IMG/VR virus record: IMGVR_UViG_3300010354_000102
Coordinates: 1-58,215 of that record
Origin: a virus
Length of the DNA stretch: 58,215 nt
Reading direction: 5' to 3' (one strand)
The notes below the pieces were generated by a model that saw nothing but the letters and a program-made list of their open reading frames with translations, did not search any database and was not told where the DNA came from. Shown piece after piece: positions 1 through 58,215 of the stretch. The position numbers and the translations under genes were made by a program. The stretch's first letter is position 1, and the number at the start of each line of letters is the position of its first letter.

Positions 1-390
1 AATCATCTTTTGAAGATCTGCTGTGGTGCCAATAAACATTGTGTTATTTACTGTAGTTGGAGTTGATTTTTTATCTTCTTTACCAAGATTCTTCATCTTA
101 TGCTGAAGGTCAATCAGTTTGTCAGTCATGTCTGAGACCTGCTTCATAGCGTTCACAGCGACCTCATACGCTCTAGGATGCCCAGACTCCTGAGCAACCT
201 CTAACGCCCCTTGCACCGCCTCCTGACCCTGTGAGATGAGTCTATATAACTCTCCTCTGGTATATTCATAATCTTTATTGGCATCTATCGATACCTCACT
301 ATTCGCTTGTGTAATCATCTCAGTGGTTTTTTCTATGGGTGCAATTTCAATATCAAATATTTCTTCCATGTTCTTTTCAAACTCGTTCAT
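1..390 (-). CDS. 16: Terminase small subunit (gp16), N-terminal part, cut by window edge
   Basis: The frame is open from ATG at 390 to the window edge, giving 130 codons without a stop. The product begins MNEFEKNMEEIFDIE and continues as an acidic, helical protein. T4 gp16 is 164 aa, so most of the protein is present. The terminase small subunit recognises phage DNA and regulates the large subunit (gp17) during head filling. The call rests on position directly after gp15 and on the N-terminus typical of cyanophage gp16. The ATG overlaps the gp15 stop in an ATGA, so translation is probably coupled. gp17 would be expected just beyond the window. Confidence 0.8.
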   Translation of the reverse strand, partial: MNEFEKNMEEIFDIEIAPIEKTTEMITQANSEVSIDANKDYEYTRGELYRLISQGQEAVQGALEVAQESGHPRAYEVAVNAMKQVSDMTDKLIDLQHKMKNLGKEDKKSTPTTVNNTMFIGTTADLQKMI

Positions 391-1184
391 AGTAGTGTAA
401 TACCTTCATTGAATCCAAAATCATCATCTGGCATCAACAGTGCATCATCTGCAGTGTCAACATCATTATCACCATCTTGGTCTGTAAGTGCTTTTGGAGT
501 AACATCATATCTAACAGCTCTTCTATGCTGTTGGAAGTCTCCAAGTGTTTCAAATACAGTTGCTTTGCGAATAATCTGAGCATCTGTCACAGGACCATAC
601 ATATAAGTTTTTAATGTAAATGATAACGTATAGATAATAGCTCTTCTACGCATCATATCATCTTCATAATCATCTTCATAACTTATATTGTTTAAGATAA
701 TTGGTAAATCTTTTTTCTCATCCATTTCTGGAATAAGATTAATAGTTACATTAAAAGATGGTTGGAAGTATGGTAAAATTTGCTCAAGAATCTGTAGAGC
801 ATCATCTTGATTTCTAGATAAAATTCCAAGTTCAAATTCAAGATTGTAAGGAACAGGCATATACTGAACACTTACTGCATCAGCATTATCTTTTTTCAAA
901 TACTTTTGAATGGGAGAAGTCTTCCTAGAAGGATCGTAAGTAATACCAGTCATCTCAAAAGAGATACGTGGCATTGTAATACTGACCTTGCGTTCAGTGC
1001 TTGGATCTTGATCTAAGCGAGCAAGGAACTTACTCTTAGGACCATAAGCAAGTGCTACCTTTTCTTGACGAATGACCGCACCAGTTTCGGGATCTTTTTT
1101 TTCAATCTGAACATTGTTAAAAATTGTTCCGAATGCCTTTACATTTTTTTTAATAATTTCGTGATAAAAATGATTACCTAACAT
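387..1184 (-). CDS. 15: Tail completion / sheath stabiliser protein gp15
   Basis: A 265-aa protein that matches T4 gp15 (272 aa) in size and order. In T4, gp15 forms the hexameric ring that caps the tail tube and sheath and joins the tail to the neck. The N-terminus MLGNHFYHEIIKKNVKAFG, the central KYLKKDNADAVSVQYMPVPY segment and the stretch FNVTINLIPEMDEKKDLPI are typical of cyanophage gp15. The start overlaps the stop of gp14 as TAATG, and the end overlaps gp16 as ATGA, so 14-15-16 form one translationally coupled block. No oddities are visible. Confidence 0.92.
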   Translation of the reverse strand: MLGNHFYHEIIKKNVKAFGTIFNNVQIEKKDPETGAVIRQEKVALAYGPKSKFLARLDQDPSTERKVSITMPRISFEMTGITYDPSRKTSPIQKYLKKDNADAVSVQYMPVPYNLEFELGILSRNQDDALQILEQILPYFQPSFNVTINLIPEMDEKKDLPIILNNISYEDDYEDDMMRRRAIIYTLSFTLKTYMYGPVTDAQIIRKATVFETLGDFQQHRRAVRYDVTPKALTDQDGDNDVDTADDALLMPDDDFGFNEGITLL

Positions 1185-2083
1185 TAGAATACTCCCATAT
1201 TACCATATTCGCCAAATGGATTTCCTTCTGTGAAATCGAGAATAGCATCTGCTTTTGATTCCATAATTTTGTTTTGATCATTATCGTAGTTATCGATTTC
1301 AAATTCGATCGTGGAGAATGTATCTACTATCCAAGAGGCACCACTATCTTGCCCAACTAAAGCAACATTTGGTTTTAATACTCCATTTATATATGTTAAA
1401 CGAAGTTTACGTGTAGCAGGTGACCATTCGGCAACTGTTGCTTTTGTTGTTACTGGAGATCCATCTACAGTGTATGTCTGTCTAACTTCTTCTCCAACTA
1501 CAAATGCTCCTGTTCCACCCGTCTTCACTGTAACTGGAAATACATGTGACTCTTGAGTGAGACTATCTATATCAGAATCTCCAGTGTCAAAGTAATTGTC
1601 TGCATTTTCAAGGAGTTCACAAGTTAAGGAAAAAATATAATTTTTACCTAATTGATAAAAAGGAACTTCTCTTTCTACAAATTTAATTTCATAAAGATTT
1701 TTAGTCATTGGAACATAAAGAAGATCACCTTCATTAGGTCTATCTGGAACTCTAGTATCAATTTCTGTTTCAACATAATTTATCCAACGTCTTTTGGATA
1801 CTGCATATGTAATCTCATCGCTCAATCTAAGACCAAACTTAGACATTGCAACTGCACCAGAACCACCAAATCCTTCAACATTAATTAACATCATTTCAAT
1901 GGTAACTTTGTCTTCAAACTTTGATAACACTACATCATTTAATGTTTTATCAATTAACATTGTTTTTGGCACATAGATAACATCTTGCCCAAACAGTTTA
2001 ATCTGTTCATCTACAAGATCTTGAACTAGTGTTTGTTCTGATGTTCTTCCACCATACTGGGGAAAGTATTGACTCTTTGCCAT
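1184..2083 (-). CDS. 14: Neck protein gp14
   Basis: A 299-aa protein starting MAKSQYFPQYGG, the usual cyanophage gp14 N-terminus. T4 gp14 (256 aa) forms, with gp13, the neck that closes the filled head and receives the tail. Visible family features are VYVPKTMLIDKTLNDVV near the N-terminus and EGDLLYVPMTKNLYEIKFVE in the middle. It is somewhat longer than the T4 protein because of a beta-rich C-terminal part (about residues 180-270). The start lies exactly at the gp13 stop. Confidence 0.93.
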   Translation of the reverse strand: MAKSQYFPQYGGRTSEQTLVQDLVDEQIKLFGQDVIYVPKTMLIDKTLNDVVLSKFEDKVTIEMMLINVEGFGGSGAVAMSKFGLRLSDEITYAVSKRRWINYVETEIDTRVPDRPNEGDLLYVPMTKNLYEIKFVEREVPFYQLGKNYIFSLTCELLENADNYFDTGDSDIDSLTQESHVFPVTVKTGGTGAFVVGEEVRQTYTVDGSPVTTKATVAEWSPATRKLRLTYINGVLKPNVALVGQDSGASWIVDTFSTIEFEIDNYDNDQNKIMESKADAILDFTEGNPFGEYGNMGVF

Positions 2084-2895
2084 TATCCGATTGCGTCAAG
2101 TGGTGGTAGTTCATAATCGGAAAGCATCTTGCTTTCTATTTCATCAATCTCTCTGAGAGCATCTTCATAGATCTGACGACCATTCAAAGATACGCCGCCA
2201 GGTAACTGAACATTATTAAACTTGATTAAATTTTGCCCCCACTGACGTTTGAAAAGAGCAGTGGTGTAACGCTTCAACCAAAAGTCATTCCAAATCTTTG
2301 TGAGGTTTGTTGGATCGAGTGCTCGATAACAATCAATAATTAGAATTTTATCTTTTGTTAGCATAGCGGGATCATAATCAATATAAAGTTTACCGTTTCT
2401 TTTAGTAAATCTATATTGAATTAGTGAACCTGTATTGAGAACCATATCAAGTGTTTCAATATAACTCTTAACCATATAATAGTTTAGAATATCAATTGAA
2501 CCAAAAGCATACAAGTCATTTAAAAATATTTGATATTCGATACCAAAAAGATCTCCACGAATGCTACTAGAAGTAACCCCAAAAATTCGTTCTACCCCAA
2601 TAACATGATCTGGTAATTCTAGATAGTTACCTCTTTCTGTCCACACATCACCGTTTGATGCTGTGTGTGTAATGTTATTTGTTTTAAATCGAGTGACTTC
2701 TGACTGAGTTAACGTGTGCTTGAGATACATTCTTTCAGCACCATCAAAATGACGCTCTTGGAAGAACTGTAATGCTTCGTCAATTCTGTCTTCTAACTGT
2801 TGATTATCAACGTTAATTTCCAGAACAGGCGAACCAAGCTGACGTAAACAGTATTCTTTAAGTTCTGTTCTCGTTGCTGGTTTAGACGCAGACAT
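2083..2895 (-). CDS. 13: Neck protein gp13
   Basis: A 270-aa protein (T4 gp13 is 309 aa). The opening RTELKEYCLRQLGSPVLEIN followed by DEALQFFQERHFDGAERMY is characteristic of cyanophage gp13. It acts with gp14 in head completion before tail joining. It starts the 13-14-15-16 block. Upstream lie a terminator-like hairpin (2905-2938) and an exact late-promoter octamer (2950-2957), so this block probably has its own late transcription start. Confidence 0.93.
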   Translation of the reverse strand: MSASKPATRTELKEYCLRQLGSPVLEINVDNQQLEDRIDEALQFFQERHFDGAERMYLKHTLTQSEVTRFKTNNITHTASNGDVWTERGNYLELPDHVIGVERIFGVTSSSIRGDLFGIEYQIFLNDLYAFGSIDILNYYMVKSYIETLDMVLNTGSLIQYRFTKRNGKLYIDYDPAMLTKDKILIIDCYRALDPTNLTKIWNDFWLKRYTTALFKRQWGQNLIKFNNVQLPGGVSLNGRQIYEDALREIDEIESKMLSDYELPPLDAIG

Positions 2896-2904
2896 TTATT
2901 TCCT

Positions 2905-2938
2905 ATAAAAAATCCCTACATGTATTTATCATGCAGGG
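2905..2938 (-). terminator. Hairpin plus T-run between the 66-aa gene and gp13
   Basis: On the minus strand the arms CCCTGCATG and CATGTAGGG pair over 9 bp (one G-U) around a 7-nt loop, followed by ATTTTTTAT. This is a factor-independent terminator that would end transcripts of the enzyme operon. The loop itself contains ATAAATA, a late-promoter-like core. Confidence 0.7.
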
Positions 2939-2947
2939 AGATTGGGG

Positions 2948-2958
2948 TATATTTATAA
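2948..2958 (-). promoter_or_regulatory. T4-type late promoter in front of gp13
   Basis: The minus strand reads TTATAAATATA, containing the exact late octamer TATAAATA (2950-2957). The octamer is about 55 nt upstream of the gp13 ATG and partly overlaps the end of the preceding intergenic space. T4-like phages use this element with gp55 and gp33. Confidence 0.65.
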
Positions 2959-2960
2959 GA

Positions 2961-3161
2961 TCATTCTGCTACCACTTCTTCTGCTGGTGCTTCTTCTGTA
3001 GGTGTTGGATCTAGAAGTTCTAGAGTTTCTAAACCACCTTGAAGTTTTAGGCGATACTCTTTTGCTTTCGCTAGTTCATCTTCTAACTTAGCAATTTGCC
3101 CATCAACATTAGTGAGTTGAGTTTGAAAATTTTCCTTTAGTGTTGCGCTGTCAGTAGCCAT
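2961..3161 (-). CDS. Small coiled-coil protein, 66 aa, unknown
   Basis: I chose the ATG at 3161 because GGAGAA lies about 10 nt before it. A longer frame from 3212 would run back into the preceding gene. The protein starts MATDSATLKENFQTQL. Residues about 10-50 form a heptad-like helix (VDGQIAKLEDELAKAKEYRLK), and the tail is acidic and Pro/Ala-rich (PTPTEEAPAEEVVAE). It is last in the enzyme operon and followed by a terminator. Its function is not recognised. A small structural or assembly role is possible because the neighbours are neck genes. Confidence 0.7.
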   Translation of the reverse strand: MATDSATLKENFQTQLTNVDGQIAKLEDELAKAKEYRLKLQGGLETLELLDPTPTEEAPAEEVVAE

Positions 3162-3166
3162 AGTAA

Positions 3167-4858
3167 TCAATTCTCCGTTTTTCTTAATACATAAATTGCT
3201 AAACCATTCCACCAGCTGGCAGAATCTTCTATTTGAGGCGTAAGTATTTGACGCTCAAACAGAACTTCGAGATTATTTATATCTATAAATTTTTGCCCAT
3301 TACGGATAACCCCATCAAAGTTGGCATCATCCAATACCAATATAAAAGTATCTTGTAGATTAGGAAGCAAGTTGGTTAGGCATTCTACCTGTTGATCATC
3401 GTGCTCTCCATCATAGAATACAATATTTGGTTTTCTGGAGAAGTTAGATGCAGATAATTTTCTAGCATCCATATCTATTATAGCAGATTTTAAACTACCA
3501 AACAAGATGTTGTTTCTTGAAAGTTCTGCCTTAGGATTTTCAACACCTCTCCATTCAATATCATCTCTGGCGGGAGAGATAGGAGCAGCAAAGTTATCAA
3601 CTCCGTATGATACAATATCATTACCCATGATAGCAGCAAAGTATGTGCTGCCTGTATAGCATCCAATTTCCAAATATGCATTCTTGGGATCAGAACACAG
3701 ATGATTTAAGAAGTGACGAACTCTATCAGATGACAATCCTTCAATTTTAAATCCTTCTGGTTTAAAGTTTGTTTCCCCAGTTGCCGACTTATCAATCGCA
3801 TCAAGCGTCAGTTTAACAAGTGAATGTAGTTTTCTATCTTGCTTTTTGTGATGAGCTTCGATAACTGCCTCACAGTAGTTGCAATCCCAACAATCAAACT
3901 TACAAGTCTTGATCTTCTCTCTCCAGATATCAATCGGTCTCTCATTCAAACTCTTGTCTTGAATGTAGGTATTGAGTTCTGGGAATAGAAGTTCTTCATC
4001 ATTCGCCCAGCGTTCAATAATATCCATACTTTCTTTAAGACGCATAACACTTTCTCTGCCGTGCATCTTAAAGACATCGATACCCAGATCAAACATCTCC
4101 TCCCAATCCTTTTTCCAGGGCGGAAGGTTTGCTGACTTCAGAACAGCAGAGCTATCTTGCTGCTCCCATTTAGAGCAAGAAACTCTACTGATGATATTTC
4201 CAAAGTATGGTGGTTCGTGGTTCTCTCTTGTGTTATTATAGTGGTAATGCTCAGGCATGATAGGGCAACCACCCCAGCATCCTTCATTAGCAAGCATCGA
4301 GAACTTGACTGGTTTGCCAATCGAAGCACAGTATTCTTTTGCTTCTTTTAGACGCTTTAGTTGTTCTTGGTCTCTCATCAGATCTCTATCGAGATTGATA
4401 TAATGGAAACCAGCTTTAGCAAGAGAAACAATATCGTTTGCTTTAGTAACTTCATGTAGAATAGTATTCTTGATATACAGTTCAGGAAATGCTTTCTGTA
4501 TTTGACCTGTTAGCATCCACGATGTATGAGGAAGCGTGACAGTTCTTACACCTGCTTCATAGATGTAACGGAAGTTATTGATGAATAGATCTAGGTTCTC
4601 TTGAGTAGGTCTGACGTATGGATTGTTAAACGTGGCAGACAGAGGAATACCAGTTTGCTTTTGAATGTATAGAGCGTTGAATGTTGTCTGTCTGAGATCA
4701 TCCTCAAACACATCACCCATAGCATCCTGCATAAACGGAGGCATCCTACAAGTGAAGTAGAGATCAAAAATATATTGTTTGTGTTTTTTCAAAAATGGAA
4801 TAAGAATATCATTAGCAAAATTCTCATCTATCTTTGGATTGATAGGTAAGCTAAACAT
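3167..4858 (-). CDS. Cys-rich barrel protein fused to SAM methyltransferase-like domain
   Basis: A 563-aa protein with two parts. Residues about 1-370 look like an alpha/beta (TIM-barrel-like) domain with Cys clusters: NEGCWGGCP near residue 196, SCSKW near 230 and CKFDCWDCNYCE near 318-328. The phrase NEGC..CP followed by HYHYN recalls U32-peptidase-like or UbiU/RlhA-type Fe-S proteins, but this is only a resemblance. Residues about 390-545 have a class I methyltransferase look: YLEIGCYTGST (SAM-binding loop) near 393 and VFYDGEHDDQ near 478, followed by LVLDDANFDG, as in Methyltransf_24 proteins. Inference: an Fe-S-dependent enzyme with an attached methyltransferase, acting on the same substrate as the upstream oxygenases. 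It overlaps the upstream gene by one base (TAATG). Confidence 0.6.
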   Translation of the reverse strand: MFSLPINPKIDENFANDILIPFLKKHKQYIFDLYFTCRMPPFMQDAMGDVFEDDLRQTTFNALYIQKQTGIPLSATFNNPYVRPTQENLDLFINNFRYIYEAGVRTVTLPHTSWMLTGQIQKAFPELYIKNTILHEVTKANDIVSLAKAGFHYINLDRDLMRDQEQLKRLKEAKEYCASIGKPVKFSMLANEGCWGGCPIMPEHYHYNNTRENHEPPYFGNIISRVSCSKWEQQDSSAVLKSANLPPWKKDWEEMFDLGIDVFKMHGRESVMRLKESMDIIERWANDEELLFPELNTYIQDKSLNERPIDIWREKIKTCKFDCWDCNYCEAVIEAHHKKQDRKLHSLVKLTLDAIDKSATGETNFKPEGFKIEGLSSDRVRHFLNHLCSDPKNAYLEIGCYTGSTYFAAIMGNDIVSYGVDNFAAPISPARDDIEWRGVENPKAELSRNNILFGSLKSAIIDMDARKLSASNFSRKPNIVFYDGEHDDQQVECLTNLLPNLQDTFILVLDDANFDGVIRNGQKFIDINNLEVLFERQILTPQIEDSASWWNGLAIYVLRKTEN

Positions 4859-5541
4859 TAGTATAATCTCTCAAAGTGTTTGATGTCTCTGTCTCTGTCT
4901 GGTGCGTTAAATAACGAATACTCTGTTACTATATCTATTCCTAAAGTTATTCTTTCTTTTTCATTTGGGTTTGGAGTTGTCCAATGAATAATATGTTCTG
5001 GGAATAAAGTCATTGTTCCAGGAACATTAGTTAAAGCTGCCGCATTCATAGAGAATGGATTTTGGTATACGGTGCTAGTTCCTTCTGCCTGCAAGCATAC
5101 ATTTCCAGAAAGAAAACTAAAGGCATCACTACTATGTTGATGTGGATTTAACTTTTCTCCTTTTCTCAGCACGTTAGCCCAACACTGCGCCCATGGTTTT
5201 AATTCCATAATGTCTTCATTGACATATTCACACATTTCACGAATAGCATTATGTAACCATACTTTAAATTTTCTGACTACATAATCACTTCCATCATTGT
5301 CCCATTGTAGAATATTGTATCCTGCAAATTTTGCAGTTAAACTATTTGCGCCCAATCCAGTTCCACCATCATATGTGAGATGTGGATTTGAATTTATAAT
5401 TTCTTTTTCTTTTGAAAGAATTTTTTCAATCAGCATATTTATTTCTGTTTGAATAAAAACTTCACTGTTCCAAAATGGAATAGCATATACTGGAGCAAAT
5501 GGCGTGTGCGACTTTTGGTTTTCAAATAAATTTTTAATCAT
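4858..5541 (-). CDS. Putative 2OG-Fe(II) oxygenase, fourth of the operon
   Basis: A 227-aa protein of the phage 2OG-Fe(II) oxygenase type (PF13759/TIGR02466-like). The metal-site candidates are NPHQHSSDAFSFLSGN near residue 132 and the distal HIIHWTTPN near 183. They are followed by ERITLGID, where the Arg would bind 2-oxoglutarate. Such enzymes hydroxylate or otherwise oxidise amino-acid side chains or small molecules using O2 and 2-oxoglutarate. The substrate is unknown. It overlaps the upstream oxygenase by 8 bases and the downstream fusion gene by one, so it belongs to the same coupled operon. Confidence 0.7.
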   Translation of the reverse strand: MIKNLFENQKSHTPFAPVYAIPFWNSEVFIQTEINMLIEKILSKEKEIINSNPHLTYDGGTGLGANSLTAKFAGYNILQWDNDGSDYVVRKFKVWLHNAIREMCEYVNEDIMELKPWAQCWANVLRKGEKLNPHQHSSDAFSFLSGNVCLQAEGTSTVYQNPFSMNAAALTNVPGTMTLFPEHIIHWTTPNPNEKERITLGIDIVTEYSLFNAPDRDRDIKHFERLY

Positions 5542-6199
5542 TGAAATCTCCCATACCTATCATACTATATCTATCTTCGTTAAGATACCAGTTTTCTAAT
5601 ATCCACGGGGAATGAAAAAATCCACCGTTGTAAAATAAAAGTGTATTATATTCCATAGGAGCTATGCAAGTTAGTTCCCAATCTTCATCACCTCTAAAAT
5701 TTTTCCATGGTTCATATCCAACAGCGGAAAGAGATTTATCAAAAAGATGTGAATATTCTTCTTGAGTTAAATCATCAACATGTCTCTTATCTTTATGAGA
5801 CCAAAAAGCAGTTCCACCCAAACAGTTTTGATTTAGCCATAAATTCCAAATCCCATGAAAAGGATCTGAATGAGGAAGATTTGAATTGACTTTCATTCTC
5901 ATATCACCACTATAAATGTTACAAGATACTCTTGCTGGTTGCCATTTAATAACATTTGATTGAATATAACTTGTTATAAACTTAGCAGCCCATGGTGGAA
6001 TGTCTTGTCTAAATCCAGGAGAATATGTATGATCTCTTACTGCAGGAAAAGTTTTTAATAGAGTTTTATACTCTTCTGGATACAACAAAAAATTTCTGAT
6101 TACTTTAAATTTTGTATTGTCATATACAACTTCTTCTAGTTTTGCATCTGGATTGATCTGACAAATTTGTTCCAAATCTTCGTCTTCAAAAAATATCAT
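5534..6199 (-). CDS. DUF6445-like putative non-haem Fe oxygenase
   Basis: A 221-aa protein. It carries an HxD pair in NLPHSDPFHGIWNLWLNQ near residue 106, then GGTAFWSH, and a distal His in LLFYNGGFFHSPWI near the C-terminus. This HxD...H layout on a predicted double-stranded beta-helix fits a 2OG-Fe(II)-type enzyme of the DUF6445 kind. It differs clearly from its two neighbouring oxygenases, so it is not a simple duplicate. It overlaps the upstream gene in an ATGA. The substrate is unknown, and family assignment is from memory of the motif spacing. Confidence 0.6.
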   Translation of the reverse strand: MIFFEDEDLEQICQINPDAKLEEVVYDNTKFKVIRNFLLYPEEYKTLLKTFPAVRDHTYSPGFRQDIPPWAAKFITSYIQSNVIKWQPARVSCNIYSGDMRMKVNSNLPHSDPFHGIWNLWLNQNCLGGTAFWSHKDKRHVDDLTQEEYSHLFDKSLSAVGYEPWKNFRGDEDWELTCIAPMEYNTLLFYNGGFFHSPWILENWYLNEDRYSMIGMGDFND

Positions 6200-6861
6200 T
6201 GTCTTTCTATCCTAAAACTATAAGATTGATTGTGGATATATCTTGGCATTACATTAAAGGATATTGATATCCTATTATCTTCTTTGTTGTCAGTATATCC
6301 ATGTGCTATATTAGATTGCCATAGAAGTAAATCACCTTCCTCATAATTTACAAATGCTCCCCATGAATTATATTTTGTTGGAAAATTGACTGGAATATCC
6401 ATCGATTGCATAATACTATTCTCTGGATTAAAATCTTTATTTTTAAATCCTATAGGAGCATGTAATCCTTTAATATAATTGACATAATATGTTCCAGATA
6501 CATACGCATTTACATGGGTGTGATGAAATTGCTCTCCGCCAGCATCACATTTATTCAACCAACAATCTGTAATAATAACACCATCTTCCAAATAATATCC
6601 AAGAACATTCTCGATGTAATCAGAACACTTTTCTTCTATCCATTTTTCAAACCATTCAAAGTTTGCATAATCTAATAGATTTTGATTTTCTCTATTAAGA
6701 TAGTGATTTAGCTTAGAGTTTTGTGCGTTTCTTTTTAAAACACTTTCATCGTTTTCTATATCTTTCAGCAAAGAGAAGCACTGCTCTTTTAACTGTAGAT
6801 GCCTTTCTTTTTCTAAAGTATATTTTCCAATTACCCTTGGAAAGATTTCAATTGTCGCCAT
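6196..6861 (-). CDS. Putative 2OG-Fe(II) oxygenase, second of the operon
   Basis: A 221-aa protein of the PF13759 kind. The segment EQFHHTHVNAYVSGTYYVNY lies near residue 110. The distal part EGDLLLWQSNIAHGYTDN precedes NRISISFNVMP, with the conserved Arg for 2-oxoglutarate. These motifs place the Fe ligands as in prolyl-hydroxylase-like folds. It overlaps the second halogenase by 14 bases, which argues for translational coupling and joint action. The substrate is unknown. Confidence 0.75.
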   Translation of the reverse strand: MATIEIFPRVIGKYTLEKERHLQLKEQCFSLLKDIENDESVLKRNAQNSKLNHYLNRENQNLLDYANFEWFEKWIEEKCSDYIENVLGYYLEDGVIITDCWLNKCDAGGEQFHHTHVNAYVSGTYYVNYIKGLHAPIGFKNKDFNPENSIMQSMDIPVNFPTKYNSWGAFVNYEEGDLLLWQSNIAHGYTDNKEDNRISISFNVMPRYIHNQSYSFRIERQ

Positions 6862-8392
6862 AGATATTAGTTCTCAAATACTCATATACAGTTGATGATT
6901 GATCTGCTAATTTATTCCAGCGAGATCTCATACTGTTATTTAACATAATAAAATTATCGATCATTTTCTTCTTGTCAACCTGAGGAAAGTTCCATTCCCA
7001 CTCTGATACAACAACTGGGTCAATCATTCTGTAATCCATTCCAGCACAAATACAGTGAACTCCTACTGGTGGGTGATCTTCTACTAGTTCTTGTCTTCTA
7101 GCTAGATCAAAGAATTGTGATGTTGATGGTTGTTGTAAAACCATCTTTTCATCAAATACAGTTCTGTGTATTCTTTCCCAATATGCAGTATCTCTTCTTA
7201 GAGAAAGTGTATAATGCAACGCAACAAAGTGTGCAAAACGATCAAACATTTTTCTGGTAGTGGTGTTATAAACATCTCTATCCCACTGACTATATTCATT
7301 TCTATTCAAAGCACGAACTAGTTTCAAAAGGAACTCATGAACTGTATATAATCCGCTGCTTTGTAATGGTTCAATAAACCCAGCAGCCATACCAATACCA
7401 ACAACATTCTTGACCCAAGTTCTTTCATGAATACCAACACGCATTTTGATGTCTTTGTATTCAACGTCTGATCTATCTCCAAGATATTGTTTGAAATCTT
7501 CTAGTGCCTGCTCTGGAGAAATAGAAGTATCATCATAAACATATCCAGTTCCAATACGAGACCAGAGAGGAATGTTCCAGACCCAACCATGACCGATAGC
7601 GGTGCATGTTGTATATGGTTCTAGTTCCTTCTCTTTATCTTTGTATGGTATCTTTGTAGCCCATGCTCGATTGTTTGGAATAATGTCATTATAAGAAATG
7701 AATGGTTCTTCTAACTTATTCAATAGTAATGCCTTGCTTCCAGAACAATCAATATACAAATCAGCGGTAATAAATCGAGCATCGCCATCAAGGAAAATTC
7801 TTTCAATACCATCTTCTCCAACATCAATTGAAGTGATAGTTGATTGAATATGATTGACACCTCTGGGGATGCAATAGTGATCTCTTAGATATAATCCAAA
7901 CTTTACGCCATCGAAGTGATATGCTGTGTCTCTTTCAAACTTATAGTTTTCTAAATCGGTGCCAGTATAGATCTTATTGTTTTCTACAAACGGCATCATC
8001 GAGTAAAAAGTTCTGCAGTAATCCTGATTGGGAGTTTCTGGATAGTAATACTTTTTAAGTTGCCAATCATTCAATCCAAGAAATTCTTTCTTATAATGTG
8101 GGTGACCTAATGGATTATGAAACCCTCCATCATTTTGCTTATAGAAATCAACAAACTTAATGCTCTGCTTATAAGAAGCATCGCAGTATTTCATGAACTG
8201 CTTTTCATCAATACCGAGGGCAAACATCCATGGTCTGATGCCAGCAAGAGTGCTTTCTCCAACACCAGAGATAGGATGATCTGGGCTTTCTACTACTGTA
8301 ATTTTTTTATCTGGGAAAAATCTTACAAGTGTGGCAGCACTCATCCATCCAGCAGATCCACCACCAACAATAATAATACTATCAAACTTCAT
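6848..8392 (-). CDS. Flavin-dependent (tryptophan-type) halogenase 2, Gln at catalytic Glu position
   Basis: A 514-aa protein of the Trp_halogenase family (PF04820), which uses FADH2, O2 and halide to form hypohalous acid. Visible are the FAD-binding motif GGGSAGWMSA (residues 10-19), GVGEST near 43-48, Lys75 in SYKQSIKF (equivalent to PrnA Lys79 by my reading) and the diagnostic WVWNIP near 267. In IEPLQSSG the residue aligned with the catalytic Glu of PrnA is Gln344, while the paralogue next door has Glu344. The halide-loop Ser-Ser-Gly differs from the usual Ser-Thr-Gly. It may therefore have weak classical activity or another substrate. A cyanophage flavin halogenase (VirX1, phage Syn10) has been described as iodinating. 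The overlap with the upstream gene is 11 bases. Confidence 0.9.
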   Translation of the reverse strand: MKFDSIIIVGGGSAGWMSAATLVRFFPDKKITVVESPDHPISGVGESTLAGIRPWMFALGIDEKQFMKYCDASYKQSIKFVDFYKQNDGGFHNPLGHPHYKKEFLGLNDWQLKKYYYPETPNQDYCRTFYSMMPFVENNKIYTGTDLENYKFERDTAYHFDGVKFGLYLRDHYCIPRGVNHIQSTITSIDVGEDGIERIFLDGDARFITADLYIDCSGSKALLLNKLEEPFISYNDIIPNNRAWATKIPYKDKEKELEPYTTCTAIGHGWVWNIPLWSRIGTGYVYDDTSISPEQALEDFKQYLGDRSDVEYKDIKMRVGIHERTWVKNVVGIGMAAGFIEPLQSSGLYTVHEFLLKLVRALNRNEYSQWDRDVYNTTTRKMFDRFAHFVALHYTLSLRRDTAYWERIHRTVFDEKMVLQQPSTSQFFDLARRQELVEDHPPVGVHCICAGMDYRMIDPVVVSEWEWNFPQVDKKKMIDNFIMLNNSMRSRWNKLADQSSTVYEYLRTNIYGDN

Positions 8393-9974
8393 ATATGTTC
8401 TTCCTCATAAATTCATACGATGATGGTAGTTTCTGAACTTTCTCTGTTAGATGAGCTACGTGCCTTCTCCAACCTTCGTATATTGATCTTAGATCTTTAT
8501 TGTTTTGTTCATCTGCTGGGAGTAAATCTGCATGATAAGTATCAATTGGTTTGTGCCCCATACCTGCTAGGATATAAGCAACTCCATCAAATTCAGGTGG
8601 CCATACGTGAGCACATGAGTGGAAGTAATGGATCATCTCATAGAAGTTGTCAAACATTACACCAGCAGTTTTTGTTGTGAATGAATGAAATCTTTTATCT
8701 GCTTGCTCATCATCCCATAGTTTCCACCAATCTTTTTCTTCAGTTTGATATCTCCAGTATGGGGTATCTGTGCGAGATGAAAACTTATAATGAACGCTAA
8801 CAAAATTTCTGAAACCGTTCATATTCAATTGTGCCGCATAGTTATACCCATCAATATCAAATCCAGTTGGTCTATAGTTTCTTCTTTCAAGCAACTCCAC
8901 AATCTGAGAAATGACGGCATGTGTAGAAACTAAACCCGTTGATTCCAAAGGTTCAATAAATGCATATGCCAATCCAACGCCAACAACATTTTTCACCCAA
9001 CCTTTTTTGCGAACACCATGACGGATGTTTATTCTACGAGTGATATTGACATCTTCTGTTCCAAGATATTTCTTGAATTCTTTTTCTGCGGCATCGTCAT
9101 CAATAAAATCACTTGAATATACATATCCAGTTCCAATTCTATTCCAAAGAGGAATATTCCAAACCCAACCACTACTGAGAGCGGTGCAATCTGTGTAGTT
9201 TGTAAGTTGCTTTTCTTTATCAGTATATGGAAGATGTGCTGCAATAGCTCTGTCGTTGGATAACCATGGTTTGTAAGAAAGAAACTCAGATCCCATTTCT
9301 TTCTCTAACAATAAAGATTTGAAACCAGTACAATCAACATATAAATCTGCTTCGTATTTTGATCCAGATTTTCCAACAACACATGTCAAATATCCTTCTT
9401 CATCCTTTTCTACTCCAACTACGTCATCAATATAATGATTGACTTGATAAAATCTTTTCTTTAGAAAATTACCGAATGCTGCAGCATCAAAGTGATATGC
9501 AGTATCTTCAGCAAAATTAAAGTTTCTTAGAAGACCATCTTGATTGTAAGTATTCTTGTTCCACTTAGCTAGATGAAAATTATCATTATGATATTCACAG
9601 AAAGAATCAGTAGAAAGATTTTTGCTTCTCGCAGATAAGACAGACCAATCAGACATACTATGTTTATCTAATTTTCCACCAAAAGGATAGTGAAATGAAG
9701 TTCCATCATTTTGGCGAAAATTTGTAAAGCGAATAGAATTTTTATAAGTGGCATTGCATTCTTTCATCCACTCTTCATCTTTTAATCCAAGTAATTTTAC
9801 AAATCTTTTAAATCCAATAATTGTAGATTCTCCAACACCAACGGTTGGAATGGTATCAGATTCCAACAAAGATATTTTGCAGTCTTTACCTAAACGATGA
9901 TAAAATGCAGATGCTGCCATCCATCCAGATGAACCACCACCCACAATCAAAATACTTCTAATCACAGTTTTCAT
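8382..9974 (-). CDS. Flavin-dependent (tryptophan-type) halogenase 1
   Basis: A 530-aa protein of the Trp_halogenase family (PF04820). All signature parts are visible: GGGSSGWMAA at residues 12-21, GVGESTIIGF near 46-55, Lys78 in TYKNSIRF (expected active-site Lys), WVWNIP near 270, and IEPLESTG with Glu344-Ser345-Thr346-Gly347 matching the catalytic Glu and halide-binding turn of PrnA/RebH. It needs reduced FAD from a flavin reductase, and none is encoded in the window, so a host reductase is likely used. The start overlaps the upstream oxygenase stop in ATGA. It is about 40-50% similar by eye to halogenase 2, so the two are paralogues. The substrate (free Trp, peptide or other aromatic) cannot be told. 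Confidence 0.93.
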   Translation of the reverse strand: MKTVIRSILIVGGGSSGWMAASAFYHRLGKDCKISLLESDTIPTVGVGESTIIGFKRFVKLLGLKDEEWMKECNATYKNSIRFTNFRQNDGTSFHYPFGGKLDKHSMSDWSVLSARSKNLSTDSFCEYHNDNFHLAKWNKNTYNQDGLLRNFNFAEDTAYHFDAAAFGNFLKKRFYQVNHYIDDVVGVEKDEEGYLTCVVGKSGSKYEADLYVDCTGFKSLLLEKEMGSEFLSYKPWLSNDRAIAAHLPYTDKEKQLTNYTDCTALSSGWVWNIPLWNRIGTGYVYSSDFIDDDAAEKEFKKYLGTEDVNITRRINIRHGVRKKGWVKNVVGVGLAYAFIEPLESTGLVSTHAVISQIVELLERRNYRPTGFDIDGYNYAAQLNMNGFRNFVSVHYKFSSRTDTPYWRYQTEEKDWWKLWDDEQADKRFHSFTTKTAGVMFDNFYEMIHYFHSCAHVWPPEFDGVAYILAGMGHKPIDTYHADLLPADEQNNKDLRSIYEGWRRHVAHLTEKVQKLPSSYEFMRKNIYEV

Positions 9975-10705
9975 ATTGTTAGTCTATTCAGTGAGTTTGG
10001 GAAACCTAATGTGCCATTAAAGAAAAGATTAAAGCTAATACTATAGCGAACATCCTCTTGATTTTCGTTGGGAACTGTATCATGCTCCAACCACGAAGGA
10101 AAAATTAAACACATTCCTTTCTTGGGTTTAATATATATTTCTCCAGAATTTAGTTGATTTTTAGATTCAATTTGCGGCATGAAAAAATATTTGATCCTGG
10201 TGGGATCTATAAATCTAATATGATTTGATAGAGAATTTTCTGATATATGTGGTGGATCTTCTGGATACCATACACCAGCGAACATAGAGTTACTATGTGA
10301 GTGTGGATGAATATATCCACTATATCCCAAAACATTACCCCACATAGTTTCTACTCTGGGAGTAATATTTTTGTATGAATAAACATCAAATATCTTTTGA
10401 GCGATAATCTCAATTTGTGATCTTAATTCAAAGTAGATTGGATTTTCGTGTAAGGTATCTTCAGTATAAAAAGATATTCTGTTCTTTTCTAAAGACTGCT
10501 CTGTATTAACCAAGTAATCTCCAACAGATCTACTAACCTGATACTCATCAGATTGTGAATATTTTGAATGCAAATCTTTAATAATATCATCTGTATTTGA
10601 TACAGATATAGTGCTCTCAAATAGAGCAGTAGGAAATATATTATGAACGTTATTCAATTCAGATTTAGTTTGCTCAAACGAATAATCCCAAAAATTATTA
10701 TTCAT
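9971..10705 (-). CDS. Putative 2OG-Fe(II) oxygenase, first of the operon
   Basis: A 244-aa protein. HPHSHSNSMFAGVWYPEDPP near residue 130 and FPSWLEHDTVPN followed by VRYSISFNLFF near the C-terminus give the metal-ligand and 2-oxoglutarate Arg pattern of the PF13759 family (roughly 200 aa is usual). Its neighbours are two halogenases directly downstream (ATGA overlap) and a coiled-coil gene ending one base upstream. The enzyme probably hydroxylates a protein side chain or small molecule. Its place at the head of the enzyme cluster directly after fibre genes makes virion proteins plausible substrates. Confidence 0.78.
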   Translation of the reverse strand: MNNNFWDYSFEQTKSELNNVHNIFPTALFESTISVSNTDDIIKDLHSKYSQSDEYQVSRSVGDYLVNTEQSLEKNRISFYTEDTLHENPIYFELRSQIEIIAQKIFDVYSYKNITPRVETMWGNVLGYSGYIHPHSHSNSMFAGVWYPEDPPHISENSLSNHIRFIDPTRIKYFFMPQIESKNQLNSGEIYIKPKKGMCLIFPSWLEHDTVPNENQEDVRYSISFNLFFNGTLGFPNSLNRLTI

Positions 10706-10706
10706 A

Positions 10707-11453
10707 TCATTCGGTTGGTTTTAGTTTCTTTTGTTCTACAATTTCTTTAAGCGAATTAATCATCTTTAGTTGCATGTTATCTTCGATACCATCAAATGTT
10801 GGAAGACGAAGATTTTTTGGATCTGCTAATAAATGTTGAGTATATTCACGGGTGCTTCCTTCAATTTTTGCTAATTGACCTCCAAGAAGATTAGAATATT
10901 GAAATCCAATAGAAAGAATTTGTAGTTGATCTTCTTCAGGAAGCATTGCGATTGAATCCAAATTACCAGTGCTAATTCTTCCAAATGAAAGAATATCCAT
11001 GGCAGCTTGTTTGCCCATTCGAGCAAGCCAATATTTTCTTTCTTCTTCTGGATCTTGATCAAAATATTTTTCTATGTCTTCCTCTTTTTCTATATTTTCT
11101 TGAACTCTTTTAACAAAACAATCTATTTCTTGTTCCTGACGGTTTAATTTTCTTTTTCTAATTTCTTGATCACTTTCAAAATCTTCAATATCAATTCTAA
11201 TAAGTTCTGCTTCTAGTTCATCATTACAAGTTTCCAAATCTCTTTTTAATTTTTCAATTTTGACATCATCTCTACGAATATCAAGTTTAATTTTCCTCAT
11301 TCCATGATAACGATTTTCGATTTCTAATAATGCTTGTCTTACTTGACGATATTTTGTTACATGAGAATTCATGACAAAATTTTCATTTTGAAAGTCTGTT
11401 TGACCAGTAGAAAATTTTATCGCATTCTCAAGAATGGTCTCTTTACTTAACAT
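10707..11453 (-). CDS. Coiled-coil protein, 248 aa, unknown
   Basis: The ATG at 11453 is preceded by GGAG at a 7-nt distance. The frame extends a little further upstream only through a TTG, which I reject. The protein starts MLSKETILENAIKF. Residues about 45-130 are a strongly charged coiled coil (KIEKLKRDLETCNDELEAEL). The C-terminal third is globular (AAMDILSFGRISTGNLDSIA). No enzyme motif is visible. It sits between fibre genes and the oxygenase/halogenase operon and ends one base before the first oxygenase. A scaffold, chaperone or assembly role is possible but not shown. Confidence 0.75.
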   Translation of the reverse strand: MLSKETILENAIKFSTGQTDFQNENFVMNSHVTKYRQVRQALLEIENRYHGMRKIKLDIRRDDVKIEKLKRDLETCNDELEAELIRIDIEDFESDQEIRKRKLNRQEQEIDCFVKRVQENIEKEEDIEKYFDQDPEEERKYWLARMGKQAAMDILSFGRISTGNLDSIAMLPEEDQLQILSIGFQYSNLLGGQLAKIEGSTREYTQHLLADPKNLRLPTFDGIEDNMQLKMINSLKEIVEQKKLKPTE

Positions 11454-11470
11454 AACAATCTCCAATAATA

Positions 11471-12265
11471 CTAAAACTGTAATCCGATTTTTACAGGAAC
11501 AACTCTCTTGAAATCTACCACTCTGCCTTCTTCTCTTGCTTGAGTTTCTGGCATCGCAACACCAAAATGATCCTCGTATAATCTATTTAGATCACGAATA
11601 GTTGGTGCTGTTTTGAACTTCATTTTAAGTTCATTCATTTTTACTAAAAGATCTGTAATTTTAGTTTTGAAATTATTTCTGCCACCCAGAATTAAATCTG
11701 CCATCTGCTCTACACTTACTTCTCTTGAATTTGCTAGTGCAGTTAATAATGGAACGGATGCACTTGAATCTTTCTTGAATAAAACTGCTTCTTCATACTG
11801 TAGTTCAAATGATAAAGATTCCATCTGAGATGACATGTCAAGTTCCATAAATTTCTTATCAAACTCTTCTTCAATTACTGCTTTAGCAATATATCGCATA
11901 GCACTCATAACAGCTGCTCTTCTTTCATCATCTACTGGTATAACTACTTTTTCAATACCAGGAGAAATATCTTCATCTTGTGTAGCAAGGTAGATACCTT
12001 CTGATTGCCATGCTACAACTTCACCATCTATTTCTTGTTTGATAACCTTAACTTCATCTCTGATATCAGCAAATGTTCTAAATCCTTTAAATGCTGTAAC
12101 AGCATCCATTGGGTAATATTTACCTTTCACAATTTCTTTGAACATACTATCTTCGGAAACTGGAAGTGAAATAGCATACCAGTTTAATACGGATTTAAGA
12201 ACTCTCAAGTCATAAATGATTGAGAATAATGATGTATCTTTTGTTAAGTAATAAACTCTTTCCAT
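11471..12265 (-). CDS. Conserved cyanophage-type protein, 264 aa, unknown
   Basis: The protein starts MERVYYLTKDTSLFSIIYDL and is mixed alpha/beta with a helical second half. Towards the C-terminus it has NFKTKITDLLVKMNELKMKF. I do not recognise a domain. It lies 12 bases after a fibre gene and 17 bases before the coiled-coil gene. Genes in this place in contractile-tailed phages often help fibre folding or attachment, so a fibre-assembly role is a guess from position only. Confidence 0.7.
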   Translation of the reverse strand: MERVYYLTKDTSLFSIIYDLRVLKSVLNWYAISLPVSEDSMFKEIVKGKYYPMDAVTAFKGFRTFADIRDEVKVIKQEIDGEVVAWQSEGIYLATQDEDISPGIEKVVIPVDDERRAAVMSAMRYIAKAVIEEEFDKKFMELDMSSQMESLSFELQYEEAVLFKKDSSASVPLLTALANSREVSVEQMADLILGGRNNFKTKITDLLVKMNELKMKFKTAPTIRDLNRLYEDHFGVAMPETQAREEGRVVDFKRVVPVKIGLQF

Positions 12266-12277
12266 TTTTAATTCCTA

Positions 12278-14371
12278 TTAGTATGTTCCTATGCCACCAG
12301 TAGCACCAGATTCATCAACAACACCAGCACCTTGTTGATATGTTGATCCCGTAGTTCCTCCATATCCAGGAACAGGAGCAGCAACTTGATAACTTGCAGC
12401 TCCAGTGTAAGTCATGTAAGTTCTTGGTGGAGTACCAGCACCCATCATATCACCACCTTCTTGACCAGTTCCAGAAGATGCTCCAGGAATACCCTTACGG
12501 TAAGTTAAAGTTCCATCAGCAAAACGAATAACATCCTGGTAGTAATTATATATCCAAGCATTATTATTCTGAGCACCATTATAGTTTGAAACACAATATC
12601 CTTTGTTCATTCCAGTATGAAGATTTTCCTCACCTCCATTCTCTGGTTTTGAAATACCAGAACGAAGAATTACAGCATCACTATCTCTTCTTTTTGTAAC
12701 AGATCTATCTGTGTTGCCACCTTCTGAGGCATAGAAGAAACCAATTCTAGTTGCCTGGTGCTTATTAAATCCATCATTACCAGGAGCAGGAGAATAATTA
12801 GACCAAGCTGCATAAGATTCTGATGAAAATTCAAATCTATGCTGACCCGATGATACCCAAGCATAATATTCTCCTTCAGCGTGTGAAACGTGGTTTAAAT
12901 TTCCACCAATTTCAGAAAGCATTACTTCCGTGTTTAAATCGTGTCTTGAAGTATTGCCATTACCAGAAGTGATATATGCTCTATTTCTACCCCCATTAGA
13001 TCTCCACTGGTTGCCCATGAAATCAATCCATGCACCAGAATATGAACGTGCTCTAGTATCGTTCCATGCAGAATTGAGACCTCTATTTGTTTCCGTAATC
13101 ATACTCATCGAACATGTTGCTGAAGCCGCAGGTAACCAAGAGTTAGCACAATTATAAACAAATAGATTGACTCCATTATGTGATCCACCAATATATGCTG
13201 CTGAATAGTCAATAACATCTCCAATAGAAATAGTTACGTCTGATGGATGAGAAGTTCTATTACCATTTCTCCAAGGATTTGCATTCTGATATCCAGCAAC
13301 TGTATAACCTCTGTTGATGATATAACGGAATGACCACTGATCTGGATTTTCTAGTCGGTAGTTTGAATCTAGATCATGTGTCCAATATGCTTCAAATGCA
13401 GCTGTTGAAGTATTATAACGAGTTCTTAAAACAGCACCATCTGTTGTAGCGTTTTGAGTTGGTAATGTTTTAAAGATTGAACCATTTTGATATAAAGAAC
13501 CAGAGAAATTTATATCACCTTTAACATCTAAAAGATATCCAGGTCTCGATGAAGTGCTCCAGTTACCAATACCAACTCTTTCATTTGGTCGATCTAAAGT
13601 GATTAATGGATTAGTTTCGGAACCAGCATTAACTGCTCTGAAGAAAAGCATTCCAACAGATGAATCGTCTTGATTGATACAAAACCCATAATCATTTGGA
13701 GCTTGTCTGAAATAAATATGTCGATTATTTGTAGATGAACTATCTGGTCTAATAGTAATACCAGAACCACCAAGAACATTTAAACGTGTGTATTCTGTTT
13801 GGTCTGATGTTCCGATGGAAAGATTACCAGAGTTCCAAAGTCTTAATCTTATAGCTTCTGTAGTTGCACCGCTTCTAGTATACCAACCAAAATCTGGTGA
13901 TCCACTATTTCTGTAAAGAACTCTAATTCCACCTAACGGTGTAGCTCCACCAGATCCCTGAGTAAATCCTATACCATCATATTGACCATCATTAATTCCA
14001 GAATTTACTTGAATCTGAAAAGAATATCTTGTTCCTGCATTGTTTTGAACAACTGCTAATTTTGGAGATATTGCTGTAGTTGTACCTCCAACCATTGCAA
14101 CGCCGTTAAATGGAACTAATTTTAACGCTCCATTTGCATCATATGCTAAACCAGGAACTCCAGAAACATCAGAGACTGCAAAGATTGTTCCAGTAGTTAA
14201 ATTATTGTTTATAGAAAATAATTGCCCAGCGGAACCTTCAAAAGATAGTGTATTGTCATCAAGCACACGAAGTCTAATCGGTGAATTTACTTGACCAACA
14301 AAACTAACTTCAGGTATAGATGATGTGCCTTTATTCGGCGTTATAAGGATATCCTTATCAGAGTTCGCCAT
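12278..14371 (-). CDS. Tail-fibre / receptor-binding-type protein, 697 aa
   Basis: A 697-aa, Gly/Asn/Ser-rich beta protein. Residues about 1-110 resemble fibre shaft repeats (NSPIRLRVLDDNTLSFEGSA), and around 270-300 is the common fibre phrase VKGDINFSGSLYQNGSIFK. The C-terminal half is aromatic and Asn-rich (residues about 340-630), as in exposed receptor-binding tips. The last 60 residues are Gly-rich (GQEGGDMMGAGTPPRTYMTY). It probably contacts the host surface. It has its own late promoter (TATAAATA at 14394-14401), 23 bases before the ATG. Confidence 0.8.
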   Translation of the reverse strand: MANSDKDILITPNKGTSSIPEVSFVGQVNSPIRLRVLDDNTLSFEGSAGQLFSINNNLTTGTIFAVSDVSGVPGLAYDANGALKLVPFNGVAMVGGTTTAISPKLAVVQNNAGTRYSFQIQVNSGINDGQYDGIGFTQGSGGATPLGGIRVLYRNSGSPDFGWYTRSGATTEAIRLRLWNSGNLSIGTSDQTEYTRLNVLGGSGITIRPDSSSTNNRHIYFRQAPNDYGFCINQDDSSVGMLFFRAVNAGSETNPLITLDRPNERVGIGNWSTSSRPGYLLDVKGDINFSGSLYQNGSIFKTLPTQNATTDGAVLRTRYNTSTAAFEAYWTHDLDSNYRLENPDQWSFRYIINRGYTVAGYQNANPWRNGNRTSHPSDVTISIGDVIDYSAAYIGGSHNGVNLFVYNCANSWLPAASATCSMSMITETNRGLNSAWNDTRARSYSGAWIDFMGNQWRSNGGRNRAYITSGNGNTSRHDLNTEVMLSEIGGNLNHVSHAEGEYYAWVSSGQHRFEFSSESYAAWSNYSPAPGNDGFNKHQATRIGFFYASEGGNTDRSVTKRRDSDAVILRSGISKPENGGEENLHTGMNKGYCVSNYNGAQNNNAWIYNYYQDVIRFADGTLTYRKGIPGASSGTGQEGGDMMGAGTPPRTYMTYTGAASYQVAAPVPGYGGTTGSTYQQGAGVVDESGATGGIGTY

Positions 14372-14393
14372 TTGTTACAAGCCTTTTATTGAG

Positions 14394-14401
14394 TATTTAT
14401 A
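14394..14401 (-). promoter_or_regulatory. T4-type late promoter for the 697-aa fibre gene
   Basis: Exact TATAAATA on the minus strand, 23 bases upstream of the ATG at 14371. It overlaps the stop codon of the preceding LamG gene. Late transcription with gp55 is expected from T4 biology. Confidence 0.65.
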
Positions 14402-15035
14402 TGCCATAACGCTTTCTGGTGTTTTCAAAAATAGTTGTTAATTCAGTATCAGTAATATATCTATTATAGATTAACATCTGTGCTAAATTACCTTCCATAA
14501 AACCACTTCCTCCAGACCCAATTGTAAATTCTGCTGATTGACCTGAAGGTGTTGAAGTTAAATTTGGTCCACTGGTGCTAATATTATCGGTATTTCTGTA
14601 GATAGTTCTAGAACCGTCAGAATTTTTAAATCTGAATGTTGCTAAAGTCCACCCAATATTTCCGAGATCTCCTCCATAAGTATAATAATCATTTGATCCT
14701 CCATTTAAATATAATAAAGAATTATTTCCTTGAACATAACAAACATGCAAAGCAGAATTAAGACCACCTAATAAAGTTTGACTTACTTTATCAGTAATAT
14801 TGATCCAAGCAGAAACAGTCCATTCTTGAGTAAGATTGGGTTGATTTAATGGATTTGGTATGGTAATTAAACTAGAAGTTCCATTAAAAACAATACTTCC
14901 CCCACCAGAAGAAGAGTTATAAGTTATATTAGATGTGGAAGTTATTTGTGCGTTAGACAAATACTTTTGATTTGAAGCATCTAACGCAAATACTAATCCC
15001 GAATCGGGTATGTAAGTTCCTGAATATGTTGCCAT
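14397..15035 (-). CDS. LamG/concanavalin A-like protein, second of a tandem pair
   Basis: A 212-aa protein with a single LamG-like (concanavalin A-like, Laminin_G_3) fold: SGLVFALDASNQ near the N-terminus, TQEWTVSAWINITDK in the middle (the usual core strand) and LAQMLIYNRYITDTELTTIF before the end. Such jelly-roll domains bind sugars. In this setting it may be a fibre-tip or virion decoration domain binding host lipopolysaccharide. It shares the N-terminal SGLVF phrase and the C-terminal R-K-R-(Y/F)-G-I ending with the gene upstream, so the two are tandem duplicates. The start overlaps the upstream stop (TAATG). Confidence 0.8.
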   Translation of the reverse strand: MATYSGTYIPDSGLVFALDASNQKYLSNAQITSTSNITYNSSSGGGSIVFNGTSSLITIPNPLNQPNLTQEWTVSAWINITDKVSQTLLGGLNSALHVCYVQGNNSLLYLNGGSNDYYTYGGDLGNIGWTLATFRFKNSDGSRTIYRNTDNISTSGPNLTSTPSGQSAEFTIGSGGSGFMEGNLAQMLIYNRYITDTELTTIFENTRKRYGI

Positions 15036-15718
15036 TAGATACCAAACCTCTTTCTTAATGAATTGAAATTTTGTGTTACTTCAGATGCAGATAAAACTCT
15101 ATTATATATTTTATGAACTGCAATTTTTACATTTGCATATCCATTATATCCCGCTCCTGGTCTATTATAAGTTCCTAAAGTATGCTCGAATACATTTGTT
15201 GTTGGGCTTCCATCATATGTGCCTGAAGATGATAATATTTCTACACCATTTATGTAGTATTTTTGAGATCCATTTTGAATAGATGATGTTATGTTATACC
15301 AAGAATTTGTGTCTATAGATGTGTTATATGTAGTATTTGTAAAATATGCTCCATTATCATAATATTGTATTAATAATCCAGTGGAAGTAAATGTCAATCG
15401 TAATTCTGGTTGATCAAAATTGTCAATTACCATAAAATGCCCATTATCTCCTTTTTTCTTTATCCAAGTTTCTGTAGTCATTGTAGAAGAAGATATATTA
15501 GATGTTCCACAGCTAATATATCCATTAGTTCCATTTAATGAAAAACTACCTCCACCATCGCTATCAACTGTTACGCCACCAACAATACTTCCATTATTTG
15601 AGTATCCACTAATATCATTCCACGTATTTCCAAGACCAGAATAACATTTAGTATTTCCAGGGTCTAAGCAAAATACAAGACCAGATGAATTTGTATATGG
15701 GTTATAACCTATTCCCAT
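15035..15718 (-). CDS. LamG/concanavalin A-like protein, first of a tandem pair
   Basis: A 227-aa LamG-like protein. The ATG at 15718 overlaps the stop of the giant fibre as TGATG. A GTG one codon upstream is possible but less likely. Motifs are SGLVFCLDPGNTKCYSG (N-terminus), TMTTETWIKKKG (core strand) and IAVHKIYNRVLSASEVTQNF before the C-terminal RKRFGI. The family binds carbohydrates. Coupling to the fibre gene suggests that it is attached to, or displayed with, that fibre. Confidence 0.8.
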   Translation of the reverse strand: MGIGYNPYTNSSGLVFCLDPGNTKCYSGLGNTWNDISGYSNNGSIVGGVTVDSDGGGSFSLNGTNGYISCGTSNISSSTMTTETWIKKKGDNGHFMVIDNFDQPELRLTFTSTGLLIQYYDNGAYFTNTTYNTSIDTNSWYNITSSIQNGSQKYYINGVEILSSSGTYDGSPTTNVFEHTLGTYNRPGAGYNGYANVKIAVHKIYNRVLSASEVTQNFNSLRKRFGI

Positions 15719-18700
15719 CACTCTTCCTCCTCAACAGGTAACTCAACTTCAACCTCAAGTGGTTCAATATCCTTACGAGCAGCTTGAACGAAGTAGAATG
15801 CTTCGCCGCCACCAATAAAGATCGTATTATCTTCAATCTTCTCAACCCATGACATGTGATTGCCGATTGGAGTGAGTTGAACTGTGAGAGTATTTTCATC
15901 AATAAGAGAATTCCAATAATCTGGAAGTTCAATCACATTATTAGTTACCTTACCACGAACATAAACTGCATGTTCTGGTCCTTCTAGCGAACCATATACA
16001 AGGTCGTGATTTTCTTTGGTTGGGTGAGGAATACGGAATGACTTACTTGTAGCAGCAAACGAACCATTAACTTGCAACTGATATGTAAGTGTGTTACTTT
16101 GTGCAATATTAATACCAACTCTTGCAGCGGAATCCATATAGATACCAACTGTTGAAGTTGTGTTGGGGAATAACTGATTTGCATTTGTGCTAGTTTGTGC
16201 AATTAAGAACTTACCACCAAGTTGACCAATTGAATAATGTTGAACAGAGTCATCATGTAACTTAATACCTTGACCATTTGTATAAGTTCTAGGGGTAGAG
16301 GCATCACCAATTCTGATCCAAGGAGCATCGATATCAGCACCCAATCCAGCAGTAGTATTTGCATCAGTTGTATTGTTATTTACTGCAAGTAACTTAGTTT
16401 GTAATCCACCGCCCGATGCAGTATTTCTAAATCTACCTTGTTCTGTTCCAGTATCTGTTTGGAAAATAAGAGCAGAGTTATCATTAACTGATAAAATGGA
16501 ACCAGAACCAGATGATGTGATAGTTAATCTATTTCCAGTTCCACCTGTCTCGCTAATGCCAAGACCAGTATTGAATGCAATCTTGAGCTGACCTGTCATT
16601 GTATCGCCAGCCTTCAATACGTTGAGAGAAGAGGCTCCAGTAACAGAAGCAGTAATTGTGCCAGCAGCAAAGTTGCCAGAAGCATCACGAAGAACAACAG
16701 TATTTGCTACGTTATTTGTAGCTGGAGTAAGGTTACCAGCGTTCCAAATTTTCTGATTATTGATTGTTGCTGAATCTGTAGTAGCAACAACAATATTTAA
16801 ATTGCCACTTCCATCAGAATTGTTACCACCAGATGCAATTAATGCTACATTATAGTTTGGTGCGGGTGAAGAACTGGTGCTTAGGTAGATAGCAGGAGAT
16901 GATGCTTGACCATCTTTTCTACCCAACTTAAGTAATCCAGTTCCAGTAGAACTCTCAAGAGAAGCAGTTTCAAATGTTCCTTGATTTTTTAATGTATAAT
17001 CCTGGAATGCAACTCTATCATTTGCCGTTCCAATCGTTTGAGCTCCATTGAATGTTCCAGTGTTTAATACACCAGAAATAATAGTATAGTCTAAATTATC
17101 ATCCGCATCATTGTATGTTGTAACATTAGTGATTGTTAAAGTTCCTGTTCCCTGTGCGTTTACATCATATAAGTTTACAGGTAGACCAGCAAGGAATGGT
17201 GATGCAGTTAGAACATAACCAGAAATATAAATGTCGTAATATGGGTTGTTTGTGGTGGTTAATATTTTAACTGAGTTGTTGAATGATTTTGCAGTTAAGT
17301 AAGGTGCTAGTCTATTGTCACTTAAAATACCACTGTTAATATTGTAAGCATTTTGATAGAAAGATCCTTGGCGATTATCAAGTTTATCTGCATCTAATCC
17401 AGTTCCAGGACCATCATTGATTGATGTCCATACTTTAGCCCAAGTTCCGAAAGTGGTTACTCCAGTTCCAGAACCACGGATCCACATATTATCATTATCA
17501 GTAAATGCAAGCTGTCTTACACCACCACCAGTAGCATCAAAACCAGAACCAAAGTTTCTGAGAGTTAATACTAAGTGTCTAGATCCACCATCACTTAAAC
17601 TATCTGCACTGTTATTTCTAGTATCAGCAATAATACCTTCGGAGAATGAGTTTGGTGATGGGGAAGAAGTTGGGTTGTTAGTAGAAGTAATTAAACGTAA
17701 CGTGTTACCAGACTGACCAGAAACACTAATATTATATGTTCCACTTAAACGATCAACTGATACAACGCCAGCATTCAAGTTACTTGCATTGAGATAATAT
17801 GAACCTTGAGCGCCATCAAGTAAATCAGCATCTAATCCACTATCTGCACCAGTCTTTAGAGTTACTGAACCATTTCCAGATGCCCCAAGTGTAAACTGTG
17901 ACTTCTGGAAACGAGCAACACCAACACTACCAAATGGATCAGAAGAAATAGTTAAATCGTCAACTCTCTTGATATCAAGAGCGGTGTTTGCGTAATTTTT
18001 AGCAGTAGTTGCTAGTTTTGCTGCAAGAACAAGACCAGAACCAGAACCGATACCAGCAGGGGTATTTGTGATGTTGAAATCACCTGTATAGTTAATACCA
18101 CCATTAGTAACAATAATACTAGTTACTGCATTTCCAGAAACAGTGATATTTGCCTTCAATCCAGTGCCAGTTCCACCAGATAGAGAAACGTCAGTATATG
18201 TTCCATTAGTAAAACCAGTGCCACCAGAGACAATTACAACATTATCAATGAAACTTCCAATTGTATATACTGTATCTAAAATAAGAGGAGAGGCGGGTCT
18301 AGTAAATTCAATAATAGTTCCAGAAGGAATATTCTGAGTTACTGGATTGTTTAATGTTACAGTTGTTGATCCACTAGCAGTTAACACATTTGAAACTGAA
18401 GTATTAGCTGCAACACCAGTGATCGAAACAATACCATGACCTTTGAGAATATTTGCGTTAGTTGCAAATACAAAGGTGCTGGATCCAGATGATACTGCCT
18501 GAGTTAGTTTAGCGAAGTATCTTGTTTCAGACCCTTTAATTGATTGAACTACAGGAGCATATGCTTGATCACCTCTTAAGAAAGTAAATGAATTAGCTTC
18601 AGTGGAGTTTTGTGCTAAACGCGAAGTTGAAATAACGCCAGATGTAATAGCATCAGCTGCAATTTGATTAGATGAAAGTGATACCCAATTAGAAGAAAGT

Positions 18701-21700
18701 GAAGAAGATGTATTTACAACTCTATTAATATCAACGACTGTTCCTGTTGGCGTGTTATTTGAAGTTATCGTATCAGTATCTGCAATTTTAATATTGTTTA
18801 CAATGGTTCCATATAATCTATTTTCGATCAATGCAGATGCTGTAGCAGTGACACCAGCTCCTCCAGGACCAGCAATAGTTACTGTAGGTGGAGTTGTGTA
18901 ACCTTTACCTCCAATGTATCCATTATTAGAAGTTATTGTCAGTGTAACTATCTGACCATTTGCAATCGTTGCTACTGCTGTTGCCGATACTGCTCCTCCC
19001 TGAGGATTACCACCCGAAATAGTAACCGTAGGTGGAACTGTATATCCAGACCCAGGATTTGTGACATTTAACTTGTAAACAACTCCTTCTCTGTATTCTG
19101 TTGCTTGTATTTGACCACCTGATCCAGAACCAGTAAAAATGTTTCCGATAGTAAATTGAAGTGCTGTATCAACAGCAAAACCTAGATACAAACTAGATAG
19201 ATCATTATTTAAAATATATGATGTAGTTGTATCTGCTTGAATAGCAATATCACCAGCAAGAGCACCCTCAAGTGCTAGTCTTTCCGCTTGGTTTGCTACT
19301 GTGAAAACATTAAATGGTCTTAGAGCTGGAATTTGGTCGATTGAAATCTTGCCAGAATCAGTAAGTTCTACGAGTGCTCTTGGAACAGCATTTGTAGAAT
19401 ATGGCTTGTTAATATATGGTCCTAGATTATTTGAAATATAATCTTTAACTGCTTTTTGTGTTGGTAGTTTAGAGTCAGTTGAGAACGCTCCACCTAAAGT
19501 TGGGGAAGCATCAAATCCAGTAACAACAACGTCTCCACCCTTCAGTTTGAGGAATTCAACCTCAGAGATAGTAACAGTACCAGTAAAGGTGATAGCACCA
19601 GTTCTGTTTTCAATGCGAGCAAAGTAACCTACCTTGAAGTCACCAAGTTCATCTGTTCCTGATGTATAAACACGCCCATAGTTTTCAGAAACCTGTTCGT
19701 ATGCTTCAATCTTAGTTCCACCGTTTTCTGGTAGAGCATTGTAGTTGGTTCCTGCTCCAGCAAATTCCCAAGTATGGGATGAAGAGTTAACAATAGAAGG
19801 TCTGTGGAGTTTGATAGTCTTTCCAGCAAATTCTGCATTAGAATTTGCTACTACAGAACCAGTAGAAATTTTAGTAAAACTCGCACCAGCATTTAAAGTT
19901 AGTGTTGCAGTGAAAGGAGGACCAACAGTAACGCCACTTACAGCATCAACAAAATATTCAATAGCAGTGTTTGTATTGCGATAGTCATTAAATTTAATAA
20001 CATAATGCTCTAGAGGTCTTCTGCCCAATCCACTAACAGTAATTACAGTCTTTCCTGTTACAGATTCGGTAATATTTGTAATAGTTCCAATATCAAATGA
20101 GTATGGATCTTCTCTATATCCTCTTGCTCTAAGAGCATAGATACCAAAGTTTGTAGCAGAGTTTGTGACGGAAGCATATCCACCACTATCACAATAAACG
20201 CCATCGGCACAGAAGATAACGAACACAGAAACTAACTGTGTATATCCATCATTAACAACTTTATATCCTGTTCCTCCAAATGAAACGATGGTAAATGCAG
20301 AAGCAACCATCGACTTACCCTGATTAGGATAAGATGCAGTTCCATTAAGTTCTAGACCTGGGAATGGGCAGTTTGGTTGAGCAACTTTATTTCCATCAAC
20401 TTCTGCTCCACTACCACCTAAGAATGAAATAATAGAGGAGTTTTGTGTATATGGTGATGCTTCGATATATGGAAGATCATCCCAAGTTCCTCTTGGAGTA
20501 ATATACTTATTATTTGCATCATATAAAACTCCTTCTGGGTATGTAATTGTTGGAGAGTATAGAGTTCCATATGTCTTTGTTGTTGCTCCAGGAAGAATAG
20601 TTCCTCCCAAAATATTATCAAGCAGTGCCATTTCAGTTTCAATAGCACTCTTAATTCCTGCACATTTAGACGTTCCAGGATCAACTAAAACAGATGCATC
20701 AATGAACAATGGAATTGTGGTTTCATAAACGGGAGTATAGTTAGCACCAGTTCCATTTGTTCCTGTCTTCCAATTCCTCATTGCAAGAATTGAAAGATCC
20801 CTCACTTTCTCAAATGCATATCTAGTAGCGGGAAGTTCGCCTGAAGGAATTCCTGTTAATCCTGTTCCAGTAAAATATGATTCTGCGGCAGTAACAATTC
20901 CAGCATTTCCTCCAAGAATAAGGTCTCTTGTTAATCCAGAAAGAATATATCTAATATCTCTTTTGCACTTTCTTTCTTGGTCTGCAGTTAATCCTAAACC
21001 AGGATATGTGTTTTTAGCAAATCCAAGTGCTTCTGAAGCAATAAAATCTGCATTACGCTGAATAAGAATACCTGCATCAAGTTGTGTGCCAGTAGCATTA
21101 TTGCATAAAGTATCAACAAAAACGTATGCTAATGTATCAATAGCGTTCTTAACATCAGCACATGCTGGAGATACTGTATCTTGAGTAACAGTTGGATCAA
21201 AGTATCTCGCTATTGCTGAATATACTGGAGTATATAATGGATCTGCAATTTGCCCATTACCTGTTCTCCAACGACGCATTGCAAGAATACATAATTGTCT
21301 GGCAATTTCAAATGCTCTTACTGTCTGAGCAATTTCATTTCCAACAAATCCAATTTGTGTTCCATTTACATAATACTTTGCTGCTTCTATACAGTGGTAA
21401 TTTCCGCCATATTCGAGATCCATAATAATAGCATTAACAAAATGCCCAATATCTCTACGGCATTTTGTTTCATTTGGAATAACAAATGATCTCTGAACAT
21501 AAGCAGAAGCAGAGAGTGCTGGCGTTGAACCAGTGGTGTAGGTATTTCCTGATGTTAATCCAAGTGTAGTGATACTACCAAAATATCTAACTTGGAATAC
21601 TGTTGCACTAACTCTATTCGTTACAGTATATTGTGCATTAATTGCATTATTTAATCCATTCTGGTAAATCGTTACAGTGTCATCTAAATAGAATCCATGA

Positions 21701-24015
21701 TTACCTGTAGTAGTAACTTCTAAAATTACATAACCAGCATCTGTTCCAGTTCCTGTAGTTGCTTTAATTGATGAAACTGAGAAATTAGGGCTAAACTCAT
21801 CTGCTATTTGTAGATAAGTTTCATCTTTAATAAACTCAATATTATTTCTAATTAAATTACAAGCATCTTGGAATCTTCTAGAAACATAAGGAGTTGTTTC
21901 AAATTTGTTTGGTGAGTTTAATAAAGAAACAGTTACTGAATACGAATATCTTTTTACACTCGCTAGTGTTGGAGTGTAGTTTACATCAGTAAATGATGCT
22001 GACTTTTTAGGAATAACAATTCTTCTTGATCTTCCATCTGCATCATAAAGAACCTTATATACTCTTTGTTTTCCGTTTAACCAAGAAAGATCAGGTGAAG
22101 ATGTAGGCAATCCACTAATTTCAATCTCTTCATTTTCTTTGAAATCATGTGTATTTTGTCTACCGATCAAAGGATTAGTATATAGTACAATACCATCAAT
22201 TGCTGGATTTGCTTGTTGAGAAGCATCAATTCTAGTGATAGGTAGAGAAGATATTAAATCCTTATTATTTGATACTACTTCCCCTTCTGCTCTAATTGAT
22301 TTTACATCTGTTGCAACAAGAGTATAAACATTTCTGATCCAAGTTAAAGTTGCTGTTCCATTTGATTCTGCTCCTGTGGTGTGCGTAGGAGCGGTCGAAG
22401 CAGTAGTTCCAGCAGTTGTTACAGAATAAACATTTGTGCCAGAATAAACATAAGAATTTAAAGCAAGTGCAGTATTTGCTGCCCATGGCTTAGCACTATC
22501 TCCAGGATAATTAAATGTTTCACCAGTTTGGAAAGAACCACTGGTAACTTGAACATCCATTGTTCCACTGATGTTACCAGAGTTTAGTGATACTGCTTTG
22601 ACAATACCAACAGCGCCAGTGTTAACACCAACAACATATTCATTTGCGGCAAGTGCAGTTAATCCAGTGTTATTCTGGAAACTAACACGAATCTTAGGAA
22701 CACCAAAAATTTGATGACCAATCGGGAAATTTCTACCAAAATCTCCACCACTATTGACATCATAGTAAATTCTTTGTTTGTCATCAAAGACCATGGCGTA
22801 ATCCCATGTTGCAATAGGATCTCCATTGCTATCAATTTTATCTCTAAATGTAATACCAGTTACATAGTTCTTATCCCCAAACTTAAACATATGTTTACGG
22901 GGATTTGCTGGTCTTACGATTACAAGACGTAAGTTATCACCAACAATCGAACAATCTGGTGGAATAGAAATTGGATTATCTTCTACATAATCACCGCCAG
23001 AAATTACGACAGTTTCTTTAACTCCAACCGATTGAGAAGCAATTTGACATGCTCTCTTAATTGTTCTAACTGGATTTACTGCCGAACGACCATCGTTAGC
23101 ATCGTCACCAATCTGCTGAGAAACGTATACGCGACCACCAACGTCGTTGGTAGCAAGATTGAGAACATACTCAGTAGTTGCAATCTTTTCCGTTCTGTCT
23201 CCCAGTGGAGGAGTAACAGAACGAGGATATTTCATATCCTCATTATAGAATTTAAGGAGAGGACTTGATACTCTGTAACCAATGTGTCTAAAAGTAACAG
23301 TTCCGTTAGTAAATTCTCCATCACTATGGGATGGTGGAGTAGAACCTGTAATTCCAGTTACAATTGCTTCGTAAATATTATTACCAAAATATCTAGTGCT
23401 TCCTTTTGATACTGAAGTATTTGGAACCCATAATGTTCCAGTATTATTTGAATATGTTTTTAATCCAGGAGCACGAAACTTTGCATCAGCTGTAACAAAG
23501 TTATCGATATCTAGGTTAAGAATACGAGCAGTGTCTGAAATAATCGAAGTAGATGTTCTGATAGCACCATTAACATCTAGTTCATAATCAACCGTATCTA
23601 GAACAGCTGTTGCTGCAGCACCATTTCCACCACCGCCAGAGATAGTTACTGAAGGAGCAGATGTATAACCATCCCCAGGATTGTCAATAATAATTGCGAC
23701 TACAGATCCAGAAGAAATAACAGCAGACGCTAAAGCTTGAACACCTCCAGGTAACTGAGGAGCACTTAGAACTACAGAAGGAGAAGTAGTGTAACCAGTT
23801 CCATTAAAACCAGTATTAATTACAATTTTTTCTACTCGTCTACCAGTTCTATTAATACCAACACGAGGTAATTTGGTAGATGGATCTAGTTGAACACGAA
23901 CAACTTCTTTCTCATCGGAACCAGATCCTGATCGAATTGTAAAATCATTTTGACCAACTACTTTTGGAGTTGTAGATTTGATTATCTGCTTATCTGCATT
24001 AAATTCTAAACTCAT
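15718..24015 (-). CDS. Giant tail-fibre protein, 2765 aa, with beta-helix and conserved C-terminal domain
   Basis: A 2765-aa virion protein. From the N-terminus it has a Gly-rich repeat region with NPGDGYTSAPSVTISGGGG near 110. Next is a pectin-lyase-like beta-helix at about 290-420 (GDDANDGRSAVNPVRTIKRA, then DCSIVGDN). Two related helical modules with CRRDIGHF and CKRDIRYI start near 848 and 1017. A long shaft follows with recurrent DLLDGAQGSYYL/DKLDNRQGSFY phrases. The C-terminal domain of about 100 aa contains FRIPHPTKENHDLVYGSLEG, a conserved cyanophage fibre end that may drive trimer folding. The tail is acidic (VEVELPVEEEE). The role is host recognition. It is several times longer than most T4 fibres, and its repeats make recombination likely. 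Confidence 0.85.
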   Translation of the reverse strand: MSLEFNADKQIIKSTTPKVVGQNDFTIRSGSGSDEKEVVRVQLDPSTKLPRVGINRTGRRVEKIVINTGFNGTGYTTSPSVVLSAPQLPGGVQALASAVISSGSVVAIIIDNPGDGYTSAPSVTISGGGGNGAAATAVLDTVDYELDVNGAIRTSTSIISDTARILNLDIDNFVTADAKFRAPGLKTYSNNTGTLWVPNTSVSKGSTRYFGNNIYEAIVTGITGSTPPSHSDGEFTNGTVTFRHIGYRVSSPLLKFYNEDMKYPRSVTPPLGDRTEKIATTEYVLNLATNDVGGRVYVSQQIGDDANDGRSAVNPVRTIKRACQIASQSVGVKETVVISGGDYVEDNPISIPPDCSIVGDNLRLVIVRPANPRKHMFKFGDKNYVTGITFRDKIDSNGDPIATWDYAMVFDDKQRIYYDVNSGGDFGRNFPIGHQIFGVPKIRVSFQNNTGLTALAANEYVVGVNTGAVGIVKAVSLNSGNISGTMDVQVTSGSFQTGETFNYPGDSAKPWAANTALALNSYVYSGTNVYSVTTAGTTASTAPTHTTGAESNGTATLTWIRNVYTLVATDVKSIRAEGEVVSNNKDLISSLPITRIDASQQANPAIDGIVLYTNPLIGRQNTHDFKENEEIEISGLPTSSPDLSWLNGKQRVYKVLYDADGRSRRIVIPKKSASFTDVNYTPTLASVKRYSYSVTVSLLNSPNKFETTPYVSRRFQDACNLIRNNIEFIKDETYLQIADEFSPNFSVSSIKATTGTGTDAGYVILEVTTTGNHGFYLDDTVTIYQNGLNNAINAQYTVTNRVSATVFQVRYFGSITTLGLTSGNTYTTGSTPALSASAYVQRSFVIPNETKCRRDIGHFVNAIIMDLEYGGNYHCIEAAKYYVNGTQIGFVGNEIAQTVRAFEIARQLCILAMRRWRTGNGQIADPLYTPVYSAIARYFDPTVTQDTVSPACADVKNAIDTLAYVFVDTLCNNATGTQLDAGILIQRNADFIASEALGFAKNTYPGLGLTADQERKCKRDIRYILSGLTRDLILGGNAGIVTAAESYFTGTGLTGIPSGELPATRYAFEKVRDLSILAMRNWKTGTNGTGANYTPVYETTIPLFIDASVLVDPGTSKCAGIKSAIETEMALLDNILGGTILPGATTKTYGTLYSPTITYPEGVLYDANNKYITPRGTWDDLPYIEASPYTQNSSIISFLGGSGAEVDGNKVAQPNCPFPGLELNGTASYPNQGKSMVASAFTIVSFGGTGYKVVNDGYTQLVSVFVIFCADGVYCDSGGYASVTNSATNFGIYALRARGYREDPYSFDIGTITNITESVTGKTVITVSGLGRRPLEHYVIKFNDYRNTNTAIEYFVDAVSGVTVGPPFTATLTLNAGASFTKISTGSVVANSNAEFAGKTIKLHRPSIVNSSSHTWEFAGAGTNYNALPENGGTKIEAYEQVSENYGRVYTSGTDELGDFKVGYFARIENRTGAITFTGTVTISEVEFLKLKGGDVVVTGFDASPTLGGAFSTDSKLPTQKAVKDYISNNLGPYINKPYSTNAVPRALVELTDSGKISIDQIPALRPFNVFTVANQAERLALEGALAGDIAIQADTTTSYILNNDLSSLYLGFAVDTALQFTIGNIFTGSGSGGQIQATEYREGVVYKLNVTNPGSGYTVPPTVTISGGNPQGGAVSATAVATIANGQIVTLTITSNNGYIGGKGYTTPPTVTIAGPGGAGVTATASALIENRLYGTIVNNIKIADTDTITSNNTPTGTVVDINRVVNTSSSLSSNWVSLSSNQIAADAITSGVISTSRLAQNSTEANSFTFLRGDQAYAPVVQSIKGSETRYFAKLTQAVSSGSSTFVFATNANILKGHGIVSITGVAANTSVSNVLTASGSTTVTLNNPVTQNIPSGTIIEFTRPASPLILDTVYTIGSFIDNVVIVSGGTGFTNGTYTDVSLSGGTGTGLKANITVSGNAVTSIIVTNGGINYTGDFNITNTPAGIGSGSGLVLAAKLATTAKNYANTALDIKRVDDLTISSDPFGSVGVARFQKSQFTLGASGNGSVTLKTGADSGLDADLLDGAQGSYYLNASNLNAGVVSVDRLSGTYNISVSGQSGNTLRLITSTNNPTSSPSPNSFSEGIIADTRNNSADSLSDGGSRHLVLTLRNFGSGFDATGGGVRQLAFTDNDNMWIRGSGTGVTTFGTWAKVWTSINDGPGTGLDADKLDNRQGSFYQNAYNINSGILSDNRLAPYLTAKSFNNSVKILTTTNNPYYDIYISGYVLTASPFLAGLPVNLYDVNAQGTGTLTITNVTTYNDADDNLDYTIISGVLNTGTFNGAQTIGTANDRVAFQDYTLKNQGTFETASLESSTGTGLLKLGRKDGQASSPAIYLSTSSSPAPNYNVALIASGGNNSDGSGNLNIVVATTDSATINNQKIWNAGNLTPATNNVANTVVLRDASGNFAAGTITASVTGASSLNVLKAGDTMTGQLKIAFNTGLGISETGGTGNRLTITSSGSGSILSVNDNSALIFQTDTGTEQGRFRNTASGGGLQTKLLAVNNNTTDANTTAGLGADIDAPWIRIGDASTPRTYTNGQGIKLHDDSVQHYSIGQLGGKFLIAQTSTNANQLFPNTTSTVGIYMDSAARVGINIAQSNTLTYQLQVNGSFAATSKSFRIPHPTKENHDLVYGSLEGPEHAVYVRGKVTNNVIELPDYWNSLIDENTLTVQLTPIGNHMSWVEKIEDNTIFIGGGEAFYFVQAARKDIEPLEVEVELPVEEEE

Positions 24016-24057
24016 TTTGATCTAGTGCTCCGACAGATTTTTTATATTATTCTTTAT

Positions 24058-24064
24058 TATTTAG
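24058..24064 (-). promoter_or_regulatory. Possible late promoter in front of the giant fibre
   Basis: The minus strand has CTAAATA about 40 bases before the ATG at 24015. This is a weaker form of the late element that has been noted for some cyanophages. It lies in the 55-base gap between the 167-aa gene and the fibre, the only real gap in this part. Confidence 0.4.
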
Positions 24065-24070
24065 TTATTG

Positions 24071-24574
24071 TTACCAAACAACTGAGACTACTTGAACGTT
24101 TGCTATCCATTTGATAACATTAGTAGTTCCGCCTCTAACAGTTGAATAACTGAATTGATGTGACTGACCTGAAGTATATGTTTCTACTGTCCATGTTTGA
24201 CCAGTAGGAATAGAATCTTTAATAATTGTAGTCAATTCTGATAACGTAGATACTGCTCCAGAAGCACTGCAAGATACTGTTGATTCTATTTTAACGGAAT
24301 ATAATCCAGTTCCATCACCATTTACTGCAAGAATATATCCAGTGATAAAATTCACTGTTCCTGAAGTTAGTGTTATAGGAAGAGTTCCATCGAGAGTTAA
24401 TACTGTAGTATTTAATCCTTTCAATATGTAATCTTTTTTAGTTGCATCATTGTAATTTGAATTTTTTAATGTAAATGTGTTTACATTTTGAACATCCAAA
24501 TCATCTGTGATGAGAGTAGTCTGGTTGATACCAAAACCACCCTCAGAGTTGAAAGTTTTTATAGTAGTTGCCAT
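24071..24574 (-). CDS. Small beta-rich virion protein, 167 aa
   Basis: It starts MATTIKTFNSEGGFGINQTT and is Thr/Ser/Val-rich with beta-strand periodicity and no visible enzyme motif. It sits between two fibre genes, 6 bases after the 1382-aa gene. The N-terminus (GGFGINQTTLITDDLDVQNV) resembles the attachment ends of cyanophage fibre proteins. It may be a fibre connector or short fibre. Recognition is by context. Confidence 0.65.
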   Translation of the reverse strand: MATTIKTFNSEGGFGINQTTLITDDLDVQNVNTFTLKNSNYNDATKKDYILKGLNTTVLTLDGTLPITLTSGTVNFITGYILAVNGDGTGLYSVKIESTVSCSASGAVSTLSELTTIIKDSIPTGQTWTVETYTSGQSHQFSYSTVRGGTTNVIKWIANVQVVSVVW

Positions 24575-24580
24575 GGCGGT

Positions 24581-27500
24581 TTATTTTTTGATTTGTGTTT
24601 TGGTTACAACCACTTTCACATTATTACCAGATGCAACACTAGAAGATAGTGTAGCAGTGAAACGAATATTATTTGAGACATCAAAATCAAATGTAGGAAC
24701 AAATAAATCTGCAGTTGTTACAGTATTACCGTATTGAACTGCGTAAATATCAGTTCCTTTGTGGATAACATTAAATTCTACTATTTGTTTATCTCCTGTA
24801 GTTAAATTATCAGCTGAAACAATAATTTTTGCCGAAGCATGAAGCGATGGGTTATAAATTATTGCTGTTCCAATATCAGAAGATCCTTTTGTCAATGATA
24901 TTGCAGTTGTTTCATATTTCACATCAGACAATTCAAAGAATTTTAATGTTTTATCTAAAATGGAAATATTGTCTTCTGTGTTAGAAGTATCGAAATTTCT
25001 GTTTATATCTATAGAACTAGATGTATTATTAAAAGAAACTAAAGTATCAGGAACCCCTAAATTATTTCCAAAAGCAATTTTTAATTTATTTAAAGAACTT
25101 TCAAATATTAAATTATTTGTATTATAAGTATATACTTGTAAAGTATCATTAACATTAACTCTAGTTCCTAATTTAATCTCATCACCACGTATTTCTAAAC
25201 TACCGTAACTATCACTGTAGTATGTCAACGTAGCAGTTCCATTTGCTACCGCACCTGTAGTATGGGTAGGAGCTATTGATCCTGTAGTTCCAGCAGTAGT
25301 TACTTGATATACATTATCTAAATTATATACAAATGAGTTTAATGTGTATGCTGTATTTGGTTTCCATGCAAATCTACCATCAGTATCTCTTGATGAAATT
25401 TTATTTGCGGTTGCTAATTCTAATTCTGTTCTTAGTAAACGTGCTGAGTTATATCCATCGTTGAAGAAATATAACGTATTATCATTAGCACCTACTGTTT
25501 CTTCAGCAAGAATGTATGTATTGCCATCGACATCCCTAACACCACCCAAAGATATAAAGCTACTGCCGTTGGAACCTTCATATTGAGATGTTTGTGTATT
25601 ATAGCGTATAATACCAACTGTTGACGCTGCTGGTCTATTAGTGGAATTACCAACAGGAATTTTTACACCACCCGTTCCACTGATAGATAATACTTTTGAA
25701 GAAGATCCTGGTGAAATAACAATATCTTCATTTTGAGTTGATGCAATAATATTTGAATCTATAGATAATTTGTTATCTACTAAAATACCAGACCCAGTGG
25801 TATTGATTGCTTTTGCATTAATAGTTCCAGTAGAAGATATAATACTTAAGTTTGTTTGTGCAGAAACTGTTCCAATAACTAAGGAAGCGGGTTGTGTTGG
25901 TGTTCCAGGAGGAGATATTGAAAGAATATCTCCAGCAACATAACCAACACCATTGTCAGTAATAGTAACGTCTGTGACAACACCAACTGCTGAAATTGTT
26001 AATACAGCAGGTGTTGTTGGTGTAGAAGAAACTACAGAATTACCTCCAATTGTAGATATTAATGATGTATGATTAAATGCTAATGTATCTCCAACTATAT
26101 AACCTGTTCCGCCATTAGTTACAACTACTGACGTTACTCCTCCTCCTGCTCCTATTATTATTCTTGCTTGTGCTCCAACTCCAGAACCTCCCGTTAAAGG
26201 AACAGCATTATATGTGTTTGGAGTATATCCACTTCCAGCGGTAGTTATATTTGTAGCAAATGCAACGACAGTATTTACAGTAAATCCTACTCCAGTTCCT
26301 CCTGATGGTTGCAATCCAGAATAAGATCCAACATCATATCCAGCACCACCAGTTAATGTTGTTGAAGTAATATTAGTAGAATCAAAATTCAGATCTCTGT
26401 AAGAAGTAGTCAATAAATTAGTAAATCTCAAAGACTCGCCACTACCTACAGCAACAGATAAAGCAGAATTGGATGAGTTGAACGCAACACCATATCTAGT
26501 ATTATCTTTTACTGTAAAAATAGGTGTTTTTATATCATTTAAAGCATTTGCTTGGAATCCAGTAGTGGAAAATGTAGATCCATCAACTTGTAATCTAGAG
26601 TTTCCTGATAAATTTGATGTGCTACCAATTCTTACTTTTTTATTTGTAGTATATGAGAGATAAGTGTCTCCACTAGATCTAATATCTCCACTAACATCAA
26701 AATCATATAGTAGTGGAGTTACTGCTGGATCAATATTTACAGATACTCTATGATTAACAGAATCTACATATAATGTTCCGCCAAAAGATGCATCTGCCAA
26801 GAATGATAAATCATCCTGAACTGTTAAAGTTCCAGCAATATTTGTGTTTCCGTTACTAGCAGTTACTGTAAATTTATTTGTTCCTACAGTTAAATTTCCG
26901 CCAATATTAGAAGTTCCACCTACGGATAAATTATTTGTGAGTGTTAAAGATGTTGCACTTGTTGCGCCTAACGTTGCTGTTCCATCTTTATTGAGAACAA
27001 TATTAGAAGCGGTATTTACGTTTCCTACGGTAATTACTAAACCACTACCACTTACTATTGCTTCTCCGCTTATTGTTATTTTTCCTTCTCTGCCATCAAA
27101 CCCGCCTTCATTAATATGCTGATTCAGTGGATCCCCAAAACCATTACTACAATAATAGTAAAGTGTTGTCGGTGTATTTGCATTTGGCGTAATAGCAACA
27201 TCAACAGAAGTGTATTGATAATTTACTTCACTTCCTTCATAAGGATCACCATAATCAGCCTGTGCTCCTTGACCACTCAAAAGAGTATGAATGCCATCTG
27301 GGCTGGTGCTGAACCTTATTGGATGACTATTATTTGAAGAATTTGCTTGGTTAAAAATATATCTTTTATTTTTTTCAAATGTAAAATCTTTTATATTTTC
27401 ATAAGGACCATTAGGATTTAAAGAGAAATAATAATTTAAAGCATTTGTAACAGAAGCAATTGTTGCTGTATTGCCGTTGCCATCACTGACAGTTTGACCA

Positions 27501-28729
27501 ACAGTGAATTGAATTGTGTTCCCGTCTTCTGCGCCAGATCTAATAGAAACTGCTTCTACTCTATTCTGAGCATTTAAAAATCTCTTTACAATTGGTCTAT
27601 TTTCAGCTGAATATGTTAAAGTTCCCCCAACAGTAAATCCTGTTGTTGGTAGAGTTCCAGTAAACACAACTAATTGTGTCATCCACATTTTAACATACCA
27701 AGTTTCTGCTGGAGCTAACTCAACAGGATTAACCGATAATTGATCTCCAATTAAATATCCATCACCCCCATCAGTTACATTAGCATCAATAACTTTACCT
27801 ACACCTGTTACTGTAAATTGAAATCCTGATCCAGAACCGCCAAGATTTGTATTATTTACCGATAAAACATTACCTACTTGATAACCAGTATTTGCCAATA
27901 ATACTTGAATTTGAGATATATTACCTACACCATTAATTACATATTGAAATCCAGTTACTCCTCCGATGGTAGCGGGATTAGCAGATAATACGTCACCCGT
28001 TGCATATCCAGATCCTTGGTTTACAATGTTTACGCCAGTAACAGAAACGGCAGCTCCAGTATTTGTAACGGTAATATCGGCACGCATACCAGAACCAGAA
28101 CCACCAGTTAGACTGATATTAGTAAAAATTGCGGAATTATTTGCACCAATATTTCCACCAGTGCCACCAAGTTGAATGCTACCAGAAAAAGGAGAAACTG
28201 TAATGTCTGCCGTTGCTCCAGTTCCAGTTCCTCCAGTCAAAGGAACACTTACATATGATCCACCAACATAATTATTTCCGCCGTTTGTAATATCTCCAGT
28301 TAAAGCTCTAACAGTTAAACTAGCTTTTACACCAGTTCCAGAACCTCCAGTAAGAGGAATAGAGGAAAATACTCCAGAACTATATGTTGATCCTCCATTA
28401 GTTAATGTGATTCCACCTGCTCCCACTGGAACAGCAGATATCAATGTTTTAAAATTTTGCAGAGAAGTTAAACTTGTTTTATCAAATCTAGCAACAGAAT
28501 TTCCTTCTGCTGCAATATATAATTGTTTTCCAGTAGAACCCCTAAAAACACCAACATCAGTAGCATTAGTAAAAAATAGTGATGGCTGCTGAACAGTTCC
28601 ATCACTCATACTAAACGCCCCTTCACCTACGGAAGTTTGAACCGTAAATAAATCAGATGCTATCTGATTTATCTTTTGTCTCTGAATTTCCAGAGTGTCG
28701 GTCTTAGCTACATTTCTAAGTATTGCCAT
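24581..28729 (-). CDS. Large tail-fibre protein with Gly-rich repeats, 1382 aa
   Basis: The N-terminus MAILRNVAKTDTLEIQRQK is typical of cyanophage fibre/base proteins. Two repeat clusters (about residues 105-345 and 790-960) consist of units such as IPLTGGSGTGVKASLTV and GSGYATGDVLSANP. Between them is a shaft with NLSVGGTSNIGGNLTVGTNK phrases. The C-terminal part is globular (GDKQIVEFNVIHKGTDIYAV). It probably forms a trimeric fibre. The start overlaps the 72-aa gene by 14 bases. Confidence 0.8.
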   Translation of the reverse strand: MAILRNVAKTDTLEIQRQKINQIASDLFTVQTSVGEGAFSMSDGTVQQPSLFFTNATDVGVFRGSTGKQLYIAAEGNSVARFDKTSLTSLQNFKTLISAVPVGAGGITLTNGGSTYSSGVFSSIPLTGGSGTGVKASLTVRALTGDITNGGNNYVGGSYVSVPLTGGTGTGATADITVSPFSGSIQLGGTGGNIGANNSAIFTNISLTGGSGSGMRADITVTNTGAAVSVTGVNIVNQGSGYATGDVLSANPATIGGVTGFQYVINGVGNISQIQVLLANTGYQVGNVLSVNNTNLGGSGSGFQFTVTGVGKVIDANVTDGGDGYLIGDQLSVNPVELAPAETWYVKMWMTQLVVFTGTLPTTGFTVGGTLTYSAENRPIVKRFLNAQNRVEAVSIRSGAEDGNTIQFTVGQTVSDGNGNTATIASVTNALNYYFSLNPNGPYENIKDFTFEKNKRYIFNQANSSNNSHPIRFSTSPDGIHTLLSGQGAQADYGDPYEGSEVNYQYTSVDVAITPNANTPTTLYYYCSNGFGDPLNQHINEGGFDGREGKITISGEAIVSGSGLVITVGNVNTASNIVLNKDGTATLGATSATSLTLTNNLSVGGTSNIGGNLTVGTNKFTVTASNGNTNIAGTLTVQDDLSFLADASFGGTLYVDSVNHRVSVNIDPAVTPLLYDFDVSGDIRSSGDTYLSYTTNKKVRIGSTSNLSGNSRLQVDGSTFSTTGFQANALNDIKTPIFTVKDNTRYGVAFNSSNSALSVAVGSGESLRFTNLLTTSYRDLNFDSTNITSTTLTGGAGYDVGSYSGLQPSGGTGVGFTVNTVVAFATNITTAGSGYTPNTYNAVPLTGGSGVGAQARIIIGAGGGVTSVVVTNGGTGYIVGDTLAFNHTSLISTIGGNSVVSSTPTTPAVLTISAVGVVTDVTITDNGVGYVAGDILSISPPGTPTQPASLVIGTVSAQTNLSIISSTGTINAKAINTTGSGILVDNKLSIDSNIIASTQNEDIVISPGSSSKVLSISGTGGVKIPVGNSTNRPAASTVGIIRYNTQTSQYEGSNGSSFISLGGVRDVDGNTYILAEETVGANDNTLYFFNDGYNSARLLRTELELATANKISSRDTDGRFAWKPNTAYTLNSFVYNLDNVYQVTTAGTTGSIAPTHTTGAVANGTATLTYYSDSYGSLEIRGDEIKLGTRVNVNDTLQVYTYNTNNLIFESSLNKLKIAFGNNLGVPDTLVSFNNTSSSIDINRNFDTSNTEDNISILDKTLKFFELSDVKYETTAISLTKGSSDIGTAIIYNPSLHASAKIIVSADNLTTGDKQIVEFNVIHKGTDIYAVQYGNTVTTADLFVPTFDFDVSNNIRFTATLSSSVASGNNVKVVVTKTQIKK

Positions 28730-28934
28730 TTCTTATGAGTTCTCTTAAAAGATTTTTAATATCTGAGAGTTCATTCTTTAGATCTTCCACATCACTTTGA
28801 AGTTTTTTAATAGATGCACTACCATTACGTAGTTTTCTAGCATCTTCAAATACACTTTTATCAGTATTTATAATGGCACCAGTATCTTTATCTCTTACAA
28901 GATAGTCATGATCAAGAACTTTAATATAATCCAT
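28716..28934 (-). CDS. Small coiled-coil protein, 72 aa
   Basis: It starts MDYIKVLDHDYLVRDKDTGA. The C-terminal half is a heptad helix (IKKLQSDVEDLKNELSDIKN). It is coupled to the giant protein upstream (TAATG) and to the fibre gene downstream (14-base overlap). The genes around it suggest a small linker that joins a fibre to the baseplate or helps trimerisation. No function is proven. Confidence 0.75.
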   Translation of the reverse strand: MDYIKVLDHDYLVRDKDTGAIINTDKSVFEDARKLRNGSASIKKLQSDVEDLKNELSDIKNLLRELIRNGNT

Positions 28935-31900
28935 TAGAAAGATGCTACAACTCTACAATCTTGAATTTTTGGAACAAATACTGGATTTGAACTTCTCATA
29001 ACTATCTTAATAGCAAAAGAAGAAAACTCACCTAAATTAGAAACACTAAATTTGTATTCCTTATAAGAATCTTGTTTTTCAATATAACCAGCAATACTAT
29101 TATCAGTTGATGGAATTACACGAACATCAGGTCTCCCGTCACCATTGAAATATTCCCATCCAAGATCTTCAAAGTTAAATTGGGAACTAATAGATTTAAC
29201 TTTATATAATACTTGAATATCATTTTCTTCAAATATATTAGCAGTTAACTTGACATCTAATCCAGTTGCTGCATTTTCGATAGTAATTTCTTTAGTTACG
29301 TATTTTGCTAAAGAAGAACTATTATTTCTTATTTCAGGAACAAATAATACGCCATCACTATATCTAATAGATTTGATTTCTAAGAAAGATTTTGTGTCAG
29401 TTAATTGATTTTCATAAGAAACTAAATCACCAACTCGGAAAACGTCAGACTGCTGTGACGATGATGAACTGAATGGAATTCTTGCATAATCAGATCCAGT
29501 GGTTGCAGCAGCAGTATAATTATCATTTATAGGTCTCTTATTATTAGAAACAGTTAATTCTCTCTTCTCTGCATCCCAAAGAACTACTCTACCGTTGATA
29601 ACATTACTATATTCTTTAGTAACATCTGTTTTGTCAATTGATGTTATTACGGAATTGTAAACAAAATTAAATGTTTCTTCGGTTAATCCATTGCTTCCCA
29701 CCGAAACCGTAGAAAGAGCTGGTTGAGAAGCAAATACTAAAGTTTCACTAGGAGTGAATAATGTATCGGTAAGCATCTTTGTATATAAAATGCTATTTGT
29801 TGAATCAAATTTTACAATGATACCTCTTGCTCCTGATGTAAATCCTGAGACAATTTTAGGATTAGCAGCATCTCCTGCTTGTATAGTAGATACATTTGCT
29901 CCTAAAACAGAGAACTTGTAAACAGGATAGAACTTTATAATTTGATCTCTTCTACCATATCTGTCTTCGCTACCAGTAGACTTTTCTACTTTATTTGTTA
30001 TTGCTTTGACAGAAGAAGATCTCAGATCAATAACTGGGGATAAGTATGAAACATCAGATTCTAATGTTAATTTGTATACTAATGATCTATCAGTAATTCT
30101 ATCAGAATTTGTAAGTTCATTGATCCTTGAACAAATAACTTTCTGGTTATTGAAGAAGTGATCTTCATTTAAGAAAGTTTTTTCAAATCCATCATTAACT
30201 GTAGATTGAGAATAAGATGTGTAATTTACCGCAGAAAAATCATATGGAATAACATTAGTTGTTTTTACCTCTGCTTTTACAGAAGTTTCACTGAAATTTA
30301 AATATGCAACTTGAGCAAATAATTTCTCATATTTCTTATTGTGTAAAGCATATACACTATCACCACCACCAACAGATGTTGCGGATGAATTATTGATAGA
30401 AGTAATATTGTAAGATTCTATACCACCATTGGAAATTTTAAATAGTGTGCTATTTAAAAAGTCTGAAGTAATACCACCAATATCTGCTGCTCTTCTAAAT
30501 GCAGTGTAAGATCTACCAGAAGATTCAAATCCATTATCTTTATGCTTAACTCTAACAATTTTGTTATTATTTCTGAATAGTAAAGAAGTTGCAGTAGTAT
30601 CAGACAACGAATCTGTTTCAAATGGATTGGTATCTAATTTTTCATATCCTAATTTTTCGTTGCTTAGTTTAACAATTCCTGGTCTGGAGTTATCAAATTC
30701 TGCTCTATAGAGAGTAAATTTAATATCTTCAAATAAATCTTCTGTCCAAGAATCAACGTTCTGAGACTTAAATACAGATCCCAAGAGAGGTTGAGAAGTT
30801 ACTACTGAATTAGTAGCTTGTTCGATTTCTCCTAGTTTAGATGCCCAAATGACATAATCCGTAGAATCTGATTCAATTGCAAAAGCATATTCTGTATTAT
30901 TCTGTAAGTAAACTGGATATTTGAAATTAAATCTGGTTGGGGTGGTTGAATCTGGAATAGAAACATCACCTGTGTCTATAGCAACTCCCATTCTTACTGC
31001 AGGTGTATCGATAGTTAACACTGCTTCGATTGAAGCATTGGAAGCAGATGATCCAGTAGAATTAATAATTACAGATGGAGCTTCAGTGTAACCACTGCCG
31101 TTTACTACTAAAGAAGCATCATATATCTTACCACCAGAAACTTTGCAAACTGCAGTTGCGTTAGTTCCACCCAGAAGTTGTGGGCTTTCTATAGTTAAAG
31201 TCGCTGTTTCGTAACCAGATCCAGCATTATTAATAATAATGTCTGTTATTCTTCCAGAATCTTTTGCAATGGTAACACCATAATTTGTATTCTGCGCCGA
31301 ATTGAATGTAGTCAATGAAGGAATATTCAATCCTTCATTTTGTGTGAATGATTTTCCGTTATTATTAGATAATACTAAAATATATGTTTGGTCATTAGTT
31401 AATGTATACTGTCCCAAAACAGAAATAGGAACTAGATTATTATTTCTATCATATACTTCTTTTATAGGACCAGAAGCTTTTGATGAAACCCCAGTAACTA
31501 CTTCTCCTTTAGTAATATTTAAAGTTCCGTTTGTATATACTCTCAAATAAGTATCTGGATACAGAACTGTTTCACTTCCAGGAATAATATACTTACCTGG
31601 CTTTCCACTCTCTACATTAGTTAAGTAAACTCTAACTGGAATAGTAGAACTCTTTTTATTGAAATATAAATCTAACCCAGTTAAGAATACCCCGCCAGGA
31701 TATTTTTCGATAGTAAATGATTGACTTACAGGATTTGGTTTTACCTGTGCTTTTGTGCTTTCAATGAATTGAATACCCTCTTCTGCTTTGAAAACAGCAG
31801 GAGAAGTTGAAATAATAGATGATGGTTGCTGAGGTAAATTACCTGTAGCATAATACTTAACTTCTGTAAATGATTCTACATCGCTGTCAACAATTCCATT

Positions 31901-34900
31901 TTCATTTGAGGTAAATTTGATTGTTTTAATTCCTGTGATGAATGATAATGGAGAACCAGTTTCTGTGTCATACTGAACGTCATCTACAGAACCATTCCAT
32001 GTTGAACCTGCCTGAGGTGGATTTCCAGATGGAATTAAAATTAATCCACTTGCATTTCCATTAGCATCAGTGATAATACCACTATTAAATGTGCTCAGTG
32101 AATTTCCAGCAATTCCAGTAAATCTACTATCCTGAACAATCCATCTGTCAATAGATTTACCATCCATGAAAACATAGAATCTTGTGCTAGGTTTCATCCT
32201 AGTAATCTTGAAGAATACTGGAATAGATCTACAGAATTGTTGAATTGTTGAAGATACAACATTAGAACCTATAGATTTGGAAGCAACTCCTTGTGGTAAT
32301 TGATTATTTTGTGGGCTAATATTTGAACTACTTGATACTGATGCTAGTTGAGTTGTAGCAGATGCAACCACAGTTGATGAATCACTGAGAGGAGTTACAT
32401 TGTAAAATACTCTGTTTGTTCCGATCCAGTTAACAATAAAGTTATTGTAAATACTCGAATAACCTTCTCTAGCGTCATCTGTAGCAAAGAAAACAGAAAA
32501 TACTTTACTATCATTATCTAATATGATAGGAGTTTCTCTTTCATCATACCATTGATCAACATTAGGAGACAATTCTGCATCTCCAACATATTGTAATACT
32601 ACAAATGGATTGATATTTAATTTTTTAGTGGCATACTGATTTTTGATTGCAGTAACATCAGTAAATGGTAATGTAATAATATCTCCAGATTTAGAATAGT
32701 TGTCTAAAGATCTTTGCTCATTTCTAGTGTTAATTTCCTGTAAACGATATGATTTTTCTACCGATCTTGGTCTTAAGACAGACTGCTGAGTATCAATAGC
32801 ACACTTATAGTCAATTGATGTTAAATTACCGATACCATGATTTTCAAATCCATCTACAACAAACCCACTCTTAAATCTATCAATACCTATTTCATCTTTG
32901 ATTTGCATATTAAGAGCTTGCTGCTCTAGTATGCTCAGCATCGTATACTGCTCTAATCTCTCAATTCTCTTCTCTAATTTTCCAATATCTCTCATTGTAT
33001 AACGTCTATTATCAACTGGGATAATACGAACATCATTTGTTGTTGTAGTATATGCTGGAATATAGAGGTAGTATAATGCTAAGGCATCATCAACATCCGC
33101 TGGTTTTGTTGGGTTGAGTGATGAGTTTCCTTCTTTTACTATAAATTCTCCTTTCTTATTTAAGAAAATACCATCAATTCTATCTAAGAATTGTTTCTGA
33201 TTGAATGCTATGGTGTATTCTAAATTTTCTTCTGTTGCTGGTGTGCTTGAAGTAATACCGCCAGAACCAGTAAAACTATTAAAGTCAGTGACAGATAATA
33301 CAGATGTATCTTGATAACCGCTAATAATAGCAGATGAGTCTACTTTAGGGCGGAAATCAAATACTTCACGTAATGATACTTTTCCTAAAACAGAAGAATT
33401 GAATGAAGGAATTTCGTCAAGAGAAACGCCAGATTCATGTAAATAAGAATCTACTGTGCAGAAATCACCTTGGGAATGTTCAAAATAATCAAAAGCAACA
33501 ATTAACTGACCTGAAGGTGGAGTGTATCCAGGCTTTAAAACAAGGCGAGATACATCATAGAAAGTATCTCTTTGACCATCATCGAATGAGAATCTTTCGG
33601 TTACATCAGTTCCAGTAACAAGTTCTCCAGAAGAAGAAACAACTGGTGCTGTTTGTGTGGTTCCTTCATACACATAACGTATTTTAATTACATCAGAATA
33701 TGAAAGAATATCGGTGCTATTATTGTCAAAATTAACACCTCTGATTGGAACTACTCTATCACCAGGAGATTGAATTAAAATTCTTTGATTTCTGTATATA
33801 GTTTTTAGTCTTGGTCTTGCTTTACTTACTTCTACAGTTGCAGTTAATTTTAAAATAGGGAAGTTGGTTGATGTTCCGAAGAAAGAAGATGGTAGATTGA
33901 TCGAAACACTTCCAGCTGTTAATCCACTCGTGCTAGATGTGGTATTTTCAATACTAATTTGATCAGATTTTAGGAAAATTATATCACCACTTTGAAGTGT
34001 GGTAGAAGATCTTTTATCTAATACTGTTAAAATAAAATTATTTTCTCTAAATGAAGCAAACCTTTGCGTGCCATAAGGTAATTGAGCAGCAAAAGTAATA
34101 TTACCACCATTTACGGAAGAAGTTGTTACAAAGTCTCTTCTGAAATAATATTTAATTTTTGAATCATCTGGAGAATCTACAATACTTGATGGATACTTAG
34201 ATCCAACAGGTATCAATAGAGTTGATGTAGCACTATTTTGAATAGTTGGTCTAACTCTAATAACACTAGCATTTGCTACATCATTTCTAAGAGCATTATC
34301 TAAGTATACTCTAGATTTGATAAGACCTTCTGCTTTCTCTACTCTTTGAATAACAGATCTTATAGCAGTATTTGTAGAATCATTGAACTGAATAATATCT
34401 CCTTGAATTAGATCACTTGATGGATCTCCTGAGAATCCATTACACTCAATATATTTTTGACCTTTGCTTCCAGAGAAAGTAAAATCTGTTAAAATTTTAT
34501 TGGTAACGTATGAAGATTGGAAAGATTCTACGTCAGCGGTAAAGTTGTATGCATTACCAGCACCAAAAGTAGAACTTACTGATTTTACATTTTGGGGATC
34601 AAAAGTATAAACAGTATTTCTGTATAAAACAGGAATGACAACTGCTTGTGAAATTGGATTTGTGTTTCCTGTGTTGAAAGATACTTCTGGAGTTGTTGCG
34701 TATACTTGACCTAATAAGTTTTTATCTTTAATGTTTACTTTATAAATCGCAGACGCAAGATAACTAATTTCTACAGCAGAACTAGTATATTGAACGCCGT
34801 TAACTTTAATACTAGTATTAACTGGATATCCATCGCCTCTCTTCATTACCACAAAATGTGATATAGTTCCTTCTCTAGCAATTCTTCTGGAGTTGCCAGA

Positions 34901-35986
34901 TTCATCAGTAATTGTTTCTCCCGAAACAAAATTACCAGATAGCATTCTAACAAATAGAATATTTCCTACAGTATATTTCGATGCTGTAGACCCCTCTACG
35001 ACTCCATAAGCACCACTAGTAGATCCTAAGATATATTTCCCAGGCAAGAAGGTATTTGATGAAATATCCTGATCTAAGATAACTCTAGTGAAAAATGTTG
35101 GATTGAAATATGCTAATCTAAAAATAGAATTGTATGAAGAAGTTCCATCTCCTAGTCTTCCTTTAGATAAGACAATATCAATATCTTCATTAAAACCAGA
35201 ACCTCTTTGAATTAAACTAAAGTCTTTTGGTTTGCAAACACCAACTACAGGAGTAATTATTTCATTATAGTCATAAACTTCTGAATATGGGAAAATAGTC
35301 GAAGTTCCTACTTGGAAATAATAATCTTTTGCATCTGCCTGCGTTTTGAATAATTTTCTTCTCTTTGAAGGATCATTATCATCATATTCTTTCAAGAAGT
35401 AATAAATATCTTCCTTGTTACCAACTACAGTTAATTCTAGATAATCTGTATTTGGAGATTCTATACCAATATCGAAAGGTCTTTTTACTATCGAATACGA
35501 CAACACCGAAACAGATCTTACAGTTGTAGAAGCAGGAGTGGTTCCTAAATTTACAACATACCAAAGAGTAGTTAAAGATGTTCCAAATGTGCTTGGAGTT
35601 GGGAAGGTTGTGCTAGAATAATTGCCTGGATTAGGCATGTATAATGTGATAATTGCATCATCTAATCCAAACTTAACACCTCTTCTGGAAATAGTTTGCT
35701 TAGTGTTTGAAGTAGATTCGGTATTATTATATCCTATAGATCCATCGTTAAATGTTGAATTTAAGTAAACTGTTGGATATGCTGTTAGTTCTTGACCTTC
35801 TGAGTTTACTGGAATAGATCCATAAACATTACTGATATTAAAATACGATAGAGAAGAAGATTTTACTCTAACATCTTCTTTTGTCAGAGTGTCTCTAGCT
35901 TTATTAACATCGATGTATTTTGTATCTTTATTTACAACCTCATAACCTTTAATGTATGCTTTTCCTGATCCTAACCCAGCAACCAT
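28934..35986 (-). CDS. Giant virion protein (DUF4815 type), part after the in-frame TGA
   Basis: The frame continues upstream without interruption to 36265, directly after a TGA at 36266-36268. The ATG at 35986 is therefore only the first Met of the open part, not a convincing start. The 92 codons between TGA and this ATG read as normal protein, with ETLARRTYDESGDYVVDNF, a phrase typical of DUF4815 virion proteins. The rest (over 2300 aa) has long beta-rich and mixed regions, a segment MRDIGKLEKRIERLEQYTML (coiled coil, near residue 1000) and Gly repeats near 1600-1700. In related cyanophages I expect one continuous protein joined with the 277-aa part. It is a baseplate or fibre-base component. 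Confidence 0.8.
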   Translation of the reverse strand: MVAGLGSGKAYIKGYEVVNKDTKYIDVNKARDTLTKEDVRVKSSSLSYFNISNVYGSIPVNSEGQELTAYPTVYLNSTFNDGSIGYNNTESTSNTKQTISRRGVKFGLDDAIITLYMPNPGNYSSTTFPTPSTFGTSLTTLWYVVNLGTTPASTTVRSVSVLSYSIVKRPFDIGIESPNTDYLELTVVGNKEDIYYFLKEYDDNDPSKRRKLFKTQADAKDYYFQVGTSTIFPYSEVYDYNEIITPVVGVCKPKDFSLIQRGSGFNEDIDIVLSKGRLGDGTSSYNSIFRLAYFNPTFFTRVILDQDISSNTFLPGKYILGSTSGAYGVVEGSTASKYTVGNILFVRMLSGNFVSGETITDESGNSRRIAREGTISHFVVMKRGDGYPVNTSIKVNGVQYTSSAVEISYLASAIYKVNIKDKNLLGQVYATTPEVSFNTGNTNPISQAVVIPVLYRNTVYTFDPQNVKSVSSTFGAGNAYNFTADVESFQSSYVTNKILTDFTFSGSKGQKYIECNGFSGDPSSDLIQGDIIQFNDSTNTAIRSVIQRVEKAEGLIKSRVYLDNALRNDVANASVIRVRPTIQNSATSTLLIPVGSKYPSSIVDSPDDSKIKYYFRRDFVTTSSVNGGNITFAAQLPYGTQRFASFRENNFILTVLDKRSSTTLQSGDIIFLKSDQISIENTTSSTSGLTAGSVSINLPSSFFGTSTNFPILKLTATVEVSKARPRLKTIYRNQRILIQSPGDRVVPIRGVNFDNNSTDILSYSDVIKIRYVYEGTTQTAPVVSSSGELVTGTDVTERFSFDDGQRDTFYDVSRLVLKPGYTPPSGQLIVAFDYFEHSQGDFCTVDSYLHESGVSLDEIPSFNSSVLGKVSLREVFDFRPKVDSSAIISGYQDTSVLSVTDFNSFTGSGGITSSTPATEENLEYTIAFNQKQFLDRIDGIFLNKKGEFIVKEGNSSLNPTKPADVDDALALYYLYIPAYTTTTNDVRIIPVDNRRYTMRDIGKLEKRIERLEQYTMLSILEQQALNMQIKDEIGIDRFKSGFVVDGFENHGIGNLTSIDYKCAIDTQQSVLRPRSVEKSYRLQEINTRNEQRSLDNYSKSGDIITLPFTDVTAIKNQYATKKLNINPFVVLQYVGDAELSPNVDQWYDERETPIILDNDSKVFSVFFATDDAREGYSSIYNNFIVNWIGTNRVFYNVTPLSDSSTVVASATTQLASVSSSSNISPQNNQLPQGVASKSIGSNVVSSTIQQFCRSIPVFFKITRMKPSTRFYVFMDGKSIDRWIVQDSRFTGIAGNSLSTFNSGIITDANGNASGLILIPSGNPPQAGSTWNGSVDDVQYDTETGSPLSFITGIKTIKFTSNENGIVDSDVESFTEVKYYATGNLPQQPSSIISTSPAVFKAEEGIQFIESTKAQVKPNPVSQSFTIEKYPGGVFLTGLDLYFNKKSSTIPVRVYLTNVESGKPGKYIIPGSETVLYPDTYLRVYTNGTLNITKGEVVTGVSSKASGPIKEVYDRNNNLVPISVLGQYTLTNDQTYILVLSNNNGKSFTQNEGLNIPSLTTFNSAQNTNYGVTIAKDSGRITDIIINNAGSGYETATLTIESPQLLGGTNATAVCKVSGGKIYDASLVVNGSGYTEAPSVIINSTGSSASNASIEAVLTIDTPAVRMGVAIDTGDVSIPDSTTPTRFNFKYPVYLQNNTEYAFAIESDSTDYVIWASKLGEIEQATNSVVTSQPLLGSVFKSQNVDSWTEDLFEDIKFTLYRAEFDNSRPGIVKLSNEKLGYEKLDTNPFETDSLSDTTATSLLFRNNNKIVRVKHKDNGFESSGRSYTAFRRAADIGGITSDFLNSTLFKISNGGIESYNITSINNSSATSVGGGDSVYALHNKKYEKLFAQVAYLNFSETSVKAEVKTTNVIPYDFSAVNYTSYSQSTVNDGFEKTFLNEDHFFNNQKVICSRINELTNSDRITDRSLVYKLTLESDVSYLSPVIDLRSSSVKAITNKVEKSTGSEDRYGRRDQIIKFYPVYKFSVLGANVSTIQAGDAANPKIVSGFTSGARGIIVKFDSTNSILYTKMLTDTLFTPSETLVFASQPALSTVSVGSNGLTEETFNFVYNSVITSIDKTDVTKEYSNVINGRVVLWDAEKRELTVSNNKRPINDNYTAAATTGSDYARIPFSSSSSQQSDVFRVGDLVSYENQLTDTKSFLEIKSIRYSDGVLFVPEIRNNSSSLAKYVTKEITIENAATGLDVKLTANIFEENDIQVLYKVKSISSQFNFEDLGWEYFNGDGRPDVRVIPSTDNSIAGYIEKQDSYKEYKFSVSNLGEFSSFAIKIVMRSSNPVFVPKIQDCRVVASF

Positions 35987-36265
35987 TAAAGAATTAGCTT
36001 CAGAAGTTGTTTTTCCGTTTACTAGTTCTGTTTCTTCATTTAATGGGTAAATACCCTTGTTGTTATTTTGTTGATAAAATTCTCTTAAATCTAATGAAAA
36101 ATTATCTACAACATAATCGCCAGACTCATCATAAGTTCTTCTGGCTAAAGTTTCTTCAATAATATTGTAATCAGTAGTTTTTACTAGTTGCTGAACTTCA
36201 CCGTTTTTAATTGATACTAGTTGAACATAATTTTCATCTGTTAAAGCATCAAATTCTTTAACTAG

Positions 36266-36268
36266 TCA
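36266..36268 (-). other. In-frame TGA splitting the DUF4815 giant gene
   Basis: Both parts are in the same frame (36268 minus 35986 is 282, or 94 codons), so this is one single stop codon and no frameshift. The context on the minus strand is TCT TGA CTA GTT. TGA followed by CTA is a known leaky context. It may be a sequencing or assembly error, a true nonsense mutation or programmed readthrough. Confidence 0.9.
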
Positions 36269-37099
36269 AGATAATTTAATTTTTAATCTATGTGCTCCAG
36301 GAGCTGCAAAATTAGAAAATCCTCTAGCATTATCATATAGAGTAGAATCTTCTTCTGATGTAACTAAAGACTCTGTAATAGTAAATCCAACTTTTGCTGA
36401 TGGTTTGTTGTAATACTTATCTACTACAATTAATTCTTCGGAATTATTTACAAAATATCCATTTACAAAATAAACACCTTCTTGCACATTAACTGCTGAT
36501 GCATACCCCATAGCAGGGCTATCAATAGTAGTTATTTTCCCAGTATCATAATCTTTGATATCTATAGTAGTAGGTAAAACACTACCGTCTGTTCCAACAA
36601 CTAGTGTTGGGGTATCTGCAATATTAATTGCTTCTAAAGTCTCACCCTGTCTAAAAGTAGACTCTGTGTTAGAATTTCCACTATTTGTATATTTTACATA
36701 CAAAATATCAGATTCAATATCGTTCCCATATGCGTATGAAATAACTGTGGCAGTTACTCCAGAAGATAAACCCTGAATAGTAGAACCCAATAAATTGGCA
36801 ATGTCATACTTTTGGAATACGACATTGCCATTAATATTGACTGCTACTTCAGAAACTGAAGATAGTTTTACATAATTTAATTTGTTGTTAAAAGAAACTT
36901 CTCCAGGAATTACCTGTTGCCCCTGCTTAAATCTACTACGACCAATACTTTCAATTTGATTTTGCAGAACAGATTGTAAGGTTGTTAGTTCTCTAGACTG
37001 AATAGAATATCCTGGTCTAAAAAGAACTTTGTAGTAACCTTTGTCAATATTGAAATCATCGTTATATGGAGGCGCGTTAAGATTAATCTTCTGGGGCAT
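36266..37099 (-). CDS. Giant virion protein (DUF4815 type), N-terminal part ending at TGA
   Basis: A 277-aa product if the TGA is respected. The start MPQKINLNAPPYNDDFNIDK and the phrase VLFRPGYSIQSRELTTLQSV are the hallmark of DUF4815, a baseplate/tail protein family common in cyanophages and other large myoviruses. The product ends GAHRLKIKLS before TGA, in the middle of the domain, so a 277-aa product alone would lack the end of the domain. It lies downstream of gp8 with a short gap that holds a weak late-promoter-like TATAAATT. Confidence 0.82.
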   Translation of the reverse strand: MPQKINLNAPPYNDDFNIDKGYYKVLFRPGYSIQSRELTTLQSVLQNQIESIGRSRFKQGQQVIPGEVSFNNKLNYVKLSSVSEVAVNINGNVVFQKYDIANLLGSTIQGLSSGVTATVISYAYGNDIESDILYVKYTNSGNSNTESTFRQGETLEAINIADTPTLVVGTDGSVLPTTIDIKDYDTGKITTIDSPAMGYASAVNVQEGVYFVNGYFVNNSEELIVVDKYYNKPSAKVGFTITESLVTSEEDSTLYDNARGFSNFAAPGAHRLKIKLS

Positions 37100-37141
37100 T
37101 TTAGCTCAGGCTCTCTTTACTATGAGTGGGGAATATTAATA

Positions 37142-37149
37142 AATTTATA
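37142..37149 (-). promoter_or_regulatory. Weak late-promoter-like element before the DUF4815 gene
   Basis: TATAAATT on the minus strand (one base off TATAAATA), about 43 bases before the ATG at 37099 in the short gap after gp8. The distance and mismatch make it uncertain. Confidence 0.4.
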
Positions 37150-37151
37150 AA

Positions 37152-38912
37152 TCAGAATTCAATAACTAATTTAATATCTTCAATTTGGTCAGGAGCTCTT
37201 GTGATTAGTCTTCTGTTCTCTACGTAGATTGTTTCACCAGAATTTGCTTTTACTTCTGGTGTTGCTAATCCAGCAGCGAAGTTAACGCCGAGGAGTGAAG
37301 CTGCATATGCAGTATCAACATTTCCTGATCTTCCGCTAGTAGCACCAGTGATAGCGTTTGCTCCAGTTGAAACAAATGCTCTGACTACACCATTATCTGC
37401 ATGTTGTTCTGCAGATTGATAATACTTGAGAACACCCGAAGTAGTGCTTCCCGAATCTAATGTCCAAGAAACTACTGTTCCTTTTGAAACTAAACCACTA
37501 TTTGTTTGGGTAATAATTTCATCAGCAACAAAGTTTCCATTAACTCCAGTTAATTTAACAGCATATAGTGCAGATGCATTATCAACTGTTAAGTAGTTGC
37601 TAGAACCATATTGTAGAGGATCTTGAACAATACCAATTCTTCTAAAATCGTTGTCTACAGGGAAATCTCCAGAACCTTCTGCATATGTAAGACGAATATT
37701 CATCATTACACGCTTGGAGTTCAATTCCATTACTGGATCAGCACCATGACCACCCTGAGGAGGAATGATAACTTCAATTGAACCAAAAGCATTTGCAGCA
37801 ACAGTAGCTGCTGTTGTTAATGCAGTGTTGGTATAAAGATAACCATTCTTAAGAACAACATTAGCATAGGTATAACCAGAACCAGCAGCAATTACAGAAA
37901 CGCCAGTAATAGCACCAGATCCATTTGTAGTAATTGAAACTTTACCACCAGAACCATCACCTAGAATAGCAGCATAAAGAGTCGTGGAAGTTGGAAGATT
38001 ACCACCTGCATCTTTTAGTAAAGCTACTTGAATAGCACCATCAACCGCCGCAGACTGAACAGTGCCATTTAAAACGATTGGCATGAAGTCTGATGATAAG
38101 AACTTAATTACATCATCAGTTGGGATGGTATACATGTATTTCCAAACATAACCAGCGGTTCCATTTGGTTCTGTGTAAATACCACCAGAATAAGTTCCTT
38201 CTCCAGAAACAGGAGTAGTTGTTGGGGTATATGTAGCGTTTTGACCATTCAAGTTAGAGGGGTTTGTTCCATTGTATAGGCAAGCAAACACTTCATACTG
38301 ATTATTCATAACAGCATACTTTGCTGTAGCCATTGAAGACTCGCCAGTAGCAGTTAGTTTTAGAGATGAATAATCAGCTCTCCACATGTCAAACTTAGGA
38401 TTTACAGTCAAATCCCAGTTGTAACGTCTAATTACGTGTCTTGCGTATGATGAAGTTACTCTCTTAAGAGCAATCATGTCATCATAGACATCAAATTTTT
38501 CTTCTTGGTTGTCGATAGGAGCAGCAGGAATTTCTTCAGTTGCATATCTGTAGACGCCAACTTTAGCAGTTGCAGTTGAAGTGTTTCCAGTTATAGTTGC
38601 TCCAGCAGCAGGAGTAGCACCTACTGTAGGACCGATACCTGTTAAAAGTAGACTATTAGGATTTACTTCAGAAACAGTTCCTTTGAAAGTTGCAGCACCT
38701 AAACTAGCACCAACATAAACTTCTTCTCCAACAGAAAAATTAGTTGAGCTTACAGCGTAGATTTCGACAAATGCTTTCCATGCTTGAGGTCTGCCGACAA
38801 AGAAATACATTCTTGATCGGTCTGAGGAAGTATCGCCAGTACCTTCTGAAAGAGATTCCAGAAATTGCTTGGCGTTGAAAATTCTGAACTTTTCAGAAAT
38901 GATAGCAGCCAT
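37152..38912 (-). CDS. 8: Baseplate wedge protein gp8
   Basis: A 586-aa protein. The N-terminus IISEKFRIFNAKQFLESL, the RSRMYFFVGRPQAW phrase near residue 33 and GYVWKYMYTIPTDDVIKFL near 255 identify gp8 of cyanophages. T4 gp8 is 334 aa, so this version carries extra domains. One is inserted near residues 50-115 and another is a Gly-rich unit (AAGSGYTYANVVLKNGYL) near 340-355. gp8 dimers are part of each baseplate wedge with gp6, gp7, gp10, gp25 and gp53. Two overlapping late octamers lie just upstream. Confidence 0.92.
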   Translation of the reverse strand: MAAIISEKFRIFNAKQFLESLSEGTGDTSSDRSRMYFFVGRPQAWKAFVEIYAVSSTNFSVGEEVYVGASLGAATFKGTVSEVNPNSLLLTGIGPTVGATPAAGATITGNTSTATAKVGVYRYATEEIPAAPIDNQEEKFDVYDDMIALKRVTSSYARHVIRRYNWDLTVNPKFDMWRADYSSLKLTATGESSMATAKYAVMNNQYEVFACLYNGTNPSNLNGQNATYTPTTTPVSGEGTYSGGIYTEPNGTAGYVWKYMYTIPTDDVIKFLSSDFMPIVLNGTVQSAAVDGAIQVALLKDAGGNLPTSTTLYAAILGDGSGGKVSITTNGSGAITGVSVIAAGSGYTYANVVLKNGYLYTNTALTTAATVAANAFGSIEVIIPPQGGHGADPVMELNSKRVMMNIRLTYAEGSGDFPVDNDFRRIGIVQDPLQYGSSNYLTVDNASALYAVKLTGVNGNFVADEIITQTNSGLVSKGTVVSWTLDSGSTTSGVLKYYQSAEQHADNGVVRAFVSTGANAITGATSGRSGNVDTAYAASLLGVNFAAGLATPEVKANSGETIYVENRRLITRAPDQIEDIKLVIEF

Positions 38913-38936
38913 TTAATAGTTCTCCGAACGGTATTT

Positions 38937-38950
38937 TATTTATATTTATA
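38937..38950 (-). promoter_or_regulatory. Double late promoter in front of gp8
   Basis: The minus strand reads TATAAATATAAATA, two TATAAATA octamers overlapping by two bases, 24 bases before the gp8 ATG at 38912. It fits T4-type late transcription and is the clearest late promoter in the window. Confidence 0.75.
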
Positions 38951-38954
38951 AGGT

Positions 38955-41900
38955 TTAGATGAAATATGGTATTATCTCTGAACCAGTGTAAATTGTAGAT
39001 GATCCAGAATAAACAGTGCATCCTGTGAATGTAGTCGTGGTTTTTCCTGTATAACGGATAACTCCAAAAACAGTTCCATTTGAATGATAAATGTATCCAG
39101 TATTGGGGAAATATGATGTATTTTGAACTGTAATAGTTGATCCTATGGAACCATTAGATGCAGATATCGCAACTGGATTTTGTATAGATGGGCAGGTTAA
39201 ATTCCAAATAATTCTAGAAGAAGATATAGCAGAATTACCCTTATCACTAAAATCTTGAAGGGTAAATTGACCATAATTATAGTCAATTTCATTTAACGTC
39301 AATCCAGAAACATTTGCAGATCCATCGTCAACTGTATACCACTCATTTAACATGGATAAATTATTTCCAGCATTACCGAGTGAATATGATAAAAGTTCAT
39401 CTGGATTTTGCTGTGCGTTACTAATTAAGACCACAATACCAGATCTCTGATATACATCATTTCCAGGATTTTCTAGAGTTATTAAATTACCATTTCTTTG
39501 TCTGATTGGATTCGTGAATAAAACATTCTCAACATAATAATCTACAAATCCAGTCTTATAGAATCTTTCAGTTGAAGGTATAATTCTCTGAACTGTATTT
39601 ACAGAAATATTTTCAATGCCAGAAGAAAGAATTGTATTAATTTGACGAGATGTTCTATTTTCACTAGTAGCAACTGAAATTCCGATGTTGCTATTAAAGA
39701 TAGATTCAATTTTAGTTGAAGTGACGGAATCAGTGAAATTAGTAATTTGTAAAACTTCAGTAAATTGATTATCTAATGATACTTCAGTAACATCGACTTC
39801 GATTTGTAAAATTTCTACAATTCCTACACTTGCAGTTGTTACACCGCCACCAATAATTTGAATTTGTGCTAGAGATTCTGCAGAACTTACACCAGCACTG
39901 ATAATAGATACGTCATCGGAGAACTGTCTGAGGAATTGACCTGCTGGATGTTCTTTAATAGTAGTTCCATTTACACCTCTAGTAATGTAAATAAATCTAT
40001 CAGATAATTTTTGATTATAGAATACAATCTCATCTCCAATTAACAATTTACCAAATTTGGCAAATTTTTCTGTGGTTGGAACAAATACTACTTCATCATC
40101 TAGATCCATTGGTGCATCCAAATATGCACCAGTTTCATGTAGAGATCTATATGCTAATAGATAATTAACTTTCGCAAAAGATCTTACCGAAGATTCTATA
40201 AATCTTGAAGATTGCTGAATCGTAACTTTATTTTGCGATTCTACAATACTTAGTGGTGTTTCTAGCGATGATTGGAATAAGTTTACACTAACACTCAAAG
40301 AGCTTACATTTGCTCTTAAATCCAGTGTGCTGACATGATTTATAGGAGCTTGAGAAGAAGGAGTTTTTACACTCAAATCTCTCTGTATAATCGCTGTTAA
40401 TTTTCTATCGGTATTAAATGGAGTGACTAATAAAAATGAACTAATGAAAACTTGTGGAGGTAAATCAGCATCAAGTCTATCACCAGTAGAAACATAAAGT
40501 GATGTTGCTAAATCTAGTTGTGGAGACATCCCCACATAGATTTTATTTGTTTCTACGCTTCTTCCTTTTCTTAAAACATCATAACCACGAGCAACAAAAA
40601 CTCTAGGTGGGGATATATATCCACTACCTTGGTCATATAGAACAATATCAATTATTTCTCCATCATGAACAACTGCATATGCTTTTGCTCCACCACCTTG
40701 AGCGGGAGATATAATTGATCCTCCTTCGTCTTTTAGTGGTTGGGAAACAAAAATTAATTGAGGTGCAGTCTCATAACCATATCCAGGTGATGACGGTAAA
40801 ATCTTTTTAGTTTCAAACGTGTTCCAATCTTTTTGATTCCATAATAAAGAAATCACTTTTCCATTCTGAATCTGAGCAACAATATCTAATCCTTCTCCTA
40901 TTGGGGTTCCATTATAATTTGTTGTAGATATTTTTCCATAATAACCTAAAGTATCCGTATCACGATAATCAGTTTTTGTTGCTACGTTGGGAATATTTAA
41001 TATTTTTCTATAATCTGTTTCTCCATCGATTTTGATGAAATCTCCCTTTCTCAAAAATCCTCTTTCTGGATCTTTCGCGGTTTTGTATAACCAAGCTATA
41101 TTTGATTTTGCTAAAACATCTTGAGAATTTTCATCTCTCACAAAATCCGAGATTGAAATTATACTAGATGCATTGATAGTTAAATTATAGAAAGAATCTG
41201 CAATGTTTGTAATTATTAAATCATCTCCCAAAGCAAATTTTCTGTTGTCTGTTTGAACAGTAATTATGCTATTTGTTCCATTAAATCTGACACTTTTAAC
41301 ATAACCATAAGCATAATCAGATCTAATTGGAGAATCTAAGAGAATCTTTGTTGGTTCACTAGTATAATTTCCAGATACCGTAATTTCATATTCATTTAAG
41401 AATGGAATATTATCATAGTTAAAAGATGTTAAAGATTTGACATAATCTCTACCATAAAGATAAATTATATTAACCTTTTGGTTAGGATCAATAGGTTCGG
41501 TGAATGAAATATTTGCTCCACGAATTACATATGATTTGTTTCTCTTCTGTAAAACACCATCAACAAAAACTAAAACATTGAGATCTTCATCAACAGTCAC
41601 CGTCTTACCAGAAACTGCAGACTTCAATAAAAATGGTCCTTTTCTAACGCCATCGATATAAATTTTGTCTAACGTTAATCTTTCATATCCACCAACAGAA
41701 TATGCATAGAACGATTGCTTAATATCATTAAACATTCTTGGTGGTTCTACAAATACTATTTTATTGGGAATAGAGGTTCTCTTGATGTAATATGCTCTAT
41801 CTAATGGTAATAGTGGTGTGCTTCCTGCTTGCTGAATAACTCCATCTATAGCAACTAATAAATTTTCACCTGAAGATAGATTAACTGGTGTGTTATCTTC

Positions 41901-44900
41901 ATAATATAAATCAAATTCTTTCTTAACGTTATTAAATTGTGTAGATATATCTTTTAATTTTCTGAAGAATTGATTATTTAAACTAGAATCTTTAAATTTA
42001 ACAATTCTTCCAATAATCTTTTGTGGAGGACTATCAACTCCCTCTTTATATTGAGCAAACGTAATTGGATTTCCAAAAACACTTCTATATCCTAATGGAG
42101 CTTTAGAAAATGTTAGTTGATTTCCAGAAACAGTATATGATACTCCTGGTTCTTGAACAATTCCATCTAATGATAAAATAATATTTTCTTCGCTACTGAC
42201 AGAATAAGGAGTATTAGAACCCAACAATGTTATTGTAAATGTTGTTGTTCCTGCTCTATTTCCATTTGAATTAAAATAACCATTAAAATCTGGTGTTAAT
42301 TTAAATTCATATGCTAGAGTTTCTCCAGTATCATATGTGGATGCAACAACGGATCCCCTACCTCTAAGAACATTAGTATCACTAACTCTAATAGATGATT
42401 GGGTAATAGTTCTATAAGTATTTTCTACTGTAATCTTATTCTTTTGAGGATCCCATATTTCAATAACGCTAGTGTGAGAAATTTTTGGTTGGATGGGATT
42501 GATTCTATTGATTCCCTGGGATTCAATAGAAACCTCTCCAAATAACTGAAATCCTGCAGGATGAACAGTTTGCTTGATTAAATCTCTCCATACATCTATC
42601 GGTGTCTTTGACTTGATTACATAAGAGTAATCTTGATAGAAATATGAATCAGCTATTTTTTGATAATTGGAATTTAATTTAGATCTATCAGAAGCATAGA
42701 ACCCTAAATTATCAAAATAAGATTTTATATCTGGATGGAACTCTGATTCGTAAGAAGTAACTAGTGTTGCTGTAGTATTATCAGACGATCCTATAATTTG
42801 AAGATTATTTTTAAATTCACCTTCTACTCTCTCAATTCTTAAAATATTAGTTCCTTTTTTCCAACCTTTCTTAGCAACATATCCAATAGCAATTACTATA
42901 TTATTTTCTTTTTGAACAATTTGTTCGCCATCTTTATAACCATTTCCCTGAATATTTTTTAATAGAAGAATTTTATTAGATGTGAACTTCTTAGAAATGG
43001 TAGAATCTTTGATAAAATCTTTTCCATTAAAAATAATTTTTACATTCTTAGGTTGACCTATCGTAGATGATGTAAAATAAATTTTAGGAGACGCTTCGAT
43101 AATTCTGATCTCTGGAGCAACTGTATAACCAATACCTTTGTTCTTAGTAATTACTCCAGCAATAGAACCATCACTATTTTTTACAATACTAAATTCTGCA
43201 AATTTTCCAGTAGCATTTAACAATATTGCTTTTGGTTCTATATAATTTTTTCCAGGATTTTCTATAACGATAGAAGAAATATTTTTAAATTGAGAATTCC
43301 AAACAACTCTTGCAACACACTCATTACTTGGTGCTGGTCTTACTCCTAATACAGTTGGTAATTCATTAAATCCTGTTCCTTGATTCAACAAAGAAACAGA
43401 ATTAATTTCTCCAATAGCAGATTTTGATGTAGTAGTATAAGATATGGTTCCTGAACCATCATATTGTGGTATAGATGTTAATTCATATACAATTTCGTTG
43501 TTTGTAACGTAATCTGCAGTTTTTTCTCCTTGTAAAGGATCTTCAATGATTCTTACATAGGATTTATCTGAATCAATAATTTTATTTTTATCGAAATAGA
43601 AGAAAGTATTAAAATCTGCTAATGTTTTATTATTAAATTGGTTGGATGCAATTACGGCACCAAAACCAGATTTAAATGTAGTGAATGATCCCGCATTTCC
43701 TGGAAGAATATTATTTGGTTTCGATTCAACTGTTAGAATATTAAAATTGCCGCTTGGAGAAAATTCTATGAAACTATCTCTCAAACTAAAATGAGAGGTA
43801 TCTAATTTATACTTGTAGTAATTTTGGAATTTTAATACAGGGTTTCTTTCCCAATTTACTCCATCATATGAAAATTCAAACTTATATGCTGCAGGTTCTA
43901 TATTATCCTTTACAGTAACTAGTTTCTTAGGATCACTATCATCAAAGAAAGCATAATTTGGAACTAATGGATTAATATTTTCTAAAGTTCTAGAAACATT
44001 ATAAACAACAGTAATTTTCTGAGTTTTTAAATCGTAATTTAATACATAACCATCAGCATCACTTAATCCTAAATGATAGTTAGAAGGCAATGTATATTGA
44101 TTTAAGTAATTTGTGACAAGTTCATTATTAAAATGTTCTTTGATGGTAGTATTGTATTGACCTCTTTGAACTATAACATATGAGTTTGGAATATTTACTG
44201 AAGTTACTCTAACAACTTCATCTCCAACTAAAAGGTAGTCATTTTCAGAAATATTATTTACATCGGAAAGATATAAAGTAGTATCATTTACACCAAATCC
44301 AACGTGCTGAACGTCTAAAAGTAAAGATCTAGTAGATGTTCCTCCTTTATCGAGAGAAGCGGGAGAAACTGTTAAAATATCACCTCTCTTATATTGTTTT
44401 CCCTTGTAAGTTAAAACAATATTAGTCACAACTCCATTTGTGACACTAATAGTTGCTCGTGCATTATCAACATTTCCTGGTCTACCAATTGTTGCTAATT
44501 CAGAATTTCCTACTATTCTACCTTCAAAATCTCTGCATTTTGAGATGTCTGCAAAAATTAATTCTACATTAGTAAATGTTCCATTACCAGATGTAGTCGA
44601 AGCATAGTCACCGACAATTTGATTATTGTTTTTGTAACTACCATTATTCAAAACAAATAGATTACCAATACCAGTATCACTTAATTTTTTATTATAATTT
44701 GGAGCATTAAGTGAAACAGTTTGATAAATCCTTTTTCTTACAAATATAGTAGTCTCTGTTGTTGAATCATTAGGATTAATATTAACTGTAAAATTCTCTC
44801 CTTGACCGATCTTGTGATCTTCGGATGTTTTTAAAATGGCAATATTATTATTAATACCAATTGGTTTGATATCAGAACTTAAATTGAATATCGTTACGAT

Positions 44901-47900
44901 TTTTCCACCAACACTGTCATTAATAGAAGAACTTCTTAAGAAATATCCTTGTTCAGTTGTAAATTGACCTTGTAAAACGCGAACTTTTATAGAATTTCTG
45001 AAAGTAGTAGATTCTAGAATTGTTCCCTTTGCTTTTTGATTAGTTGCAACAGATCCAGGAGAATTGTTGTTTATTAATGTTATTGGCGAACCATTCAAAG
45101 TAGTAGCAACTTTAAATCTATTTGGTTCGGCATTTACGACATAATAAATTTGATTAGCAATAATATTTGAAAATGTATTACTAAAAACAATTGGTTCTCC
45201 ATTTACAAATGGATTGGATGATACTTGAAGTCTGTTACTTTGAACTTTTAAAATGACTACTTGTTTTCCATTTGTTAATGAAACGGTAGAATTTGCTGAA
45301 TAATCTGATGGTTTATCTAATACAACGTTTATAACATTAATAGAAGAAAATAGTTCGTTGGTAGTATTAAAAGTTCCAGATACATTTCTCAAAACTATAG
45401 TTTTATCATCAAAAACATTAGAAATAACTTGACCAGTTGCTCCAGTTACTTCTTGTGTGATGATATCATTCTCAAAAAAGTATGCGGGATTTTCTGTGGT
45501 AATTTTTAATGCTTTTGTTTGACGAGATTCGATAGAAACTACATTTTTACCTTTTAATGATGAAACCTGAGCAACTGCATTTGATCCATCCGTATTTGTG
45601 TAGTCTATATCTACTACACTACCAACAGAAAATGTATTGGTGGAAGATTCTACAATTGCACCGCTCAATGAACCAGAATTAATTGATTCTACGTATGCTA
45701 ACACTCCAGAACCATTTTCGGGAGTTTTGTCTGTTATTAATCTTCTAACTTTTCTTGGAAGATCCTTTTGGGATATAACTTTATTATAATTAGAATCAAC
45801 AGGTAAAGAATAAAAGTTATCTCCTATGACATAAGGATATACGGGAGTATTATCCGCAGATACAGTTACAAAATATGCATAAGTTCCAGCAGGATATTCT
45901 GGAGTAACACAAAATCTGCCATTATTTTCGTCTAAAGATCCAGATCTATGATTATATTTAAAATCTTCAACAAATGAACCCAATGGATATGTATCTACTG
46001 AAGGACCATCAAGTCTGTTAGTTTTCAAAGAATAACTAGAAGTCATTCTTGCTACAGCACTATTAGAATCCAAAGAATTAGAATATCCATAAGGACCATA
46101 AATTGGATTGCCATCAAAAGCATATCCTAAAATGGGAGAATGAACTAGAGGAGATGTTTCTACAAATAATGAAGAGATGTTATCACCTAGCTCATATCTT
46201 AATGATTTTGGATTTGCGAGATAAGAATATCCATATCCAATAGAAGGATCATTATTTTGGAAATAATAACCATAATTAATATCTAAAGAATTAGCGTGTT
46301 TAAATACTAAATTTCTTCTCCATGTTCTAACAACTGATACAGCTGTTGCTCCAGAACCAACTGGAACTACTTCAACTGATACATTTTGCTGGGTATAAAA
46401 TTTACCAGCGTCATTTTGAATAAAATCAACTATTTGCCCAGCATTATTGATTACAGCAGTGTAATTAGCAAATCTTCCTTTACCGAGAGAATCTCTAATG
46501 ATAATTTTTGGTGGAGTTGAATAATATTCGCCTGGATTAATGATTTTTAATTTAGATACTTTATCTCCAGTAACTACTGCTTCTACTACAGCTCCTCTTC
46601 CTGATGTGATTGTAATACTTGGAACGGGAGGAAAGAATCCCGAACCAGATTCTAAAACATCAATTCTATCAATAACTTCTCCACTCAATACTGCCTTTCC
46701 TTTGGCAACTATTTCTCCAGAACCATCTTGTATCAAAACATATGGAACATCTCTATAACCACTACCTTTATTAGTTACTTCAACGCTTGTAATTTCACCA
46801 AAAGTAACTAAATTTTGATCAGTGTCTTTATAACTTCTTACAGTTGTTCCATTTACTAAAATACCAACCTCATTGGGTTGAGTTTTATAAATCTCAGTAG
46901 TTCTAGTTGGATATTTCCTAATTAATTTTAATTTTTGTTGATCTTTTAAAGTAATATTCCAATTAGTCTTTCCAATATCATGACTTGGATATCCTGAAGA
47001 TGTAATGTAGTAATATTGATCATCTTCAAAAATAGCAGAAACATTTGCTAGAACTTCCGAGAGATCTGAATCTATTGTAGTGTTTGCTGAAGATGGATTT
47101 GTATTATTTTCATTAATTAACCATCTGTAATTACCAGAAATTCTATCAAAAAGAATATTGTCTCTACTTTCAAATCCTGGTTCAGAAATTTGAATAAAAT
47201 CTCCTTCTTTTGAGTGTGCTTTTAAGGAAGAAGGTGTTAAATTGTATAAAATACCAAAAACTATTAATCTTACTTGCTGAGTTGCTCCATTATTATCAAT
47301 ATATGAAGAAAATACTGGCGTATTGTCATAAACGATAGTATTTACGTTATGGTATTGGGGTGTAGATCCTCTAGATTCTACTTCAAACTGATTAATATTT
47401 TTATTCTTGAAGACGATTACTTCATTTCCGACAATAACACTTCCAGACGTATTAGACCAACCAGCGGTAGAGTAAACATTAATCTTACTATTAACAGATT
47501 GTGTATTAGTTACTGATTTTGTTAGATAAGTTCTATTTGCTACAGAAAATTCACCTACTACTGTATCAGTTCCTAAAATAACTTCATAAAATCCATCTCC
47601 AATATCTACAATATTATCAACTACCCCAAAAGCATTCTTAATAGATGCATCAGATAGACTCTGATTTTGAATTAATTTCTCCCCAACAATTTTATTAATG
47701 TCTCCCGAGAGAACTTTAACTTTTAATGCATACTTATTGATCCATTCACCATTAGATGTCTTATATGTGCTTTGATTGGGATAATATACGGTAGGAATAT
47801 CACTAGCATCTTTCGCTACAATCGAATTAAAAATAAATTTAATTGATTGATCTGTTCCTTTCGCAGCATAAAACTTTTTAATGTTTTTGATTAGTAAAGA

Positions 47901-48470
47901 TTTATCAACTTGACTCTTTAAATCTTTTTCTGGGAAAGAACCTAGATATTCTTTTTCAAAATTTTTAACTAACGCATATAAAAATAAGTTGCTAATATTA
48001 GATACAACTTTCCCTGATAGGTGAGTTTTACCCTCCCCTAAATCTTCATATTCAACCGTTTTAATATCTGGTTTATTGTAAAGATCTCCTAATTTTGTAG
48101 TTGCATTGATATTTCTATAACAACCTACAAAAGTATTTGATGTTTTATAACGATAAAAGATTGCTTCATCGTCAATTAAAATATACCCATTAGTGCTAGG
48201 AAAAGATTTAGTATCAGCAACAGTAATTACAGTATCTGTTGGGTTGATATTTGATACTAAAGTAGTATTTTCCTGTAAAATTTTGGTTTCATACGTATCA
48301 ATATCTCTATACTTAGAGAGATTATTGATTAGATCTAATGGTTGTCCAGGTAACTCTAATTGTTCATAATACTTTTGTAAAAAAGCAGTGAACTTTGGAT
48401 ATTCTGTAGAGATGAAATTTGGTAATTGCTTGTCAATTAAAGCAGATAGATTTCTTACCTTGGATGCCAT
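38955..48470 (-). CDS. Giant baseplate wedge protein (gp7 position), 3171 aa, with YHYH domain
   Basis: A 3171-aa protein directly after gp6. The start KVRNLSALIDKQLPNFISTE followed by YPKFTAFLQKYYEQLE is the usual N-terminus of cyanophage baseplate proteins in the gp7 place. T4 gp7 is 1032 aa. Further domains: Gly repeats such as VTNKGSGYRDVPYVLIQDGS near 565 and again near 1700; a YHYH-like domain at about 765-890 with YAFDGNPIYGPYGY and RFCVTPEYPAGTYAYFVT; and repeated VFVDGVLQ-type units near 2050-2220. The C-terminus is beta-rich. It is a baseplate wedge organiser and may also carry host-surface functions. I infer the gp7 role from position, not from whole-length similarity. Confidence 0.8.
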   Translation of the reverse strand: MASKVRNLSALIDKQLPNFISTEYPKFTAFLQKYYEQLELPGQPLDLINNLSKYRDIDTYETKILQENTTLVSNINPTDTVITVADTKSFPSTNGYILIDDEAIFYRYKTSNTFVGCYRNINATTKLGDLYNKPDIKTVEYEDLGEGKTHLSGKVVSNISNLFLYALVKNFEKEYLGSFPEKDLKSQVDKSLLIKNIKKFYAAKGTDQSIKFIFNSIVAKDASDIPTVYYPNQSTYKTSNGEWINKYALKVKVLSGDINKIVGEKLIQNQSLSDASIKNAFGVVDNIVDIGDGFYEVILGTDTVVGEFSVANRTYLTKSVTNTQSVNSKINVYSTAGWSNTSGSVIVGNEVIVFKNKNINQFEVESRGSTPQYHNVNTIVYDNTPVFSSYIDNNGATQQVRLIVFGILYNLTPSSLKAHSKEGDFIQISEPGFESRDNILFDRISGNYRWLINENNTNPSSANTTIDSDLSEVLANVSAIFEDDQYYYITSSGYPSHDIGKTNWNITLKDQQKLKLIRKYPTRTTEIYKTQPNEVGILVNGTTVRSYKDTDQNLVTFGEITSVEVTNKGSGYRDVPYVLIQDGSGEIVAKGKAVLSGEVIDRIDVLESGSGFFPPVPSITITSGRGAVVEAVVTGDKVSKLKIINPGEYYSTPPKIIIRDSLGKGRFANYTAVINNAGQIVDFIQNDAGKFYTQQNVSVEVVPVGSGATAVSVVRTWRRNLVFKHANSLDINYGYYFQNNDPSIGYGYSYLANPKSLRYELGDNISSLFVETSPLVHSPILGYAFDGNPIYGPYGYSNSLDSNSAVARMTSSYSLKTNRLDGPSVDTYPLGSFVEDFKYNHRSGSLDENNGRFCVTPEYPAGTYAYFVTVSADNTPVYPYVIGDNFYSLPVDSNYNKVISQKDLPRKVRRLITDKTPENGSGVLAYVESINSGSLSGAIVESSTNTFSVGSVVDIDYTNTDGSNAVAQVSSLKGKNVVSIESRQTKALKITTENPAYFFENDIITQEVTGATGQVISNVFDDKTIVLRNVSGTFNTTNELFSSINVINVVLDKPSDYSANSTVSLTNGKQVVILKVQSNRLQVSSNPFVNGEPIVFSNTFSNIIANQIYYVVNAEPNRFKVATTLNGSPITLINNNSPGSVATNQKAKGTILESTTFRNSIKVRVLQGQFTTEQGYFLRSSSINDSVGGKIVTIFNLSSDIKPIGINNNIAILKTSEDHKIGQGENFTVNINPNDSTTETTIFVRKRIYQTVSLNAPNYNKKLSDTGIGNLFVLNNGSYKNNNQIVGDYASTTSGNGTFTNVELIFADISKCRDFEGRIVGNSELATIGRPGNVDNARATISVTNGVVTNIVLTYKGKQYKRGDILTVSPASLDKGGTSTRSLLLDVQHVGFGVNDTTLYLSDVNNISENDYLLVGDEVVRVTSVNIPNSYVIVQRGQYNTTIKEHFNNELVTNYLNQYTLPSNYHLGLSDADGYVLNYDLKTQKITVVYNVSRTLENINPLVPNYAFFDDSDPKKLVTVKDNIEPAAYKFEFSYDGVNWERNPVLKFQNYYKYKLDTSHFSLRDSFIEFSPSGNFNILTVESKPNNILPGNAGSFTTFKSGFGAVIASNQFNNKTLADFNTFFYFDKNKIIDSDKSYVRIIEDPLQGEKTADYVTNNEIVYELTSIPQYDGSGTISYTTTSKSAIGEINSVSLLNQGTGFNELPTVLGVRPAPSNECVARVVWNSQFKNISSIVIENPGKNYIEPKAILLNATGKFAEFSIVKNSDGSIAGVITKNKGIGYTVAPEIRIIEASPKIYFTSSTIGQPKNVKIIFNGKDFIKDSTISKKFTSNKILLLKNIQGNGYKDGEQIVQKENNIVIAIGYVAKKGWKKGTNILRIERVEGEFKNNLQIIGSSDNTTATLVTSYESEFHPDIKSYFDNLGFYASDRSKLNSNYQKIADSYFYQDYSYVIKSKTPIDVWRDLIKQTVHPAGFQLFGEVSIESQGINRINPIQPKISHTSVIEIWDPQKNKITVENTYRTITQSSIRVSDTNVLRGRGSVVASTYDTGETLAYEFKLTPDFNGYFNSNGNRAGTTTFTITLLGSNTPYSVSSEENIILSLDGIVQEPGVSYTVSGNQLTFSKAPLGYRSVFGNPITFAQYKEGVDSPPQKIIGRIVKFKDSSLNNQFFRKLKDISTQFNNVKKEFDLYYEDNTPVNLSSGENLLVAIDGVIQQAGSTPLLPLDRAYYIKRTSIPNKIVFVEPPRMFNDIKQSFYAYSVGGYERLTLDKIYIDGVRKGPFLLKSAVSGKTVTVDEDLNVLVFVDGVLQKRNKSYVIRGANISFTEPIDPNQKVNIIYLYGRDYVKSLTSFNYDNIPFLNEYEITVSGNYTSEPTKILLDSPIRSDYAYGYVKSVRFNGTNSIITVQTDNRKFALGDDLIITNIADSFYNLTINASSIISISDFVRDENSQDVLAKSNIAWLYKTAKDPERGFLRKGDFIKIDGETDYRKILNIPNVATKTDYRDTDTLGYYGKISTTNYNGTPIGEGLDIVAQIQNGKVISLLWNQKDWNTFETKKILPSSPGYGYETAPQLIFVSQPLKDEGGSIISPAQGGGAKAYAVVHDGEIIDIVLYDQGSGYISPPRVFVARGYDVLRKGRSVETNKIYVGMSPQLDLATSLYVSTGDRLDADLPPQVFISSFLLVTPFNTDRKLTAIIQRDLSVKTPSSQAPINHVSTLDLRANVSSLSVSVNLFQSSLETPLSIVESQNKVTIQQSSRFIESSVRSFAKVNYLLAYRSLHETGAYLDAPMDLDDEVVFVPTTEKFAKFGKLLIGDEIVFYNQKLSDRFIYITRGVNGTTIKEHPAGQFLRQFSDDVSIISAGVSSAESLAQIQIIGGGVTTASVGIVEILQIEVDVTEVSLDNQFTEVLQITNFTDSVTSTKIESIFNSNIGISVATSENRTSRQINTILSSGIENISVNTVQRIIPSTERFYKTGFVDYYVENVLFTNPIRQRNGNLITLENPGNDVYQRSGIVVLISNAQQNPDELLSYSLGNAGNNLSMLNEWYTVDDGSANVSGLTLNEIDYNYGQFTLQDFSDKGNSAISSSRIIWNLTCPSIQNPVAISASNGSIGSTITVQNTSYFPNTGYIYHSNGTVFGVIRYTGKTTTTFTGCTVYSGSSTIYTGSEIIPYFI

Positions 48471-48475
48471 TTATT

Positions 48476-50281
48476 CTACTCTTGAATAAGGGTGAAAATA
48501 CTTTTGTCAATATCTACATCTAAATATACTTCTCTCTTTGCGAGAATGTCATTATATTCTGGTTTTAGACGTATTTCAATTTTGTCATCATCAAAACTTC
48601 CATCAATAATTGTCAAATTATATAACTGAATTTCACCTTTTTCATAATTAATGATACCTTGATTGTTGTTTAGAACAATTTTTTCCGAAGTCTGTGAATC
48701 AAGTCGATATAAAACAACTTTTCCATCACGATCTTCAAGATAAACAGTATATTGAGGAAACTCTTGAACTTTGAATCCTGTAGATGTCAATGTTTTTACA
48801 TCTAAATCAATAGCAAAACGATTGTTAAAACAAAATTCATAGTATGCTTTATTATTTAACGAAGGATAAAAATCCTTTCTCATAACAATATCAGTTAAGT
48901 TTGATTTGATAGATCTTTCTGAACTATCAATCACACTCACAAATTTACTATAACGATACTTGCCACCAAATTTTTCTGTATCAGAACTAGCAATATACTT
49001 ATTGATATTTTCTATAACTTTTGCTTTTAAGGCATCGGCAGTAGATGTAGTTACGGTTGCATCATAAAAAATTCTTGAATACATTTCAATGTAAATAATC
49101 GATGCATCAACAATTTCTGGAATAACCGAAGCAACCGAATATTTTCTCAACTCATCAAGAATAATTTTCTTCGTATACGATGATAAGTATGAAAGATTTC
49201 TTGGTTTAATAGCAATCTTAACTTTTCCATACTCAGGCGGATCTGCTTGTTCTCCACCATATGTAATAATATCTGCTGCTACTGGATATACTCTACGAAT
49301 GATAGAAGTGTAGTCAGTGGCGGTTACAGCACGGTTCTGAGTGCCATACATTGCTGGAGCATTGATCTTAATACTATCAACTGATTCTATATTTGCTCCA
49401 CCAAATGCTCTTGTTAAAACAGTAATGTTATTAACCGTTGCAATAAAATTAGTATTTCCTGAAATATCAGTTACAACACCATTGAAAGTAAAATTAGCAG
49501 TTCCGTTTGTATCTGGCCCGTTAGTTACAATATAACTAATCTCTACAATTTGACCTTGAACTAATTTTTTTCCAAATACACCATCTCCAAATGTAATCTT
49601 GTAATTTTCATCTTCAATTTCATTTACAAAATAAGCAGGTGATGTTGGGCTTACGTTTAGAATATTATCGGATTGAACAAACTTCTCAAAAGTGCTAGAT
49701 CCAGATCCTTGAAATACTCTAACTCTAATCGATGATGTATCAATACCAGCATTATTTAAAATAACGCTAAATTGATCATTTGATGTTACATTATATGAGT
49801 TAGTAACAAACGATCCTTCGTATATTTTTAGAGAAGGAAAGTATGCAGTATTGTTTGGAAGAACAGATGCTTTCACGTCATCCAATACAACATACTGATA
49901 AACTTGATCATTTACAATCGAGATAAAAGCATTTCCTCTTTTAAGAAATACTGTTTCTGGGATTGTAGTTCCTGATGCAATGCTTAGAGTTAAATCAATA
50001 GCAGCAGAAGCGGCAACTGCAGATCTAGGAACGTATCCTAATTGCTTCGCTAATGATACTACGTTGTCTCTTACGGTAGCAGAGTCAAGGAATGCTTCGT
50101 TGACAACCATATTGGCATTAAATGCCGAATAATAGGTGTTATATGCCAATACATCAAGAAGCATTCCTAATGTAGAACCTTCAAAATCATAATCAGTAAA
50201 ATCTGAGTTTGCTCTGAGATAATCTCTCAAAGCAACTTTTATATCAAAATAATCTAAATTTGTTAACTGATTGTATGCCAT
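48476..50281 (-). CDS. 6: Baseplate wedge protein gp6
   Basis: A 601-aa protein (T4 gp6 is 660 aa). The start MAYNQLTNLDYFDIKVALRD and FEGSTLGMLLDVLAYNTYYS are hallmarks of gp6 in cyanophages. The middle contains the Baseplate_J-like core, seen at NFTFNGVVTDISGNTN and DYTSIIRRVYPVAADI. gp6 forms the iris-like inner ring that holds the wedges together and triggers sheath contraction. It is placed between gp25 (4 bases upstream) and the gp7-like gene (5 bases downstream). Confidence 0.95.
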   Translation of the reverse strand: MAYNQLTNLDYFDIKVALRDYLRANSDFTDYDFEGSTLGMLLDVLAYNTYYSAFNANMVVNEAFLDSATVRDNVVSLAKQLGYVPRSAVAASAAIDLTLSIASGTTIPETVFLKRGNAFISIVNDQVYQYVVLDDVKASVLPNNTAYFPSLKIYEGSFVTNSYNVTSNDQFSVILNNAGIDTSSIRVRVFQGSGSSTFEKFVQSDNILNVSPTSPAYFVNEIEDENYKITFGDGVFGKKLVQGQIVEISYIVTNGPDTNGTANFTFNGVVTDISGNTNFIATVNNITVLTRAFGGANIESVDSIKINAPAMYGTQNRAVTATDYTSIIRRVYPVAADIITYGGEQADPPEYGKVKIAIKPRNLSYLSSYTKKIILDELRKYSVASVIPEIVDASIIYIEMYSRIFYDATVTTSTADALKAKVIENINKYIASSDTEKFGGKYRYSKFVSVIDSSERSIKSNLTDIVMRKDFYPSLNNKAYYEFCFNNRFAIDLDVKTLTSTGFKVQEFPQYTVYLEDRDGKVVLYRLDSQTSEKIVLNNNQGIINYEKGEIQLYNLTIIDGSFDDDKIEIRLKPEYNDILAKREVYLDVDIDKSIFTLIQE

Positions 50282-50285
50282 TTAC

Positions 50286-50681
50286 TTATGCTCTAGTTCT
50301 TTCTAGAAATAGGGTTAACGTTTCGGTTTTTTCTGGCAACCCAATCACTTCAAACTCGATTGTTACATCATAACCATTATCATCATAATTTTCATCAACA
50401 ATAACATCAGTCAATTTGACTCTTGGTTCAAATGCCTTGATTGTATATTCTACTTCACTCTTAACCAAACTTGCATTAATAAAATCTAGGGGTTCAAAAA
50501 GTAAATCGGTGATTCTACTGCCGATGTTGGGGTTGAAGAATCTTTCGCCAGGAACGGTTACGATCAGATTTTGCACTGATTGTTTAATAGCATTGAAATT
50601 TTTTGTAACCATTAGATCATTGGTCACAAAGTTTTTATCAAACGTTACGCTGATATCTTTGAAAGATCTACTAACAGGCAT
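50286..50681 (-). CDS. 25: Baseplate wedge protein gp25 (lysozyme-fold family)
   Basis: A 131-aa protein (T4 gp25 is 132 aa) of the GPW_gp25 family. The DITVTF-like N-terminus (FKDISVTFDKNFVTNDLMVT), ERFFNPNIGSRITDLLFEPL and VEYTIKAFEPRVKLTDVIV are the conserved core. gp25 clamps the gp6/gp53 joint and contacts the first sheath ring. It is the first gene of the late operon 25-6-7-8, with two TATAAATA boxes directly upstream. Confidence 0.95.
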   Translation of the reverse strand: MPVSRSFKDISVTFDKNFVTNDLMVTKNFNAIKQSVQNLIVTVPGERFFNPNIGSRITDLLFEPLDFINASLVKSEVEYTIKAFEPRVKLTDVIVDENYDDNGYDVTIEFEVIGLPEKTETLTLFLERTRA

Positions 50682-50691
50682 AAAAATACCA

Positions 50692-50711
50692 TATTTATAA
50701 CATTATTTATA
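50692..50711 (-). promoter_or_regulatory. Two late promoters in front of gp25
   Basis: Two exact TATAAATA octamers on the minus strand at 50704-50711 and 50692-50699, 12 bases apart, ending 11 bases before the ATG of gp25. The nearer box would give almost no leader, so the distal one is the better start. Confidence 0.7.
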
Positions 50712-50728
50712 CCCCTATGAGCATAGAT

Positions 50729-50920
50729 TCAGTGCCACCTCTCGACATAATCATCAAAACCACCCTTGCCACCACAAGGTCTTGACATTCTATCTATTGG
50801 TGGATCATTTTTCTTTGATTGTGATGACGAAGATAGCACTCCATAGTCTGTAATTAACTTTGTAGTGCCCCAATTTTCCTTCATGTAGGAAATATCTCGG
50901 TCAACTTGGTATTTTGCCAT
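50729..50920 (-). CDS. Small protein, 63 aa, unknown
   Basis: It starts MAKYQVDRDISYMKENWGTT with a GGAG Shine-Dalgarno at about 9 bases. The C-terminal half has a Ser-rich stretch (LSSSSQSKKN), then RMSRPCGGKGG. No domain is recognised. It lies between a terminator and the gp25 late promoters, so it is probably transcribed alone. Proteins of this kind occur in cyanophage late regions by my memory. Confidence 0.65.
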   Translation of the reverse strand: MAKYQVDRDISYMKENWGTTKLITDYGVLSSSSQSKKNDPPIDRMSRPCGGKGGFDDYVERWH

Positions 50921-50983
50921 CTGTTTTTCTCCAAAAAAGGTGTAAAACAGAACTTTTTACGGGGTTGCTATCCCGAAAATTGC

Positions 50984-51028
50984 AAAAAACGACGATAATT
51001 TGCTAAAAATAAGCAAAAAATCGTCGTC
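50984..51028 (-). terminator. Factor-independent terminator after the 48-aa gene
   Basis: On the minus strand ACGACGAT and ATCGTCGT pair with further pairing inside (TTTTTTGCT against AGCAAATT) around a T-rich loop. A run of T (TTTTTTGC) follows directly after the 3' arm. It separates the 51.1-54.2 kb operon from the gp25 operon. Confidence 0.75.
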
Positions 51029-51067
51029 ATAGTGCTAGTTATAGCATTTTTTGTCTTTTAGAAGTCT

Positions 51068-51214
51068 TCAACGACCTTGCCCACGATACCTTTTCTTACG
51101 ACCATTACGGGAAGTGGCGGAAAGGTTGGTATTTTTCGACCTTCCTTGACTGGTAAGCTTGGGTTTGCCAGGAACATAGTTAGTTTTTACGAGACCGATC
51201 TTTGCTTTTGCCAT
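51068..51214 (-). CDS. Small basic protein, 48 aa, unknown
   Basis: I chose the ATG at 51214. The longer frame to 51280 starts inside the PAAR gene and has an unlike N-terminus. The product begins MAKAKIGLVKTNYVPGKPKL and ends in a very basic RNGRKKRYRGQGR tail, suitable for nucleic-acid or acidic-protein binding. No domain is recognised. It is last gene before the terminator at 50984-51028. Confidence 0.7.
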   Translation of the reverse strand: MAKAKIGLVKTNYVPGKPKLTSQGRSKNTNLSATSRNGRKKRYRGQGR

Positions 51215-51224
51215 AGTAATATAA

Positions 51225-51614
51225 TTAAGGTGTGAAAATTGGTAATCCTGGTAGGTCAGGAACTGTAACTGTAAGAGCACCAGCTCTTAAAAATCCAGCA
51301 GGAGATAATGGTGCTGGGTAAAATGTTGGTGGAGCACATATTTTATCTCCTACTCTACCCATTGGTTTTCCGTTTACGAAGACATTTGGGCATCCATCGA
51401 GCACAATATCATTGTGTGGAGGTCTAATTAATACACTAACCACATCAGTTGGAATATCATGAACGATAAATTTACTGCCAGCAGGAACAGCAGGTTTATT
51501 TTCAATGAAAACATTAGGAGAAAACCCTTGACCAGGAATAGGAATTAATCCAGAAGGAGTAAAACTCGTGTGATTGGTCATGTTTGCTGCATCAACTACT
51601 GCTGGCTTTCCCAT
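51225..51614 (-). CDS. PAAR-repeat tail-spike tip protein (gp5.4-like)
   Basis: A 129-aa PAAR-type protein. The segments MGKPAVVDAANMTNHTSF, FSPNVFIENKPAVPAGSKF and CPNVFVNGKPMGRVGDKICA show the repeating PNVF(I/V)NGKP..RVGD pattern. PAAR proteins form the sharp cone at the tip of the central spike (T4 gp5.4 is 97 aa), usually with a metal ion held by His/Cys. Here His15, His48 and Cys93 are candidates. The neighbours are baseplate genes as expected. The C-terminal Pro-rich tail (PDLPGLPIFTP) is an addition that may bind the spike. Confidence 0.88.
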   Translation of the reverse strand: MGKPAVVDAANMTNHTSFTPSGLIPIPGQGFSPNVFIENKPAVPAGSKFIVHDIPTDVVSVLIRPPHNDIVLDGCPNVFVNGKPMGRVGDKICAPPTFYPAPLSPAGFLRAGALTVTVPDLPGLPIFTP

Positions 51615-51615
51615 T

Positions 51616-52698
51616 TTACTGTACTCCTAGTATAGTTGTCAAGACTGTTAATAACCATTCTGGTAAGGTAGTTCGTTTTCGATTCAATTTTAATTGAGTA
51701 AATCGTAAACGTTCAGCACCTGTATCCTGATTATATTTAACAGTTAAGTTTGCCAAATGTGTTGATGTTAATGTAAATGGTCCTGCTAGAGTTTCAGTTG
51801 TAAACACAAAATAATATCGTAAACTACCGATTTCTGATGGTTTATATTTTAAAATTTCCTTAGCACCAGAAATAAATGTCTCTACAACAGGACCATCGAA
51901 TTTATTTGCCAAAGAAATATTTCTTTGATAGAATTCGTCTGGAGTCCATGCACCGATACTAACCCAATCAGTTGGATCTGTTACGCTTAATGGATTCTTT
52001 GTTACGGTAGGTTTTAGCACATAAACACCAAAACAATCTATCTTAACAAAATATTTTCCCCATTGAACAATCCATTCACGGTCAAAGAAGTTTCTTTCCG
52101 TAAAATATCCACCAAAAGTATAAGTGACAGATTCTCCAAACCCTCCAACATTTCCAGAACCAAATCCAGTGCCACCAACAAAACTTCCAGGCGTTGAGTA
52201 TGTAACTCCTAAAGGATTATCCATACGATTTGCTTCTGGAACATTTGACGGACCTAACACATACGGTTCCTGAAATGCCCCAACAGACCAAATTGCACTA
52301 CCAGCGGATGCTAATTTTATTCCTTTAGTTACAATCTTTCCTTTACTATCAACTTCTGTTCTTTTATCTCCATCTTGAGGTAAAGGAGATTCAAAAACAC
52401 AATTAGTCATTCGACCAGTGACGGAGACAATTGTTGGAATCGTGTTATATGCCGCTGCAATTGCCTCCTCAATTGGATCTACTTCAAATGTAATAGGTAT
52501 ACTAAACAAATCATATGTGCTTACATATGGTTGTATTGGATTGTCGGAGTATTTCCTGTTTTCAATTAGCTTCCTAGGATTAATTAAATTAGGTCGTAAT
52601 TGATTTGGAGTAACGATCGGAGGTATTCTACCAGCAAGAGAAAAATCGGCAAGACCATATGTAACATTAAAGTTTGATAAGAAACCGATTTGAGTCAT
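51616..52698 (-). CDS. Putative structural protein, 360 aa, unknown
   Basis: It starts MTQIGFLSNFNVTYGLADFS. The protein is beta-rich with many aromatic residues and Gly-rich stretches (GGTGFGSGNVGGFGESV near 180). The C-terminal end is helical (TTLPEWLLTVLTTILGVQ). No T4 orthologue is evident. Between the PAAR spike tip and a coiled-coil gene, a hub, spike or gp53-like baseplate role is possible. The start overlaps the upstream stop in an ATGA. Confidence 0.65.
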   Translation of the reverse strand: MTQIGFLSNFNVTYGLADFSLAGRIPPIVTPNQLRPNLINPRKLIENRKYSDNPIQPYVSTYDLFSIPITFEVDPIEEAIAAAYNTIPTIVSVTGRMTNCVFESPLPQDGDKRTEVDSKGKIVTKGIKLASAGSAIWSVGAFQEPYVLGPSNVPEANRMDNPLGVTYSTPGSFVGGTGFGSGNVGGFGESVTYTFGGYFTERNFFDREWIVQWGKYFVKIDCFGVYVLKPTVTKNPLSVTDPTDWVSIGAWTPDEFYQRNISLANKFDGPVVETFISGAKEILKYKPSEIGSLRYYFVFTTETLAGPFTLTSTHLANLTVKYNQDTGAERLRFTQLKLNRKRTTLPEWLLTVLTTILGVQ

Positions 52699-52916
52699 TC
52701 TCCTTGCACTTCTCCTTCCAATTTATTTAGACGCATGTGTAAATCATCTAGAACAACGTTCAATTTTTCATGCTTCTCCTTTGTCGGAGCGCGGTAAAAG
52801 ATATCAAAAGACTCAGGAACCTTCTTCTCCAAACGACTCAAACGTTCGTCAAGTTTATCGATCTTACTCAGCAGTTGAATTGCCAAATCCTTGACCTGCA
52901 GTTCCTCTGAGCTCAT
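52695..52916 (-). CDS. Small coiled-coil protein, 73 aa
   Basis: The ATG at 52916 has GGAGAG at about 9 bases. A TTG two codons upstream is less likely. It starts MSSEELQVKDLAIQLLSKID and contains two helical stretches with heptad spacing (KLDERLSRLEKKV and LDDLHMRLNKLEGE) separated by FDIFYRAPTKEKH. The gene overlaps the upstream gene by 53 bases in another frame and couples to the 360-aa gene by ATGA. Its function is unknown. Confidence 0.65.
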   Translation of the reverse strand: MSSEELQVKDLAIQLLSKIDKLDERLSRLEKKVPESFDIFYRAPTKEKHEKLNVVLDDLHMRLNKLEGEVQGE

Positions 52917-53160
52917 CTTCAATCTCTCCAGTTAATTCTGAACTACCGCCAAAACTGGCAGTATCTTCGTACATAATATTGCCAGCCTCGTCAAAAGCAG
53001 AAATATTGACTTTATCATCAACAGTATAAACACCTTGATAATACTTGTCAGCCATCTCAAGCATATGATCTGCTAACTTGTCATAATCATTAAATTCAAC
53101 GTCATCAAGAACTTTACCATCCTTGTTGACAACTTTGTAGTTAATTCTATTCATCTTCAT
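52864..53160 (-). CDS. Small acidic protein, 98 aa, unknown
   Basis: The start is uncertain. Three in-frame ATGs lie close together (53169, 53160, 53154), and I chose 53160 because GGAG is then about 9 bases away. The core reads INYKVVNKDGKVLDDVEFND, followed by an acidic helix and FDEAGNIMYEDTASFGGSS. The end, GTAGQGFGNSTAE, overlaps the next gene. No domain is recognised. The gene overlaps the AbrB-like gene by 14 bases. Confidence 0.6.
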   Translation of the reverse strand: MKMNRINYKVVNKDGKVLDDVEFNDYDKLADHMLEMADKYYQGVYTVDDKVNISAFDEAGNIMYEDTASFGGSSELTGEIEDELRGTAGQGFGNSTAE

Positions 53161-53356
53161 TTTCTTCATCTCCTACGTAGTTAACGAAATCTTCGTCAAT
53201 TCTTTCAAGTAAAATAGTGCCATCTTTGTTGAGTCTCCACTCTAGCACATCACCTTCTTCCCACCCAACCGAATCGATAATCTCGTCGGGAATCGTAATA
53301 TAATATTCACTAAAATCTTCATTATATTCTACTGTAGATTCAAATACTTTATTCAT
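53147..53356 (-). CDS. AbrB/MazE-like small DNA-binding protein, 69 aa
   Basis: I chose the ATG at 53356 (MNKVFESTVEYNEDFSEYYI). The TTG at 53377 is rejected. The phrase YYITIPDEIIDSVGWEEGDV followed by EWRLNKDGTILLERI fits the swapped-hairpin AbrB/SpoVT fold (ITIPxEixxxxGWxxGDxLxw). Such proteins are transition-state regulators or antitoxins. No toxin partner gene is directly visible beside it. The acidic C-terminus (NYVGDEENEDE) is unusual for a DNA binder. No Shine-Dalgarno is visible. Confidence 0.6.
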   Translation of the reverse strand: MNKVFESTVEYNEDFSEYYITIPDEIIDSVGWEEGDVLEWRLNKDGTILLERIDEDFVNYVGDEENEDE

Positions 53357-53385
53357 TAAAATAATCGCAAGACACAATTATATAT

Positions 53386-53553
53386 TCAAGAATAGTGAAT
53401 ATCTTTGGGAAGTAACTTGTGTTGGCAATAACTTACCGCCTGCACAAATTCGCTTCTTATGTGAAACTCTAATGCTCTCTGAGTTCCTCTATCACCACAA
53501 AAAATAATTATGTTCTCCGCAGAAAGTATTATAATGTGGTGAAGTTGTTCCAT
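53386..53553 (-). CDS. Small protein, 55 aa, unknown, coupled to the signal-peptide gene
   Basis: The ATG at 53553 overlaps the stop of the upstream gene as TAATG. The product reads MEQLHHIIILSAENIIIFCG, then DRGTQRALEFHIRSEFVQAV, and ends HKLLPKDIHYS. It is short and mixed hydrophobic/charged. The frame fills the gap between the signal-peptide gene and the AbrB-like gene almost exactly, which supports it as a real gene. No domain is recognised. Confidence 0.55.
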   Translation of the reverse strand: MEQLHHIIILSAENIIIFCGDRGTQRALEFHIRSEFVQAVSYCQHKLLPKDIHYS

Positions 53554-53954
53554 TAACAATCGCTGCTGTCAACCTCAAAGAACAACGCAATTGTAATACG
53601 CTTGCGACGGCATTCACGAGATTGGGTTCCTGGCGTATTTATTACAGTCGGAGGAACAACGACAGGACCGCCAGCACCTTGAAAGAAACTCGGAGGGTGA
53701 TATTGAGTTGATCCCTGTGCTCCAAATGCCTGGGCAACTTGCGATCCCCTTAAAGCATTATCCATGTTCTCCATCCAAGCATTAATACCTGGCATACTCG
53801 CAAAGTATCCCTTGCCGCCACCTGGCAGATTATAGGTTGCCCCGAACGGTTTATCGGAATACTCGGTGGCATTATTCAAATTTTGTGCGTTTGCTGCAAA
53901 CACAGCACTCGGCATCACTGCGAGACCAAGGGCGGCACATAGAAGTTTTTTCAT
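53553..53954 (-). CDS. Signal-peptide protein, 133 aa, unknown
   Basis: The N-terminus MKKLLCAALGLAVMPSAVFA is a classical signal peptide (Lys pair, hydrophobic core, AxA cleavage site after about residue 21). The mature part is Asn/Gly/Pro-rich (NLNNATEYSDKPFGATYNLP, then PSFFQGAGGPVVVPPTVINT) and ends with two cysteine-containing stretches (SRECRRKRI and VDSSDC), which could form a disulphide in the periplasm. A phage protein sent to the periplasm or outer membrane could act in lysis, superinfection exclusion or virion release. This is inference. The start overlaps the small upstream ORF in an ATGA. Confidence 0.65.
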   Translation of the reverse strand: MKKLLCAALGLAVMPSAVFAANAQNLNNATEYSDKPFGATYNLPGGGKGYFASMPGINAWMENMDNALRGSQVAQAFGAQGSTQYHPPSFFQGAGGPVVVPPTVINTPGTQSRECRRKRITIALFFEVDSSDC

Positions 53955-54163
53955 GATTTATGCAGGTTGTCTTTTTCTACAAGGATTCTAGCAAGACTTT
54001 TGAAGGATGTCAACCCCTGCCATTGCAATTTAATTAATTCCTTTGAAACTATCCAAATATATCCGAATTCCTCAACCAGTGTGGTTCGGGTGCTTTGGGG
54101 GTTACAAACGGTCACTCCAGATTTCCAAGGGGGCACAGAGTCTATCGAGGTTTTTTGAGTCAT
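53951..54163 (-). CDS. Possible small protein, 70 aa, weakly supported
   Basis: The frame starts MTQKTSIDSVPPWKSG and ends exactly in an ATGA overlap with the signal-peptide gene, which favours it. Against it, no Shine-Dalgarno precedes the ATG and the composition is not typical. The segment FGYIWIVSKELIKLQWQGLT is hydrophobic. It may instead be the 5' leader of the signal-peptide gene. Confidence 0.35.
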   Translation of the reverse strand: MTQKTSIDSVPPWKSGVTVCNPQSTRTTLVEEFGYIWIVSKELIKLQWQGLTSFKSLARILVEKDNLHKS

Positions 54164-54264
54164 TTTGTTTGGGAAAAATTTTTTTTCTGAGCGTGTAAAT
54201 GATCGAGCGTTTTCAAAGTTTTGTAGGTTAATAGTATCTATGACTTTTCGCTCGGCCGCGCCGC

Positions 54265-54282
54265 TATAACGGTATCGTTATA
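54265..54282 (-). repeat. Inverted repeat next to the terminator
   Basis: TATAACG and CGTTATA form a perfect 7-bp inverted repeat around GTAT. It directly follows the terminator hairpin on the transcribed strand and could be a second weak hairpin or an operator for the gene at 53951-54163. It is palindromic and thus reads the same on both strands. Confidence 0.5.
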
Positions 54283-54307
54283 AAATAACTGCCCCCGAAG
54301 GGGCAGT
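54280..54307 (-). terminator. Strong terminator ending the GC-rich cassette region
   Basis: On the minus strand ACTGCCCC-TTCG-GGGGCAGT is a perfect 8-bp stem with the very stable UUCG tetraloop, followed by TATTTTAT. It lies right after the stop at 54311 and marks the border between the GC-rich accessory block and the AT-rich late region. Confidence 0.85.
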
Positions 54308-54310
54308 GTG

Positions 54311-54493
54311 CTAGGATGCCAGACGGCGCAGTTGGCGCTCGACCTGCCGCAGGGCGTTCACATCGCTGGGCGTCTTGCTGGTGGTGACCGTCTGCCCTGC
54401 TGCGTTACGCCATACCATGTGAGACGACTGCCTGATACATGTGTATCCGTATGCCTGCATCAGGGCGTTGCGCTCGCGTTCGATTTTTTTCAT
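54311..54493 (-). CDS. Small HicA/dsRBD-fold-like protein, 60 aa
   Basis: The product has the layout of small HicA-like proteins: GYTCIRQSSHMVWRNAAGQ (residues about 16-34) with His25 in the place of the HicA catalytic His, then a VTTSKTPSD turn and a C-terminal helix (ALRQVERQLRRLAS). Canonical HicA toxins have a further HxGKxLxxGT motif, which is missing. So it may be a non-toxic RNA-binding relative, and no HicB-like antitoxin is next to it. It starts 3 bases after the previous gene and ends at the UUCG terminator. GC-rich codons are used, unlike the late genes. Confidence 0.55.
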   Translation of the reverse strand: MKKIERERNALMQAYGYTCIRQSSHMVWRNAAGQTVTTSKTPSDVNALRQVERQLRRLAS

Positions 54494-54496
54494 GGG

Positions 54497-54691
54497 TCAG
54501 TCGTCGTGAGAGAAGGCGGGCAGAGCGGCGATCGCCTCATCAGCGAAGCGATCAGCGAAGGCACCTGCCAGCCAGGTTGCCTCTACGGTGATGGGCAGAT
54601 CGTTGCCCATGGTCTGAGGCGAGGTCTCAGTCTTGCGACCTGCCCATACGATCTCGCGGGTCTTGAGATCGGATGCCATGCTCATGATCAT
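54497..54691 (-). CDS. Small protein, 64 aa, unknown
   Basis: The ATG at 54691 has a clear AGGAGA at about 7 bases, in contrast to most genes around it, which lack one. The longer frame to 54772 begins within the preceding gene and is rejected. The product starts MIMSMASDLKTREIVWAGRK and has an alpha-helical C-terminal half (TWLAGAFADRFADEAIAALP). No domain is recognised. GC-rich. Its leader contains TAGACTGACA, a variant of the repeated cassette leader. Confidence 0.6.
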   Translation of the reverse strand: MIMSMASDLKTREIVWAGRKTETSPQTMGNDLPITVEATWLAGAFADRFADEAIAALPAFSHDD

Positions 54692-54714
54692 CGGTCTGTC
54701 TCCTGTGTGGTGTG

Positions 54715-54730
54715 CTGTCAGTCTAGAGGC
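54715..54730 (-). promoter_or_regulatory. Cassette leader element, divergent copy
   Basis: Minus strand GCCTCTAGACTGACAG, sharing TAGACTGA with the other copies (54934, 55108, 55629, 56118). It is about 25 bases before the ATG at 54691. It is probably a -10-like element. Confidence 0.4.
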
Positions 54731-54738
54731 GATGCCCC

Positions 54739-54909
54739 TCAGTCGCGGTCGCTGATGTTCCAGATGCCCCACTGACCCTCGCCGTTGGCGTGGCGGTCAC
54801 GGGTCTGGATTGCCTGCAGGCGCTGGTCGCTAGTGTAGGAATCCCACAGGGAGAGGTCGGTGCTCTGGTAGCAGTCAAACCAGATTTGATTCGCTTCGGT
54901 GATGGTCAT
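54739..54909 (-). CDS. Small protein, 56 aa, unknown
   Basis: Starts MTITEANQIWFDCYQSTDLS and ends GQWGIWNISDRD. It is short, with a Trp-rich helix-like first half and several DxR or DRxH motifs (TRDRHANGEGQ). It is preceded by the cassette leader (54924-54946) without a Shine-Dalgarno. The preceding gene ends 42 bases upstream. GC-rich. The function is not recognised. Confidence 0.6.
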   Translation of the reverse strand: MTITEANQIWFDCYQSTDLSLWDSYTSDQRLQAIQTRDRHANGEGQWGIWNISDRD

Positions 54910-54923
54910 CGGTCGTTTCGTTT

Positions 54924-54946
54924 CGATGTGATCAGTCTACAGGGTC
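54924..54946 (-). promoter_or_regulatory. Cassette leader element (copy in front of the 56-aa gene)
   Basis: Minus strand GACCCTGTAGACTGATCACA with -10-like TAGACT at 54934-54939, about 25-30 bases before the ATG at 54909. Nearly identical copies are at 55102 and 56111. The leader then ends AAACGACC before ATG and lacks a GGAG. Confidence 0.5.
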
Positions 54947-54950
54947 GGCG

Positions 54951-55091
54951 TCAGTCAACGGCGGCGATCTGTGCCACCTTCTCTGCTGTCACACGGTCAA
55001 GGGTCTGGGCGAGACTGATCACGCTGCCGATCGTTTGAGAGAACATCAGCAGGATGGCGGCGATCAGGGTGAGGCGGATGAGGTTTGCCAT
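54951..55091 (-). CDS. Small single-pass membrane protein, 46 aa
   Basis: Starts MANLIRLTLIAAILLMFSQT. Residues 4-17 form a hydrophobic stretch suited to one membrane segment or an uncleaved signal anchor. The C-terminal part (LDRVTAEKVAQIAAVD) is a polar helix. It is preceded by the cassette leader. Small phage membrane proteins can block superinfection or help lysis, but nothing here proves a role. Confidence 0.6.
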   Translation of the reverse strand: MANLIRLTLIAAILLMFSQTIGSVISLAQTLDRVTAEKVAQIAAVD

Positions 55092-55101
55092 GGGTTCGTT
55101 T

Positions 55102-55120
55102 CGATGTGATCAGTCTACAG
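55102..55120 (-). promoter_or_regulatory. Cassette leader element (copy in front of the 46-aa gene)
   Basis: Minus strand CTGTAGACTGATCACATCG, identical over 19 bases to the copy at 54924-54943. It is about 12-30 bases before the ATG at 55091. Confidence 0.5.
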
Positions 55121-55132
55121 GCAGCGGATACG

Positions 55133-55159
55133 ATAAAGGGAGCAGCGTGTGCCACTCCC
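55133..55159 (-). terminator. Hairpin after the ArdA-like gene
   Basis: On the minus strand GGGAGTGGC and GCTGCTCCC can pair (two G-U) around ACAC, followed by TTTATC. It is a short T-run, so termination may be partial. Related GGTGGC...GCCACC hairpins occur at 55659-55674. Confidence 0.5.
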
Positions 55160-55170
55160 TAGACCGTCAC

Positions 55171-55605
55171 TCAATAGTCGCTGAAGATGTGAGTCGAGCG
55201 GTACGAAGTGCCATCATCACAAGAGGTGAAATCGTAGCGCAGCGAAGTATCCCACGTTGCCTGCCAATCGATCACCAGAGCAGAGGGAACTTCGTAGAGT
55301 TCGCTATAGTATTCCTCAGCGAAGTCTGCCTCGCTAGAGTAGCAACCACGATAGCGATCATCACATCCTTCGATGTCGCTAACGCTACCCATTTCATCGA
55401 TCAGGGCATCAACTGCCTCGTAACCGATTGCTTCACCACAACGCACATACTCTTCATAGTATGCAACGAAGTTGGTCTCATTACGCTCGTCGATGAACTC
55501 AAGCATGTCGTCGAGAGCATAGTTTTCATCGAGCAATTCGTCGATCTTCTCTACAGTAGCAGCAGCGAGAACTTCTTTGTAGTTAGAGGTGAGAGTCACG
55601 GTCAT
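55171..55605 (-). CDS. ArdA-like antirestriction protein
   Basis: A 144-aa, very acidic protein. The central and C-terminal parts match ArdA-family layout: DRYRGCYSSEADFAEEYYSE (family pattern D.Y.G.Y.SEEDFA), then ALVIDWQATWDTSLRYDF and a C-terminal HIF. ArdA proteins mimic bent B-DNA and inhibit type I restriction enzymes. The many Asp/Glu residues fit this. The N-terminal half (VEKIDELLDENYALDDMLEF) is helical and does not match a known toxin. A phage antirestriction protein would be made early, and this gene has its own leader (55621-55642). Confidence 0.7.
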   Translation of the reverse strand: MTVTLTSNYKEVLAAATVEKIDELLDENYALDDMLEFIDERNETNFVAYYEEYVRCGEAIGYEAVDALIDEMGSVSDIEGCDDRYRGCYSSEADFAEEYYSELYEVPSALVIDWQATWDTSLRYDFTSCDDGTSYRSTHIFSDY

Positions 55606-55620
55606 TTGCTTTGTTTGGTT

Positions 55621-55642
55621 GACTTGATCAGTCTAAGGGGTC
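55621..55642 (-). promoter_or_regulatory. Cassette leader element (copy in front of the ArdA-like gene)
   Basis: Minus strand GACCCCTTAGACTGATCAAG (-10-like TTAGACT), about 18-35 bases before the ATG at 55605. The leader ends AAACAAAGCAA and lacks a Shine-Dalgarno. Confidence 0.5.
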
Positions 55643-55658
55643 AGGATGGGAGTTTGGT

Positions 55659-55674
55659 GGTGGCGTGTGCCACC
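55659..55674 (-). repeat. GC-rich hairpin between cassettes
   Basis: GGTGGC-ACAC-GCCACC on the minus strand, a perfect 6-bp stem. It follows the stop of the gene at 55685-55852. No T-run follows, so a terminator role is uncertain. Confidence 0.5.
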
Positions 55675-55684
55675 TTGTAGAGTG

Positions 55685-55852
55685 TCACATGCCGTTGAGA
55701 AAATCTGCCATCGCTTCCTGGTACGCCTCGTAGGTCTTGAAGCGATCAGCGAAGCGAGCGGGCACCTTGCCATCGAACTTCGGGGGTTTGGGCAGATCAC
55801 GGCCCTTGTCGAGGATCTGCTGAGCGTAGGGGTTGTAGTGGGTTTGTTTCAT
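55685..55852 (-). CDS. Small protein, 55 aa, unknown
   Basis: Starts MKQTHYNPYAQQILDKGRDL and continues PKPPKFDGKVPARFADRFKT. A Pro/Lys-rich middle part is followed by a C-terminal helix (YEAYQEAMADFLNGM). GC-rich codons. It has a short leader with TAGACT. No domain is recognised. Confidence 0.6.
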   Translation of the reverse strand: MKQTHYNPYAQQILDKGRDLPKPPKFDGKVPARFADRFKTYEAYQEAMADFLNGM

Positions 55853-55854
55853 GC

Positions 55855-55872
55855 TGTTAGTCTACAGGGTCA
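55855..55872 (-). promoter_or_regulatory. Cassette leader element, short copy
   Basis: Minus strand ACCCTGTAGACTAACAGC ends 2 bases before the ATG at 55852, so its leader is much shorter than in other copies. Confidence 0.45.
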
Positions 55873-55886
55873 GGTGGTAGGATCGG

Positions 55887-55902
55887 GGCGGCCGCGGCCA
55901 CC
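55887..55902 (-). repeat. GC palindrome containing a NotI-type octamer
   Basis: The minus strand reads GGTGGCCGCGGCCGCC, a near-perfect hairpin. The plus strand has GCGGCCGC at 55888-55895. It lies between two small genes. Confidence 0.5.
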
Positions 55903-55912
55903 TTGCCGACTG

Positions 55913-56098
55913 TCACATCACATAGATGCCGTGCTGCTGGTAGTGGGCAGGATAGTTGGCACGCCAATTGGCAAGGCGAGCCACCAGCGTCTCATCATCA
56001 GAGCGGTGGTGCAGATCTACTAGCCACTGGGGGCAGGTGCCATGCTCGGCGGTGAACATGGCGAGCAGGGAAGCGATGATGCGAGGGCGGTTGATCAT
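55913..56098 (-). CDS. Small protein, 61 aa, unknown
   Basis: Starts MINRPRIIASLLAMFTAEHG and continues TCPQWLVDLHHRSDDETLVA. It has an N-terminal hydrophobic helix (residues 7-16) and a His/Tyr-rich C-terminus (YPAHYQQHGIYVM). Cys-Pro-Gln-Trp at 22-25 is notable. The cassette leader precedes it. No domain is recognised. Confidence 0.6.
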   Translation of the reverse strand: MINRPRIIASLLAMFTAEHGTCPQWLVDLHHRSDDETLVARLANWRANYPAHYQQHGIYVM

Positions 56099-56110
56099 GG
56101 GTCGTTTGCT

Positions 56111-56132
56111 GATGTGATTAGTCTACAGGGTC
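56111..56132 (-). promoter_or_regulatory. Cassette leader element (copy in front of the 61-aa gene)
   Basis: Minus strand CCCTGTAGACTAATCACATC, close to the copies at 54924 and 55102, then AAACGACCC before the ATG at 56098. Confidence 0.5.
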
Positions 56133-56141
56133 AGCAGGCGC

Positions 56142-56345
56142 TCAGCGAGCGTTGCAGTGACAGTTCACCCACTGACCCATGCTCACGGGCGGCTTGATCA
56201 GCATCTTGATGATGGCGCGACGCGATACGTTCTCGTAGCGGTAGAACTTCGTGCCACCACGATAGCGAACGCGAACGGTGCCCGTGATAGGATCGGCGGT
56301 CATGCGAGAGATGGCAGTCGAGCCCAGGGTGAATGCTTTGAACAT
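56142..56345 (-). CDS. KTSC-domain protein, 67 aa (GC-rich copy)
   Basis: STAISRMTADPITGTVRVRY followed by RGGTKFYRYENVSRRAIIKM and a SMGQWVN end fit the KTSC domain (PF13619, S.AI....D...L.V.F..G..Y.Y.......... S.G...N). The domain occurs alone in many phages and its role is unknown. A second, AT-rich KTSC gene lies at 57813-58055 with a clearly different sequence. Leader 56361-56380 precedes it. Confidence 0.7.
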   Translation of the reverse strand: MFKAFTLGSTAISRMTADPITGTVRVRYRGGTKFYRYENVSRRAIIKMLIKPPVSMGQWVNCHCNAR

Positions 56346-56360
56346 GTGTCGTTTGTGGTT

Positions 56361-56380
56361 GACTTGATCAGTATAGAGCC
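56361..56380 (-). promoter_or_regulatory. Cassette leader element with best -35/-10 pair
   Basis: Minus strand GGCTCTATACTGATCAAGTC with -10-like TATACT (56370-56375). TTGGCC lies 16 bases upstream as a -35 candidate. The leader ends CAAACGACAC before the ATG at 56345. Confidence 0.55.
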
Positions 56381-56383
56381 AGG

Positions 56384-56439
56384 GCGGCCGCGGCCAACGT
56401 GCTAGTGTGCCACCTTGCCAACTGACCCCAGGCGGCCGC
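56384..56439 (-). repeat. Two GC palindromes with NotI-type octamers
   Basis: GCGGCCGC occurs at 56384-56391 and 56432-56439. Between them the minus strand has GGTCAGTTGGCAAGGTGGCA, the same intergenic element found after the genes at 55685 and 55913 (shared CAAGGTGGC). Confidence 0.5.
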
Positions 56440-56447
56440 CCAGTTTG

Positions 56448-56645
56448 TTACACTAACACATGGCGATAGTCAATCGATTTGATACACCAACCAGTTGCAC
56501 ATGTGATCTCTTCAATTAGATCATCTTCATCAACTGCCTCCCAAATCATACCAATGGTCTCATCAGTAATGTTGCTAAAGTTATGCTCGGGGAAGTCATC
56601 ATCTTCGTCAAAATCAAACTCGATTGCAGTAACTTGAAACAACAT
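56448..56645 (-). CDS. Small acidic protein, 65 aa, unknown
   Basis: The ATG at 56645 has GGAGG at about 8 bases, unlike the genes downstream. It is less GC-rich. Starts MLFQVTAIEFDFDEDDDFPE and continues HNFSNITDETIGMIWEAVDE. It is strongly acidic. The end CATGWCIKSIDYRHVLV carries two cysteines. The upstream gene ends at 56648, only 2 bases before. The function is not recognised. Confidence 0.7.
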   Translation of the reverse strand: MLFQVTAIEFDFDEDDDFPEHNFSNITDETIGMIWEAVDEDDLIEEITCATGWCIKSIDYRHVLV

Positions 56646-56647
56646 AA

Positions 56648-56821
56648 TCAACCCTCCAGCAGTTCAGGATAGTGATCAGAAACCTCAGTGATTAACTCTT
56701 CTTCAGTATAATCATTGAAGCACTGAACTAGCATGTCGTATGCATACATCTCCAGCGTTTTCATGTCCATGTTATCAAGAACTTGCTGGGCGTAGGCATC
56801 AATCAATTCTGCTTTGTTCAT
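56648..56821 (-). CDS. Small acidic helical protein, 57 aa, unknown
   Basis: Starts MNKAELIDAYAQQVLDNMDM and continues KTLEMYAYDMLVQCFNDYTE, then EELITEVSDHYPELLEG. It looks all-helical and acidic. It lies two bases upstream of the 65-aa acidic gene, so the two may act together. The leader region carries an 11-bp inverted repeat (56850-56885). Confidence 0.65.
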   Translation of the reverse strand: MNKAELIDAYAQQVLDNMDMKTLEMYAYDMLVQCFNDYTEEELITEVSDHYPELLEG

Positions 56822-56849
56822 GTGTCGTTTGCTTTGACTCTGTTAGTAT

Positions 56850-56885
56850 GGCACAGCATCTAGGGGTTTGGGAGGATGCTGTGCC
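56850..56885 (-). repeat. Perfect 11-bp inverted repeat overlapping a -10-like site
   Basis: GGCACAGCATC and GATGCTGTGCC flank 14 bases (56850-56860 and 56875-56885). The 5' end of the promoter-like CATACT (minus) lies against one arm, so it may act as an operator. No T-run follows. Confidence 0.55.
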
Positions 56886-56906
56886 ACTTCTCAAACTGGC
56901 ACAATA

Positions 56907-57035
56907 TCAGATATCGTATGCCTCATCGATGACATCATCCCATGAGTAATCTTCAACGATCAAACTATCACCATCTAGAAAAATGTCTGCCATCTCTTGC
57001 TCAACAATCTCCTGATACATTTCGGCGGTTGTCAT
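56907..57035 (-). CDS. Small acidic protein, 42 aa, unknown
   Basis: The ATG at 57035 has a perfect GGAGGAA at about 6 bases. An upstream in-frame ATG (57050) would place the Shine-Dalgarno inside the gene, so it is rejected. Starts MTTAEMYQEIVEQEMADIFL and continues DGDSLIVEDYSWDDVIDEAY. It is helical and acidic. It lies 44 bases after the 104-aa gene. No domain is recognised. Confidence 0.65.
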   Translation of the reverse strand: MTTAEMYQEIVEQEMADIFLDGDSLIVEDYSWDDVIDEAYDI

Positions 57036-57079
57036 TGAGAATTCCTCCATTGGTTTGTTTGTATATAGTGGGGCAATTG

Positions 57080-57394
57080 TCAGTTAAGACGCATACCCGA
57101 GAAGAAAGGAACAGCGTCGCCGTTTACAGTGATGAACCACTCACCTTTCTTTTGAAACACACGCTCACCCTCACAACCGTGTGCCTGAAGAATAGCATTC
57201 AGGCGAGATTTGGTGGTGTTGGTTTGCCAACCGCCATCAAACAGGCGAATCCAGGTATCACCAATCTGGGCGATATTGTTGCCGTGAAGGAATACAAAAC
57301 TCACACCATCTTGGTTGCTCACCATGGTGTTATCGAGTTGCCAATCACGCTCATTGGTGATAGCATCGTTCATCAGGCGTTCGATCTTTCGCAT
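57080..57394 (-). CDS. Conserved cyanophage-type protein, 104 aa, unknown
   Basis: The ATG at 57394 (MRKIERLMNDAITNERDWQL) is chosen because a promoter (57418-57446) and the AAACGACCC leader precede it. The longer frame to 57439 would start inside the promoter. Residues about 25-75 read FVFLHGNNIAQIGDTWIRLF, then GGWQTNTTKSRLNAIL. Proteins with this layout are widespread in cyanophages by my memory, but the role is unknown. The ending GEWFITVNGDAVPFFSGMRL is also typical. Confidence 0.75.
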   Translation of the reverse strand: MRKIERLMNDAITNERDWQLDNTMVSNQDGVSFVFLHGNNIAQIGDTWIRLFDGGWQTNTTKSRLNAILQAHGCEGERVFQKKGEWFITVNGDAVPFFSGMRLN

Positions 57395-57417
57395 GGGTCG
57401 TTTGTGTTGACTTTCAT

Positions 57418-57446
57418 AGTATGGGGCAGATCGGGGCAAAAGTCAA
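57418..57446 (-). promoter_or_regulatory. Sigma-70-type promoter in front of the 104-aa gene
   Basis: TTGACT at 57441-57446 (-35), 17-bp spacer, CATACT at 57418-57423 (-10) on the minus strand. The spacing is ideal. It lies directly beside the inverted repeat and DnaA-box region (57447-57540). Confidence 0.65.
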
Positions 57447-57540
57447 CCCCCCTAACGATCACCAAAACTTATGGGTCACATTAGGGGGGCTTATGATAGT
57501 TTTCCACAGGGTTGTGGAAAACTTTGATTAGTTTTCCACA
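57447..57540. repeat. Inverted repeats and three DnaA-box-like 9-mers
   Basis: CCCCCCTAA (57447-57455) and TTAGGGGGG (57481-57489) form a 9-bp inverted repeat. Next, TTTTCCACA occurs at 57500-57508, in reverse at 57513-57521 and again at 57532-57540. The first two are the arms of a perfect 10-bp hairpin (GTTTTCCACA, loop GGGT). TTTTCCACA is the cyanobacterial form of the DnaA box. A terminator role is also possible, but no T-run follows on either strand. Confidence 0.7.
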
Positions 57541-57543
57541 GGT

Positions 57544-57708
57544 TTAATATTCATAATCACCATCAAATTTCAACTTTTTCTGTTTCTTTGGTGTGCGACC
57601 CTTGTTTTGCACTTTTACGCCATATTGCATCTCTAATTCTTGTTCATCAAAATTGTCGAATTCGTTATAGAAATTCTCTTTGAAGTTGCCGCCCTTTTGT
57701 TTAGCCAT
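57544..57708 (-). CDS. Small basic protein, 54 aa, unknown
   Basis: Starts MAKQKGGNFKENFYNEFDNF and continues DEQELEMQYGVKVQNKGRTP before a Lys-rich stretch (KKQKKLKFDGDYEY). Acidic in the first half and very basic in the second. It ends beside the DnaA-box-like cluster and is preceded by a promoter candidate (57751-57778). No domain is recognised. Confidence 0.65.
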   Translation of the reverse strand: MAKQKGGNFKENFYNEFDNFDEQELEMQYGVKVQNKGRTPKKQKKLKFDGDYEY

Positions 57709-57750
57709 CGATTGAAATGTGTTCTGAGAGGTGTCTAGAATCGTCTGTAA

Positions 57751-57778
57751 GAGATATTGATAACCAAATTGGTGTCAA
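57751..57778 (-). promoter_or_regulatory. Promoter candidate in front of the 54-aa gene
   Basis: TTGACA at 57773-57778 (-35), 16-bp spacer, TATCTC at 57751-57756 (-10) on the minus strand. The -35 is perfect but the -10 is weak. Confidence 0.45.
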
Positions 57779-57812
57779 TACCCCTTGACAAACATATTTA
57801 TCTGTGGTAGTG

Positions 57813-58055
57813 TCAGTCAACCAGCAATTTCAGAGTGCCTTCGTTAACACTCTGATTGAGGAATCGACCCACTGAGATATCCTCAGAGTCGAATTCAGCA
57901 AGCAATTGTTGATCAAAACTATCAGCATCTTCAGTAGAATAAGTATAGTTCTTAGCAGAACTATAGTATTCAACTGAGACAGTATTCTTCTCAGTATCAA
58001 TTACAATGTTTTTGATAGCAGAAGAAGGAAGATCTTGGTAGTTTTTGACAGTCAT
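57813..58055 (-). CDS. KTSC-domain protein, 80 aa (AT-rich copy)
   Basis: Starts MTVKNYQDLPSSAIKNIVID and has VSVEYYSSAKNYTYSTEDAD and VGRFLNQSV, fitting the KTSC domain (PF13619). The C-terminus is short (NEGTLKLLVD). It is the first gene after the strong promoter at 58084-58112. The other KTSC gene (56142-56345) is GC-rich and differs strongly, so the two are not a recent duplication. The function of the family is unknown. Confidence 0.75.
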   Translation of the reverse strand: MTVKNYQDLPSSAIKNIVIDTEKNTVSVEYYSSAKNYTYSTEDADSFDQQLLAEFDSEDISVGRFLNQSVNEGTLKLLVD

Positions 58056-58083
58056 TTCGATGTTTTTTATCGATTACTTAGTA

Positions 58084-58112
58084 ATCATACCAGTTATATC
58101 CTGGTTTGTCAA
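58084..58112 (-). promoter_or_regulatory. Near-consensus sigma-70 promoter for the accessory region
   Basis: TTGACA at 58107-58112, a 17-bp spacer, TATGAT at 58084-58089. The spacer contains CCAG-N7-CTGG, a possible operator. It is an early-type promoter about 30 bases before the ATG at 58055. Confidence 0.85.
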
Positions 58113-58149
58113 GGGTTTTGTGATTAGTTCTGCTTATATAATACTATTG

Positions 58150-58168
58150 TTATAATAAGTTATTATAA
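58150..58168. repeat. 19-bp AT palindrome upstream of the promoter
   Basis: TTATAATAA and TTATTATAA flank a single G, a perfect 19-bp palindrome, about 40 bases upstream of the -35 at 58107-58112. It may be a protein-binding site or a DNA-unwinding element. Confidence 0.6.
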
Positions 58169-58192
58169 TATTAAATTATAAAACTTCAAAAT

Positions 58193-58215
58193 TCTCAAAA
58201 ATCTCAAAAATCTCA
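58193..58215. repeat. Short tandem repeat at the window edge
   Basis: TCTCAAAAA is repeated twice and followed by TCTCA at the window end (9-bp unit, 2.5 copies visible). It may continue outside the window. Confidence 0.7.

Follow-up and report, generated by a model that had tools for sequence, protein, structure and literature searches.

In a T4-like cyanobacterial virus, seven enzyme genes arranged in one late gene string with a tail adhesin may constitute an exchangeable cassette for the late tailoring of tail adhesins. From comparative sequence analysis, we give this reading a probability of about 0.5. In many related viruses, the gene order points towards a chemical decoration of host-binding adhesins by these enzymes. 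The window, meaning the whole stretch of DNA analysed, comprises 58,215 nucleotides (IMG/VR record IMGVR_UViG_3300010354_000102).

Organization of the locus

Seven intact, overlapping ORFs lie at 3167-10705, all on the - strand, between fibre-type genes and gp13, as described in the original prediction. In order, the products are one 2OG oxygenase (OX1), a pair of PF04820 halogenases (Hal1, Hal2), a second 2OG oxygenase (OX2), the 2OG-like DUF6445 protein, another 2OG oxygenase (OX4) and the phrog_1458 fusion protein; from OX1 to the fusion, neighbours overlap by 4, 11, 14, 4, 8 and 1 bases. The fusion end of the string is followed by gp13 and gp14, while phrog_1409, phrog_1604 and the adhesin-like phrog_1417 are located directly upstream of the enzymes, and beyond them two Laminin_G_3 lectin-type proteins. 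The features are as follows:

14397-15035 and 15035-15721, - strand: two Laminin_G_3 (ConA-like lectin) proteins, candidate substrates
14394..14401, - strand: late promoter motif of the T4 type, TATAAATA, located 23 nt before the adhesin gene
12278..14371, - strand: adhesin-like phrog_1417 protein, candidate substrate encoded by the first gene of the unit
11471..12265, - strand: phrog_1604/10301 protein, constant partner of the adhesin
10707..11465, - strand: phrog_1409 protein, constant partner of the adhesin
9971..10705, - strand: OX1, 2OG-Fe(II) oxygenase (PF13759/TIGR02466), conserved H135, H137, H208, R220
8382..9974, - strand: Hal1, flavin halogenase of the VirX1 clade, K78 and E344 intact (PrnA K79/E346 positions)
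6848..8392, - strand: Hal2, flavin halogenase homologue from a clade other than that of Hal1; the catalytic Lys is conserved, but Gln stands in for the catalytic Glu (FIEPLQSSG)
6196..6861, - strand: OX2, 2OG-Fe(II) oxygenase (PF13759), H114, H116, H187, R197
5534..6199, - strand: DUF6445 / phrog_1644 protein, 2OG-oxygenase-like residues H110, D112, H196, R210
4858..5541, - strand: OX4, 2OG-Fe(II) oxygenase (PF13759), H134, H136, H186, R197
3167..4858, - strand: phrog_1458 fusion, U32-type barrel and methyltransferase-like domain
3274..3281, - strand: following TATAAATA late-promoter motif, in front of the phrog_580 gene

Judged by profile matches, the family assignments of the enzyme ORFs are far beyond chance: PF04820 matches the two halogenases with E-values of 1e-97 and 1e-109, PF13759 is matched three times (E 4e-7 to 1.5e-19), DUF6445 once (E 6e-9), and phrog_1458 matches the fusion at E 6e-230.

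The transcription unit probably begins at the motif in front of the adhesin gene; the next TATAAATA on the - strand after it sits at the 3' end of the fusion gene. The motif NATAAATA has been reported for late genes of cyanophages (PMC2984593). The count of late-promoter motifs alone shows no excess over the base-composition expectation, and only positions near gene starts are informative. The enzymes and the adhesin are probably carried on one late transcript, and the phrog_1604/10301 protein may be a chaperone or accessory factor.

Halogenases and oxygenases

Both halogenases score far above the Pfam gathering cut-off of 21 bits (Hal1 367.5, Hal2 328.1) and contain the GxGxxG and WxWxIP motifs as well as the catalytic Lys (PrnA K79). 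Hal1 retains the catalytic Glu (PrnA E346) as E344 within EPLES, a residue found in 66 of 74 phage halogenase homologues. In Hal2, and in all its close relatives that were read, this position is occupied by Gln. Hal2 is therefore treated as a homologue with only putative halogenase activity, which may be altered or weak and may not extend to halogenation; the original prediction of two flavin halogenases holds for family membership, with the catalytic Glu missing from the second. The Trp4 motif (YYHG-type), linked to halogenases acting on free Trp (motif table in PMC8269204), is absent from Hal1 and Hal2. No Flavin_Reduct gene was found in the window or in 16 other phage records, which is why the FADH2 for Hal1 is proposed to be supplied by the host. 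Hal1 and Hal2 fall in different clades and are paired only in the window. The pattern set used retrieved no cellular relatives of Hal2 from genome_contigs, a weak negative.

2OG oxygenases are very abundant in cyanophages. Three of the four Fe/2OG oxygenases originally predicted belong to PF13759; the fourth is the DUF6445 protein, although its HxD...H...R residues are intact. The metal-binding H-x-D/H...H set and the 2OG-binding Arg are conserved among orthologues of all four proteins, with the HxH variant in OX1, OX2 and OX4 and HxD in the DUF6445 protein. Collagen-like (Gly-X-Y) substrates of a prolyl hydroxylase were considered and rejected, as the fibre proteins of the window contain no run of at least 5 triplets. 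In phage S-CREM1, a gene annotated as 'collagen-like' adjoins the halogenase. The S-RIM44 array contains a JmjC_2 protein, a family that includes known protein hydroxylases.

The U32-methyltransferase fusion

The N-terminal part of the fusion (about residues 1-345) is a cysteine-rich TIM barrel which, by its residue pattern, is a U32-type domain, from the family of the O2-independent hydroxylases TrhP and RlhA. Residues C194, C198, C228, C319, C323, C326, C329 and K264-GR (KxxGR) are invariant in the fusion family and in distant barrel-only homologues, and most of them are common to phage U32 proteins. No direct match to Pfam PF01136 (Peptidase_U32) exceeded the cut-off, and comparison of the fusion profile with E. 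coli UbiU, UbiV, TrhP and RlhA gave no significant direct match (one comparison was weak); the U32 link is therefore indirect, by way of a profile match to bona fide phage U32 proteins. A11, an alignment that itself contains a U32 protein, was left out of that comparison. The fold match to 5d88 (TM 0.62 by target) ranks fifth among other TIM barrels. Lys-AminoMut_A was rejected as the identity of the barrel in favour of U32, as it matched weakly (E 0.004) and in 4 of 29 members.

The C-terminal part (about residues 370-563) is a class I methyltransferase-like domain, placed by family-level profile and by fold with the class I O-methyltransferases (Methyltransf_24/TylF). Methyltransf_24 matches 28 of the 29 family members (best 6e-9), the window protein itself being below the cut-off, and the top Foldseek matches are methyltransferases.

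U32 enzymes hydroxylate pyrimidines of tRNA and rRNA, and in B. subtilis TrhP1/2 together with the O-methyltransferase TrmR produce 5-methoxyuridine (PMC6599085). The fusion could thus be a one-protein version of this route, and it or the whole set could modify nucleic acid, a reading that we regard as improbable. The domain pair fits the yrrMNO logic (PMC6599085), and in Klebsiella phages U32 proteins adjoin a gene of the thymidylate synthase family, pointing to nucleotide modification. However, at the position of the Glu essential in TrhP and RlhA (E162/E161), the fusion lacks an equivalent residue: Ser187 stands at the site of TrhP E162 (assigned in PMC6599085), and Glu192, which is conserved, precedes C194 by two residues. 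Moreover, no RNA-binding domain was found in the fusion, and its gene is always located within the adhesin module, away from nucleotide and tRNA genes.

Exchange of the cassette and location of halogenase genes

The order adhesin, p1604, p1409, variable enzymes, fusion, variable oxygenases, p580 and gp13 recurs in dozens of contigs. A halogenase is absent from many of the loci that have this adhesin module, and near relatives of the window locus have either none or Hal2 alone, with OX4 and Hal2 gained or lost together. Since the enzymes occur piecemeal among relatives, the idea of a complete modification pathway, part of the original prediction, is rejected; by this comparison, the seven enzymes are not one inherited pathway. 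Starting at the first codon of the fusion gene, loci L017 and L019 share 99.4% identity along 4605 nt, while their upstream adhesin-plus-enzyme blocks diverge throughout (49-91% aa). This pattern indicates that adhesin and enzymes were replaced as one block, swapped, as judged from the alignment, by recombination. The fusion and the phrog_1417 adhesin are present or absent jointly in 16 of 16 genomes tested.

Location beside fibre or adhesin genes recurs across several phage groups. A Gly-rich adhesin-like protein occurs within 8 genes in 63 of 142 halogenase loci, and the first downstream halogenase follows it by 1-4 genes in all 63 cases, by 2 genes in 44; the loci are phylogenetically related, so these counts are not independent. 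Tip adhesins of the gp38 type carry glycine-rich motifs (PMC12892980). The gene of 140-180 aa between the Gly-rich adhesin and the halogenase matched no family in the Pfam scan. In the L100 group, a fibre gene and a Phage_tail_APC chaperone precede a halogenase/oxygenase cluster, and in other phages barrel-only homologues of the fusion adjoin VirX1-like halogenases, with gp13 next in three loci (L157, L168, L207).

The gene set had been expected to stay beside fibres in relatives, which holds only in part. Fibres or Gly-rich adhesins do adjoin the majority of the other halogenase loci that have oxygenase arrays, but the closest relatives of Hal1 (L137, L146-L151; 57-77% identity) adjoin the UvsX-gp41 helicase genes and have no oxygenase array, and the halogenases of S-B64 and S-MbCM6 are also located away from fibres.

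Such solitary halogenases are consistent with enzymes that make or modify a small molecule late in infection (a host pigment, indole, quinone or secreted metabolite), for example a halogenated compound that benefits the infected cell or keeps competitors or grazers away. VirX1 is a well-known biocatalyst. It has an open active site and accepts many small aromatics in vitro (PMC8407142), and published proposals include antibiotic protection, put forward speculatively (PMC2984593), modification of host metabolites (PMC10452541) and modulation of 2-oxoglutarate/NtcA (PMC3037559). Yet biosynthetic and transport genes are absent from the cluster, which is swapped along with the adhesin and has similar counterparts repeatedly adjoining adhesins, and the joint occurrence of fusion and adhesin also speaks against a small-molecule product, which we consider rather unlikely.

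Fibre-flanking positions are general insertion sites, and therefore the synteny may be passive. If the interval between fibre genes and gp13 is a gene-gain hot spot, the genes could be neutral or unrelated cargo with separate functions and no common substrate. The great differences in gene composition between relatives, the separate clades of Hal1 and Hal2 and the second locus of the Hal1 relatives agree with this unlikely alternative. It is at odds with open frames and active sites intact throughout, except for the Hal2 Glu, with the strict spacing of Gly-rich adhesin and halogenase in many loci, with the pairing of U32 barrel and halogenase in a second phage group, and with the joint gain and loss of Hal2 and OX4.

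Proposed role in adhesin tailoring

The probable late transcript shared with the adhesin and the recurrent fibre-side location make adhesin modification the best of the readings, so that the predicted modification of fibre or lectin proteins is retained in part, the Hal1 relatives elsewhere weighing against it. In this model, the cassette would be transcribed late together with the phrog_1417 adhesin, and its enzymes would act on amino acid side chains in freshly synthesized adhesin or lectin-type fibre proteins. Hal1 would halogenate Trp or Tyr using host FADH2, the four 2OG-type enzymes would hydroxylate, and the fusion would hydroxylate and/or O-methylate, the added groups altering receptor binding or shielding the fibre. 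The adhesin as substrate, the occurrence of the modifications and their benefit are all presumed. We count the replacement of adhesin and enzymes as a block, the spacing of Gly-rich adhesin and halogenase, the pairing of U32 barrel and halogenase, the JmjC_2 protein of S-RIM44, the absent Trp4 motif and the open active site of VirX1 in favour of adhesin tailoring; the Hal1 relatives beside gp41, away from fibres, the many adhesin-module loci without a halogenase and the Gln of Hal2 count against it. More tentatively, dedicated, exchangeable enzyme sets in several phage lineages may serve to diversify receptor-binding proteins chemically after translation: each phage would halogenate, hydroxylate and O-methylate the tail adhesins that it encodes, with the U32-methyltransferase fusion as a new protein-modifying member.

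The comparative data thus provide a specific substrate hypothesis for cyanophage halogenases and 2OG oxygenases, namely tail adhesins, and especially those Gly-rich or lectin-type proteins whose genes lie immediately upstream. If true, phages would tune host binding through chemistry as well as sequence, and there would be practical use for enzymes able to halogenate folded proteins at defined sites.

Comparison with known systems

Hal1 aligns over its full length with VirX1 of cyanophage Syn10 (PDB 6qgm; phmmer E 4e-127) and shares a clade with Syn9 gp42. The tandem pair, at first thought unusual, is an already known and common arrangement beside oxygenase arrays, present in Syn9, P-TIM40, S-RIM44 and P-RSM6 and in 24 of 80 IMG/VR loci; two copies of prnA in Syn9 were listed in 2010 (PMC2984593). 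Syn9 likewise has two overlapping halogenase genes (gp41/gp42) followed by 2OG oxygenases. Its pair is in reverse order relative to the window, and unlike the window, it has neither the fusion nor the phrog_1417 adhesin. Hal2 differs from VirX1 and the Syn9 pair in its clade and in the Gln replacing the catalytic Glu. In the Kyanoviridae S-RIM44, Sf-FP1, Sf-FR1 and S-CREM1, fibre or adhesin genes, halogenase(s) and several 2OG oxygenases run mostly into gp13, as in the window; these arrays lack the fusion and follow Gly-rich adhesin paralogues (confirmed by Pfam Gly_rich_2 in S-RIM44, by HMM in S-CREM1) instead of the phrog_1417 module. The TIM barrel, cysteine set and KxxGR of the fusion are common to the U32 hydroxylases TrhP, RlhA and UbiU/UbiV, from which it differs by the extra methyltransferase-like domain and the non-conserved essential Glu of TrhP. 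Cyanophages of the Syn33/ACG-2014j type share the phrog_1417-1604-1409-1458 order with 2OG genes nearby but, unlike the window, have no halogenase at the locus. By gene content, the window is a hybrid: neither the fusion nor the phrog_1417 adhesin occurs in any of the 12 deposited cyanophages with halogenases that were tested.

Gene Cluster and Predicted Late Transcript

In this 58 kb IMG/VR virus record, seven overlapping ORFs are located on the minus strand from 10705 to 3167, and every frame is intact. They are preceded by genes for phrog_1409, phrog_1604, an adhesin-like phrog_1417 protein (the adhesin) and two Laminin_G_3 proteins, and followed by phrog_580, gp13 and gp14. The predicted seven-enzyme cluster between fibre-type genes and gp13 is thus borne out.

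Enzyme genes of the cluster (Pfam, PHROGs and NCBIfam profiles)
minus strand, OX1, 2OG-Fe(II) oxygenase, PF13759/TIGR02466
minus strand, Hal1 and Hal2, flavin halogenase homologues, PF04820
minus strand, OX2, 2OG-Fe(II) oxygenase, PF13759
5534-6199, minus strand, DUF6445 protein, profile match
minus strand, OX4, 2OG-Fe(II) oxygenase, PF13759
minus strand, fusion of cysteine-rich barrel and methyltransferase-like domain, phrog_1458

The listed start of the phrog_580 ORF (2961-3212) is a GTG within the fusion gene; the ATG at about 3161, right behind the fusion stop codon, is the likelier true start.

The motif TATAAATA, a late promoter type of cyanophages (PMC2984593), is located 23 nt 5' of the adhesin start, and the next one on the same strand (3281-3274) lies inside the fusion gene, at its 3' end, an arrangement that would fit a single late transcript from the adhesin through the fusion. 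AATAAATA occurs at 5443-5436, internal to OX4.

Halogenases and Oxygenases

Tandem halogenases with neighbouring 2OG arrays are found in syn9, P-TIM40, S-RIM44 and P-RSM6, and a single halogenase with an array in S-CREM1, Sf-FP1, S-WAM1, Sf-FR1, S-SZBM1 and Sf-CH11; the array runs into gp13 in S-RIM44, Sf-FP1, Sf-FR1 and Sf-CH11. A 2010 review lists prnA twice for Syn9 (PMC2984593), and halogenase genes are adjacent in 24 of 80 IMG/VR loci bearing Hal1-like genes. The pair is therefore not unusual. Contigs L213 and L215 each carry three halogenase genes side by side.

Hal1 is a full-length enzyme of the type of VirX1 (cyanophage Syn10), with K78 and E344 intact, and falls within the VirX1 clade; Hal2 belongs to a separate clade of mostly non-cyanophage phage enzymes. 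Alignment to the PrnA E346D structure (2jkc), used as the ruler, places the catalytic Glu at the second Glu of EPLES. Hal2 and its close relatives have EPLQS at this site; among 74 aligned phage homologues, the catalytic pair is K/E in 66, K/Q in 7 and K/N in 1. Because a Glu-to-Gln change abolished activity in another flavin halogenase (PMC8407142), the halogenase activity of Hal2 is uncertain. The Trp4 motif of free-tryptophan halogenases is absent from both Hal1 and Hal2, and a search of the window and of 16 phage records for a flavin reductase gene gave no hit.

Across all or almost all orthologues, OX1, OX2 and OX4 retain HxH...H...R, with HxH in place of HxD as the metal motif, and DUF6445 retains HxD...H...R; these residue sets are consistent with four active Fe/2OG enzymes. 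PHROGs labels DUF6445 proteins 'minor coat protein' despite their complete 2OG-oxygenase residue set, and this label is probably wrong. The S-RIM44 array includes a JmjC_2 protein.

The Fusion of a U32-Related and a Methyltransferase-Like Domain

The AlphaFold model of the fusion comprises a barrel and a methyltransferase-like domain; its mean pLDDT is 82, and the segments that hold the cysteines are modelled with low confidence. In 28 of the 29 family members the methyltransferase-like domain has a match to Methyltransf_24, and a fold search shows its resemblance to methyltransferase folds. Eight barrel cysteines are invariant across 29 homologues. The barrel aligns lengthwise with Klebsiella and Proteus phage proteins assigned to Peptidase_U32 by Pfam (profile comparison: 94% probability, P 1e-7; P 1e-6 with a wider homologue set), sharing most cysteines and K-x-x-G-R. 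In turn, profile matches at P 6e-7 link those phage proteins to E. coli UbiU/UbiV/TrhP/RlhA. When the barrel was used for a fold search, the solved U32 structure 5d88 came fifth, with a target-normalised TM-score of 0.62 that was the best among the barrels listed. Compared directly with E. coli U32 proteins, the barrel gave no significant match (weak in one comparison), and it lacks the Glu essential in TrhP; 'U32-related domain' is therefore the most suitable name.

True Peptidase_U32 proteins occur in T4-like phages of Klebsiella and Proteus (L144:7989-9149, L145:7986-9152). The Klebsiella phage gene adjoins a thymidylate-synthase-family gene, which suggests a role of phage U32 proteins in modified DNA bases.

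U32 proteins carry out O2-independent hydroxylation (PMC11574389). Those of B. subtilis work together with the O-methyltransferase TrmR (PMC6599085), which offers a suggestive analogy to a putative hydroxylase-methyltransferase fusion.

Stepwise Assembly and Block Exchange

The fusion gene is present in 123 deposited cyanophage records, in the module order adhesin-1604-1409-fusion (phrog_1604 and phrog_1409). The adhesin is present in all four tested genomes carrying the fusion; neither was found in any of 12 halogenase-bearing cyanophages tested. Halogenases and the fusion module come together in the window and in the relatives nearest to it (L017, L031, L032, L028, L030), where the enzyme genes form an insertion that separates phrog_1409 from the fusion.

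Relatives L019, L020, L022, L025, L027 and L036 have OX1-OX2-DUF6445 alone. Hal2 and OX4 are added in L017, L031 and L032, and are also visible in L028 and L030, whose upstream end is cut off; the two are co-present or co-absent in all 11 relatives readable at both positions. Among these relatives, only the window has Hal1 in addition. This gradation indicates that the set was built up stepwise and is not an obligatory pathway; the complete modification pathway of the original prediction does not hold, as relatives lack halogenases or have Hal2 only.

L017 and L019 are 99.4% identical across 4605 nt from the fusion start codon onward, while upstream their adhesin, 1604, 1409, OX1, OX2 and DUF6445 proteins are just 49-91% identical. 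The adhesin and enzymes thus appear to have been swapped as a block. Both are metagenome contigs; an assembly artefact alone is less likely, since the same alternative blocks are seen in further contigs. In L138 (1-494), the OX1 end is 99% identical to the window over 84 aa (89% in DNA), past which Hal1 drops to about 50% and gp13 to 36%; this break is either a mosaic junction or a chimeric contig.

Link to Adhesins and Possible Role

We consider tailoring of tail adhesins the most likely role of the cluster, at about even odds. The proposed connection with fibre genes stood in part: such enzymes recur beside adhesins and Gly-rich proteins, but the closest Hal1 relatives adjoin UvsX and gp41 helicase without the array, which counts against adhesin tailoring. 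Small-molecule chemistry, modification of nucleic acid and carriage as passive cargo are possible alternatives. No report of halogenated or hydroxylated phage adhesins was found in the literature searched, whose coverage was incomplete.

In 14 of the 80 loci, barrel-only homologues of the fusion (26-33% identity) lie beside, or at most two genes from, a VirX1-like halogenase; gp13-gp14-gp15 come next after this pair in L157 and L207, whereas in L168 one gene intervenes. In non-cyanophage contigs (L100, L101, L135, L136), genes for a fibre and for a tail assembly chaperone precede a cluster in which three halogenase-family genes are accompanied by oxygenase genes and one for a carbamoyltransferase.

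A Gly-rich protein is encoded within eight genes in 63 of 142 halogenase loci, and the first halogenase downstream of it is one to four genes away (exactly two in 44 of the 63). Such proteins are not exclusive to these loci, as 21 of 73 fusion loci without a halogenase have them too. Between the Gly-rich adhesin and the halogenase or barrel there is often a protein of 140-180 aa that matches no Pfam family (L003, L006, L009, L010, L014, L155, L157, L184), possibly an adapter or chaperone. The best substrate candidates in the wider family are encoded upstream of the halogenase in L155 (6485-9091) and comparable loci: three Gly-rich paralogues that resemble one another, with a high content of His, Tyr and Asn and strongly conserved C-terminal halves.

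Through the cluster, a long-standing question, the targets of cyanophage halogenases and 2OG oxygenases, becomes directly testable. The halogenase-upstream genes of S-RIM44, L155, L184 and L169 encode Gly_rich_2 proteins, which are alike in composition to the glycine-rich gp38 tip adhesins (PMC12892980).
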